64,000 nucleotides of DNA, from NCBI GenBank assembly GCA_034687125.1, contig JAQGBZ010000319.1:1-64000 (forward strand), in the 5' to 3' direction. The notes below the pieces were generated by a model. It saw only the letters and a list, made by a program, of their open reading frames with translations. It was not told where the DNA came from and made no database searches. The translations under genes were made by a program, and so were the position numbers. The DNA is from Neelides folsomi. Lineage: Eukaryota > Arthropoda > Collembola > Neelipleona > Neelidae. Below, in pieces: positions 1-64,000 of the stretch. Position 1 is the stretch's first letter; each line of letters opens with the position of its first letter.

Positions 1-288
1 TGAAAATATATGCACTATTTAATAGTTTTTAATGGAAAGAAGTTACCAACCCGTCGGGAGACGGGCCCATTGCTGGTAATAGTATAATAATTATCTATCA
101 GTAATCGTTTAAGATTGATGTGTTGATTAGTGTAAAAGAAATCCCAATCCCAATTCAGGGGTAATGAGAGAAATTGAATATTTTTGCGAATTATAAGAAG
201 CGAATGAACTTGGGTGAGTAAACGCTTAACCAAGTGAGAAAGAAGATTGAAGGAAAAATTTTATAAAATATTCTTAATTGTTGTTAAA
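1..288. other. Window edge and SF3A3 5' flank
   Basis: AT-rich sequence upstream of the SF3A3 start. A minus-strand open frame of 72 codons (15-233) has no recognisable features and probably is chance. I see no gene here. Confidence 0.4.
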
Positions 289-2797
289 ATGGAGACAATT
301 ATTGAACAACAAAGACGGTACCATGAAGAGCGTGAACGCTGCGTTGACTCAATGGTCAAAGAAATCGTGTACAAAAAGAGTTCGGTGAGTTTTTTCCCTT
401 TTAAATCCAACCCGATTTTCGATTCGGCTTCTATTCGGCTTTTAAGCTTCCACCTCGCTCCAATTTTAAAGACACCAATATTTTGTCCAATATTAATTTT
501 TCTATTTGCTTATTTTATTATTTAACTAATGTTTAATATAGCATTTAAGTAATTTAAGTATATATGATGAAAATTAATATGATTTTTATATTTTTTAGCA
601 TCGGGATATGATAAATAGTGAACACAGGACAAAAATGCTCCTTGACGTAAGCTACTTATTTTTTAATATTTAACTTTCGATTAATATTTAAAATATTTAT
701 TATGATACTAATTATTACGATATATTAAAAATTGCAGAGATATCAGGATGTAACTGTGCGCCTTAAAGATTTATACGACGATAAGGATGGGATGCGGAAA
801 GAAGAAATACAAAGTTTAACCGGTCCAAATGAATTTGGTGAATTTTACAATCGTCTTAAAGGCATTCGAGAGTTTTATCGTCGACACCCCAACGAAGTTC
901 AAGTCCCGATGTCTTCCGAATTTGAGGAATATGCCAAAATGAGAGAGTCTCAAAATAATGAAGAATATCAAAATCTGGTCGAGTTCACTGACGAAGAAGG
1001 ATACGGCAAATACTTGGATTTGCACGAACATCATGTCATGTATCTTAACTTGAAGGGGGTTGAGAGACTCGATTATATCACTTATCTCACTTCCTTTGAT
1101 CGAATGTTTGAGATTCCAAAAGAAAAGAAAGGGAATGAATACAAGTACGGTTTTATTAATTATTAACAGAATTATCGTAATAATGGAAATTTGTTAATCT
1201 GTGATTAATAGAATTCAAGTTTATTAAATGTGTACCTTATATTATTTTAGAAAATATTTGGAGAAGCTTTTGGATTACATGTATGAGTTCCTTGCCCGAA
1301 TTCGTCCATTGGCTGATATTGATTCAATTCTGAATGATGCTAAAAAGGATTTTATTGGATTATGGGAAAATGGAACTTTTCCAGGATGGCCTGTAAGTTA
1401 TATAATTTATTAAGGCTATTAAAGATTTTTTTATTTATGATTTTACTTTAATCTAAAGATAAGTCATCATTAAATATTTATTTTGTATAATAGAAAGAGA
1501 CACATACAGGAGCCTTGACTCATACTGGAGCTCACTTGGATTTGACAGATTTTAAAGATCCTGATGAATTGGCTAAACTTGGGTTGGATCGACTCAAATC
1601 AGCTTTAATCGCTTTAGGATTAAAGTGCGGAGGGTATGTCATAATATTTTTATTTAACTTTAAACTTGAGATATTGAGTTAATAAGCGTTGTATATTTCA
1701 ATTTAAGAACTCTTCAAGAGCGAGCTCAAAGGCTTTGGAGCATCCGTGGAAAGGATTTGGACGAAATTGATCCAACCTTGGTTGCAAAAGCTAAACCTGG
1801 AAAGGGGAAAGGAGCTGCAGCTATTTCTGCAAAGGATCTTGACAAGCAAAAGGAGGTCGCATCCATCGAAGCACAAATTTACAGGTATCGTCACATCTGC
1901 AATGTTTAAAAACATTCATACTTGATTCTATTAATGATCTTTTAACGAACATTATTTGAACTTTTTTTTATTAGATTCGCAGAGTTGCTTTTCGAGCAAC
2001 GTTCAGCAACAAGAGAAAATGTTACTCGTAAACAAGCCAGAACAGAAGGAGAGCGGGAAGAGTCGGAGGAAGAAGACAACCAGAGTGAAAGTGACGATGA
2101 AGATGACGATGACATTCCTTACAATCCAAAAAATCTTCCTCTTGGATGGGACGGAAAGGTAAAATTGTCTATTTTTGAACCCAAAACCAATTATTTGTTC
2201 AATTAAACTTTAATGTATTGTTTTAATTGCAGCCGATTCCTTACTGGTTGTATAAGCTCCATGGGCTAAACATAAGTTACAATTGTGAAATCTGTGGAAA
2301 TTTTGTTTACAAAGGACCAAAAGCGTTCCAGCGACATTTTGCGGTAAGATTCTAAATAAATTAACAAATTATTCCTTTATCCATTTAGCATGAAAGAAAA
2401 TAACTATTATTTGTTTTTATTGATTCAATATTGACCGTTTTATGATTTAATCGATTTATAATAATTAAAGGAATGGCGACACGCCCATGGTATGAGATGT
2501 TTGGGAATCCCCAATACGGCGCATTTCGCCAATGTCACACAAATTGAAGATGCTCTTGCACGTATGTTTTTAAATCAAAATTTCAATTACCATATGTTGG
2601 TATTTTTTTAATCATTTTAAATTATTTGATAATCTTTATATTCTTTAAATCATTCATTTCTAGTTTGGGAGAAATTGAAAGACGTTAAGACAGCTGAAAG
2701 ATGGATTGCCGAAAATGAAGAAGAGTTTGAAGATTCGAGAGGAAATGTTGTAAATCGAAAAACATTTGAAGATCTTAAGAGACAAGGTTTACTTTGA
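289..2797 (+). CDS. SF3A3: Splicing factor 3A subunit 3 (SF3a60/SAP61)
   Basis: Subunit of the SF3a complex of U2 snRNP, needed for branch-site recognition in the nucleus. Ten exons: 289-384, 599-646, 738-1144, 1251-1392, 1494-1633, 1708-1884, 1975-2158, 2233-2343, 2471-2561, 2664-2797; all junctions are GT-AG and the phases close to one 509-residue frame (human is 501). It starts [14 protein letters not shown], like the human [14 protein letters not shown], which fixes the start. The exon 3 stretch [12 protein letters not shown], the FPGWP and LGLKCGG motifs, an acidic stretch (exon 7), and a C-terminal matrin-type C2H2 finger (CEIC near residue 416, then [11 protein letters not shown] across the exon 8/9 junction) are in family order. 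It ends in the conserved EDLKRQGLL. The product looks complete and under constraint. The gene converges on Dr1. Confidence 0.97.
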
Positions 2798-2868
2798 GAT
2801 TTCTGATTTTACAATTCATGTAAATATTTTATGTTATGTAAGATAAAGATTCTTAATGTAAGCTTATA

Positions 2869-2874
2869 AATAAA
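2869..2874 (+). promoter_or_regulatory. Poly(A) signal of SF3A3
   Basis: Canonical AATAAA 72 bases after the SF3A3 stop codon, in a T-rich context. Distance and orientation fit a cleavage signal for this gene. Confidence 0.6.
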
Positions 2875-3345
2875 GTATATTACATAATTTTTTTATTTGT
2901 GAAATTTCTTATGTTTATCGATTTAAAAGAATATAATAAACAATCCTATCCGTATATCTGATTCTGTTTTCTGTTTAATAATAAACATTAATTAATATAT
3001 TATCAATTTATAATATTTATAAACATCTGTTAAATAGCATTTGTTGTATTTTATACATTTTATTTTGTAGATACAAGATGTAATGTTTTAATTTTTGTTA
3101 AATCTAAATTGACTATTCAATAAAATCCATTGAAAATCAAAAGTAAAAGTTTATGTGAACAAAATTTATTCCTTCGCAAATTTTATTAACAATGTCATCT
3201 GTAATAATAGTATTCCGGATGAGAATGTTCAAATCCATCATTAAATAATAATAATAGTAGTATTATAATGTATTACGTTATAAGTAAAAATTAATTTTTA
3301 ACATCACATTAAAATAGTAAAAAGAATAAAGTAAAGGGGATTATT
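2875..3345. other. Convergent spacer SF3A3/Dr1
   Basis: AT-rich DNA between the 3' ends of SF3A3 (+) and Dr1 (-). It must hold both 3' UTR ends; nothing else is recognisable. Confidence 0.5.
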
Positions 3346-3961
3346 TTAGTATTCGTCTTCTTCAGCCGTTCCTTGTTGCGGATGCTGTTGTTGAGCCATT
3401 TGAGCGGCCATCTGCATCGTCTGCCATTGTTGAAGCTCCTGTTGTGCCTGTTCCTCTCTTGCTTTCGCAAACAACTCTTGTTGCTGACGTAAAAGTTCCT
3501 CTTCGGGAATGCCAAGGTGTTCGAGTCTGGTCGACTGACGACGTCTTTTAGCTGCAACTTGCTTACAATCCTCCATAACTTCTTCTGCAGCTTGGCGAAA
3601 ATCTCCAAATCCCAATTTTTCAAGAGCTACAAATAACGTTGATTAAAATTAACGTTTATTTTTAGTTATCATCTTTGTTCCAATCATTCATATATGGCCT
3701 ATTGGCTAGTCCGGAAATGAATAGAATCAATAGGATATTGTTAAATCTACCTTGTAAAACGTGTTCGGGAGATATTGTTCTCTTTGTCTGCTGATTGCAG
3801 ATCTCGTTCGCTTCGGAGGAAATGAGATGAATAAATTCAGTGCAGCAGTTGAGGATGAGTTCTCGGGAGTCGTTGGCTACTCTGATCGAAGGAAGAATTT
3901 CCTTGACCATTTTGTTCATAGCAGCCCGAGGAATGGTAAGCTCTTCTTCGCTCTCTGCCAT
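3346..3961 (-). CDS. Dr1: Dr1 / negative cofactor 2 beta
   Basis: Histone-fold subunit of NC2, which binds TBP on promoter DNA and blocks entry of TFIIA/TFIIB; nuclear. Two exons on the minus strand: 3751-3961 and 3346-3626, with phase-1 junction (CAAG|GTAGAT ... GTAG|CTCTTG), giving 163 residues (human 176). The N-terminal histone fold contains LTIPRAAMNKMVKEILP, RVANDSRELILNCC, TEFIHLISSEANEIC and ISPEHVLQAL, nearly identical to human. The middle has LGIPEEELLRQQQELFAKAR, the second hallmark of the family. The tail is Gln/Met/Ala-rich and ends in acidic EEDEY. The short acidic start MAESEEELTIP replaces the human MASSSGNDDDLTIP. Complete. Confidence 0.97.
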
Positions 3962-6128
3962 CGCTATCGTCTTGTTTTTCCAAGGCCAATAAACTTAGTA
4001 TCACGTCGATGTAATTATTGAAGGAATAAATTATAAAATAATAAAAAATGATTTCCTATTTTTTCATTTTTTTACAATTTTGTTCTTTACAATCTCTTAT
4101 TTATAAAATTGCTGTTTTTAGGAGCAGCATTTAGAAGCGACCCATTCTTGATTGTATCATTCATCCCCAATAAACGAAAAATTGAACGTTAAGTCTGGAT
4201 GTAAAGCATGATAGCGTCTTAAAAAGCAATCTACCTACTCGTATCATCTTCATTCCATCAAAAACCGACTGAAAATTGCATAATGAATAAATCGAATCAA
4301 TCGATTATTTTTATGAACACGCTAATATGGGATATATCATTTTCAGGAATCAATATCGTTCATTTTACTATTTCATTATTTTATAAAAGTTTAATAAAGT
4401 CTTTAGAAATATTTACTATATATCAATGACTTTTAGTGAAATTGTTCCCTGACCTAATCATTTTATTCCCTAAAATCGATTACAATCGAAAATGTCATTT
4501 ATGATTAACAATAAGAACACAATATATAAATTAAAGAGGCGATATATGCGATATCGATACTAACATCACTTGTAAATAGTAGAGTACACCAAGTCAGATA
4601 TGATATACGAAAGTTATAGCATTTAAGTCATTTAACATTTTTACAATATATTAGGTATTCTGTATTACATAGAGGTAAACACAAATTATTTTAATCTGAC
4701 CATCCGAATAAACAATTTCAAAAGTGAATTATTTTTCCATTCCTATCATCCTATCATATAAGTAATGTTCAATTGTCGAGGTTAGGTATATGACTAAATT
4801 GAAAATACTATACGATTATTACAATTTTAAATCTGAGTTATGAGAGTATCTATACGGTCCTTCACCTTGTTTACGCTTCAAACCCAAAAGGACAAGTTCA
4901 AGGCTCTTAAGGGGACTTTTCCCTTTTCCATCCCTCCAGTTCACAATCAGTCTTTTACTTTCAGTATACGTTACATACAGAACAGAGAGCTTCGATCTTG
5001 TCTCTACTTAAAGTTAGCTAGTTATAATATAAAAGTCATTATATATCTATCAAGAGTGAATTTCTTCATCAAATTCTTATATAAGTATGTAAATCATTAT
5101 TTTCAACTTATAAGTCCAGTCTGGAACAATAGGAAGTGAAGTTTATCAGAGGCGGAAATTAGGGCGATTATCTCATTTTAGAAGATTCGTCAAACATTGG
5201 GCCATTGCACACAATACCTCTTTAAACAAGTAATCTAATCTAACTATAAGTCTAAACCAATTCAATGCTTTATTTTGTATAACCATTATAACCATTATAA
5301 CCATTATAACCATTATACTATATGTCTACATGTATAAATAATACTTTATTTTGTGTACTGAAGGGAAGTTTGCCAAATGTGCTTATCGTTCATTTTCCCC
5401 TTTGTTTTAGATTCCATGAGCCCAATAGAAGCCCATTAGCACTCCACATCGGTGTTGGAAGTTTGGAAGAGTAAGGAAGTATATTTATAAACTCTCATAT
5501 TTCCTTCCCATATGCACCCAATTGCTTTTCAACTTCTTTTCCCCACATGTGCCGTGTGGAAAAGGAGAGCTCCTTCGGCTCTATCCGCCACTACTTTTAT
5601 TAAACAAATCCTCTCCATTTATTCGCAATCCTCTCCGTTTATTCGCAATCCTCTTTTTTCCCTCCTTTTATGTAATTTAATCATCTCCCTCATCTCCGTC
5701 ATACCTTGGCTCAACTTCAAGAAAGAATAATTTTTTACATAGAAATTCAACACACTCGAACAAAGTGCTCAAAGTTTAAACTCCACTAAAATTATTAGTT
5801 TGTTACGTAACAGAGAGCTAATTACATATTACAGGTAACATAATTGTGTCCATAATGGTGTTCATTCCCAACATGTTTGAACATATTTTGAGAATAGACA
5901 TTTTTAAATTGTTGTAACCATCTTTGTAATTATTTGATTATTTTTTCGAGATGTAAATGCGTCGTAAGCAAATTTAATATTTGTAAGTTTGTAATTTGTA
6001 ATTCGAAGAAAAACTAATATTTATTATTTTACAGTATTTAAATCAACTGACAGTATTTCGTCCTCGTGCCTCATCAACATTTCATTTTGTCAATTGCAAT
6101 TTATTACATTCAATAGATCTCATTTAAA
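3962..6128. other. Divergent intergenic region Dr1 / ASB-like gene
   Basis: About 2.2 kb between two divergently transcribed genes, so it should contain both promoters. It is AT-rich, with a slightly richer segment near 5440-5720 that holds a 20-bp direct duplication (5611-5630 and 5631-5650, CTCTCCRTTTATTCGCAATC). Short open frames at 4840-5139 and 5512-5730 show no family motif. Confidence 0.5.
5282..5317. repeat. 9-bp minisatellite, four copies
   Basis: Four perfect head-to-tail copies of ACCATTATA. The absence of any change between units suggests recent slippage growth; it is a likely length polymorphism. Confidence 0.9.
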
Positions 6129-7743
6129 ATGCTGGTAAGTGAGTGGTTTGTTTCTTTACCTTTAAACCTTTTTTAATGAATCAAACTGAAAAATTTATTG
6201 TGATTTTAATAACCATTGATGAACATTTAATTTGTTTGCAGCGGGGCTTAAATTATTCAACAATTCAAGTCCAATCTCAATTTCTCGTTGCCATTCAGCA
6301 TGGGGACATTGAAAAGTGTGCAGCGCTTATTTCTGCAGGAGCTGATTGTGACACGACTTTTAAAATTAACTGCCAAACAAGACCAGCATTATGTGTAGGA
6401 GTTGAAAGGGGAGCCTATCAACTTGGTAAATTCATAAATAATTAAAATAATTCTATTTAACCAAAGTATTAAAATTTTTAAATTGCATAGTTGAATTGCT
6501 TATCCGAAGCGGATGTGCAATCAACCAAAGGGATTCAAGAGGGTCAACTCCACTTCATGTTGCAGTTGAAATGGGATATGAAAGAATTGGCCAGCTTTTA
6601 ATTGACAACCGAGCGAATGTCAATGCTTCGGACAATTTTGGGATAACTCCCTTACATTTGGCAGCTAAACGTGGATTCTTTGGTAAGAAATTAAAAACAT
6701 CCATTTTAATAACAACTGTACAATTTTTCCAATATTTTATTTTAATCAAATTGTATTATATTTATGATCATTTTAGAACTCGCAACTTTTTTGATTGCTC
6801 AAGGAGCCGAAATTAATCGGGAAGATTATGAGGGGAAAACTCCCCTTTCTTACGCTTGCTCTTACCCGAATGTACACCATCAAATTGTTGAACTTTTGCT
6901 TCAAAACGGAGCATTTCCCGATGTAGTCGATCGAAATGGCTCAACACCGCTTCTTTATGTTCTTCAATCTCCGTCCTTTCGTTTCGATACCGTCTCCGTC
7001 CTCGTTGCTGCTGGAACAAGACTTAATTTGACCAACCGCAATGGCCAAGCTCCGATTCACATAGTCATTTTGAGCAACAATCAACAGTATAAAAGCAAAT
7101 ACATTTTATTATCTTAATTGCAATTATTATTACTCAAGTTATTTATAATTTGATGAGTGTATTTGTGAATAGAAAATGGGATTGTCTTGAATTGCTATTG
7201 AAGAAGGGATGCGATATGAACCTGTTAAATCAAATGGGCCAAAGTCCCGTCCATGTCGCCTGTCTTGTTAATGACTTTAAATCTCTCAAAATACTCATTA
7301 AGGCCAACGCGAATCCAAACTCTATCGACAGATTGGGATTATCACCTTTATTTTCTACGGCTAATATGGGTAAGTGCTAGATTCTCCCATTTAACTTTTA
7401 GTTTGTGGATCACATTAAAATATTTTTTGCATTTATCAAATATTTATATTGAAGCTAATTGGATTTTTTGCATTAAGAAGGAGCTTCCAAATTTGTCGAG
7501 CTTTTAATTGATGGAGGAGCAAAGGAGAAAATCTCAAAAGTCGCTAATTGGAAGGCCAACGAAGAAACCATAGCTTATATAACGACCAAAATGACGAATT
7601 CAGAAAGTTTGAAAGAGATCGCAAGGAGAAGTTTTTGCAAAAAGATCGGTCCGCATTTATCCGAATGGACTGAGAAAAATGAAAATGAGATTCCCTATTC
7701 GATCGCAGCTTACCTCAATTTTGAAGAAACATTTCATTACTGA
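6129..7743 (+). CDS. Ankyrin-repeat and SOCS-box (ASB-like) protein
   Basis: Probable substrate adaptor of a cullin-5/elongin B-C ubiquitin ligase. Six exons: 6129-6134 (only ATG CTG), 6242-6425, 6491-6682, 6777-7086, 7173-7369, 7478-7743; phases agree and give 384 residues (383 if the acceptor at 7480 is used instead of 7477). About nine ankyrin repeats fill residues 15-330, with clear consensus pieces GSTPLHVAVEMGYERIGQLL, GITPLHLAAKRGFFELATFL, GKTPLSYAC and GQSPVHVACLVNDFKSLKIL. The last 45 residues begin SLKEIARRSFCKKIG, matching the BC-box start (SLKELCR..IR..LG) of ASB SOCS boxes; a weaker Cul5-box-like part, IPYSIAAYLNF, follows. The tiny first coding exon is unusual but joins in frame. 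Which ASB subfamily it belongs to I cannot say. Confidence 0.85.
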
Positions 7744-9830
7744 ATATCAAGACAATTTTCTCACATCTCAAATCTTCGCTATCAATATAGATTTTTTATA
7801 TTTGACTCGATCTTTCAGAATATGTTCTAAACGATTATTTTTTCTTGTTTTTCCTCTTATATTTAAATTAATGAATCTAGTTATTAACGTTTAAATCTTT
7901 AAGAATTATCCCTTTGATTTTGTTAAAATGTAATTATTATTAAATTATTACTATTATTATTCATTATTAAAGTTACTTATTACTTATTATTTTATTATGT
8001 CTAATTTTATGTTACATTAATTATACCATATTGGCTTGTACCGATAAGTAAATCGTAAATTTATTGTATTATTCTTTATATAAGACTTTAATCACAAAAT
8101 TACTTAAATTCTATATAAAAATTGTATCAAATTACCACAATTACCTATAAAGATAATATGATAGGTTATGCACAATGGCTCAAAACAGTCTCTTATTATT
8201 GTTATTAAACGACTATATTCAAATCATCTTTTTATCTCATAATTGTAAATGATTAATCTAAACAGGTGATTACATATTTAACTTTCCATTTCATGGTTTG
8301 AATTATATAAATATTTGTTTATTCTTTAATATATATATTACCTATATTTAAATCTATATGAAAGAGATCTTCCACTTGTAGCAGAAAATGCTCAATAAAT
8401 ACTATACACCATTTGCATAAAAATGATTATTGGGGTTAATATTCTTTTATCTTTTCCTAATTTCATTTACATTTTACATACTACAGAGTAAAGATATATA
8501 CATACAAAGTGCGTATATCTTATAATACTACCTATTACATTTACTAATGTTGGTATACCATATAAAAGAATCTGTTCGGGTCGAGGGAGAATTTTCAAAC
8601 AAACATGAGAATGGTTGGGATTGTCACCAAACTCCAATTAATTGCCATATACTACCATATGGTATGTTCCATATGCTATGCCTTGAGAACATGAGACCCT
8701 ATATGTTATGTGCGATATGGCTACATTTATTTTATGGACATAGTCAATAGCCATAGTCATACACCAAGGAAAGGAATATTTTAAGTATTACTAAACACTA
8801 ATCATTTTACACTGTACTTATCAACTTTCCGAATGCAAGATATTAACTACCATATATTGTGGATATATCCATAAATATTAAATCTCTTGACATACTTACT
8901 CTACATTTATTAACTGGAAGGTTATTCAAAATTGGCCATTCAATTCAATGATTAGCAAGTATTTTCTTCATGTGTACTAGAAATGTACACATAATAAGTT
9001 ATTATCCAAGCTCTCTGAAGTTGGCATTTTATATACGTAGCATGCGTGATCTTACCGTTAATATTTTTATAGGGAAGATGTTGACTCATTTGAATAATAG
9101 CAGGGTAGAAATTGATCCACAAACTTGTGTCTGTTTAATAAAATACCCTACTTATATAGAGTTACCCCTTCAGTGCCAAGTTTATACATATATTTTATAC
9201 CATACAAGCTGAAATACAAACCGGGTATAGCATGGAATGTTTGTAAAATCACCCTCAGGGTGGTTTCCAAACACCCTCCGTGACTCTTTTCCCAGAAAGC
9301 ATACGCAACCCTCCAGCGCTTTTTCGTCATTAAATTCTTTCTTCTTTCTCCTGTCGATGCTCCTCCAATGTCAAAATAAGTTCAATTTAAATTAATAATA
9401 ATCAACTTCTTATTTGTGAATGTCTGCAAACGAATGTGTAAAATCTTGTCTCTCTTCCGAACCGTGATCAAGCATTGATGATTCTTAAAGTGAAGAGAAA
9501 ATTCTAAGGAAGGGATTCATAAATGCGATACAAAGTGATTATTTATTTATAAACACTCTTCATATTTAAAAATATTCTTTTTGGTTTAATTCTCAGTGCG
9601 TCACGATTGTTTGGGAAAGTTAAATCATTCGTGATCAGATTTGGTAGCTCAAAACTTTGATATTATTTATGAAAGCGGTTCATTAAATTTCGGTTCATAA
9701 ACTTTATCGACATCGACAACGAATATAACAAGTGATCTCAATTATAAATTAAGTGATATCTTCAATAAATTTAAAGTTCCAAAGTTCCTTTTATTTGGCT
9801 TTTGACTCCCTTTGCTACGACTTTACAGAA
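7744..9830. other. Intergenic, no gene seen
   Basis: About 2.1 kb of AT-rich DNA between the ASB-like gene and the glycine-rich membrane protein gene. Frames at 8547-8750, 8970-9212 and 9148-9330 (-) have no recognisable motif or splice context. The stretch 9740-9830 is the likely 5' UTR of the next gene. Confidence 0.5.
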
Positions 9831-11307
9831 ATGAGAGGATTAATACACTTAACATTTTTTTGTTTTGGTAAGCCAAAGGATTTTATTACAACTAAAATTA
9901 TTATACGATTACTCGTATTATTCATAAGTTATGCGTAAATTTTATTTAAAATATTATTGTAGATATTAAAATGGTAAGCACGAAAGATATTGAAATCTAT
10001 CTTTGTTAGAAACACATTAGTATTTATAGTATTAGATTATAATGGGGAGAGTAACTCGATATGCAATTGAAGCGAAAATGAAAAATGAATAATTGTTCAC
10101 TATTACATTTTGCCTTATATGTACATGAAAGGGCCAACCGGCCAAAATTCATTCAAATTATTATCATATGAATGAATAGAGTTAGAATTCATTGTGTGCA
10201 GACATAATATGAAATTGCATGTTTTAGGAGTTATTCAAAGTTAGCAGTTTTAGTTTTTTGCCACATCAATGCATAATATTTCTATTACTCTCGTTCTAAT
10301 AGAATAGGTATAGGTCTATTCATCATTATTGTGTGAGTAAATGTATTTATCTTTATTTCCCGTTTGCCATCTCACCTCTTGTTCTCAAGCTTCGTCATAC
10401 CATCGCGCAAATAGAACACCCCCAAATACCTGTATACTTAACTTTATGTATACAGAATGGGAATGGCTACTAAAAGCCTTTTTTGCACAGTACTCTGAGT
10501 TAGCTCTACATAAATTGACATTCTATTCGCTCAGGGCCGCAAATAAAGAGAGTTGGAAGATTGCAAAATATCTTTGAGTGACGATTGCAGTCTAAGCAGT
10601 TTAAGCACAAACAAATAATATATTTCTATACTTCAACCATTTTTAAAATTATTTCATCCAAATTATTTTTTTCGTCAATTGTGAACTGTGACAAGAGCTT
10701 TTCATTTACTTGTTTGTCCTGTTAGTGTAAAACGGTAAAACCAACTTAATATAATTGTTTATAGTTTGAGAGCAAAATGTTGAAAGCTGCGCAATAATTA
10801 TTTTAAATTGTTTAAGTTTATTAATTGACTAATAAAATCTATTTTTTCAGCTCTGTTTGTTTTTGTGGAAAGCCGTGGAATTGGCGGTGGAGGTGGCGGA
10901 GGTCGAGGAGGTGGAGGAGGAAAATCCAACTCAAGTGGGAAAGGCAATAGTGGGAAAATCGGAAGAGCAGCTTTGCTCACTGCTGGAGGCTTTGGAGGTT
11001 ACGGAGCTTACCACGCTCAAGAATCAACCAGATATTTCAGTAATAAAATATTATTTTATTTTAACATTTTTATATTTTATAAATGATTTTGATTTTAATA
11101 GAACGTGAAGGAATTGGGATGTCAGCGTGGGGATTGATTTTAGTTATTCTGGGCATCATCGGGTTGGTGACATTGATGTGGTATTGTTACACAATCGGAG
11201 TTCCGCTCCTTAAAGATCGAAGAAGAAGGCGCTCTTACAGCCCAACAAGACCAATCATTCCTATTGACGCGGTCGACAATTCTTCAGCTCCAACTCCCAC
11301 GCTTTAA
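9831..11307 (+). CDS. Small Gly-rich single-pass membrane protein, function unknown
   Basis: Three exons: 9831-9867, 10851-11039, 11102-11307; 143 residues. I do not recognise a family. The start is chosen because exon 1 (MRGLIHLTFFCF) and the first codons of exon 2 (ALFVFVES) make a convincing signal peptide only when joined. After cleavage near residue 20 comes a run of glycines with Arg and Ser (GGGGGGGRGGGGGKSNSS), then KIGRAALLTAGGFGGYGAYHA, a small hydrophobic Ala/Gly stretch. Residues about 85-108 (WGLILVILGIIGLVTLMWYCY) are a clear membrane helix, followed by a basic stop-transfer KDRRRRRSYSPTRP and a short tail. This predicts type I topology: Gly-rich segment outside, basic Ser/Pro tail in the cytosol. 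RRRRRSYSP could be a phosphorylation site. Confident as a gene, unknown in role. Confidence 0.75.
9868..10850 (+). other. Intron 1 of the Gly-rich membrane protein gene
   Basis: A 983-bp intron from GTAAGC to TTTTTTCAG that splits the signal peptide. The open frame at 10341-10577 has no motif. Nothing else is recognisable. Confidence 0.6.
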
Positions 11308-12966
11308 AATGAGAAAAGGAGAATCATACCGAAGATTTATGACTTGGTTCAATAAGCTGCTCTCGTGACCGGGCATTTTCAAATCTTGTAGTAACTTTTG
11401 TACTCTACTACTTTTGTACTAGATATTTGTTTTTATGTAAACTATCATATATTTTTATTTTATTAAAATATTTACTATATTTAGTTATTGAACTATGAAC
11501 TGCCACTTTATACGAATGCACTTATTGATATTGATTTGATAAAATCATTTCATATCATTTCTATCTCCTCGTTTTATACAAAAGGACCAAAAAGATCACA
11601 AATTGTGAAATTATTTATATGCTAATATAGGTAATATAGATGAAATATTTTGTTATATTTAAATTAAAGTAAGGACTTCAAATTCAGGTGTTCAGACAGA
11701 TAGGTGTTCAAAGTTTATTTATTTTTATCGTCACTCTACTGCAATCAAATATTTTCCTCATTATTAGAATAAAAATTCTAATTCACATTTAAAATAGGGC
11801 CAATTTTAAAAATCTTAATTACGTAATATGTAATACTTTTATAGATTCATTATTTCAATAATTCATAAGTAAATGATTGTAATTTGTAGATGTATCGAAT
11901 ATTAATTTAAATAAATATAATATAACTATTACACATATTAGAAAATTAGATGAATGAAAGTAAAGGTATTTTTGATACTGAATCATACATTCATAAAACA
12001 AGCACATAAAAGACAAAATGTACTATAAATTTACAATTTAATTAATTTAACATAGGTAATATATTTCAGATATTAATTATATATATTTAGGATTAATTAT
12101 ATATTTATAATTGGTACAACAGTCAATGTATCCATTAAACGTGTTAAATGTAGAGTAATAAATGTTACATTTATAATATTAATTTAGTTTAATAAGAAGT
12201 TTGTAAGTAGTATTTTCTTTATATGTAGCTATTTAGTTAAATGTGTATTATAAAAGTAGCAAGTAACGTATGTACTAATGTATTCTACATAAAAATGTAC
12301 TCGTACTTACATACATGTTTTAAAGTAATATTTATTTATTTGGGTCCAACTTCAAATGATTGATAATTGTTTACATTAGGTAGGCATTTAAAATGAATGT
12401 ATAAACTCATAATTTTTGTATTTTACAAAATTCAAACTCTGATCAAAGATCCTATAATAGCCTTTGATGATTTTATTTATTTTGCCTACAAATACACAGA
12501 GTTCATTTTGTAATCGTTTTTTAAAAATAATTAAAAATGACTAGAAAAATATTTTCCCTACAATATAACATATGGAAGCGTTTAATCAAAAACCATTTAT
12601 GGTAAAAATGAACTCAAAATTCAAAATTTCATTTTTACCATAAATGGTTTTTGGTTAAAAGCTCCCATATTTACTATAAGTAGTATCATAATATTGTATC
12701 TAATATAGAATCGATATTAAATAGCAAAATGAACCTTTTGATCTGAAATAGAATTTGAGCGCAACGAAAATATTTGGTATAAAAATATAAACAAGTAGTA
12801 AATATTATGCAGCTAGTATTTTATATATTGTTTGGTGATATATATTTAAATAATACTTAAAAAGTAATCAACATTTAAGATCTTATACATCATTTTATAT
12901 AAATACAAATATTTGGAAAATTTAGATAAAACCATGTGGGAATCAAATGTCTCCACAATAATTTGT
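11308..12966. other. Convergent spacer, AT-rich
   Basis: About 1.7 kb between the 3' ends of the Gly-rich membrane protein gene (+) and the lipase gene (-). No gene seen. It contains the hairpin listed at 12570-12670. Confidence 0.5.
12570..12670. repeat. Long hairpin / miniature inverted-repeat element
   Basis: Two arms of about 43 bases that pair with three mismatches (inner 26 pairs perfect: CAAAAACCATTTATGGTAAA and neighbours), around a 14-base loop. Ends read ATATGG / CCATAT. Either a small foldback transposon copy or a hairpin-forming transcript; sequence alone does not decide. Confidence 0.8.
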
Positions 12967-15202
12967 TCATGTGTTATATTTTGTAACTTGATGACTATTA
13001 AAAAAATTTATATTTGAAATTGGTCTAGACTCATTTAAATGGTAAATGATAGGAACTTTTATTGTAATTGAGCCCGAATCATCCAAAGACTTATGTTTAT
13101 TAAATTCTAAATCCAAATTATCTAATAGAAGCCTCTCACTATCATTGTTAATAATTTCTTCTTGTATATAATTTTTCTCTGGCTTCCTTTCAACATTCGG
13201 ATATTGAAAGATCTTGAATAATTCATCCGCGAGTTCTTTTCTCTTAACTCCCTCGTTGTTCAGTTTCAATCTCACTGAAAGCGGTAAAGGAACATTGATC
13301 CCTCTATTCAATAATTTCTGTCCTATTTGTTCTGTCTCATCTTCGTTGTTTTGAGATTCTTCTTTTCTCGTATTATTTTGTTCATTTTCATAATTCATTT
13401 TCTCATCATCGTCACTTTTCTTCAAAATTTCTTCAATAAAATCTAAATGTCTCGAACTTCGCTTTTTCGATTTCAAATTTTTTGATCCCATTCCATATGG
13501 TTTTTCCCCTCTGGTAAATAAGAAGAAACTTCCAGAAACACTACAAAAAGAATATCATAATTAATACATAGAATACCTATTTATTCATAAATAATATATT
13601 TATTATTATATACAAAATGTAAAAATCATGTAAAGACAAACTTGTGTACTTTTTAAGAATGTTTTCTCCCATAAAGGCCACATCAGATTCTTTACATAGA
13701 CATTTTCCTTGTACAAAGGAATCCCAATCTGAGCAAGGGCAAGCAGGAAAAGCCGTCCCATCTTCAATTGACTCAATAAAGTAACCAACAGATCGTGAAT
13801 GATCACATTCGAAGGCTAAAATATTTAAGTAATTTTTTTAATTCAATTAGTATAATAATGCAACACATGCAACATATCTCTTGTATTCTACAATATCCGT
13901 ATCAGTAGTTAAAGTTGATAGTTCATTTATCATACATGTCATAAACTCCATATATTCAAATATTGCACTTCCTATTAGTAAGTAAGTAAGTGCTAATTAA
14001 AAATGATTGATGTAATCAAGATTTATTACTTTCAAAAGGATAAAGCCAATAGGTTGGACACCCCGGCTGTGAGTCACCAGAATTAGGGAAAAAGTCCGCA
14101 TGGCCCAAAGGCGTTTGAAGTCCCAGACCGTTCATGTTTGTGTGAATTATATCAACAAATTTTGCATCCTCTTTGTCCAACCTGTACTGGTTCTCAATTA
14201 GTTTGTAAAAAGGAGCCGCAGGGTCGAGTCCGGTAATTCGCCCTATTTTCCCTTTCAAGAGATGACCGCAATTCCCGGCCACGTGGGCTCCCCATGAATA
14301 CCCGATAAAATGGAAGTCTTTCAATTTGGCCCCTTCTTTTTCTAGGAATTTGACCAGGCTGCAGAGTTGTTCTGTGGCCAGTTCCGGACCATCCATCCAA
14401 TACAAATAGGGTAGGGCCATGAGGGTATAGTCGATCACGACCACGTTCACGTTCCCACTCCCCAAATACGTGTCTTTCATGTCGACGATCCATTCTTCAA
14501 GGTACACTTCGTTGGCAGAATGAGCAAAACCGTGAATAATTACTTTGGACAATTTCCGCGGATCGTAATTGCTTTCTCGTAACATTCGCACATTTCCAAT
14601 TCTCAGTTCTTGAGCTTCTAATGAATTTTTCCTATATGCAGCACCTCAACTTATTTTACATACTTTTTAGTAATTTCTAGGAGTATTGGAATTTATATTG
14701 GAATTAAAATCATTTACCTTGTCCAGAGGCGAAACTTAATATGAGTTTTCAAATTGAACCATGAGAAGATGTTTTTTGATGACAAAATGTCTTCTTTAAC
14801 TTGCAATGGATCATTGACTAATTGAACAATTGGCTTCTTCTTCAAAAATAAACATTCAGATCCTAAATTAAAGTTGAATTTTTGTTAAGCACTCCCCTAT
14901 TGTATTAGTACTTTTTTGCAATTTTGTTTCAAAGTTGTAAAATAAATAGAAAAAACATAATATGTAATAAACATTTTTTCGATTTATATCTAATTACACT
15001 ATTCAGGCCGGTTATATATATTTATATATATTTAATTTAATAGGTAAATCTTGTTAGATATTAGACAGATGCAATTGACAAACTGCTCATTATAATTTGT
15101 AAATGTTTTATATAGTAAAGTATATAAAAATTGTTTACCGAGAACAAAGGTTGCAATTCCAAGAAAAAACACGTTGGTTCTAAAAATATTAAACTTTTTC
15201 AT
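12967..15202 (-). CDS. Secreted pancreatic-lipase-family enzyme with charged C-terminal extension
   Basis: Likely secreted triacylglycerol lipase or phospholipase A1 of the animal lipase family (PNLIP/vitellogenin-like). Five minus-strand exons: 15139-15202, 14718-14862, 14030-14631, 13650-13815, 12967-13540; phases close to 516 residues. A signal peptide opens the protein (MKKFNIFRTNVFFLGIATFV). The catalytic triad is complete: Ser in GYSWGAHVAG, Asp in LDPAAP, His in CDHSRSVGYF, the last in exon 4. After GSFFLFTRGEKPYG, where related enzymes usually end, the frame continues for about 170 residues of Lys/Glu/Asp/Asn-rich sequence (KKRSSRHLDFIEEILKKSDDD onward) with no cysteines. The extension is one exon with the final lipase strand, so it is not an artefact of joining separate exons. 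Substrate is not predictable from sequence. Confidence 0.88.
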
Positions 15203-16534
15203 TTCGAAAATTTAAATAAAAACCACAATTAAAAGTCAGTATGAAAAAAAGATGAAGAGAATCTTCACAACAGCCCACCGAACATTTAGTGTAGTAATGA
15301 AGTAGAAAGTTGTAAGAAACTGTGAGATGGCCATACCTCAAATCCTCACACTGTTACTCACGTAAATGCTAAATCTCCAAAAAGCCTCCATAATTAATAG
15401 TTGTATAAGAGAAATGAACAGAGGTCGATGATGAAATCCCATTCATAAAGATTTGAATTCCTCGACTCCTCAATTTCTCTCCCTACGAGATGAAAAAGTC
15501 ATAAGCCGCCTTTAAGTACTCCTATCATTCCTATGATATTTATTATGATTTAAGGATGGCTAGGGGTGCTCGTTGACTTCAGCTTCACATCCCTTTTATA
15601 TGCAACAACATATGCAGATTGTAAAATGTGGAACAACGTTCATTTTCCTTCATCAAATGACCGTATGAGATTTTAATTGAACTAGTCTCGTATTCATTGA
15701 ACATAATGGCTAATATGATGATATATGTGTGATATATACATAAATTTATATTATATCTATATGTATCATTCCCATATCGAGTCCTAACCACATACAACAA
15801 AATTACTAACATTCAAAATGAAGTTGCACAAGGCATAGCAGGAAGGAAGTGAAACTCGAAAAACAACTTTTGACTTTATAAGGGCTAACATGAAGTATGT
15901 GGAAAATAATGCCAATGTGATGCATCAGAGTCCCAGATTATATTCGCTACAATAATTAAGTACATTATAGGATTGTTTCGCACGTGGGTAAGTCTCTTTT
16001 TTATTTTAAGTCTTGATAAATATTATTTATTACATACTCATTGGGTAGCCTTATATTGCATTTGATTTCATATGGAATATTAAAGAGCATTATTTATTCG
16101 TAAATTCTTACTTATATCTTGTTAGAGTTATTCATAAGAATACATTCAATACATAATCTGTATTTGGTTCTACTTTTACTTATTATTAAAATGCTTTTAT
16201 AATACAAAACGTCTCCATTTATCATGTTAGCATAAATAAAATATTTCGTATAATGAAATATTTCCAAACATGTTCTAATAAGGTATGGGTTAATTTAATT
16301 ATTACAAAAAATATTTTAGGACAATCTTGGTTTCTTTTTTATTATTCAAATCAACTTGCACATCGAGTAGAATCAACTTATTAAAAGAGTTACTTATGGT
16401 TAAATTATTAATAATGATAGAAATAAGGTGTATGGGTAGTTAAAGCCATGTACTTTTAGTAGAGTATTAAACAGTCATTTTATAATTTTTATTATGATTG
16501 ATTATCATATAATGATTTTAAGTACGAGGAGCCA
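15203..16534. other. Intergenic, lipase promoter side
   Basis: About 1.3 kb upstream of the lipase gene and downstream of MBOAT1/2 (both minus). A moderately GC-richer stretch at 15290-15560 may be the lipase promoter. The frame at 15585-15812 (-) shows no motif. Confidence 0.45.
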
Positions 16535-19500
16535 TCAGCCCGTTTTGAGATTAGCACCCTGCAGACTAGCAGTGCTCAGAAACTTCTTAATGTCGGGATG
16601 TGGGATGGGTCCGAGCTCCGTGGTTTCAGACTTGCTCTTTTTGGTCAGGAGATTGAGTGGCGGTGGTGGGAGGACCGCCGACTCCACCACTTTCCTCTTC
16701 GCTTGAAGAAACGGCCCGATTGAAGGGAGAGTCAACAAAACCACCACGCCCAAAACATGACATGAGAAGTACAGCTTCCTAGAAAACAAAAAGAAGATAT
16801 AAATGTTGTTTTGTGGCATATTTGGATGAAGATCTTGGGCGAGTGCTGACCGGAAGACTTGGATGGATGGGAAGAAGTCGAGGAGGATGAAGGTGAAGGT
16901 GACGTAGGATATCACGAACCGCGTCGCTGCCCAAGTGAGAAAGTCGTACACACGCCGTTGAGATGCGAACAGAGGTCGAATGTGCCGTCGGACAACGCGA
17001 GCCGCAGCAGTAAAAAGAGCTCCGGACAAAAATGTAATGTAATACCCGGGAGCGAACCTGAAAAATTTAAAAGTCATCTTTTACTTCTTACTCTTTTTTG
17101 TTGTTTTGTCTTTATATTATTTACTGCTTATTTAGACTATTTTTTCCAACTAGGTAGTTCTAAATGTATTGAAATACATGTAAATGCACATAAATATCAT
17201 ACATAGCTAGTATAAAATAAGGAAAAGCTGTCTACCTATTATAAAAACAAGGAAAACATTTACAAATATATTGATGTATTTATATTAAAAGTACGCGGAT
17301 TTGATTGCGTGTGCCGAAGTGTATCATGACTTCATGACTAAGTTGAATCTATGTAGAGAATACTAGACGCATGTAGTACTGTAATATACTATTTACTTGG
17401 TATGGTATACAAGTATACTAACTGACAAGTTAGTATTTTAAATATCTATTTAATATTATAAACAAGGGATGAAAAGATGAATAGGAAAATGTCATAAATA
17501 TTTTATTGAAGATGAGTCATGGTTGGATTAATGTTTATAGTCAGAATGCTAATGGATGTAGAGTGGATATGAAAATGGATGAGGTAGGACACAAAAAGGT
17601 TGTTGAGAAAATATAAATAAACGCAAGACTCCAGACGAGATTGCATATTTAAAGACTCGGGAACCTTGAAATCTTTTTTCCTTCTCACTTCCTTTCCATG
17701 TTGACGTTAAAATGTTCTCTTCAGCAATTAACGTCTTTATAAAACAATTGTATGTATTTACAATTTAACATGTTAATTGTTGGCGTTACTAACTCTGAAT
17801 TAAATTTTTTTTAAAATCATATCTGTTTATGGATGGGAAGAAAAGAATCGGCATTCTCAGCACATGTATCTAACCTGTAGTATAATGATTGTTAACAACT
17901 CATTTTGAATCACCATCAAAATACCTACATTTACAGTATACCAACACTCTTGATTTCATTAATACCGAGTATAACATTTAACATATTGGGAATTTATTTA
18001 AATTATCCATGTGCATTCTTTTTGGATTAATTATTCTGTTTAAAATACGAGTAAAGTCAATTTTACGTTTTTAACCAACTTATATAAAATAAACACACGA
18101 GTATGTATTTATTATGTAGATTAGATGCTTTTCCTTGTTGGGCTAATTTCCACAAAATTATGAGAACAATCTATTATAAAAAAGTTAATTGACATGAAAA
18201 GCTTTTAAGAACTTTCTTTTGAAAAATAAAAATCTCAAATGCGTAATAAGATTTCGTGTACATGAATCTTAACACTGCTAATTATTGACGTAGTTTAAGT
18301 TTTAATTATATTATAATCCAGGTTATCCTTACAACAATTAATTCAATTCACATACCTATGCAGATTATACTAATTATAAGAATTTTAAGTAGCTTGTTTT
18401 GGGATTTTCCTCTATCGCGGAAATGTGTATTTCACTAAAACTTATAACTAAAATATGGAATGCTCTTTAATACACACGCCTAGATGATGTTAATGCATTT
18501 AAATTTTGATATAAAAAAACTGAACTTACCCGTGCCAGAGTGCAGAAAGCATATAAGTAATGAGAGTCCGAGAAGCGACAGGAGCCCTTTCATAGGCCAC
18601 GTGTCTTAGCCACCTTCCCGTTCCTTTGTTCCAAGCGTCAAGTGACTCTTTGAGGCTCGTCCCGAATTCAAATCCATAAGGATCCACATTTGTCACTGCG
18701 TCCCATTTCCCCGTCGCGGGATCCCACCCGAGACCTCCAGCATTGCACACGGCGTCTGCCAATGTCCAGGCATGATAATACTTGCAACGCTCTAGCGTCG
18801 TTGCCCAGGTCAGGTACCATAGTTTATAAAGAACTGATGTGTCATGCAGCCACCAGGTTTCTGAAAAGGAAAGGAAAACATTACAATCTTCTTCACGGGC
18901 TCAACCTCATATTGACCTTTCTTACAATTATTTATTTGGCCTATGCTTATCCTTATCTATTCTCTTCCTCATCCGCCAACACAACAGGAGATTCAAATGA
19001 ATCAAATGATTCAACCATATCATAAAAAACAACTAAAAAAGTCACTCCTATAATAGAGTAATCTCTTCTTTAATATTTAATGTGCATGTGCTTAATTTAA
19101 TATTAATGTGAAGTACAGATATAAAAGGGGTGCATAAAAAGTAAATAAATATAATTTATGTAAACAATTACAGCTTTTAAACAATTTTTTAGGAGACTTT
19201 AACATAAGATACTGTAGTTAAAATTAGGATGTTTCAATTTAAATGGTTGCACTCTTGCACTCCCAAATTATACATCATCGTTGTTATAATTATATTATAA
19301 TGAACACTAAACCTGTTCATCAGTGATATTTGTAATGTAATCCTTCAGTGAATTCTTTTAATAAACACTGGACATGATAAAGACATGATAATTTCTCTGA
19401 AAAGGGAAATTGTATTGTTGAGATTGAGAGAAAATAAACTATATTTATGGGAATTTAAAGTTACAATTATAGCTGTGAGTAATACTAATAATTTAGTGAA

Positions 19501-22500
19501 TGATGAATCGTCATTCAACGGATGTTACGATCCTTAAAAAATCATAATTTTTACTTTAACACATTATTCCTACATTTAATTTTGTTGTCTTTTTACATTG
19601 CCTGTATGCTAAAAGAACTTTGTTATTAACCAGATTAAAAACATTGGCATTCCACAGTAATGCTGTAATGGATTTTAATCTTTTTTTCTTCTTTTGAACC
19701 TTCGAACCCTTTTTTCAGCAAAATAAGAATTGCAAAGCATTACTGTAATATGGCCTGGCTAAACCTCTCTCACCAATAGACCGGTTGATCTCTTTCCAAC
19801 ATAATATTTAAAAGTATTAAATATTCCATTTCACCAAGCAAGACTCAACTTAAGAGACGAGGACTTTGGACTTGTACAAGAAAAATGCAGAATGTAATTA
19901 AAACTTTTAAAGTTATAATCTTTGAAGAGAACTCTAATTTGCATCTCATGATTCTCATGTTAAAATAATACGTACAAAAACTCGACATTTGCTCAAGTAC
20001 TCTTCAACTGATGAAGCTTTGATGTAACTTTTAAATACTTTAATACTTTTAACTTTGTTTAAAAAACTTAACGCCTTTCCAGATAAGGGGAAAATAAGGA
20101 TACCGCATATTCCTTAAACATATTACAAATTACATATAACGCCTAGCTTAATTTATTGAGTTTGATAAGATAAAAAATAATTTAGTTTTTGAAGGCTTCC
20201 CCTCAGCTTTAAAAGATTTGAGCAGAATTTGTAGCAGAATGTCCCTAAAATATTAAACAAAGTTATAAATTCGTAATGCAAGTTTGTGTACGTGCGTCAT
20301 CCTTGCTTTTAAACCATTTAGTACTTTGTAACTTTGTCGTCCAAAAGAGAGGTACAAGACTTGCGAAACGACCATCAACTCTTTCATAAATCCAAACATG
20401 CATAGAAAAGGTGATAATTTGTGAAAGTGGGTCTATTAAATCTTTGATTTCCTATCCGCTTTGAGAATTCTAAATACTAAAACTAATCAATTTAAATCTT
20501 GTATTGAAACAGGAAGCTATAAACTTAAGTCGATGTTACATACATTGAAAAACTTCCTATAAGATGGTGTATATGCACTATATTTGTAAAGTAATAATGT
20601 ATAAACGTAGAGATATTAAAGAAATTAAAGAGTTAGTAGTAAGATAAAACTAAAGCTAATAAACTTCAACTTAAATATTTAATTAACGAATTAACGAATG
20701 AAATTTTAAAATTAATTTCTAATCCCCTAAAATAAATATTGAACAAGTTGGATTAAGAGATTAAAAAGCCTGTCGCTGACAGCTTTGATTGTATTATAAA
20801 TAAAGGATGTTTATTTATGTTCCTAGTTATAAAAGTGATAATTTTGACATTTACTTTTACTACTCGTATATTTATGAATTATGATTAGTAAATAAAGTTT
20901 CAAAAACTTTACTTCCACTTTTGTATTTCATTTCTTGTAAACCTACTTAAAATATTGGTATAATATAGTTTTGATGAAAAAACGCTCTTTACCTCTCAGG
21001 GAGGAAATTGGGAATCTGGGGCCGATAGCTGTATAGCAGAAGGCAAAGAAAACGCTTGCACCAACTTTCCTTCCGACTTCCTTCATAGGGGACGGAGCCC
21101 TCGGTGTGTAGATGTAACAAGCAAAGTCATCAAAAAACACAAATGGCCCCGCCAGAAGGGTTTGAAACTGAAGGGAAAATGCCGCAAAGTCCAACAATGG
21201 CGGCCGCCGCCCCAAGGCGTGCTTCTTCTGCAACTCCGTCCCTTCTTCCTTATCTCTCACTGAGAAGGCCAAGGAGGTGAGTTTTTCCGTAAGGACCATG
21301 ACCGGACCTGTGATGTCGATGGAGACGGTGCTCGTCTCCCAAAATTGTCTCCTCGCATGGAGGAAAGAGAGATGGCCCATGCAGACGAAGAGAACTGTCC
21401 AAGGCATTAGCCATGTGTCTGCCATGATTATCATGATGGTGTAGGCCGCCGAGGCAGAGCCCACAATGTGAAACGTCTCCCATCCGAAGCAAAAGATTGA
21501 GATGAAGAGACCGGAAACGAGGGTGAAGACAAGGCGCCGGTTCGGACCCTGAACTTCAGCTCGCAAAAGAAAGCTCAAACACAAGGCAACCAGTTGGCAC
21601 GCGATGAAATTAACCTGTGAATTAAATATAAATCTTTTAGATTCATTTCATATTTTTCTCATTTAGACGATTTAAACAATTTATCATAACTTGTCAAAAT
21701 ATTATTTATATAGAATTGGTAAAAAACATGTTCAAGATTAGGAGCAAAAAATTTATTACAGAACAAATACGCTATTGTATGCTTTTATTTAAAACATTGA
21801 AACAGTAAAGAATAATTGCGATTATGTTATATAATAGTATGGTGTGAAAGGATGCTAAGGCCCATGGTTAAACGAATGAATGAGTTTTTATTCTTTACAA
21901 ATGATTCTCGTTAATCATTGCCATTATATCGTTAATAATTACAAAAATAATAACTACAAACTTGAACGATTAACGGTCGATAGCCCAAGCTACCACCACA
22001 CCATGTTTTGGATTCAAGAAGGTCATAAAACTTGTGGGCGTGTTGCGCTATCAAAAATTGCAATTCGAGTAAAATAAATACAATTTGCAATGGTGAGTTT
22101 TATTAGTTGAATTTAATTATCAACAAAAGGCTGACAGTTTTACATTTTACTCTGTTTATAATGATAACACAAGTACGCAGTTAAAGTATGCTGATGAACT
22201 GACGATTGCATTAATTACTAAATGTTTTTAACCTGGAAGTTGAACCACAAAGATAAGGAGCTTCTATATTACTCTTTTGAATAAGCGATAAAGCACAACT
22301 TGTGTGTATTTAAAAATATGTATAGGGAGGATAAAAACAAGAGCATGGATAGAAGATATGAATTTTTATGAATAGGATTGAATAAAAAGTATAAATAAAC
22401 AAAACATGATTTTAATGGGAGTTCATAATGTCAACTTGTTTTAAGTTTGGTTTAAATATTGAACTTTCATTTTGATCAAGTATGAACAATTTGTTGAAAT

Positions 22501-23405
22501 ATAAATATATTTACACATTGTCCCAGGTCATTGATGAAATATCTCAAATACATAACCGCAAAACCACAAAACCATAAAATATTGGTAATGTTAATAATAA
22601 TATATTTAATAAATGTCCAAGTATGATACGAAAATTTACAATATGCTAGTGAGACGATGAGGAAATAATATAAAATATCTTATGCCCTTATAAGCCTTAT
22701 CTTATGTTCTTTTTAAAGAGTATTTTTTTGCAATTTTACTAAATTCGACTTTCACTATAATAATAAAATGAATATTTTGAGTATAATATTTAAAACATTA
22801 ATACTTGTTACCTTTACCCTATCATAATTAAGCAAATTATGATAGGTACTCTGAGAGTAAATAATCAATAAGGAAAACAGAAAGGATAATAAAGCAAAAT
22901 ATAATTATTATTGAAAATTTGACGTAATTCCAAGTAATTTCGCATATATTCATGAGAAAAGTGAAGGGGGACGATTATTTTGAAATTATACTACATAGAA
23001 GAGAGGTTAAATAATTTGACGCAAATATGTTTAAAATCATTGCGTAAACAAAGCACGAACTGTCGTATATAACTACATTACAATGCAAGAGCATTAGGTA
23101 AAAAATTTAAAGGATCTTGTACGGAATTAATGCGAAATTTTGATTTTAAATCTTTTAAATCGAAATTAAACATTAACTCCTTGATCCGCTTAAATGCCGC
23201 TTGTGAAAATATTAAAGGAAATGACTCTAATGCACTTTCTAACATTGCTTTAGTTCTTGTATGAAGAGAAACAATTGTATTTGTAATATTGTAATTTAGA
23301 TAATTAAAATCGGCTTACTTGGTCAATCTCAAGTTTAAATATTTGGCAGAGGGGCAGGAGGGCCCTTGAGCCACCGTAGTCTTCGAGGTCTCCCTCCGCC
23401 AACAT
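16535..23405 (-). CDS. MBOAT2: Lysophospholipid acyltransferase MBOAT1/2 (oysgedart-like)
   Basis: Multi-pass ER membrane enzyme that re-acylates lysophospholipids in the Lands cycle. Five minus-strand exons: 23319-23405, 20993-21614, 18530-18860, 16851-17057, 16535-16778; phases close to 496 residues (human MBOAT1 495, MBOAT2 520). Exon 1 is short and ends KLEIDQ, which joins VNFIACQLVAL exactly as human ...DQ/VNFVVCQLFAL does; this identifies the start. Family landmarks in order: CFGWETFHIVG, ITGPVMVLTEKLTSLAF, LLAGPFVFFDDFACYI, KYYHAWTLADAVCNAGGLG, the active-site Asn in AWNKGTGRWLRHVAYER, and the active-site His in LSALWHG followed by FAPGYYITFLSGALF. The hydrophilic tail ends with SLQGANLKTG. 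One donor (end of exon 4) is the less common GTCAGC. MBOAT1 and MBOAT2 cannot be told apart, as invertebrates usually carry one copy. Confidence 0.95.
17058..18529 (-). other. MBOAT1/2 intron 3
   Basis: 1.47-kb AT-rich intron between GTAAGT after the ALWHG exon and TTTTCAG. The minus frame at 17503-17688 has no motif. Nothing recognised. Confidence 0.6.
18861..20992 (-). other. MBOAT1/2 intron 2
   Basis: 2.1-kb AT-rich intron. No coding or repeat structure recognised. Confidence 0.6.
21615..23318 (-). other. MBOAT1/2 intron 1
   Basis: 1.7-kb intron separating the 29-codon first coding exon. It contains a perfect 12-bp palindrome with a 5-base loop (22818-22829 and 22835-22846, CCTATCATAATT). 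No gene seen; the frame at 21880-22077 has no motif. Confidence 0.6.
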
Positions 23406-25621
23406 GCTCACTTCACATCCCACTTGTTGCTGATGAGGGCGAAACTTCTATCCCCGTCACCTCTCAAACTCCAACCGCTACTGACCAAGAGGCGATGAGA
23501 GAGCGAGCTCTGAGAGAGGAACGCGCGACCTGGGAGTTGCCATGAGAGCAGATGACCTTGAGAAGAGCAGGTTCCTACCTCCGGACCTTCAACTCATCCC
23601 CACCACACCTCGACCCTCTCCGGATCATCTCCACTAAAATAATAATTAACTTGATGTGAAGAACAAGAGAAAATGCAAAGACTCCGATTCCTGGTTAAAC
23701 TATTCGATTCGAACCTAATGGTTCTCTAAGACTCTTTCCGGTCTCAAGATGGGAAGGATGAGGAAGTTCGTTCACTCTTTTCCTAATGGCGCAGAAGAGA
23801 GTTCAAATTTCAATCTCCATCCCACATACCTATGAATGGCTATGAGGGACGTATGGCCCCATATGTATGGGCCTAAAAACTTCATGAATGAGAGGCTGAG
23901 AGGAGAACCAGACTGTACAGAATTCCCTTCGGAGTGTTCCTTCGGAGTCTTGTATAAATCGGGGAGAAACGTGCGCAATGGAATATATTTAACACCATTA
24001 AAATGTTTACACTATTGTTTAATCCTTTCGCTAGGAACCAGATTGAATGAAATGATTGTGCTAGTTGTAAATTGTTAATTTAACTAGACAAATGAATTCG
24101 AAGGATCTAAATAAGAAGAAACATTCTTGATCTACCTCAACTTGAGGTTGAGTGTTTTTAATGAATGAGAATTCCTCTGCCGCTGAGAACACAATTTGTG
24201 CTCAATTATCATGGCCTATAGATAGGACAACCTAAGATAGTATATAATCCAAAATGTAAACGCCGGTTATGGTTGTGAGCGTATAATTGCATTAAATTAC
24301 ACCCATACTTCTGTATTTATATTACTCGCTCCCAATCAGATACTTTTTTTTAACTTTTTAACAAAATTACTGTGTTATTTTATTCTTTGGGTAGATTAAT
24401 ATATTCGATCAATTTGCTCCTATTGATATCATTTCATGTTGGCAAAAGCCGAACAATACTCATTTCATTTACTAAGTATAATATAGTTTAAAATCACAAT
24501 TAATCCGATTTGTTATCATTCTTATCATAGATAGATGAAGTTTTATGCGATCTATAGTATTGTATATAAAAGATATTCTAATGTCTCTTTATGAAGATTA
24601 TGAGGTAAGTCATAAAAATGAATAGATGTGTAGGAAGGCTTGGTGTGGTATTAGCTGCAATTGCAATGAGTAGGCAATCAAGTTCAAGGACTAATTAATA
24701 AAGAAGGCAAGCTCAATTCACTCTCATTTGACGAAGCGCATATTATACAGTATGCTTACGACGAATAGGTAAGTGCTGTAAAAGTGGACGACGTTTAACG
24801 AAAATTCACTTTTAGCGCTTATAAAAGTCATGTTTAGCAGATAATTATATGCAGCTTATAAAAACTTTTATAATATAATTAACTGAAATCGGTATTAAAA
24901 ATGAGTTAGATTAATCCTTTAGGTGTAGGTGAACGTAAGGATATTTTTATGTGTAATGGTAATGAGTAATGAGGCTTCAGGTAATGACGGTGTAATGTTC
25001 GGTAAATTAATAATTAATTATAAATGAAATTTTAAAGACAAGCATTAAACTATATCCTTTTAATGGTTTAAAACCTTAAAGGCGGCATATGAAATCACCA
25101 TGTGCTGTGCTGAGTTGAGGTGAATAAGCTGAAACAAATGAAGCCGAATGGTGAATTCTAAATTGTGCTTTTGTGATAGTGTTCTTGCAGTTTATGCAGA
25201 TTACAAATTGAGAAGATTTTTATATCTCATTTGCAATTTAACCATTAAATCTTATACTGTCTTTTATTAACGTCGATAACGTCCAATTATTTAATTTCAA
25301 TCAAGAACCAAGACTTGTGTTGCTTAACTTTACGCTTGAGGTTTGACCAAGAAGTTGCAGACTGTTCGACTATATATTTCTTAGATGGGTTCTTTGGAGG
25401 TATTTTTTAGTATATAAAATATTATATACTTTAACCTCAGGTAGAGATAGAGATATTATATATTATTTAAGCAGGCATTAAATCATACTTAATTGTGCAT
25501 TCATCGGTTTATACAAGCTGAATACTGATAGCGAACCTGCTAACTTTCATTTTCTTTTCAGAAAAAGAAATTTCAATCGACGAGAAATTTTTTAGAAGAT
25601 TTATTTTTAGGTAAAAGTAGA
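23406..25621. other. Divergent region MBOAT1/2 / Myb-SANT gene
   Basis: About 2.2 kb between divergent genes. The 230 bases next to the MBOAT start (23406-23640) are much GC-richer than the surroundings, fitting a 5' UTR and core promoter. On the other side TTTTCTTTTCAG at 25550-25561 looks like an acceptor of a 5' UTR intron just upstream of the Myb/SANT start. Frames at 23772-24078 lack motifs. Confidence 0.5.
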
Positions 25622-27028
25622 ATGGACAAGCCGGTTAATGTAAAGAAACTGGGAATCAAGAGCGAGTTACCTTCACCAACATCAACCGAAGAACTGCCGG
25701 TCGAGACGAACCTCAAGCGATCCAAATCTCTCGAACCCGATGAAAAACAACAAAACAAGAAAAGGAGAAAGAGGAACGCTGATGACCGACGAACAAAGAG
25801 CAAACGCCGAAATTGGTCTCAAGATGAAGTCAACATTGTTTTAGACCTCTGCATTGATCTTCACAATAATGGTCAGCTCTTTGAGGTAAGTTGAAATCTT
25901 GTAAATTTATACATAACATTAGCACTTTGTTAATTCAAAATGTAAACCTAAGAAAATCTTCAATTCTTCTTCTTTTTCAATCTTTTTCATAATTTTTAGA
26001 AACCAAGTGCAAGAGTCTATTATGAAAAAATTCACCAGAGTTTGCAGTTTCAAAATTGCGACAGGCAATCGGTCAACAATAAGATGAGACACATTAAAAC
26101 TACTTACAGTGAAGCATTGAAATTCAAAAAGGAAGCAAGAGAGAAAGAAGATTACGACAGGAAGAAATGCAAAAGTATGTGATAGGAAAATTTAACTAGA
26201 GAGTAGCTTTACTTCACACAATTATTTATTTTAATATTATTTTATAATTCGTATATTTCATATTTAAAGAAAACGTGCTTAAAATCTGCAAATATTTTGA
26301 GAAATTGAGGATTCTCATGCCAAATGGAACTGAAGGCGATGACCAATTAGAACAATCTTTTGATACTACACAGGTAAAAAACTCAAGTTATTAAAAACTT
26401 AAATTGCTCTATAATCCTTATTACATTTAATTTAACTATTTATCTATACAAAATTTAGAATGAAGAGGTCGATGAAAAAATGAGTAGTTGGAGTCATTTT
26501 GAAGAGGAAGACGAATCGCTCTACAGTCCTGAAGTTATCATTCATCAAAGAGACGACGATGAAGTTGATCTCAATCTCACCTTCACAGCACCCGAAACCT
26601 CCAATTCAGTGGATAAAAAACTCGAAGGACTTGAGACGAACTATCTTGAAAGCCTTGAAAAGCCGATAAAGAAATTGAAAACGAATGTCGTTCCAATCCC
26701 AACCGAAAAATCAGAAGCCGTTTTGAAGAACACGGGCGGAAAAGATACTATCATTCTTAAGCAGCTAGAACTCGAAAGCCGTCGTTTGACAATGGAAGAA
26801 CGGAAATTGGGACTAGAAGAGAGAAGACTGACGTTAGAAGAAAAACGACTTAATCTCGAGTTATCGAAAATTCAATATGAGCAATCGAGCTTCAAAGACG
26901 AACTTTCAATCCAACGAGAGAAACTCGCCATTCAGAAGGAAAATGAAATTAGGAAGTTTGAACTCCAATTGGATGCGACACTCAAGTTGGAAATGGCTAA
27001 ACTTGAACTAGCGGCTTATAAGAAGTAG
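25622..27028 (+). CDS. Myb/SANT-like (trihelix) DNA-binding protein
   Basis: Putative nuclear DNA-binding protein. Four exons: 25622-25885, 26000-26174, 26270-26373, 26459-27028; phases 0, 1, 0 close to 370 residues. A basic N-terminal region has a bipartite nuclear signal (KKRRKRNADDRRTKSKRR). Directly after comes a trihelix/Myb-SANT-like domain, residues about 63-150: NWSQDEVNIVLDLCID, VYYEKIHQSLQF, VNNKMRHIKTTYSEALKFK. An acidic middle is followed by a strong C-terminal coiled coil (residues about 280-370), with a recurring LEERRLTLEEKRLNLE pattern. This two-part layout (trihelix plus coiled coil) occurs in MSANTD-type proteins and in host genes derived from Harbinger transposon MYB proteins. 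No transposase lies next to it. I cannot name an ortholog. Confidence 0.8.
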
Positions 27029-27070
27029 TTTTATCTATAATTCAATTTATTAATTTATTAACAATGTTAT

Positions 27071-27152
27071 ATACAGGATGGGACATAAGTTACATACTTT
27101 CTTTTTTAAATAAACAATCGTATAAAAAAGCGACTTATGGCCCAACCTTTAC
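27071..27152. mobile_element. Mariner-like miniature element
   Basis: The left end CAGGATGGGACATAAGTTAC and right end (read inward) AGGTTGGGCCATAAGTCGC match each other at 14 of 18 core positions and resemble mariner terminal repeats (family form ACAGGTTGGCTGATAAGT). TA lies on both sides, fitting TA target duplication. Only about 36 bases separate the arms, so it is an internally deleted, non-autonomous copy. It contains an AATAAA. Confidence 0.55.
27109..27114 (+). promoter_or_regulatory. Candidate poly(A) signal of the Myb/SANT gene
   Basis: AATAAA 81 bases after the Myb/SANT stop codon, inside the mariner-like miniature element. It is the nearest canonical signal that I see, but use is unproven. 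Confidence 0.4.
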
Positions 27153-27212
27153 CTTACAATAATTAAATTAGTTTGTTATCAAGTTTAAAAACATTGTAAT
27201 CTAAATACTCAG

Positions 27213-27399
27213 ATGTAACAATGGTCAATTTACAAACGATGAGCCTGAGCCTCCTGCATGGGATGATCTATCTTCAGATGGACAGAATTTGATCATAGAC
27301 ACTGCTGATCATACTTCTGTAACACAAGAAATTGATGGGAGCTTTGAACTTAACGGGGATGAGGAGAGTCATGATACAGGAAATGGAGAAACATTTTAG
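27213..27399 (+). CDS. Orphan open terminal exon, gene unknown
   Basis: After an acceptor-like ATACTCAG the frame runs open for 61 codons to TAG (reads CNNGQFTNDEPEPPAWDDL and onward, acidic, then GNGETF-stop). Base composition and codon use look more coding than the flanks. It needs two bases from an upstream exon, and no Myb/SANT exon ends in that phase at the junctions I model. It may be an alternative last exon of the Myb/SANT gene or of an unseen gene, or chance. No family recognised. Confidence 0.3.
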
Positions 27400-27912
27400 A
27401 TTGTATTCACTTTGCTCAAATGCCAAATAATGAAATAGTTATTACTTTCAAATATTATAAGTACCACATTACCTTGTATTGTATACTATAAAGATTCCTA
27501 ATAGACTACGATTAATGTTTTCCTTCGTGATGATAATGTGTTGTTAACTTTATTTTGTGTTAGGAATTAGACCTCATTCAGTGCAAATACTTATTTATTT
27601 TCTATTTGATTGACGATTAATGATTATTAATATACAAATCTTATTAGTACAAAAAATACAGTTCAGTTTTGTTTTTAAGATTTAAATAAGTTTCAGTAAT
27701 AAAATGAATTATGTAAAAGTAATTAAAGTTCATAAATTGTAAAAAAAAGTAAAGAGAAAATTTTTATAATAAAGAATATTTTAATACAATTGGTAACTTT
27801 TTTAATAAGATGAGTTTGGTTGCTCTAAAATTCCCACCATTTTTCTCATTATTAAAAAATGCCGTTCAACCAATTAGTCTTGATTTTGTAACTTAATTGA
27901 TGTAAGAATAAG
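27400..27912. other. Convergent spacer before MCRS1 3' end
   Basis: AT-rich; must hold the MCRS1 3' UTR (minus). Nothing else recognised. Confidence 0.5.
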
Positions 27913-29882
27913 TTAGAGTGCTTGATTTTGTAATGGATCAGATTCCGCCAACCTTCGGGTTTCTTCGACCAATTTGTGATTGACTAGAAAAACAAAAGCG
28001 AGGCTTCCAAATTCAATCACGGCTTGATCTCTCAAGGTGGCTGATTTTTCAGGAAGGACTGTTTTTCCTTGAACATAAAACGGATGTTTCCCCTCATTGG
28101 AAATGAGAAAAACTCCAGCTGGAATGAGTCGAATTTTAGCTTGGAGTCGACTAACTCCGAAAGTAGATCCTTCGAGACTCAAATCAGCGTCCACTTTCCA
28201 TCCTTTTCCATTCCTTCCTACAGTGATTTCCCGTGACCTCATGAGATATCTCACAGCCTTCCCGCGAATAACGGCAAAAGTCCCTTCGTCGAAATCGGTG
28301 TGAGGGATTTCAAGAACTAGGGAGGACATGGCACTCCAAAGTTCAATTTCCTCTTCAACTCTGCGAATCCTGGCTCGGTTCCGTCGACAAGCGGCCAAGA
28401 TTTCTAGTCGTCTTCCTTCTTCCATTTCTACAAGATCTTCATCAACGACACTGTCTTCAAAATCCGAGAAGTTTTGTACAATGTAGTAGTCCGACACTAA
28501 TCAAAAACAATAATAACTTATTAATACCCTGCATTTAACGCGCTTGTAATATAAAAAGTAAAAACGATAATTTATTAATTTAAACCTTTTTGGTCGCAAA
28601 GTAAATGGAGATCACGTAGTTCATGCCAATATCTACTCAATATTCTTGGATTTCTTCCTTTCAAAAATACATCGATATGTTCAAGCAATAAGAATTCAAA
28701 TTCTTCTTCAAGAATTTCAGGAAGCGTTTTCTGTAATGTAAAAAAAGTCGGTATTGATATACTTATAATAAATACAATTAGTGTTTAGTGCGATATTAAT
28801 TAAACATAAGTATATGAATTATAATTATAATATTTAATTGGACTAACACTAGGAATTTGTTTCAAGAATTCAATTTCTTGGGCATTTGGCAAGGCATTTG
28901 CATAGATCTTCCTCCTAAGACGTGGATGAAGACGTTTGATGGCCAATTGGGAGACTTTAGCAGTTGGTTGATCATAAAGAAGTTTCCTCCATCTTGCTTG
29001 AATTTGCCCTACTGAATATTTTCCAGAAAATCTCACTGACTTTGCAATGATTTCAAGATCATTAACTTGTCGAACATTCACAATGAGTCGCAAATCGTCC
29101 AAAGGTCTCCAAACCCCCTTTTCAGCCAATGGAGGTTTTGTGACATCAATCACCTCTTCTTCTTCTTCTTCCTCTTCGTAATCATCATCTTCAACAGATT
29201 GGATTGATGAAACGCTTCCACTCGCATGTGCCTTCACTTTCTTTTCATGGCTTGTTTTTAATTTCTTTGTAGGTCGGTTCTTTTTAATATATCGACGCTT
29301 CCCAGTTAATGGGTCAATGTTGACATGTTTCATCTTACGAGCTTTCATTTTGGCATGTTCTTTAGCCTTCTTTCGGATCCACTAAAATTATAAATGTCCT
29401 TATTTTCATTCCTTATCAATTAACGATAACGAAATTAATTAAAATTATTTTCTAAAAATCCTTACAGTAGCTGCTGGCTTCCCACCCCAAGAACGCTTGA
29501 ATTGAATAGCAGTATCTTCTTTCTTTTTCTTCGGAGGTGGACCGGAAGGTCCTGGTGGTGGGCTGGCGATCGCTGATGGACTTTTATGACCAGGGGAAAC
29601 CATGTAAGTTGGAGCTCCCGAACTTGAAACTCTTGTTCTTCGAATGAGAAGCGTTGATGCTGGAGGAGGAGGAAGAAATTCATCCTTTTCTTTCTCATCT
29701 GTTCCTCCGATTGGTGGTCCAAGGTAAGTTGTTGGCTCAGGACATTCAGGAGTTGTTATCTCGGGCTTCTCGGGTTGTGTATCCGCTGGTTGTTGATCGA
29801 GTTCACTAACATTTATATCTTCTGGAACAAGGAGAGATGGGGATTTCTCCTTTTCACATCGTTTTAGCTCCTCTTCACTCAT
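27913..29882 (-). CDS. MCRS1: Microspherule protein 1 (MCRS1), FHA-domain protein
   Basis: Nuclear subunit of the NSL histone-acetyltransferase and INO80 complexes, also linked to mTORC1 signalling. Four coding exons on the minus strand: 29466-29882, 28848-29381, 28586-28730, 27913-28496; 559 residues (human 462). The N-terminal part is Pro/Glu-rich with PPPGPSGPPPKKKKED and SWGGKPAAT. The MCRS_N domain is seen as GVWRPLDDLRLIVNVRQVND, QIQARWRKLLYD and the ARRYWHEL-like SRYWHELRDL. The C-terminal FHA domain begins near RYLMRSREITVGRNGKGWKV and continues VDADLSLEGSTFGVSRLQAK and ISNEGKHPFYVQGK; the residues of the phosphopeptide loop (R, S in SRLQ, N) are present. The start at 29882 is the first ATG after an acceptor; a non-coding 5' exon with donor at 30010 has no ATG. 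Divergent from the zinc-finger gene. Confidence 0.95.
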
Positions 29883-30746
29883 TTTAGATTTTCGACCCCC
29901 CAGTAGTCTATAATATAAAAATATAATTACCCTTAAAATATATAAATGAAGAAATAACATCATTACTTTACAAATTGATCTCAACATTCTCAACTGGTGA
30001 ATTCAATTACCTTTTCAAAATGCAACAAGACGAGTTGAAGCTATGATGTCGTGTGTCGGTCAGACTATTGATATTAACAGGGTTACAACTGAATTAAGAG
30101 GAAGACGCTGACTGACGGTTCAAAATTTCGGAAGAAGTTGATGAAATGATGAAATGAATGAAGAAAATGAGTAAAATGAAATACAAACATTCTAAATTGC
30201 GCTTCAGTAGCTTCTTCTATCCTGCAGCTTGAGTTTGAGAATTCAACCTCTTTTTCTATCCTCTTTTTCCTGTGCATTGTTAGTTTAATTGAAATCAAAC
30301 AATTATAACATAATTAGACTGAGGATCTCTGATGTTTATTTCTAGATTCACTATATTGAGTGTTTAATAATTAATTATCTAATCCATATTGTTCATTCGA
30401 CTAGTGTTTAAGCATTATTTTAAAATGGAGAAATTATAAGTTTATTGTTTTGTTTTATAGTGAATAATGAAACAAGTATTTAAAATCTATCAAAGACTTT
30501 TATATTATTGTCTTTAATCATGAATTTGAATTATTATACTTTAAAATGACATTTATCTTTAAAATATACGTAATTTAACTGGATAAAGATGAATCCTCAT
30601 CAGGAATAAAATTTCAAGCAAATCTTCCATAACGGCCATTTAAAGCAATAATCGTAAGCGCAAGATTTCATATTAAATTACCTATTTATGCACTAGGAAT
30701 TATAACATCATATTATTATTATTATAACAAAAAAATTTAATTACAG
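29883..30746. promoter_or_regulatory. Divergent promoter MCRS1 / zinc-finger gene
   Basis: 0.86 kb holds both transcription starts. On the minus side a 5' UTR exon ends at 30011 (AAAAG|GTAATTG) and joins 29911 or nearby. On the plus side the zinc-finger ATG sits immediately after TTACAG (30746), so its 5' UTR is also spliced. No clear TATA box could be assigned in this AT-rich sequence. Confidence 0.5.
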
Positions 30747-32888
30747 ATGGAGAAAATGGAATTAGAAGTTGAGCCATCGTGTCCAATATGTGGCCTTCGA
30801 GACATGGAATCCCTTTCCGACCATTTACAAACACACTCGAAGAAAAGCCTCATCGACTCTATTATGAATCTTCAGAGTTCGAGTTCATCAGTGATCATTA
30901 AACCCGATGTGAATTTCAGTTCACAATGTGTTGAAGAGATTCAACTCTATGATACTGCAGATGTCGAAGGAGAAGAAACGGATCCACTTTCTGAACCTTT
31001 TACAATTAGTAGACCTCCTCTTCCCACATCAGTCATTCCACTAAATTCAATAATGAAATATATGGAACAAGTAAAAAAAATTCCCAAGTTGGCTTATTTT
31101 TTTAGTAATGACTGATACGGAGTGAAAAAAACTAATATTTTTTACTAATCCAATATTATAAATTTAATTTTTATTTTAGCCTGGAACTTCAAATGATGGA
31201 TGGGGAGAGTCGGCAGCAGCCGAGTTGATGACCGATGAAGAACTTCCACCACAAGGCGAAATCAGCGAATATGAAGAAAGTAACAGTTGTGACATTTATG
31301 ACGGAACGCCCGCTTTTCCTTGTTACGAATGCCTGACTCCATTTTCATCTCTCATTTCCCTACTTAATCATCGGCAAGATGCTCACCGAGAAACAAAACC
31401 AATTCCGGCTTCAACAGTCACTGCCCCAAGTAAGACACCTTTTTCAAATGGATCATATTTAGACATTAAGAAAATTTACCTAACCTGACATATGAATTGC
31501 CTGAATTTATAAGAATGCGCAATTTCCTTTAGCGGGTGAAAATCAAGAAATTGAATGGGAAGAAGAAGGAACTTGTAAAAAACAATTCATTTGCATTTAC
31601 TGTTCATTTGTGACTTTAAGCAAACTTGATCTCAAATCTCATTCAACACTTGAACATCCAAACGAACCAGAACAACCAAAAGAATTTGTCTGCCCAACTT
31701 GTGGAAAGGAATTTCCAGCTCGTGTAAACTTGAGGAAGCATTTCATGGTTCATAAGTAAGTGTATTCAGATTTTATTATGAATTTTATTTAATTAATCGT
31801 TAATATTTGCTTAGTGAAAAGCGTCACATTTGTCAAACTTGTAAGAAAGCTTTTCCTACTCGATTCAAATTGAAAGAACATTCAAGAGTTCATACCGGTG
31901 TGACTCCTTACGTTTGCAATGTTTGCAATAAATCCTACCGGACACAATCTGTCCTCTCTTACCATATCAAAAGTGTTCATACGAAAAGTTCGGAGCCTCC
32001 AACCAAAAAGAGTCGTCAGTTTTATTGCCGACTTTGTCACGGGGCTTTTACTACCAGAACAGCCCTTGAGTCTCACATGGAACTTCATTCTAGAAAACCA
32101 AAGAAGTGTGTTTATTGCACTGAAGCCTTCGTCAGATCTTCAGCCCTTCTTCGCCACATTCGAGCTGTTCACGATCCAACCTATGAGTCTTTGGCTGGAA
32201 AAGATTGTCACATTTGTGGGAAAACGCTCCATCCAAATTCCTTCAAAGCCCATTTGAGAGTTCACATAGACGAGAAACCTTTTAAATGCCCAGTTTGTAA
32301 CAAGTTTTTTCGAACTGCTGCCAATCTCTCGATTCACTCTTGGACGCATACGAATGAAGAAAGGCCTTTTAAATGCAAATACTGCACAAAATCTTACATC
32401 TTTAAAAAGGATCTAGAAGTAATTATCATAAATCCTAATTGTGAATGCTTTAACTTTAGTTTATACCGGAACTTTATACCGGAACTGTATTCTAATTCGT
32501 CTTATATTTACAGAATCACTCTTTATCTCATAAGAGGAAAACAATGCACTACGTGTGCAATGAATGCGGTGTAAAATTCACTTACAAAGTAAGTATAAAG
32601 CGGTTATTTAAATACCAAAGATTTAATAACCATCAACTTTTTATTATTTAAATGAAGGTCAACTTGAAAAGACACATGGAGGAACATTATGGTGAAAAAC
32701 GTTTCGCATGTCTCATTTGTGGCAAAGCCTTCCATCGAAACTACTATTTAATTGAACATCAAAGAATCCACACTGGAGTGAAGCCCTTCACATGTACGAT
32801 ATGCGGGAAAGCTTCGACAACAAAGTCAAATCATAGAACTCATTTGAAAATTCACGATTCAAGAGACCCTGGATCACTGGAGGGGTAA
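30747..32888 (+). CDS. C2H2 zinc-finger protein, 14 fingers
   Basis: Putative DNA-binding regulator; nuclear. Six exons: 30747-31070, 31180-31429, 31533-31755, 31815-32418, 32514-32588, 32658-32888; phases close to 568 residues. One isolated finger (CPICGLRDMESLSDHLQTH) lies at the N-terminus, then an acidic, Ser-rich linker. From residue about 150 come 13 more fingers, including CYECLTPF, CIYCSFVT, CPTCGKEF, CQTCKKAF, CNVCNKSY, CRLCHGAF, CVYCTEAF, CHICGKTL, CPVCNKFF, CKYCTKSY, CNECGVKF, CLICGKAF and CTICGKAS. Krueppel-type linkers (HTGVTPY, HIDEKPF, HTGVKPF) are present between several. Two fingers span introns, which supports the exon model. No ZAD, BTB or KRAB domain is visible, so no ortholog is proposed. 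Confidence 0.93.
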
Positions 32889-33967
32889 AAAATTATGGTG
32901 ATTAAAATCAACGAAATATTTTAGGATAAATTGGGAATTTTGATGAAGTGTATGTAAGAAAGTACTTATTATGTCTTATAATTTTTATACAATTTGTATT
33001 CGCAAAACCAAAAATGTAGATTTTAGGTACACATTTTGTCCTTCTAAATATATTAAATTAGACTAGTTATAGTATTTAGCAAACTAATTATGTTAGCTTT
33101 ATAATACAAGATACAATCTGATATAATGAATGCAATATTTAATTAATTTTATAACTTTTATCTTAACTTTACCCTCATGATGTAAATATATTCTTAATGG
33201 ATTTTTTACACTATTTTTGGATTTATATGTTTGTTGAAATGTTTTATATTATAATATAGGCAGTCGTTAAGTGTTGTGTTTCATAATATTTATTCAAGGT
33301 GTTTTGTTATTACATATTTATGTAATTGTAATTATAGTCCTTTATGATGCTTACATGATTAGTCGAAGCATGATGAAAATGATAAAGAGATGTCAATAAA
33401 TTCGATTAAAAGAAAAACAATGCCCAGTTTCAAGCTAAAGATATTGAATATGAAATTGTTTTTAATAAATGAATGTTTTCCCTAATTAATCCAATTTCAT
33501 AATTGTAAATTATGCATCATGCTTATTTGCATAATCTGAAATCTGATTCATTCATACTTTCAGCAGGGATAATGAAACAACTTTGGTCCCATCTCACTAT
33601 ACTGAGGAATGAAAACCGGTGAAAGTCCAAATCGAATCATGGCTAAAAAAGTTTATAAATATTTGTTGAATTTGTAAAATGTTTACATTCATTAGCTTAA
33701 TGTTTATTTAAAGTGCTTTAAAATTCAATTTATGAATTAGCATTAATAAGTTGGTTCATCATTGATTCTTATGTAATTAATGAGTAAAATTGAATTTCTA
33801 TAAAAAGGATATTTAATGTAGACTTTAAATTCAAAGGTGTGTAAATTATAAATGGTTTTTATTTCTTTTTTTGAAATTAATCCTTTCCATTTAAATTGAT
33901 ATTATTAATTTCATTATTTACAGATAACTGAGTGCATCGGCGGTTGGTTTACTAAATCAAATTATAA
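32889..33967. other. Intergenic zinc-finger / PDSS1
   Basis: About 1.1 kb of AT-rich DNA between two plus-strand genes. TTTACAG at 33917-33923 could be an acceptor for the PDSS1 5' UTR. No gene seen. Confidence 0.5.
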
Positions 33968-35676
33968 ATGGCCTCACCACTTTTAAAAACCTGTACCTTG
34001 TCGCGATTAGAAAAACTTTGGAATCACCGTTCTACTTATTTTTCTTTTAGACTGGCATGCAATATCAAGGTAAATAAATAAATTTACTTTTTTATATAAA
34101 TTCAATTAATTTGGCAAACAATATAAAATGATACAGAAATAAAAAATCTTTACCTTATCGAATTAACATTAAGTGTGGAAATTCAATGTTTTTTTATTGA
34201 ATAATAGAGGAAAAGAAGTTCATTTGGCGGATTTCCTGAAGCAATTCACAAGTATAAACCAAATCAACAAACTCGTCAAAATTTAGAAATTACAACCGCT
34301 AATCCCTCAATTGTCAATAATATTCCCCCGATTTCGCTTCCTGATCCGCATAAATTGGTTGAAAACGACCTTCGAGACATCTTTAAAAACATTAACGGGG
34401 TATTAGATAATTTCAAAAGCTAATATTTCCACTTAAAATTAACTCGATCATTTTGATTTTATGCCTTTATTATTGAATTATAACAAATAATTTTACTTTA
34501 TAGGATCTGAAAAGCAATGATTCAGAATTATCGGCCATAGCTATTTATTACTTTGACGGTCAAGGTAAATCTCTTCGACCGCTAATGGCGCTAATTATGG
34601 CAAGGGCTATCAACGCTCATTTACACGGGAATGACAGGTTTGATAGTAAATCTAAATTTGATTTAAAATTATCCGATTTATTGGATTTTAGAATTGGTTT
34701 TTTTATAACAATTAAATATTATTCTGTAGTTTTATATTGCAAAGTCAAAAAAGTCTTGCATTGGTATCAGAAATGATCCATACTGCAACACTAGTCCATG
34801 ATGATGTGATTGATACTTCTGACATGCGAAGAGGAAAACCAAGCATCAATGCTTCCTTTGGCCAGAAGAAAGCAATTCTTGGAGGAGACTTTGTTTTGGC
34901 CAAAGCTGGGGGAATGGTTGCAAAATTAGAAAATGACGAAGTTACCGAAATATTAGCCCAAGTCTTAGAAGATCTCGTTCAAGGAGAATTTATGCAAATG
35001 GGAGCTAACGAAAAGAGCTCTGACCCTTTCACGCATTACATTGACAAAACCTTTAACAAAACTGCTTCGCTAATGGCTCATACATGCAGAGGAGTCGCCG
35101 TTTTGGGAGGAGCAGATGAAAGTCTGAAAGAAATTGCATTTTTATATGGAAAACACGTTGGAGTGGCTTTCCAACTCATCGATGACCTCTTGGATTTTGT
35201 TTCTTCGACCCAAACAATGGGGAAACCTTCTGTAGCTGACCTTCAACTCGGTCTTGCTACAGCTCCCGTCCTCTTTGCTGCGAATAAAGTAAATTTATTT
35301 TTGTAATGTTATTGTACCTATGTATTAATTGGGTTTCAAGAATTGTTTAATTAATTTGAATGAAAATATTTCTTTAGCATTCTGAACTTCATTCATTAAT
35401 TGAACGCCGATTCTCGAAACCTGGGGACATCGAAAAAGCATTAGATTACGTCCACGACTCAGATGGCTTAGAGCAAACGAAATTTCTGGCTCAAAAGTAT
35501 TGTATGGAAGCTGTTCGATATGCGAATTCTATGCGCGAATCAATATACCAGAAAGGACTAATAGCCATAACTGAAAAGGTGAGGATTCTTGAAAATACTT
35601 AATTAGATTTATTTGTTGACGATGAAATATGATATTAAATGCATTTATATTTCAGGTGCTAAATCGTTCAAAGTAA
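33968..35676 (+). CDS. PDSS1: Decaprenyl/polyprenyl diphosphate synthase subunit 1
   Basis: Trans-prenyltransferase that makes the isoprenoid side chain of ubiquinone in mitochondria, normally with PDSS2. Six exons: 33968-34069, 34208-34399, 34504-34637, 34745-35288, 35378-35578, 35656-35676; 397 residues (human 415). The N-terminus is basic and Ser/Thr-rich, as expected for a mitochondrial presequence. Motifs: YYFDGQGKSLRPLMALIMAR, first aspartate-rich site in LVHDDVIDTSDMRRGK, LEDLVQGEFMQMG, KTASLMAHTC, and the second aspartate-rich site in FQLIDDLLDFVSS. Both Mg-diphosphate sites are intact, so activity is expected. The last exon carries only six codons and the stop. Confidence 0.96.
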
Positions 35677-36466
35677 TTGTGTTCATGAGGATTAAGAGTT
35701 AAAGAATCGCAGTGGATCGCAAGTTAAATGGTAAAAAATCTAAATGGTTCTTACTGTGTCATTTCCAAAATAATAGGGAATCCCCGACACTCAAAAAATC
35801 TAAAATATTTTTAAAAGTGATATTGTCAATTTCGTAGTCCAATTAAATAAATTGGTAGATCCAATAATAATTTTAAATCTTAGGAAATACAATCCCTTTT
35901 AATTATTTTGTGAGATTAAATATTTGTTCATTGCCATTTGTACTCCGACTGTATTTCAATGCAAGTTAGAGGCATCTTTAAATTGTAAATTCATTTATAA
36001 ATTATAATTATTTACAACAAAATGTTATTTGTCACAATCAATTCTTTAAATTGGTTTATGTACACAATCATAAAATTGAATAATTGTTTTTTGTCAGGTA
36101 ATTATTTAACAGCTCAAGTATAACTTATACTTATTCTAGTCAACCGGCATAAAAACATAAAATCAAATTGTTGCATTTGATAAGAAACACATAAATATTT
36201 GTATTATTGATTTGATTGATTATTAAAATTGATATAAAGAATGTATATAATCGTATGTTATATAAAGCAAAAAGTAATTAAAAATGAATCGAGAATTTTT
36301 GAAATTGCTTAAACGTGAAATCAAGTCGTCCTAAATGTTTATTCGGCCATATCTTAACTAATATTTACATTGATAGTTTTTGTCTAAGCTAGGTAAGTTT
36401 GGCATTTATCACTGATATGTTATTGTAGTCTTAATCAAAAAGACTAAATTATAAGCCAACAACATT
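35677..36466. other. Convergent spacer PDSS1 / pseudo-protease gene
   Basis: AT-rich, no gene seen. AATAAA at 35846-35851, 170 bases after the PDSS1 stop, is a possible poly(A) signal for PDSS1. Confidence 0.45.
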
Positions 36467-39400
36467 TTATTGGCTCCTTCGGCCATTAGGAGAATTTTCA
36501 TTGCTCGAACTTTCTTCGTCCCCATCTTCAGAATCCATATCTCCGAAATTCACCGAAAACCAAATGCTCGTTGGAATATTTTGGCATCCTATTCAATTAC
36601 ATAATATAAGATTAAAACATGATATAATAATTGCAATACAAGAATATGACTATAATTAAAATATATTAGGATTATTTAATATCTGTATGTGTAAAGATAT
36701 TTATTGTTAATTTCGGCATTACCTTGATATAGAGATCTCAACTCTCGGTTAGTCAATGGAGGATTTAAATCGCAAGGTGCTCCAATAACACTCAATTTCA
36801 TCAAGTTCCCAAATGTTGAATCAAACATTGTAGGATTAGAATTTTTCATTCTTAAGCTAGAAGCCTAAAATCATAGATTAATTAATATATTTAGTAATTA
36901 TATGTATGGTACATATAATAATTATAAAAATGAAAATCCTCACTTGTTGAATGTGTTTAAGACAAGAAACGGAATGGGAATGATTTTTCCAAATGTCCGT
37001 TATTTCTCCGTTCACAGTCACTTGGTTGGGAAGGCCAGGTGTGAAAGTAATGATATTCTGATGTTCGCTCGATTGCTTGATATTTGTGACTAATATTTCT
37101 GAATTGCTCTGATCAATGACCAGGACAATCCTTTTGGCCTCACACCTGGCAATGTCATTAAGGAATTCTTTCGTAGTGTACACCTCCGAGTCATCGGCCT
37201 ATAAATTCACAAAGTTAAATTATAACTTTCACTTTAACTCTCCTATTAAGAATATCGAGATATTACAGATAGGTATAAATGAATCTCCAGATAAATGTAA
37301 AATTACAATTCCGTTCTCGTTCACATCCCAAAGAAGGAAATCCCCGTCAATGGTCGTCGGATTATTGAGGTAAATGAAAAGAGAATCGGCACAATGACGA
37401 GTTTCGCAAATTGTTCTCAAATGCCCTCTTATCCCGGTTTTCATTGCTGAAGAAAAGAGATGCGGGGTTGAAAGGTGCTCTCTCGGGAACCCTTTGTTCC
37501 CGCTGTTAGGCCCATTGGCATAAAACATCTTAATGTTTTCTCCCAAGACTCCAATTTTCTTCAACATTTCTTCCATTTTAAAGATGTTATTGAGGGAGAC
37601 AAGACCGGAATGAAGGCGGTTCCAACCCCCGCCGATCAAAATGGCCTCGTCGCATGACTGGAACAACTTACATCGTGTTCCGACCGTGTAGCTTGTGTCG
37701 CATCTAAACAATTTCATTTCATTAAACTTGGGTTGGAAATTGAGGTCGAGAAGAAGATGTGCCAAAATTACCTTTTCGTATTGCTGTGTGATGGATCGCA
37801 AAGGACCTTGGTCGTATCTTCGAGCTTTCTCATTTGTGGACATGGAGCAAAGCCGTTGGCGGAAACGCATTCGAGTAAATTGGAATGAGTTTCATCTTGA
37901 GTGGAAATGGGCGAATGGTTACTCGTCGCCAAATGGACTGAAGGGAGGAAATCTATGTGACATCTTCGAGGTTGAATGCCGCCGGTGAATCTTTCTAACA
38001 GATTTGGGCATCTTGGTTTTCTCCCAACGCTTATACATGTTCCATCTACACAATTTACAAATAAAATCCATACATTACAATTTAATTAAAAAATATCATC
38101 CATTCTGTATTAAATCTTCATATAAATACATAAATCTTAAAGAATAACTAAAAGTCCACTAATATTGTAATTAACTAAACTGAAATTAACTAATTTATCA
38201 AGAATCGTACGCAGTAGAAAATACGTCTAAGTTGAAAAGAAGCATTGTAAATTGTAATATATTTGTTGATTATTGATTGCCATTTTCCTGAACAATTCTA
38301 GTTATCCCCTCAATAAAAAATTTCCCTTGTTAATTCTGTCCTTGTTTACTAAAGGTAGTGAGTCTTGTCCTTTAGCTGCCTGAAGCATTGGTGAACCATG
38401 GGTTTAAGTCTGTTGAGTGTGAATGTGAGTTCCAAATGTGCATTTCCTCGGAATCTGTGAGTCTGTGAGGGAGTGATTTTTGAGGGTCATATAAGGAATA
38501 CAAAGAATCGGTCTTAATCTCTGGTGGTCGGTCCTTTAGTACAAATGAGAGTTTGATTAGTCGGTGGGAGTCTGGGTAGTTGAAACTAATCCTCGTAACG
38601 TGAGACGAGAGGAAATTAATTGTGTATGAGAGGAGGACATGGAAAAGATCTTAGTGTGGGCATCCTCTCACTCCTTAGTTGATTCATCAAGGAAGGGGGA
38701 GGGTCAGAAGGTAGGGAAATGAAAGAGAGCATTATCGGCCCAGAAGCGGCTCCGCTTTGAAGTCGGCATCTTCAAACCCAACCTGGCTCGTGGCACCTTT
38801 ATCCTCACAAACGCCGCTTCGCCGACAAAAAACCTTTCCCACGAAGTTTCCACTTGCCTTTATTATTATTATCATATATTTCTTACATATCCTATTCCCG
38901 TCTTGCCCTCACCCGTTCTTCTCCTCCCTGACTTTTCTCTCGGCAAACAATTACATGGTCCTTTTATTACGGTTCATTTAACTCACATTACTTCAAGTCT
39001 GTAATAAAACCGGTGGGACACTCTTCTAATCATTGCCAAAGAATTACTACTACTTATTATATATCTTGTGAAATTTCCTTCATATGGCCGAAAATACTAT
39101 TCTCGGAGTGTAATCCCATTGGAGTGGAGTGTGAGGTGCACATCTGGCATTTACTACAAATTTTATGATCTCCCACTATTTGGTTCACTTGTTTATTGAA
39201 ACCCGATGGTAAATTTAAGCCGCCACCACATTAGCTTTCTTATTATTATATCAGCTTACGATACACTCACTCACAATCAGTCCTTTAATTTTGGTTAAAA
39301 AATGTCAAAAACTTTTAAGGTTTTATATTATATACAAGTGTCTCTGATTCTACGATTCTGTTAGATTATGCCATTCATCTTTAACATATTGAAATAGAGT

Positions 39401-40085
39401 ATGTTCATTAAACATAAGTTTTCAATTAAGAAATAAATATGTAAATCATAGTAAAATAAATTTACTGTGAAAGTGTCCAATTAAAATGCAATTAAATATA
39501 ATGCTCATAAATTAGGATTTATATGGCACTTTCATAGTACATATAATTTTAGTTTATGAAATGATCAATAAATAATCGAATAGCAATATTGTAAACGGAA
39601 CGTTAAATTGTACCAGAATTGAAGAGTTGGTGATTTTCTTTGCAATTTTTACTTTCTGCATTGAAGTCGACATAAAAGAGCCCCAAGGGATGTCCGAAAT
39701 TTGCAGTAGGATAAGGATCAATGGCCAAAATGAGATCATGCGGTCTGCTCGCTTTGGTGCTACTCGAGTCGGGGAGAACTGCAAACACTTTCTTCTTCTT
39801 CGACTCTTTGTAAATTCTTCCCGAGAATATCGGTTCACGTTGTCGGCCAATATAAACTGCCGATTCGTGTCTCTTGATTTGTGAGAGTTTAAAACACTCA
39901 TCTTCCGATCCTAAGTTTGATTCAAGACACCGCTGGAAATCAAAAAACTTGAAGGCTGTTCCCCCGAACTTTTGTGCTAATTGAGCATCGGTCAATTGGA
40001 GCGGCGAGAGTGAATTTGTCTCAATCGTCCCTCCGGTCGACGTCTGAACTCCAAGGAGTAAAAGGGTAAGAGGGATCAGAGACAT
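36467..40085 (-). CDS. Secreted protein with a degenerate clan CD (legumain/caspase-fold) protease domain
   Basis: Six minus-strand exons: 39614-40085, 37772-38045, 37307-37703, 36944-37198, 36723-36864, 36467-36588; phases close to 553 residues. The start gives a clean signal peptide (MSLIPLTLLLLGVQTSTGG); an upstream in-frame ATG at 40190 is less likely. The N-terminal half is Cys-containing and unfamiliar (PHDLILAIDPYPTANFGHPL, then RCPNLLERFTGG). From residue about 262, AILIGGGWNRLHSG, MLKKIGVLGENIKMFYANG, DSLFIYL (355-361) and KRIVLVIDQSNSEIL (403-417) follow the strand order of clan CD proteases. In active members DSLFIYL would run into S/D-H-G with the catalytic His, and VLVIDQ into the catalytic Cys; here these are NNP and Ser412. 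The fold call is my inference from motif order. The tail is acidic and Ser/Asn-rich. No frame breaks, so it reads as a working gene for a non-catalytic protein. Confidence 0.7.
38046..39613 (-). other. Intron 1 of the pseudo-protease gene
   Basis: 1.57-kb intron with a GC-richer middle (38340-39060) compared with the rest. The plus frame at 38757-38981 has no motif. It might hold an alternative promoter or regulatory DNA; nothing specific recognised. Confidence 0.5.
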
Positions 40086-43000
40086 TCTGAGATCTCTCAA
40101 ATGGAGTGACACCACGGACGGGGAAACTTTGACTGGGATCTCGCTCTGGATGATGAGGATGACCAGCGGAGAAAAAGAAGTTTGGTTCACTTGTGAGGGA
40201 AACGATTAGATGTTAAAATAAACAGCCGTGTGGATTGCCGGTCCTCGCCGCGTACACAAAATGAAAAAGGTAAAGATCAAAGGGAATTAGCCGACGATTG
40301 TGTGGCTGCTTTGAATGATGCCGTGTTCCCGTCCTTCTAGCTGCTGGTCCTACGCCTTGGATTCGCCTTCTTTGTATTATGATGGCTCGGCCCTCGGCCT
40401 CCTTGCCTCCTCCTTTAACTCCCTTGTCATTACTCACCTTGTACATCTCCGACCCTCCCTATCTCCTCAAAATCAACGCCTGAAGTTCGAGGGACCTGAG
40501 AGTTCATGAGACCGACAATCACAAATATTTTTATTCAACAGTTCAATCTGATCTAATGAAACGATCCCTGGCCAACTCCAACTAAACCTGGAATTCTTAA
40601 TTCCAGTACCAATTTGGAATTAGGGGTATAATTGGAATGTGAGGAGAAAGCGTGGTAAAGAAAGTAATGATTTAATGATGGAAATAATGGAATTAAATAG
40701 GACAGTAGGACTCAAAGTCTTTATTACTTTCTATCACATATTTCTTTTAAGTAATTCACTCAATAATTGGAATGGAAATCTAACACTAATTGCCTCTATA
40801 TGGCAGAGCAAGTATTTACCAGTTTTATATAAAAACACAAGGGTAAACACAATAGGTAATACATACACATTTATGTAATGTATATTCAATAATTGTTTAA
40901 TACACTATAATACTTATAAACAAACGTGAAATCTTCATTTTAGGTAATACCAATATAGGATTTATATAAGACCTATAAACTTCTACAATAAATAACCCAA
41001 TGGTTTAAATTTTTAAATAAACGTTTCACTAAAGGTAATTGAATTTTGGATCAATAAAGGGTTGTTTTTAAATTGCACTAAATGTGTATAAATATAAATT
41101 TTGAATAATCTGATTTTTAATATTCTCTTTTAGCAAATGTTCAAGATTAGTAAATTCTTCTAAAGACTAAAAACTATTCATCTAATGAATATGAAAAATT
41201 GAATCATTTACAGTAAAAACTTTCAAAAGTATAATAATCTGCATCTATATTATAAAGTAGAGTACACATTGAAATAAATTTTCCAAACCCACATGTCCTT
41301 ATATGTCTTTCCTTAATGTTTAACGTATTCACCTACATACTTAGTACTTATATGTACACATTTAACAATTAAGATATGACAATACAACATTTAAATACGT
41401 AGTTGACAAGATACGAGATACGAGATTAACTTACACGACACGACTTTAATTTTAAAGACAATATATTAATTATCAATCTAATAATGTAGTTAATATATCC
41501 ATATTAGTTAATATATCCTAAATATTTATATATACAATATATTCGACATTAAACTGCATGCTGTTGAGTCAATACATCAATGAAATATATTACCTATTTA
41601 GTAAGTGTAATAAGTTTTAAGGCAAATTCTATTACATGCGTATAACTTATAATTAATAATAAATAGTGACAATATCCTTTTTAACAAACAGCACTACATA
41701 TAATAATTTTATCAATTACTACCAGAGTAAATTGGTTATACAATTACAATACACTATTGTTAAATAATTAAATATATCTATGTAGTATATCTTTAAATAT
41801 CTTTTTAGTAGATTTTAGTTTAGCTTATGAAATGCAAATTATTTTGATTATTATTTCAGATGAATTGGCAAATAATCGGAGCCTTTTCTTAAACTTCTTC
41901 TAGGAAAATCATAAAAGTATTATTATGTACACAGGTCTCATTCAATATTTAATTGCATAAATGGAATGTAAAATAGAGAATAGTTTATACATAAATACAA
42001 TATCTAATAATTTAAAAACATTATTGCTTTCTCTATATAATAAAACTTTTAATTTACAAATATTTACTCCGTTTTAGTATTTATGTACATTTTACAAATG
42101 CATATAATTAACAATTGTATAACATTAGATGTTTATTGAATATTAAAACAGAAAGGTAAAATTCTTAAGCATGTATTGTTACTCGAATGCTTAATTCTTG
42201 AAAGCAAGTCTTAATGAAAAGTAATATTAATGAATAAATGACTCGGTTCACTAATGGTCTTTTTTAAATAAAATTAAAATCACAAAGAATTATAGATTTC
42301 TCTACATAAATTCATAATTACGAAGAAAACGCTATTCTGTTATACTATTTAACTATTTAGTTTTTAGATCAAAACAAGTTAATCTCGATATTTTTATATA
42401 TAATAATATATAAACAGATGTATGGTATATTCTATAATTATTATACTAATTTAAATATCCAATTTTATCTATCCAAGTACTCTGTTCTGCAATTAATCTA
42501 ATTATATAATTACTCTACATTCGAATCCTAAAATATTATTTAATTCGTGGCATCATTGAAGCATAGTATTGTTAAATCCCTACTGTAAATGCCTTCAACT
42601 ATTCATTAATTAAGTTTATGTATTAGGAATGTGTAATTGTGTGAATATTAAATGGATAGAACATAAATTATAAGTATTTTGGTTAAATTCTTTTTCAAAT
42701 GATTTAAAAGTAAGTATATTATTATGAATGCGCATTGATTGCATGAAGCATTGATTAGCATTTTTAAACTGGAAATTTTGACATTATTATTTTACAAATT
42801 TTGAACGATTGCACTACAGGTACGAATGGATTGATCTATTTTTGCTTATAGAAGGTATAATATACCATACTTAAATAGGGATTATAGCGTATAATTCTTA
42901 CAATAGGTTTGGGTTAAAAATGTTTTGATATTTCGGGTGTCAAATGCATGGTTTAAAGTTCAAGGTTTCATTTTTTCTATAAAATATTTCAGATTGATGT

Positions 43001-44795
43001 TTTGTTGTAGATTAGCAGTAGTTCTAATGATTGTAATCATGGATAGTCAGAAGTTTTGAAAATTCTAAATAGATACATTGTAACGGTGTGTGATGGTAGG
43101 TTTTGAATATGATGGTAAAATTAGTATATTAGGTACTTATGTTTTATTTAAAAATTTAGATTGATTGATTGGTAAAGTACCATTAAATAATCTTGGTTAG
43201 TTTTATGTTAGTAATGCTTATAATTATTAGCAATATAGCTTGAACAGATTGGATAGGTAGAAATCGGCAAGTTTTAATTGATTGTAATTGTGATTTGGAA
43301 TATTTAGTGCATTTACAAATGGAAAATTAGAATCAATTTTATACCCAAAATTGTTAGCGGTAGGTTTACTTATAAATATCGACTTAAAAGTCTCAAAGTC
43401 AGTTAATTTTATTTTCATGAATGATATTGACCTCACATTGTATGGGAATCTCCAACCAGTTCGATTTTGATTGTTTGAAGCAAATTTAGCACATAAGTTT
43501 CATTTAAAGGTTTCTTTGAACATTCGTTATACAATAATTCTTCTCCCTGTTTTTTACCTTTTTCCTCTTCATGATTTAACATTGTAACAATGATAAGTCT
43601 TTCCATTCTAATCTAATAGGTAAATTTTAAAGATTTTAAATGCAGACAGTTTTTAAGATCATTTGAATTGTTCGTGCTCTTTATGTAACTGTAAATAAAT
43701 AATTATCTAAATATGATGACTAGAGAATTAAAAAGCGCTGAAGAGGTTTTAGTATTTGAATGGATTGTAAAAGATTTGATTTTTAGCAAAAGTTTAATTC
43801 GAGTTCACTAACCGTTTTGGTTTAAATAGCGCTTGTAAAGGAATGTGTGTGGTTGTTTAAAATTAATCTTAATTACTTTTTGGTTAATGTTCTGACTATT
43901 AATATTTATTTAATAACCTTTTATATATTCTAATAAGTTCAATTATAGCATTATAATTTACGGATCAATAGAATTTGATTATCTTCATTTTTTGAATATG
44001 AATTCTGAAATTCTGATATTACACTTTGTATTTTCAAGTTTAAACCGTTAGCCAGTTCAATAATGATTGTTTGAAGCATTTTCGCACATATTTTAAATTT
44101 TTGAACTCTGATTTCGAATTGCTCATTAAAGCGAAATCTTATATTTAATGTGTTCTTAAATATTAATGTTGATAAATTGTTACAATAAATGTAAGATTAA
44201 ATTCTTAAAATATTTTAAACTCTTTTAAGAATACCATTTTTTACTGCGTATGAACCCCAATTTAATTAAACCCAATTTAAAATTAATATTAAAATAATAA
44301 TAACGCAAAAACTATTCACCTCTTATATTATTATAAAAGCGCAGGCCTACTAATTTTTATATTACAAATTATTATCGATTAATACAACGACTAATTTAAA
44401 ACATGGGCGCACAATGAGTTACAGATAACTTACGCGTGCCATTTATAATATTATTGCCTAAATTTAATATATAAACTTATGATAGTGCTATTCATAAATA
44501 TCACCTGTCAATTTCGTTTATGTCGTTGCAATTGATAGCATCCTATGGTTAAATAAAATTCATCAATTGAATCGTGCACTAAAGAAAGTCAAATTGTATA
44601 ATGACTATTAATTTTTAAAACTTGTAGATGTTTGGTTTAAACGCTTACTCAAAGTTCACATCAATTCGAAAGGCTTAGCTTGATTGGAAAGCATTATTAT
44701 AATATATAATATACTTTCTGTATATATATATAGTATATCTATTCTATCCCGATTATCATTCGAGTCACGGGCTCACGGTAAACTCGTTAGCGAGT
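40086..44795. other. Long AT-rich gene-poor region
   Basis: 4.7 kb between the pseudo-protease start and the last SNAP-25 exon. The first 450 bases (40086-40520) are GC-richer and fit a promoter/5' UTR of the pseudo-protease gene. From 40900 to 44700 the sequence is extremely AT-rich without coding frames; the minus frame at 43227-43436 has no motif. Two related segments near 43450 and 44050 (shared GATTGTTTGAAGCA) suggest an old repeat. Confidence 0.5.
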
Positions 44796-47616
44796 TTAAG
44801 ACTTCAGGAGCTTCCCAGCTTTCTCATTGGCCACGGATATTCGCACTTCATTTGATGACGCCTTGAGAAAAGACATTTAATATTCAGTCAGTATTGATTA
44901 AATCATCATCATTGTTCATTAATGCATAGAAATTGTATGTTTAGTTTTTGAATCTACAAAATGGTTCTATCCGAAGAAATTACTTTTTTATGGTTATTTA
45001 ATGCTTTATTACAACTACTGTACTTAAATATACCATATTGTATTCATCAGTAAATTCTTTTTATAAAACTAATAAACTATTAAACTATGCGATGTTATTT
45101 CTCTATATGCAGGTATCTTATTTTTTGATATTTTTGGGAAATATTGTTTCTGAGTTCTGACAGTGTAAGTTTACTTCAAAGGTTTCTTCGAAATAACTAA
45201 CGATAAGTGTGGAGTATATCTTATAGAATTGTTTATAGGTAAAAGGAGAATTGAATTTACCTTCATGTTGATGCGATCAACTTGTCTGTTCTGATTTTCA
45301 ATTTCGGATCCCATGTCAAGGGCCATGTTCCTCAGATTCCCCACCATAGTTGAAACTTGTCCCATATTGTTTTCCATTTCATCCTCTCGAGCGTCGTTTG
45401 TAATCCTAATGGAGAAAGTTTGTAAATTAGGGTGGGAATGAAAGGAATTGACTGAAAAGGGCCAACAGTTTCAATTACTTTCCAATATATCCTCCATAAG
45501 AGACCATCCCATTGGGGTCCATGACCCGTTGAGGTTGGCTGTTGACAACCTTCCCATCCTCATTTCCTTTCCAAGTCCCTGCATCCTCTTTGAAGTCTGA
45601 TGATCTGGGAAGAAAGGAATGAATTATTTGGAGCTCTTTGGCATTAGAGCAGGTCGGTCGGGTGGAATCGATTTAAAGATTTCACAAATTCATCCATTTA
45701 CTCATCTCCGATTACTCAAATGAATGTAATCTTCCGAGGGCAGGGATCTGGGAAGAATTTAATCAAACCTACTTGTTGCATGGAAGAACACAAAGCCCGC
45801 AGCATTTCTCCATCCCTTCGAGATTCTTCTCTGCCTCTCGCATATCTTCGTTGATCTGAATCATCCCAGCCTCGATATGATCCAGTTGCTCTGAAAATTT
45901 ACATCATCCATTCTTAGACTCAGGATTTCCTCTCTTTTCTTCCTTAACAACCCAAGATTGAATAATATTGAAGCTCATTTCCTCACCTCCTTGATCGTCC
46001 AATGCAACCAGTGTACGAATTCCAGCCTCTTTGCTCTGCAAATCAAACAAACATGTAAATGGCATCAAGATATAATTCATGAAAGCATGTGTCATTTATT
46101 GACTTATTGTTAAAGCTGTATCATTGAAGAATATCAAAATTACCTCTTCACAAAGGGCCATCATTCGCCTTGTGCTCTCCAATGACTATAAAATTACATA
46201 AAAAATTGATAGTATTACATTGTTCATTTATTACATTCATCATTTCCCTATTTTACAATTGTCAACTGCCTAATATATTCTTGAAGAACTGTTGCTTCTT
46301 CTAAACAAATAATAACTGTTATACATACAAAAAGATAACTATTAAAATAATTGACCAAAGTTCTTTCTCCGAGTGAGTATACAAAAATTTAATCAGCTTT
46401 TAAATTGGTCCTATTTACCTACTTAATTATTTATTGCCACTAAAAGCACATTAGTTCATAGGTTGCATGATCACGGAATAAAACTGACAATCATTGCTGT
46501 CCCTGCTTTTTGAATCGATTTCTTTTGAAAAAGTAAATCGATACTTAAATAAGTTCATGCTCTTTGAGTCTTCTTTTTGATCTTTCAAGAAATATGATTT
46601 CTCGATATAAAATGTATTACGCCGTCTTTCATCTCAAAAGTTTGACAGAATTGAACATTAAAGTGAAATGAATTGCCGTATCGTGTAGCTGTATACATAC
46701 ATTGATAGATACAGTAAAAAATATTATGTATAAAAATATTGTTATTTATTTCCAATTTCCAGAAACAAGAACGATTTTTGACAATTTTTATTGCAAGTCA
46801 AGAATCGAAATATCGAAAAAGTATAGTGAGTTTTTAATTCAAATTCCAATTTTTAATTATGTAAGTAGTTTAAAGCAAATTTAAAGCTTTAATTTTTATC
46901 TGGGATAAAATTCAGTTCCGTTGGGGCACATTTGATCCGTGAATTCAATCCTTTTTGGAACCGGATCTTATCATTTAATCAGCAGGAATTTGCGCAAATA
47001 TATAACAACTATCAGGTATATGGTAGTATTTGACTGAAATATTAATTGAGGCATCGTTATACTAGGTATATAATGTTGTGTTGTATTACACAATAACAGG
47101 AGATATTATGATTGTACCTATATATAAGTATTAATATTTTATACTGTAATTAATTATAGAATCATAAAATTGCCTGTCAGAACTTGACTATCAATAAAGC
47201 CTAATTACACAGCTCTGAAATATAGATAATCACAAAATCGCAAGCGTGTTCCTATTACAGGAGACTGGCTTTGTTAAAGGTCAGACCATTATTAATTGGA
47301 AGTAAATATTTATACTTACAATTATGCATACTATTAGCATTTTGCAATGCTAAAGCATGTAAGTAAATATATTAAGTAGGTATGTAATAAAGCATTTTGA
47401 ATTTATATTTATTTATACTAATTGTAAGTATAGTGTATTTATCAATTAATAGTATTTATTCTTTAATAAGTAATTTATTTTATAAACAATTAATTTAGTA
47501 AATGTATAGAAAGAAAGGGTTAAAGTTACATCATCTGTGCCCTGGTTGCATTTGATCTGTAGCTCTTCCAGTTCCGATTTTGGAACCTGAGGTTCCAGTG
47601 GAGGTGGAGGTGGCAT
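44796..47616 (-). CDS. Snap25: SNAP-25, t-SNARE of synaptic vesicle fusion
   Basis: Plasma-membrane Q-SNARE that pairs with syntaxin-1 and synaptobrevin for exocytosis. Seven coding exons on the minus strand: 47530-47616, 46144-46185, 45987-46035, 45773-45890, 45479-45604, 45261-45405, 44796-44861; 210 residues (Drosophila 212). The first SNARE helix runs [47 protein letters not shown]. The palmitoylated linker keeps four cysteines, [12 protein letters not shown]. The second helix is [47 protein letters not shown], then the small last exon [21 protein letters not shown], found 400 bases downstream. The zero-layer glutamines lie in DDQGEQ and ENQNRQ. The Pro-rich start [10 protein letters not shown] is specific. 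A non-coding 5' exon probably ends at 48275 (AAAG|GTAATGG). Confidence 0.96.
46186..47529 (-). other. SNAP-25 intron between coding exons 1 and 2
   Basis: 1.34 kb, AT-rich. No gene seen; the plus frame at 46702-46884 has no motif. Confidence 0.6.
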
Positions 47617-49279
47617 CTTTGCTTCTACCTATAATATAATATAAAAAATCATTAATTATTCATATTTATATTAATCAATTATAATCAGTAATTGGGGTCA
47701 ACATTAGTAGTATTGTTGATTAAACTATAACTTAACATAAGTAAACAAATATTGATTGTATTAGTTATACATGAACTTTAATGCTCGTAAGGTAGTTGAA
47801 TTATATATGTATAAGGAAGAAACATCAAAGAGTTAAGATAGAAGAATAGAACGTACTGAAGTTATTAATAGACTATGTATTAGCAGACATTATGATAATT
47901 AAAAACTACTTTAGTCTACAAAGAGAAAATTGCATTTTTACATGCAGCCGAAGAAAGTTATTGATGTTCTTTACCTACCTAAACATTCATTTGGGTATTC
48001 AATTATAGTGGAATCAACTACTATGTTATGCGAATCTCTTGGAAAAGTATTAAAATCATAAGCACTTGTTTTAACAAGCGAGTTTTCCCAAAGTGCTCAC
48101 AAAGACATAATCCTAACTCATGTACGATAAGCAAACACATAAATAGTGTCTGTTGAAGCTGTTGAACACCACATGATAACCTCTTAATTCAACCCCCAGA
48201 TTCGCAAGCTTTCCTACACCTGTTCGCTCTTAATAATAAAAGGAATATATATAGGAATGTTTGATTTCCATTACCTTTCAGACGAGCGTTTAGGAATTAG
48301 GAGATAAATCCGGATATTTGTACAAGATCGACGAGGGGAGAGAAGGCTGCAAGCTGGGTGAGAGTAAAAGTAGAGGAATCCAATATGGGGCAGGGAGAGA
48401 GGCGGGCGTCGGAGAAAGACTACGGAGAAAACTCGGGTAGAAAGGAGCGGAATAGCTTCGGAGCGGAATCCGATTTAGGAGGGACGGGAGGGAGATCAAC
48501 GGGGGACCATCACACACGGGGGGGCAAGTGTGAGTCGGGCACTCGGTCGAAGTGCGCCGATTTACTTCTCTATATTACATATATCCATTCAATGAAAGCA
48601 TATCCCTCCAGCTCATCTTCCTACGGCTCTCGGCGCTGCGGCACCCAAAATCGATATCTCACTCCGTTCAGGAGCCCTTCACAAGGTGGATGAAGATCTT
48701 AGGAGACTTTCCACATTTCCTCTCAAGGTGCGAAGTTTGGGGGAAATCGTCTCGAGCACAGTGAGTGCCTTCGCTCCTTCTCAACAGCTTTAAATTATGC
48801 GTGAAGTTCCCATCTCATCAAATGAAATGAATTCTTCAGAGTGATTCGAGAGCATTAGAAATTTAGGCTAATAACGTCGAAACTCCACTTGCCTTTTCAA
48901 CTTTTTCCAACTTTGAACAAAAATGTTCTGTTAGTAATGACAAACTTTCCACTCAACTTTCCTTTGAGCTCAAAGAAAATGAAATTGAGTAATCGATAGG
49001 AAATGTTGACACTCAAACTCAAACGGAATGCAAATTGATAAAATCAACTTGTTGTTCCTCTGCTGTTCAACATTTGAGAGATTTCGATAAAATAGCAAAG
49101 AAAACCATGTAAAATTTTTTGACGTTTTTTGCGCCATACCTAGAAATAGTTCAATTAGTAGTGACCTTATGCGAGATATTTCGAGCGATTGTAAATGACA
49201 ATAAGATTAATAAATAAATTGTAAAAGTTGATCAAGTTTATTTTAATTCTTAATTTTAATAAACATTTAAAAAATAGGT
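47617..49279. other. SNAP-25 5' region and TEX10 3' flank
   Basis: Contains a probable SNAP-25 5' UTR intron (from donor at 48274 to acceptor TTATAG just before 47627) and, at 48275-48770, the most GC-rich intergenic stretch of the window, fitting a SNAP-25 promoter with 5' UTR. Open frames there (48290-48764) are compositional shadows. Confidence 0.5.
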
Positions 49280-51991
49280 TTATCTGATTTCACGTAATAA
49301 TAATTCTGAATCTGAATAAATAAACAAACGTTCAACTTCTGCTGATTTTGAAAGATCTTCAGATTTCAAGACATCTAAAAGAGAATGCACATATACGAAT
49401 TATTAGTGTTTAAAAATTATTCAATTAGATATGAAAGAAAATCCATAATGTAATTTATATTAATGGATGATTCGGATAAAAGAATTGGAATAGTTAACGT
49501 ATTAATTTATACAAGGTAAATATACAAACTTTGAAATGTAGAAATGTGAGCTTCGAGCTGAGGACGAATGTTGGTCAATTTCCTTATTGAAATGAAGGTT
49601 AATAAAGTCAAAACCTCTGTAGATAGGATCTCCAGACTGAAAAGCTCAGGGACGATCAAGTCCCATGATAACGCCATCAATAAAGAAGGAGTTTTTCCTT
49701 CTTGATTTTTAAGGGAAGTTAAGTTGAGAAGAAAAGAGAGAGCGACATTCGGATTACTTTGTAAAAACAAAAGAACAAACTCTGATAATAAATGAGCAAA
49801 TTCCTCCTGATTGAATGAACCTAAAATGTAAAGAATTAGGTTCGCTTCCTCTGCATTAATGTCCTCTTCTTTAATGCCTATGAAAGAAAGCATACAAATT
49901 TAAACACAATGAAATAAAGATATTTTTCTTAATGTAATCTAAATGTAATTTTGTAAATATGTTTAGATATTTAGAATTTTAATGAAATACCTTTAAGATA
50001 AGTTTTGAAGGAATGAACAAGCTTTTTGTCAGAGAACAATGACAGCTGAGAAGCAATGTTGAATAAATTCAGATTGACTAAACGAGCAGTATTTCGATCA
50101 GAATCGCTCAATGTGGAAAATGGTAGAAAGCTCAAAAAGCATTTCTTCAGTTTAGCCCCAATATTTGCCTATTAAAGATAAACAAGCAAAATTAATTCTC
50201 TCTACAAGATTGTTTTTAATAAAATGTAAATATCAGTGTTAATTTATCATATGTATTAAAAACATACACCGAATTGTTGAGTTTCAACTGAATCCGTGTC
50301 ATTGGAGTTAGAATCTGCATTCTTATCTTTAATCAAAAAAGTCATTATCTTAACAAAGCAATGAAGAATTTCTAGAACATTTGTGTTCAAAGCAGATCTG
50401 TCGTGATTTCTCTTTGTATCTGAAATAAAATATTTAAATTATTCAAAAATTAACATTTCAATGAAAAAAATGAAGAGATGAAAAACTTTGTAAAATGGCA
50501 AGCTATAAAAAGTACAAAAAATGAATGAATGGGGGAATTAATCTTACCAAATAAGATTTATGAAATATTTATAAAGGAAAGAAATTTCCTTTTGCAAAAT
50601 TTTTGCAATTTAAATTATTTGCGGATAAAAAACGTATCAGTAGATATCAGAATAAAGGAATCTTGGTCATTGAAGATAAATATAAAATTCATTTCCTCTA
50701 CCGATCCAGGTGCTTACCTTTTTTTGTGCCAAAATGGCCCAAACCAGCAATTCGCTTTTCCTCCATTGAAGGTCCGACCTCAATCCATGTTTCATTCAAA
50801 AGGGTGAAACATGTATTTGAAAATTCAAACCAAAAATTCTCATTTTTGGGAACGTTAGCTGAGTCGAGGGATCCTTTCATGAACTCTTTGCTTTGTTTCC
50901 GATTAAATACGTTGGTTCTGTAAAGATTCTTGTACAGGTTGATTTCCTTCACCCTATTCTCTTGTTGGCCGATTTCCGACCAATTATAAGTTACAACTTC
51001 CGGTCTAAAGTCCTGAACATCATTTTTATCTCTCAAGCTAAGACAAGCTTCAATTAATCCGAAAACTCGAATTCTCTCTTTTAAAGCATCTCCTTGCTTT
51101 CCCGACACTTCATTCTTTAACTTGGCAATTCCAGGTTTAGCAGACGATGAATCGGATTTGAAAGAAATGAGATCCAGCAAATTTGGTAATAAAGTTCGAA
51201 GTGTGGTCAACACAAGTCCCGGAAAATGTGAGATGATAAGTGAAATGTAGGGAAGGGCATTGTAACGAATCTTAATATTCAAGTTAGTTAAAGTGCACTT
51301 GAGATGTGTAAGGACCAGAGGCCAAAATGGTTTAATTTGATTTTCATTTATCTAAATGAAAAAAATATTAAGATTAATAACTCTGGTTACATTCAAATAT
51401 TTTGTGAATAAATATTGTGTGTATAATACATTGGTACTATTTATATTATTTAATTAATACCTGAGCAAAAAAATATTGGAAAACTTTTAAATTCTCTGCT
51501 CGGACTGATGAATCCTCATCGGAAGCGAGAAGCAAAAGTTTTTGAAGTACTTTTTCAATGTTCAAATTATTTGAAGAAGCAACTAATATTTCGTTTAGCC
51601 CTTTGAGTGATTCTTTTCTTATATTGGCATTGGGATGATTAAGCGATGTAAGTATTTCCTGAATTTCAGAACAATAAGTTTAATATCGGCCATACCGTAT
51701 AATAGTAATGTAATAGTAAATAAGAAGTAAATGTGCTTAATTGTATCTACAGAATATGCAGGCAATTTAAATTTTTATAATCTATAAACCAACATTCAAG
51801 TTTTGTTTCTTTTTGGTAGTAATTTCACTCGTTTGTTGAGCAAGTTTGAGTTGTTCTCTGATGACAATCTTCTTCGTTTGCAATTTAGGATCAAACACAT
51901 TTAACCCTTTGGAGAGCTTTTTAACTCCAGTAAGCTGAGTTTTTGCCTTTTCTTGTTTGCGTATTTTTTTATGTTTCGCACTTTTGGCCAT
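49280..51991 (-). CDS. TEX10: TEX10 / Ipi1, Rix1-complex protein
   Basis: HEAT-like repeat protein of the PELP1-TEX10-WDR18 (Rix1) complex, which works in 60S ribosome maturation in the nucleolus. Seven minus-strand exons: 51794-51991, 51461-51658, 50718-51351, 50268-50419, 49991-50168, 49530-49877, 49280-49374; 600 residues, shorter than human TEX10 (929). The basic start MAKSAKHKKIRKQEKAK and the segment NVFDPKLQTKKIVIREQL fit the family head; EILTSLNHPNANIRKESLKG matches the conserved human DLLSQMHHYNAGVKQSALLG repeat. IRYNALPYISLIISHFPGL and VGPSMEEKRIAGLG lie in the Ipi1 region. The junction between exons 6 and 7 uses donor GTTTGT and is the least certain. Confidence 0.88.
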
Positions 51992-54423
51992 CGTGAATAG
52001 CTTATTGGTAAATTAGTTAATCACAATGATATAAGTCACACTATAAACTCAGAATATTCATAATAAGCAAACTTTGCAATTTTGTCAAATCTCTAATTTC
52101 ATAACTCAACGGAGAGAAAAACTCAAAACTAAAATTCACAAAACAAAGGAAAAATAGAAACGGCAGAAAAGTGAGAAAACGTGAAAAGAGAAAACGAAAA
52201 CGAAAACCTCATGTTGAACGAAAGACCGCTATCTATTCAAAAGTCTTCTCAATACCTAGAGCCTCAATTAACTACAATGTTTCACCTTGGACAAATCTTT
52301 GCTGTGTTCATTGTAAAAATATTTTAACTTTATTTTTACATAAGCCTTGGTACATATTAGAGTATATTGTCCGTATACCATTCCAGCTTTCAATACGCCT
52401 TTGATGATCTTATAAAATTGGGAGCTTTTGTTTTATGTATGAGAATCTTATTTACTTATGTATGAGTGTCTTTGTCTACTTTGTCCTTCGAGATAAATTT
52501 TGTAAGTGAGAATGAATTAACTATATTTTATAAGTTTATTATTTATTATAAACCTAAGTATCATTGTATGGATGTTTAAAAAAATAGTAAAACATTACTT
52601 TTGGTATCAAGTACTTTGATTTAATACTAAATACATATTATATGGCGGAAACGGAAAGAAGGATTTTGAATGAAGTATCACAATTAAAATCTTTTTATAG
52701 CCTTTCCACCTTTTACATATTTATTTCAAAAGAATACTTTCTTTAAAGATGGTCGAAAGATATGTAAATTGGAATTCTACAGGCTACAGAGTTGTTCATT
52801 TACAATAAAGTTTCAATAAATTTTCCTTTTCCCTATTCAATTTCCTCGCCGATTAGAAGCTTTCACAATGGATTATTTAAATCCTATTTTAATCTATTGT
52901 CATTATAATGCCACTCATACTCATTCATTTGTTAGAATTTAACAATGAGAACTAAACCAACTTGGACATCATGCGTTTTCCTCATTGTAAGTAAATTAAT
53001 TCTTCATGACACTGCACATCTTAAATATCGAGAAAGTATTATCTAAAAATGCTAATGAAGCGAATAATCAATTCGGATCTTCTCTTAATTGTTCACAATC
53101 CTAAAAAGGTACCAATATTGAATATAATAAAAAAAATTTGCCACGCATTTTAAATATGTCGTAACTTCATAAAATAGAAAATTTAATGTTTTGTGTAAAA
53201 TAGATGGAATTTTAAAAAATGGTTAATTTTTCTATCCGAATGGATATCGATCAGTACATCAGTAGGGTTATACATATTTCCTTGTGGAAAGAGAGGATAA
53301 AGTTTCTTTTGTAGAAACAATTTAAGAATAATAATGAACTGAAATTTTGTATTGCCCGACAAAAGCCGGATTTGAATCGTATACATAATACACAAAAAAG
53401 TAATATTGTATCGGATTTCGAGCATAACTACCTATATAGAAAGTATAATCTTGGAGAGATCATGGGGCGGCTTCGATTCAAGAATGAGTGAAGTTAACCC
53501 AATCCTAACCTTTCCTCATCTGTGGGGGGTTTAGATGCATTAATGAATAATTTATTAGACCATTTGATCTGGCTCGATTTTCATAGCAGGAAAGTATTAT
53601 AAGGCTATTATTAAGTATAAGTGCCCTATAGGCATCATCTTGCATGTTCTCATGCACTGATGCTATTTGAGACGGATGAAATAGAAGCTCATTCATCAAA
53701 TAAGAATAATTTCGACCTTTGAGGCAGGATTGGAAATGGGAGTCTCACAAAGGGAATTATGGTGATTTATCTCTTCTCATATCAGATTCCCGGTTGTGTG
53801 AGGAGGGCAAAAGGAGGGACTTGAGACAATGTTCTTTATCCTCCTTCATATCAATTCGCTCATTGTTGGGAGTGGAAAAGTTGGGATTTGAAACAACTTC
53901 TCCTCAGAGAACCTCTGCCTTCCCATCATCTTTCTTGGACCGAATTAGTATAAAAGACCCCAACGCGTTCTCCTTGCCATCAGATCCGCTCGAGTCTTCT
54001 CCCTTCTTGTCACCCCAACTCTGTAGCTCGCGTTTCTCCGACCAGCTCCCGCACCACTCGTCAGTTCCTTTATTATTTCTCCTCCTATACACAAATCATA
54101 TTTAAAATAATAATACGGGAGGCTCGAAGGACTGGTCTTTGTGATTGTGATAAAAAGTATTGGCATTTAACTTTGAAGCGACGGAGCCACCCTCTGAGCC
54201 ACCACTCAGCCTCTCAAAGTCAGTGAGTAGAAAGACTCGAGCAAGCTTGTTCCTCTCCAGACCTTTATTCTTAAGTAGATAGGAGATGGAATGAAATCTC
54301 GCTCGGTTTGCTGAAACATTCACATACACACACACTCGAGTGTCGACTCTTGTGATATTTTCATAACCTCTTATATTATTCATCCGATTAAAGAACTCTC
54401 ACCTTTTGCCCGACTCTTTCAAC
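51992..54423. other. Divergent region TEX10 / myoglianin
   Basis: 2.4 kb between divergent starts. The side next to myoglianin (53740-54400) is clearly GC-richer and fits a promoter and 5' UTR; frames at 53505-53699 (-), 53719-54105 (+) and 53904-54383 (-) overlap each other in this richer DNA and show no motif. The middle (52430-53450) is AT-rich without features. Confidence 0.5.
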
Positions 54424-57400
54424 ATGGTTAGTTCAACCACACATTTGGTGATGCTCGTGTCGGCTGTTCTCAGTTGGCATGTGGAACTGAACCACGCTTC
54501 TCCGAGCCCTGGTTCAACTGCGAGGAGCGTAAAATCAAATATCGAGACTACTCATGGGGACAATACCTCCTTGTTCGTCAACAGTACAAGGTTCAATGGC
54601 ACAACGACCACTGGAACCGAAGCTCCTTGTACAGGAACGGGAGGACTCTGTCGAAACTATGGGTTGGATATGAAGAAACTCACGCTGGAAATGATCCGAC
54701 ATGATATTCTCAAAAAACTCCGAATGGATGAAAATCGGCTTCCCAATACAAGCGGGCAAGGATTCCCTTTTCCACCTGGATATCTCCAGGATTTCATTTC
54801 TGAAATGCAGAGCGACTCTCCGAGAGACGAATTTTTTGATGATGAGCACGCGACGACTGAAAAGATCATTGCTTTCTCCAGATATCGTAAGTTAAATCTT
54901 TATCTAATCCTACATTTATGATAAATACAGTTGAAGGTTTTTAAATCTAAATGTAACCATAATTTAAAATTAATATAAGGTATACACTGTTAGTACATAC
55001 CTTACTATCAGCATCAAACATTCATTTTCAATAAATGGCTAGCGTAAACATTATAAATGAGGAGAAAAAAATTAGTGACATACTTCCTTTCCTTAAATGC
55101 GTAATTAATATATAAAGTAAAGTAAAAAAGGTTCAGCCCCTGCCCTTTACGAAAAAAACAAAAATGGTACTAATAAGAGAAAATTGAATTTTAGATATAT
55201 TTTTCGAATGCATTTGTAATATAAACACTTTAATAGAATGTTCATTTCACGGAAAGCGTGCATCATCTTATTTATATGCAATATTTTTTAATAGTTTACA
55301 ATATATGCATTCTCAATGCTTCAAGCGTAATTAGTTATTTCTTCCTAAATGCATTTAACATGTGACACGTGCAGTTTAAAGTATTGTAACTGTATGCTCA
55401 TATCTACAATGCTGGCTAATTCTAAAAAAACATTCTAAAAAAATCAAATAACATTTGTAAATGCAATATGTAAATGGAGTGAGCCAATTGGGTAGGTGAA
55501 AAATATCAAATTCGCAGAACTGAACATGTATTTTGCAGAATGTAAAAACTTGTAATTATATCATATTTCAAGTTTAGAAATTAAACAAGATAATATTGGT
55601 TATTAAATTAAAAAATAGCCCTATTGTATAAGGATTAAAGATATCAAAAATGTAAAGTCAATATGTGCATTAGAGGGTCAAGTAGTGACATATCCTATCT
55701 TTAGAATTCGAACACTTTGTTTGAGAATGCTCTCCTGGTCTCAAGCCACTTTTTTTTAAATAAACATTTTACTCTACATTTTACGTGAAACCTCTTGGTT
55801 GGGATCTTGGAAGTAAGTTTTAATAAAACTCTTACATATTACATCGATGGCATTTGACCTACCAAAGTCAAATGTGGAGTGTGCGGGTGAGAGTGCAAAT
55901 GTTCAAACTTCTCTTAGTATATGAAAATTAACAAATAATAAAAAAAGACAAATTGGGAGCATCTTCATTTTGATGGGTTCCTGGTGAACAATTCAGCTGG
56001 GATAGAGGATTATTGTTTGTCAGTAAGATAGTTTTTAATCTCTGGGAAGAGCGAGTAAAGAAAGAAGAAAAGCAAAGAGAGAGGAATCATCAGTAAAGAG
56101 GATGAGATATGATGCTGTCTCCTCAAGTCTTCAACTGATGCCGAGGGCATATGAGTTACTATTATATACTTTTCAATGTCAGACGTGAGACACGGATTGT
56201 AAACAGATAATATATGGAACGGCGGATCCCTCCCGTTGAACCACAATGGACCCAAAGGAAATTCTAAAACCAATTTATTAATTAATTCCAAATTTCCTTT
56301 AAGGAGAGGATTGATAACATTGTGGTTTTAATCGTTAAAAATTAAAAATTTTATTTTTTCCGTGTTTCATTCACAAGATATCTTAACAAATTATATAAAT
56401 TGCTCATACTTGAATGTCTGAGAAGTTAAGATTCAAATGTCCTTAGCCTTTAATTCTAATCTCGACGTAAAATATGATCAATATGTTTTATATGCTATTT
56501 TTATGTAATTAAGGCGTAATTGGTATATTGCATTGTGAATATTATATTGATACAATGTATTAAAATACTTAATACTCGAGAATAAATATCGTATGTTAGT
56601 TATGCAAAAAATACTTATAAGCTTATTTATTATAAGGATCGATTAATCTGAATCTTAAAATTACAATTAATTTTAATTCGTTAATAGTAGTCAGTCATTA
56701 TATTAACGACACAACCAATAAATAAATATTTTTATGTTCTTGCAATAATATTCAAATACACCATTTACAAATTCTAATCACAATCACGCATGAAAGATAT
56801 TTTAAGTTCAAAAAAGCCTCAGAACTTTCAATTTTAACTACGCGTCTCGACCAAGAAAGTCATCCAAATGATATTAATATTACATTTTATAATATACATA
56901 CGAGCATTACATCTGTATACATAACTTTATAGTAAATATAATCATTAGTATTTAATATCTTCCAGAAATATTATTGGACTTGTGATATGAAGGAACGTGA
57001 GAACATAAATATAGTTTAATATTGATAAAATATAAATATACTTTGAGTTGGAGTTACTGTGTGTAATTTGTATGTAAATACATATAAGAAAAGAAGAGCT
57101 GCAATCCTTTCGCTTTCTCCTATTTCTCACATTAAGTCAAATTCGAGGATTGGTAGATAATCTTAATTCTTATCTAAATGAAAGTAACCTTCTTCATAGT
57201 TATACGTTAGACGCTCATTTAGACGTGCATTGAGAGATAATTGGCAGTTACGTTCCGTGGTGTAGTTCGGCCCGGAGGCAAGATCTTTGGAGGGTTAAAA
57301 ATTTTGCGATAGTAGTTAAACGACATAATGTCGAAATTACTTGGTTCGGAAATTCAAAGATTTGGGGTTATTCATTTAACAAATTATCCTAAATGTATCA

Positions 57401-58528
57401 GGAAATTTTTAAAATTCTGTCACATTTAGAAAAATTTTCCCTATCCACTTTTATCGGAACCGTTATATAGGTTCCGCGAAATTCTCAATTTTTTGTAATT
57501 TAGCACTATTACAGTTAAGCAATTTTTTAATATTGTATTGTTGAAGTACCGCCTTGTTTGGCGAAATTTTTAAAATTTCGTCACTTTGCATATATTGGAA
57601 AAATTTCCGCAAATTTTTTTAATTTTTGTTAGTTTGTATGTATCAGAACCATCAGGTTCCGTCAAATTTTCAAATTTTAATCACTGGGCATGTATCGTAA
57701 CCGTCAGGTTTCGCGAAATTCTCAATTTTTTGTAATTTAGTACAGTTACAGTTAAGCAATTCTTTTAATATTGTTAAGTTACTTATTTAGGTAACGTACA
57801 TTGTTTGGCGAAATTTTTGAAATTCCGTTATTCATAGTATATCGTAACATCAATGTTAGGTCAGATATTTAAAATTTTGTCAAAATTTTATATGTTTACT
57901 CTCTTTACGGTAACAGCCAAGTTCCAGTAAATTTTGGACATTTTCAATATGCCCACTTTTTATCTCAAAAGCTAAATGTAAGATACATACTTTGACACAA
58001 ACTGGTATGTTCTGACGCCGAAAAATATTTTGAAAAATAAATAAATAATAAAGAAAATATTAATATACCATAAAACCTTTTGAATTTAGGAAGAATTTGA
58101 CTCATTAAACCTAAATTAATTTTTACTAAAATAATGGAAAACTCTTAAGGAGTAAATAATATCTAGTGTAAAGTCCCCCTTGATGGTCCGGCCGGGAGAT
58201 CTTGCTTCCCTCAGCCTGCTCGTAGTTACGGTACTGATAATTGGGGATGTACAAGTTGGTATATTCTTACAATCACACGTGATTTGACATTTTAATAATC
58301 AGACAACCAATATTACGATATTACCGCACCAGTACAAATTACAACACATAAGGCATATACAATATGACGAGAAGTTCATTAATTAAATTGTTTGTTTTGA
58401 ATTACAACAAGAAAAGCTGACATGAAAAGCACAACATGTGGGGTTTGGTTTATGAGAAGAAAATATTTTGACTTGCTTTCAATGAGAATGATAAGCTTTT
58501 AACTTTATCTGTATAAAACCTATTGAAT

Positions 58529-58560
<32 letters not shown>

Positions 58561-61500
58561 TTATGTAACATAAACAAAACAAGAGCAAAGAGGACTCAAT
58601 AACCTTTTGGATGAATTATATAATCAGCTTATTTATAGGACTTTTTATTTGTTCTTCACAATTTCCACTTCATTTTGCCACAAGCTTTAGATAATAATTT
58701 GTTTCGGTAATATTTTAACCAACATGAAAGAATAATGTAATATTACCAAATTCATCTTTATTCATATTTACAGGACTTGTGGATTGATTTAATGTATTAA
58801 TGAAGTTTCTGACATTTCCTACTAGAGATTTTCTATATTTATAAATATACTTTAGTAAACACATAATACACATTAGGATAATAATAATGTTTTAATTCTT
58901 TATCTATAGACTGCATATTATGTAGCGTGCTTTGCTCTATAGTATAATTTTGTATCTATATTGAAAGCGTTAAATGACTTTCGTTAGTTTACAAGCCATA
59001 CAATAAGTTTATATGACCTTTGACTCGTAACATTCATATTTGTTTTCAAGTACAAAAAAATTAAAGTAAGTTTATTGTAAACTTACAGATGTTAAAGCAT
59101 AAGTATGCATTATAATAGAACAATAGTAGAGTACAACGGTTCATCTAAACATATTCCTAAAGTTATTATCGTCGTCTATATCCATTCTTATTTTATCAAA
59201 ATTATATAACTTTTAAAAAATTAATCCTAAAACAAAGGAATTTTATCAGTAGGAAAATTAGATGAGCTATTAAGAGATACCAAATTGTATTTAATGTGAA
59301 GTTTTTCATATGAAGTTTGAACAATTCATGAAAAATGGGATATTTCTTTTCACAAATAGTCAAATTCCATTTATTGAATCTAAACAAAAACTATGCATAT
59401 AACAAATTGTATTTCAATTGTATAATAGGAAGGTTTGGATCTAATATTGTATATCTACAGCTAATTGAGGAAAACAGTCGGTCTGGCCGGCTGGAGAGTC
59501 AGGGAGACATTTTTCGGAGGACAAGGTTATTCTTTTATGAGAAGAGCAAATTCCGCGTTCATTGGCTTTGATTAATAAAATTACGAGCTCACTTAATTTA
59601 TGGGTGTAGTGTCAGATAAAATTAGTGTAGGGCAGTTAAATGTGTGAGGTTCACTACTGTTACTTAAACCATCTCATGATAGACAATTGAATCCATGTGG
59701 CGTGGCGAGGACTGCAGTACATATAACTCCACATTATATTTATTACTAATGACATCCTTACACATCATTGTGCAATCTTCAACACCCTTTATTACATCCG
59801 TACTGGTTAGGTTAAGAAGGCGTGTATGACTTGGTGAGTTGAATATAAGTATACTTATAATATAACTAAAGATCATTCGGAAACTTTTCGATTGTGCGAA
59901 AACAGCTTGCTGTATTTATCTATTTTATAGTTATTATATTATATAATACAATATATTCTAGTCCAATACATAGTTGTACTGGGTCCATAATGGCTCTTCG
60001 TAGCACATCCCTTCGTAATTCCGTTCTCTTCGTAAACAATTTAATCGTACACAACCCTTCGTAATACTCATCTCATCGTACAAACTACTCTTCGTATTAA
60101 CTTTTCTTCGTATTCAATTTTAATCGTATACCGGAAAAATTCAATTGAAGTTTTCTTTTTAAATTTATAATTTTTGAAATATTTCTTGCTGGATGTAATA
60201 TTCCGGTTACTGATTCCTTCAATGGAGAAGAGTTTAAGGCTTGGGCTAAAACTTTTCTTGGGGGTTCGGTTGAATTGATGGCAAGTTCATTGATTTTTTG
60301 CATGAAAATTCGTTTTTCATGCTCGGTAGGGTCTGAGTTGTGATTATGAAAATTTGTTGTTTATATGACTTAGTTTTTTTCTAATTCCAGAAAATTGTTT
60401 GTTGTTTTGCATCTTCCACGACATGAATTTGTAAATAAGACATTTCCAGTAAAGTGTCTTTTTATATTTGTAGCCCCGGACGTAGAGATGACCGTCATGC
60501 CTCAGGTGTTGCGCTCCTCGAGGTCCCATTATTAAATTTAGTGGTTTTATTTGAATTAAAATATAAAGGTGGAATCAAAACAATTTAGTTAGCATTTACT
60601 TATATTTAATACAAATGTTAAGTAAATTGTTTTGATTCCACCTTTATATTTCAATTCAAATAAAATAGTTTGTATACACAATATTGAAAAGAGTCATCCT
60701 CAAACTTAATTTCAGTCATTCATTTGTATAAGTATGTTCTTTTTGTAAATTATTTATTTAACATAATATACATACATAAACATGTAAAGCATTCATCAAA
60801 ATGCATACCTATGCATGGAGAATGATTTTAACATATAAGAGATTACATACGATAAGATTGACCATACGATGATTTGACCTTACTTTGAAAACGGTATACG
60901 ATAAGATTAGAATACAATGAAAATACCTTTAGATTAGAATATAGTACGATGAGAAATTAATAAGAGTATATACTACGAAGGGAAGGGTTACGAAGAGAAT
61001 TTTACGAAGAGAATGGCATAAGAAGGGAAGGGTTACGATCAGTACTCCGGGCCCCGTTGTACTGATATATCAGTAATATTGAAATTCAATGTTTTCTCCT
61101 TTCATTACTCTAATTTAATCCCTCTCTTGATATATTAAATATTATATCATATGTCTTTCTAAGGATTTGTACTATTACCCATTTATTATATAATTCTACG
61201 TATGGTAACTCTAAAGATTGTTAGTTCTTTCAACAGTGTTATTAATCACGGAAAGAGCGCATGGTTTTCAAACGGGGTCATATATTAATTTTGTTGGGCC
61301 GTCCCAACATTGTACATCTCATTCACCAGTTTTACCATTTAAATTATATTAGAATATGTTAATATATTGAAGTATTTATTATGAGCTATATGTTTCATTA
61401 CATAAAATCATTTGTATGGAACTTCAATCTCACTGGGAGTCAAAATACAAAAAATATCACCTACATTTATAATAGTCTTATATAACTAATTATAAAGTTG

Positions 61501-63058
61501 CTTACGATAAAATACTCTCCTTGACCCAAGAAGTATGAACAATACGTTTATAATAAAAATTTGAAATATAATTTAGAGTTTTTTATCTTTTCAGAACCGC
61601 TCAAAATGAATGCAAAGGAAACGAAGGGAGTTCACTATTTTAGCTTTTCTGACAAATTGTCAAATTCGAGAATTGAGAGTGCGTTTTTGTATGTCCACAT
61701 CAAGCAACACCATCATAAAGCTCATAATCAACCAATTCCTATTTTTATTCGTCTTATGGAACTCGTTTCTTCCAAGAAAGGCGAATCTCCAATTAGCATT
61801 GATTACGGGTAAGCAATTTTCTTAAAGCTACTTGTTACATATTAAAGTTAATCTTTCAGTTATAAAGTTTTTATATGCAATTTATGAATATAAAAAATCA
61901 ATTGCTTTTGAATGAGCAAAGATTTAAACATCGTTAAATTCATTAAACTTTAAGCTAAACCATATAAATCAAACCTGATAAAGTTAATCGTTAATGCATA
62001 AAATTAAATATAAAAATAACACGATTTAAAACATTTACTAAAAAGGCTTATCATCTTGTTTAGGCAGAAAGAAAAATGTAACATGTCTAATGTTATAAGT
62101 TCAAGTAAAAATATGTATTTATACATCCACTTATGAATTATAATCACAGGCATTATTTTGAATTATAAGAAAATACATTTGTAGATACATTAGTTAGAAT
62201 AATTCATTATTAAACAGTTTCACTATAGTTGGCATTTTTCGCTCAAGCATAAATAATATATTTATAACATAGTGTATTTGTAGATATTGTAGTATTGTAG
62301 ATTGTATGACAGATTAATTAATATTTTTTGATTGTAGGATTATAAGATGATTCTTTTTTTCAGTTTATTAAAGCCAACATTTCGACAATCTTCTGAATTC
62401 AGTCATATGAGAGATACAAGACATTCAACGAGCAAATGGATTCAAATCGATGTTCGGAGTGCACTTGAAAAATGGCTTGTTGGAACTCCGCTGAGCTCAT
62501 CGAGAAAAATTGGACTCGTGATAGAAGCTCAAGATGGGTCAGAGAATCCAAGCCAAGACTTTTCCATTGTTTCATCCTCCAGCGAAATGGACATCAACTC
62601 GGTGAAGCATCATTTAAAAATGGCATGCGTCAGAAAATGATTATCATGTAATAACAATTCCCTCTTTTTTCCAGAATCCCTTCATTGAGGTCCACATTAG
62701 TGAAAAGGGGAAGTCGCGTCCGACAAGGAACATTGGGATGACTTGTGATGAGAATTCCCAAGAGACTCGATGCTGCCGATATCCGCTCACGGTTGACTTT
62801 GAAGACTTTGGATGGGATTGGATCATCGCTCCTAAGAAGTATGATGCGAACTATTGTTCCGGAGAATGCCCCTATGCTTTCCTTCAAAAATACCCCCACA
62901 ACCACATTGTGCAACAAGCCATCCCCACTGGGGTTGGTGGTCCGTGTTGTGCTGCAAGGAAGATGTCTTCCATCTCCATGCTTTACTTCGACTCCGATTC
63001 CAACATTGTGTTCAGCATCCTTCCGGGAATGGTCGTAGATAAATGTGGTTGTTCTTAA
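54424..63058 (+). CDS. myo: Myoglianin / GDF8-GDF11-type TGF-beta ligand
   Basis: Secreted activin-type ligand, homologue of vertebrate myostatin and GDF11 and insect myoglianin, which signals through type II/Baboon-like receptors to Smad2. Four exons: 54424-54886, 61595-61808, 62364-62628, 62675-63058; 441 residues. The start is the ATG that gives a signal peptide ([20 protein letters not shown]). The prodomain has [20 protein letters not shown]-like sequence (seen as [20 protein letters not shown]) and a [11 protein letters not shown] strand. Cleavage probably follows RPTR, before NIGMTCDEN. The mature domain keeps all nine cysteines of this subfamily: [37 protein letters not shown], and the hallmark [18 protein letters not shown]. 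The donor of exon 3 is the less common GTCAGA. The first intron is 6.7 kb, far larger than others in the window. Confidence 0.97.
57250..58240. repeat. Repeat block with imperfect inverted ends
   Basis: The left edge (57262-57290, GGCCCGGAGGCAAGATCT) and right edge (58180-58215, AGATCTTGCTTCCCTCAGCC) are partly inverted copies of one another (shared GCAAGATCT core). Short AGTTACG words lie outside both. Between them is the diverged tandem repeat listed next. It may be one non-autonomous DNA element of about 1 kb; family not recognised. Confidence 0.4.
57420..57900. repeat. Diverged 237-bp tandem repeat
   Basis: GCGAAATTCTCAATTTTTTG occurs at 57476 and again at 57713, offset 237. The same offset roughly repeats TTGTTTGGCGAAATTTTT (about 57555 and 57800) and the preceding CGTAACC/CGGAACC words. 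Two units with maybe part of a third; copies differ at many positions, so the duplication is old. Confidence 0.7.
58529..58554. repeat. (TA)n microsatellite
   Basis: About thirteen TA dinucleotides in a row. Confidence 0.9.
60097..60529 (-). pseudogene. FLYWCH zinc-finger remnant inside the foldback element
   Basis: Minus-strand remnant starting near [13 protein letters not shown] (60529) and ending with [12 protein letters not shown]-like sequence (seen as [12 protein letters not shown]) and [12 protein letters not shown] near 60110. FLYWCH landmarks in order are RGAQHL, DGHLY, LYWKC, then C-R-G-R-C and H-N-H, but they fall in two frames with stop codons between. It therefore cannot encode an intact finger. 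The upstream side is cut off by the palindrome at 60545. Confidence 0.65.
60545..60665. mobile_element. Nested near-perfect palindrome (MITE-like)
   Basis: Arms 60545-60587 and 60623-60665 pair at 42 of 43 positions (TTTTATTTGAATT... / ...CAATTCAAATAAAA), and the 35-base loop is itself partly self-complementary. It sits inside the older foldback element, so it inserted later. Confidence 0.8.
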
Positions 63059-64000
63059 CTTTTAAATTTGATTTAACAGTAAGGGCTCAAACTTTCTTCC
63101 CGATTCATAAAAATTATTATTGTGGATTTGAAAGTGAAAGTTTGATTTTTTAAATATATTTTTTATCTTGTACAAAATTCCATTCCATTAAACCATATTT
63201 GACAGGATAGATTTTTAAATATCATTTAATATACCATTAAATGTAGGAAAAGTTGATTCTACATCCACAAACTTTATTTAAATTAAATAATAACATAGTA
63301 CAATATTTTAAAAAAATTAAGGCAAAAGTACAAATATTTTATCAGAGATTTATTTCTTTACTATCCTTTGAGATGCTGTTATGTGATTTTTAATGAAGCT
63401 TCTAAATACCTTTTCAAGACGCAAATACGTCATTAAATGTTTATGAATTCCTCATGCTAAATATTTTACATTGACTTACAAAATAATAATCGAATATTGT
63501 CCTTTAATAATAACCTTTAACACACTTGTTGTATGAATGTATGAGTCGAATTTTTAATTGCTATTTGTTCAACTCATCATAATTCGAAAAGCTTGATATT
63601 TTAATATCTTTAATAACTAAACTCAAATAAATCTTTATAAGATGTTTTATAAACAAATATACAATATTTATAAGAAGAAATAGCATAATGTAGTATAGGG
63701 AATAATCTTTAATATTAATTTCATACAAAACTATCAGAATAATAAACTTTGTATTTATCAAAGGCTTATACTTTATGGCTTATCTAAATTAAAAATGTTA
63801 CAAAAACAGTGTGAGTTAAATTTTATATACGCGAAAAAGTATTATATAGAATGTTGTATAATATGAATGAGCTAATAATAGACATTTGATGATTTAAGCA
63901 CTTTTACATAGTTTTTATCCTATCTTAAGAGTTAATACGAAAAAATAGCATTTAGCATGCACAAGGAATTCCTATGCATCATTAAACGTGGAGATATAGT
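63059..64000. other. Myoglianin 3' flank to window end
   Basis: AT-rich; contains the myoglianin 3' UTR. The minus frame at 63561-63761 has no motif. No gene seen. Confidence 0.5.

Follow-up and report, generated by a model that had tools for sequence, protein, structure and literature searches.

A predicted secreted pseudo-peptidase of the springtail Neelides folsomi belongs to a clan CD-like family with relatives across the Bilateria

Is a gene which looks like that of a secreted peptidase, and which carries neither of the expected catalytic residues, a decayed copy, an unusual enzyme, or a protein maintained for another purpose? The question is raised by a gene in a 64,000-nucleotide stretch of the Neelides folsomi genome (GenBank assembly GCA_034687125.1, contig JAQGBZ010000319.1, positions 1 to 64,000; hereafter the window), which the original prediction, made from the sequence alone, described as a secreted clan CD protease look-alike without catalytic Cys and His. 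Splicing and translation of the minus strand from position 40085 to 36467 gave an intact gene of six exons encoding 553 amino acids, with GT-AG borders for all five introns, and the coordinates and length are as had been predicted. The gene is built up as follows:

36467-40085 (-): whole coding region, six exons, 553 amino acids (spliced translation, GT-AG introns; relatives align along most of the length)
39614-40085 (-): exon 1, predicted signal peptide (approximately residues 1-19, positions 40085-40029) and the first part of the N-terminal domain (translation and hydropathy)
37772-38045 (-): exon 2, cysteine-rich remainder of the N-terminal domain (residues 161, 170, 186, 217, 226 and 240 are Cys in 52/52 rows)
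37307-37703 (-): exon 3, end of the cysteine-rich region, then the predicted clan CD domain (from about residue 267, position 37651) through strand 3 (translation and the model of relative P0001)
36944-37198 (-): exon 4, helix after the loop, strand 4 and onward (translation)
36723-36864 (-): exon 5, end of the predicted clan CD domain, with Cys497 (51/52 rows)
36467-36588 (-): exon 6, Cys515 (51/52 rows) and an acidic C-terminal tail

A springtail relative shows 53% identity across 97% of the query and a bivalve relative 37% across 88%, and since relatives align along most of the 553-residue protein, this is not a chance reading frame. A 133-residue piece of exon 3 had a single match, itself, in the 75.1-Mb, 840-contig assembly from which the window was taken. 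By eye, motifs of other genes could be recognised in the window: exons resembling polyprenyl (decaprenyl) diphosphate synthase subunit 1 (34208-35674, plus strand), which adjoin the pseudo-protease gene tail to tail, a C2H2 zinc-finger exon (31804-32574, plus strand), an exon like that of a pancreatic-lipase-type enzyme (14016-14645, minus strand; HGF and GYSWGAHVAG motifs), and a secreted-looking open reading frame with a stretch resembling a TGF-beta propeptide (54367-54921, plus strand), which may represent exon 1 of a gene for a TGF-beta family ligand.

The fold was predicted for the relative P0001 rather than for the window protein, and the model has a clan CD fold, with a central sheet and the places of the catalytic sites after strands 3 and 4; the assignment of the family to this fold class is based on that prediction. 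The top Foldseek match of the P0001 model had a TM-score of 0.50 (target) and an rmsd of 17.7 Å over 348 columns, with only part of the structure superposing, and the fold Z-score for C14 was tied with that for C13. The Pfam Peptidase C13 profile (legumain/GPI8) was matched by 20 of the 76 family members at E ≤ 0.1, and its cut-off (PF01650, 22.8 bits) was exceeded by two of the eight members scanned singly (P0066 with 24.7 bits and P0057 with 24.0 bits), while the window protein had no significant match in Pfam, to C13 or otherwise. C14 was absent from the ten Pfam families matched by any of the 76 members at E ≤ 0.1. Other profile rows were rejected. The reading as a transposase came from Pfam DDE_1 (E = 0.094; 12.7 bits, where 22 are required), which only one of five members matched and which was absent from the table of 76 relatives, and the Lem4 row (E = 0.36) and the coproporphyrinogen oxidase row (two of five members, best E = 0.039) were at chance level.

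Residues at the catalytic positions were counted in an alignment of 183 rows, in which the window protein is joined by every one of the 182 relatives fetched, next to a smaller alignment of 52 rows. The two positions are:

37358-37360 (-): Pro364, catalytic-His slot, two residues past the end of strand 3 (strand limits from the P0001 model); Pro in 183/183 rows
37106-37108 (-): Ser412, catalytic-Cys slot (DQSNS); Ser in 176, Asn in 4, Thr in 1 and a gap in 2 of 183 rows

The strands, the NNP stretch at residues 362-364 and Ser412 within DQSNS are all present as originally described, with 48 residues from Pro364 to Ser412 where about 50 had been claimed. In the P0001 model, strand 3 ends at N404 (N362 in the window protein) and Pro406 (Pro364) follows two residues on, at the place of the clan CD His, while Ser454 (Ser412), three residues beyond the end of strand 4 at residue 451, stands at the place of the Cys. 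The proposal that NNP and Ser412 replace the catalytic pair is therefore sound for Ser412, but at the His slot the replacement is Pro364 and not the Asn residues. The placement of the His slot relies on strand position, on the register of the Y-L-N-S-P motif with Y-F-T-D-H, which we take to be the legumain motif, and on one weak profile alignment to PIGK; this global alignment agrees with both slots, at an E-value of 0.044 and a probability of 0.6%. Among 12 MAFFT rows, seven had a Cys opposite Ser412 and none a His opposite Pro364, and in weak second domains of phmmer (-1.8 and -2.0 bits) the EAC of plant legumains was paired with the DQS of P0057. When the catalytic half is aligned by sequence only to legumain and PIGK of the same genome, the result is not robust.

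None of the 183 rows has a Cys at the residue-412 slot, and the His-Cys dyad of clan CD and Peptidase C13 was found in none of them. Residues of the same kind do occur nearby, with P0157 having a Cys two residues past the slot, at 414, and P0021 and P0029 (2/52 rows) a His a few residues after Pro364. The Asn at the Cys slot occurs in P0030, P0036, P0037 and P0043, of which three are named as spiders or tick and P0043 is an unnamed record. The prevalence of Ser at this slot (176/183) might suggest that the protein is still an enzyme, with Ser412 as nucleophile and a base elsewhere, for example one of the conserved histidines His132 (50/52), His343 (48/52) or His427 (49/52). However, Ser412 is replaced by Asn in four rows and by Thr in one, substitutions hardly to be expected at an essential Ser nucleophile, and a serine hydrolase is unlikely for that reason; furthermore, in the model the helix before strand 3 contains the equivalent of His343, and that of His427 lies just before strand 5, which by clan CD topology would be at the end of the sheet far from the cleft. 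We regard continued catalysis of this type as very improbable, and the reading as a pseudo-protease is supported by a peptidase fold which is retained in the prediction for a relative and by a catalytic replacement conserved throughout the 183 rows.

The first search with the window protein found four relatives, from two springtails (Orchesella), the bivalve Solemya and one unnamed record. The Solemya protein as query found 211 proteins at E ≤ 0.001, and among the best 120 that were listed are lophotrochozoans (bivalves, gastropods, a chiton, annelids, nemerteans and a bryozoan), arthropods (spiders, a tick, Limulus, a sea spider, decapods, barnacles and a mayfly) and deuterostomes (amphioxus, acorn worms, echinoderms, sharks and rays, bony fishes, a lungfish and lizards). 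With a lizard member as query, the 120 of 165 matches that were listed came from lizards, snakes, turtles, a lungfish, cartilaginous and bony fishes and unnamed records, and none of the names given was that of a mammal, bird or amphibian; loss in mammals is likely, since a mammalian ortholog would be expected to rank above the fishes in this search. The named relatives among the matches listed are annotated as 'uncharacterized', 'hypothetical' or 'unnamed', with many fish entries being called si:ch211-67e16.11.

In a tree of 50 proteins (the 52-row alignment without P0002 and P0062), the window protein groups with Orchesella (100/100) and then with the mayfly (98/99), while arthropods, lophotrochozoans and deuterostomes each fall on one side of a branch (96/89, 95/89 and 100/99, respectively), a pattern from which we infer a single gene inherited from the bilaterian ancestor. 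Judged by its sequences the family is pan-bilaterian, and neither a lone degenerate copy nor an arthropod oddity, and the relatives from these many animals lack both catalytic residues, as does the window protein. Legumain and PIGK are encoded by separate genes in the same genome (G000:C63:39000-46500 and G000:C27:218800-220800), of which the legumain keeps FVDHG and ACESG and the PIGK keeps MTGHG and VDTC. That the window gene is a lineage-specific decayed legumain copy, either a pseudogene or a young duplicate, would account for the loss of both catalytic residues, but it is at odds with the open reading across six exons, with the same replacements in relatives across the Bilateria, with the exon 3 piece matching only once in the 75-Mb assembly and with the separate presence of legumain and PIGK, and we give this explanation practically no credence.

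The start of the protein, MSLIPLTLLLLGV, is its most hydrophobic stretch, with a best 19-residue mean hydropathy of 1.37 versus at most 0.76 after residue 30, which makes a signal peptide of approximately residues 1-19 likely, and the protein is probably secreted. Exactly 18 cysteines are present in 40 of the 52 aligned rows, and this even, shared set suggests putative disulfides. The original prediction had noted a Cys-containing N-terminal half which it could not place: modelled alone, this half had no match among solved folds either, and as it is strongly conserved across the family it can now be described more precisely as a conserved cysteine-rich domain of its own, which is probably extracellular. 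A link of this domain to the TNF receptor, based on one short stretch in a profile search (28 residues, E = 0.027), was rejected.

While the likeness to clan CD held up, a feature directly following the strand-3 region had been missed:

37184-37327 (-): EF-hand/thrombospondin-type candidate calcium loop, residues 375-386 (DVNENGIADDSE), split by the intron between exons 3 and 4; D.[ND].[ND]G.....E pattern

This pattern is present in 51/52 rows, and in 176/183 rows of the larger alignment. D375, G380 and E386 never vary in the 52-row alignment, where positions 377 and 379 are restricted to Asn or Asp (29/23 and 33/19, respectively). We take D-x-[DN]-x-[DN]-G-x(5)-E to be the consensus of EF-hand and thrombospondin type-3 Ca2+ loops, and because Asn and Asp alternate at the metal-ligand places with a fixed Asp, Gly and Glu, residues 375-386 probably form a Ca2+-binding loop; the Pfam EF-hand profile was matched neither by the window protein nor by the 76 members at E ≤ 0.1. 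Seven rows lack the pattern, of which P0047, P0130, P0137 and P0182 depart from it in other ways, and P0019, P0135 and P0170 have long insertions at the loop. These insertions resemble an unspliced intron, which suggests mispredicted gene models, and those of P0135 and P0170 begin right after 'NGI', the exon 3/4 junction of the window gene, suggesting an old and shared intron position.

The region of the dead active site belongs to the better conserved portion of its domain: windows of three residues to either side of 364 and 412 had a mean entropy of 1.04 bits versus 1.78 for the domain. The signal is moderate and not unique to the slots, as 8 of the 185 window pairs slid along the domain at the same spacing were as low in entropy as the slot pair. 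This bears on a role as structural component of the extracellular matrix, in which the clan CD domain would be a mere scaffold and the N-terminal domain would do the work; the secreted look, the shared cysteines, the calcium-type loop and the strong conservation of the N-terminal domain would all fit such a role, but a mere scaffold would have no need for an old active-site region that is more conserved than most of its domain, and we treat it as a minor possibility.

The same fold class and the Pfam C13 signal would also fit a decoy, which would tie up the substrates or regulators of legumain-type proteases and so be a natural antagonist of legumain or a relative. An Arg-His pair in 24 of the 52 aligned members lines up near Arg44-His45, in the register of the weak PIGK profile and phmmer alignments; these two are S1-pocket residues of legumain according to the part of the source available (PMC4357240), but this pair is missing from the window protein and from the two Orchesella rows, and we consider the decoy role distinctly unlikely.

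The explanation we favour, with a probability of roughly 0.7, is that of a secreted, disulfide-locked and Ca2+-stabilised clan CD pseudo-peptidase which binds a partner through its conserved dead cleft. After removal of the signal peptide, the cysteine-rich N-terminal domain and the legumain/GPI8-like domain would fold and be held by disulfides, and with Pro in the His slot and Ser in the Cys slot peptide cutting is not expected. The loop after strand 3, turned into one of calcium type, would probably bind Ca2+ outside the cell and thereby fix the rim of the old cleft. Since conservation is still high in the cleft region, its most likely role is to bind without cutting, and the peptide or protein bound could be a receptor, a matrix protein or a protease substrate. 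The catalytic residues would have been replaced before the bilaterian radiation, with the cleft being kept for binding.

How does this compare with known members of the clan? Unlike legumain (asparaginyl endopeptidase, MEROPS C13), the family lacks the catalytic His and Cys and has a calcium-type loop after strand 3. The metacaspases are calcium-dependent members of clan CD (C14), whereas the window family has lost the dyad and has no Pfam C14 match among 76 members; to our knowledge, metacaspases do not contain an EF-hand-type loop. Metacaspase 4 of Trypanosoma brucei is reportedly a pseudopeptidase of clan CD which, although inactive, serves a separate function; we take it to carry a Cys-to-Ser change, and presumably this parasite protein has no N-terminal cysteine-rich domain. 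The cysteine-rich extra domain of the window family precedes the protease domain, whereas that of legumain is C-terminal, as far as the available part of the source describes it (PMC4357240). GPI8/PIGK, the catalytic subunit of the GPI transamidase (C13), keeps GHG and VDTC in the same genome, unlike the window protein. Bacterial pseudo-orthocaspases resemble the window family in belonging to clan CD, in being presumed inactive and in having Ser in the Cys slot, with His-Cys replaced by Tyr-Ser in the available part of the source (PMC6426788). They differ in being prokaryotic and in having Tyr rather than Pro in the His slot, and no relative of the window family was confirmed in the prokaryotic genome contigs scanned with the family alignments. 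In the open-access literature searched, no paper contained ch211-67e16.11 or any of six member LOC names, and among the papers listed no title or opening of an abstract described the family, which is undescribed there as far as these searches show.

Many pseudo-peptidases are known as lineage-specific duplicates of active enzymes; here the whole family was apparently fixed in an inactive form before the split of protostomes and deuterostomes. Its members are an 'uncharacterized protein' in springtails, molluscs, spiders, starfish, sharks, bony fishes and lizards, and carry a zebrafish-style gene name (si:ch211-67e16.11) in many fishes. The last common ancestor of the Bilateria dates back more than 500 million years, and we put at even odds the wider reading that it already had an undescribed family in which a possibly new cysteine-rich fold and a clan CD domain act as a Ca2+-gated extracellular binding module, with a dead protease domain kept as receptor or ligand ever since. 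The family offers a case in which the retention of a protease fold for binding can be tested directly, and for which the conserved loop would predict a dependence on calcium.
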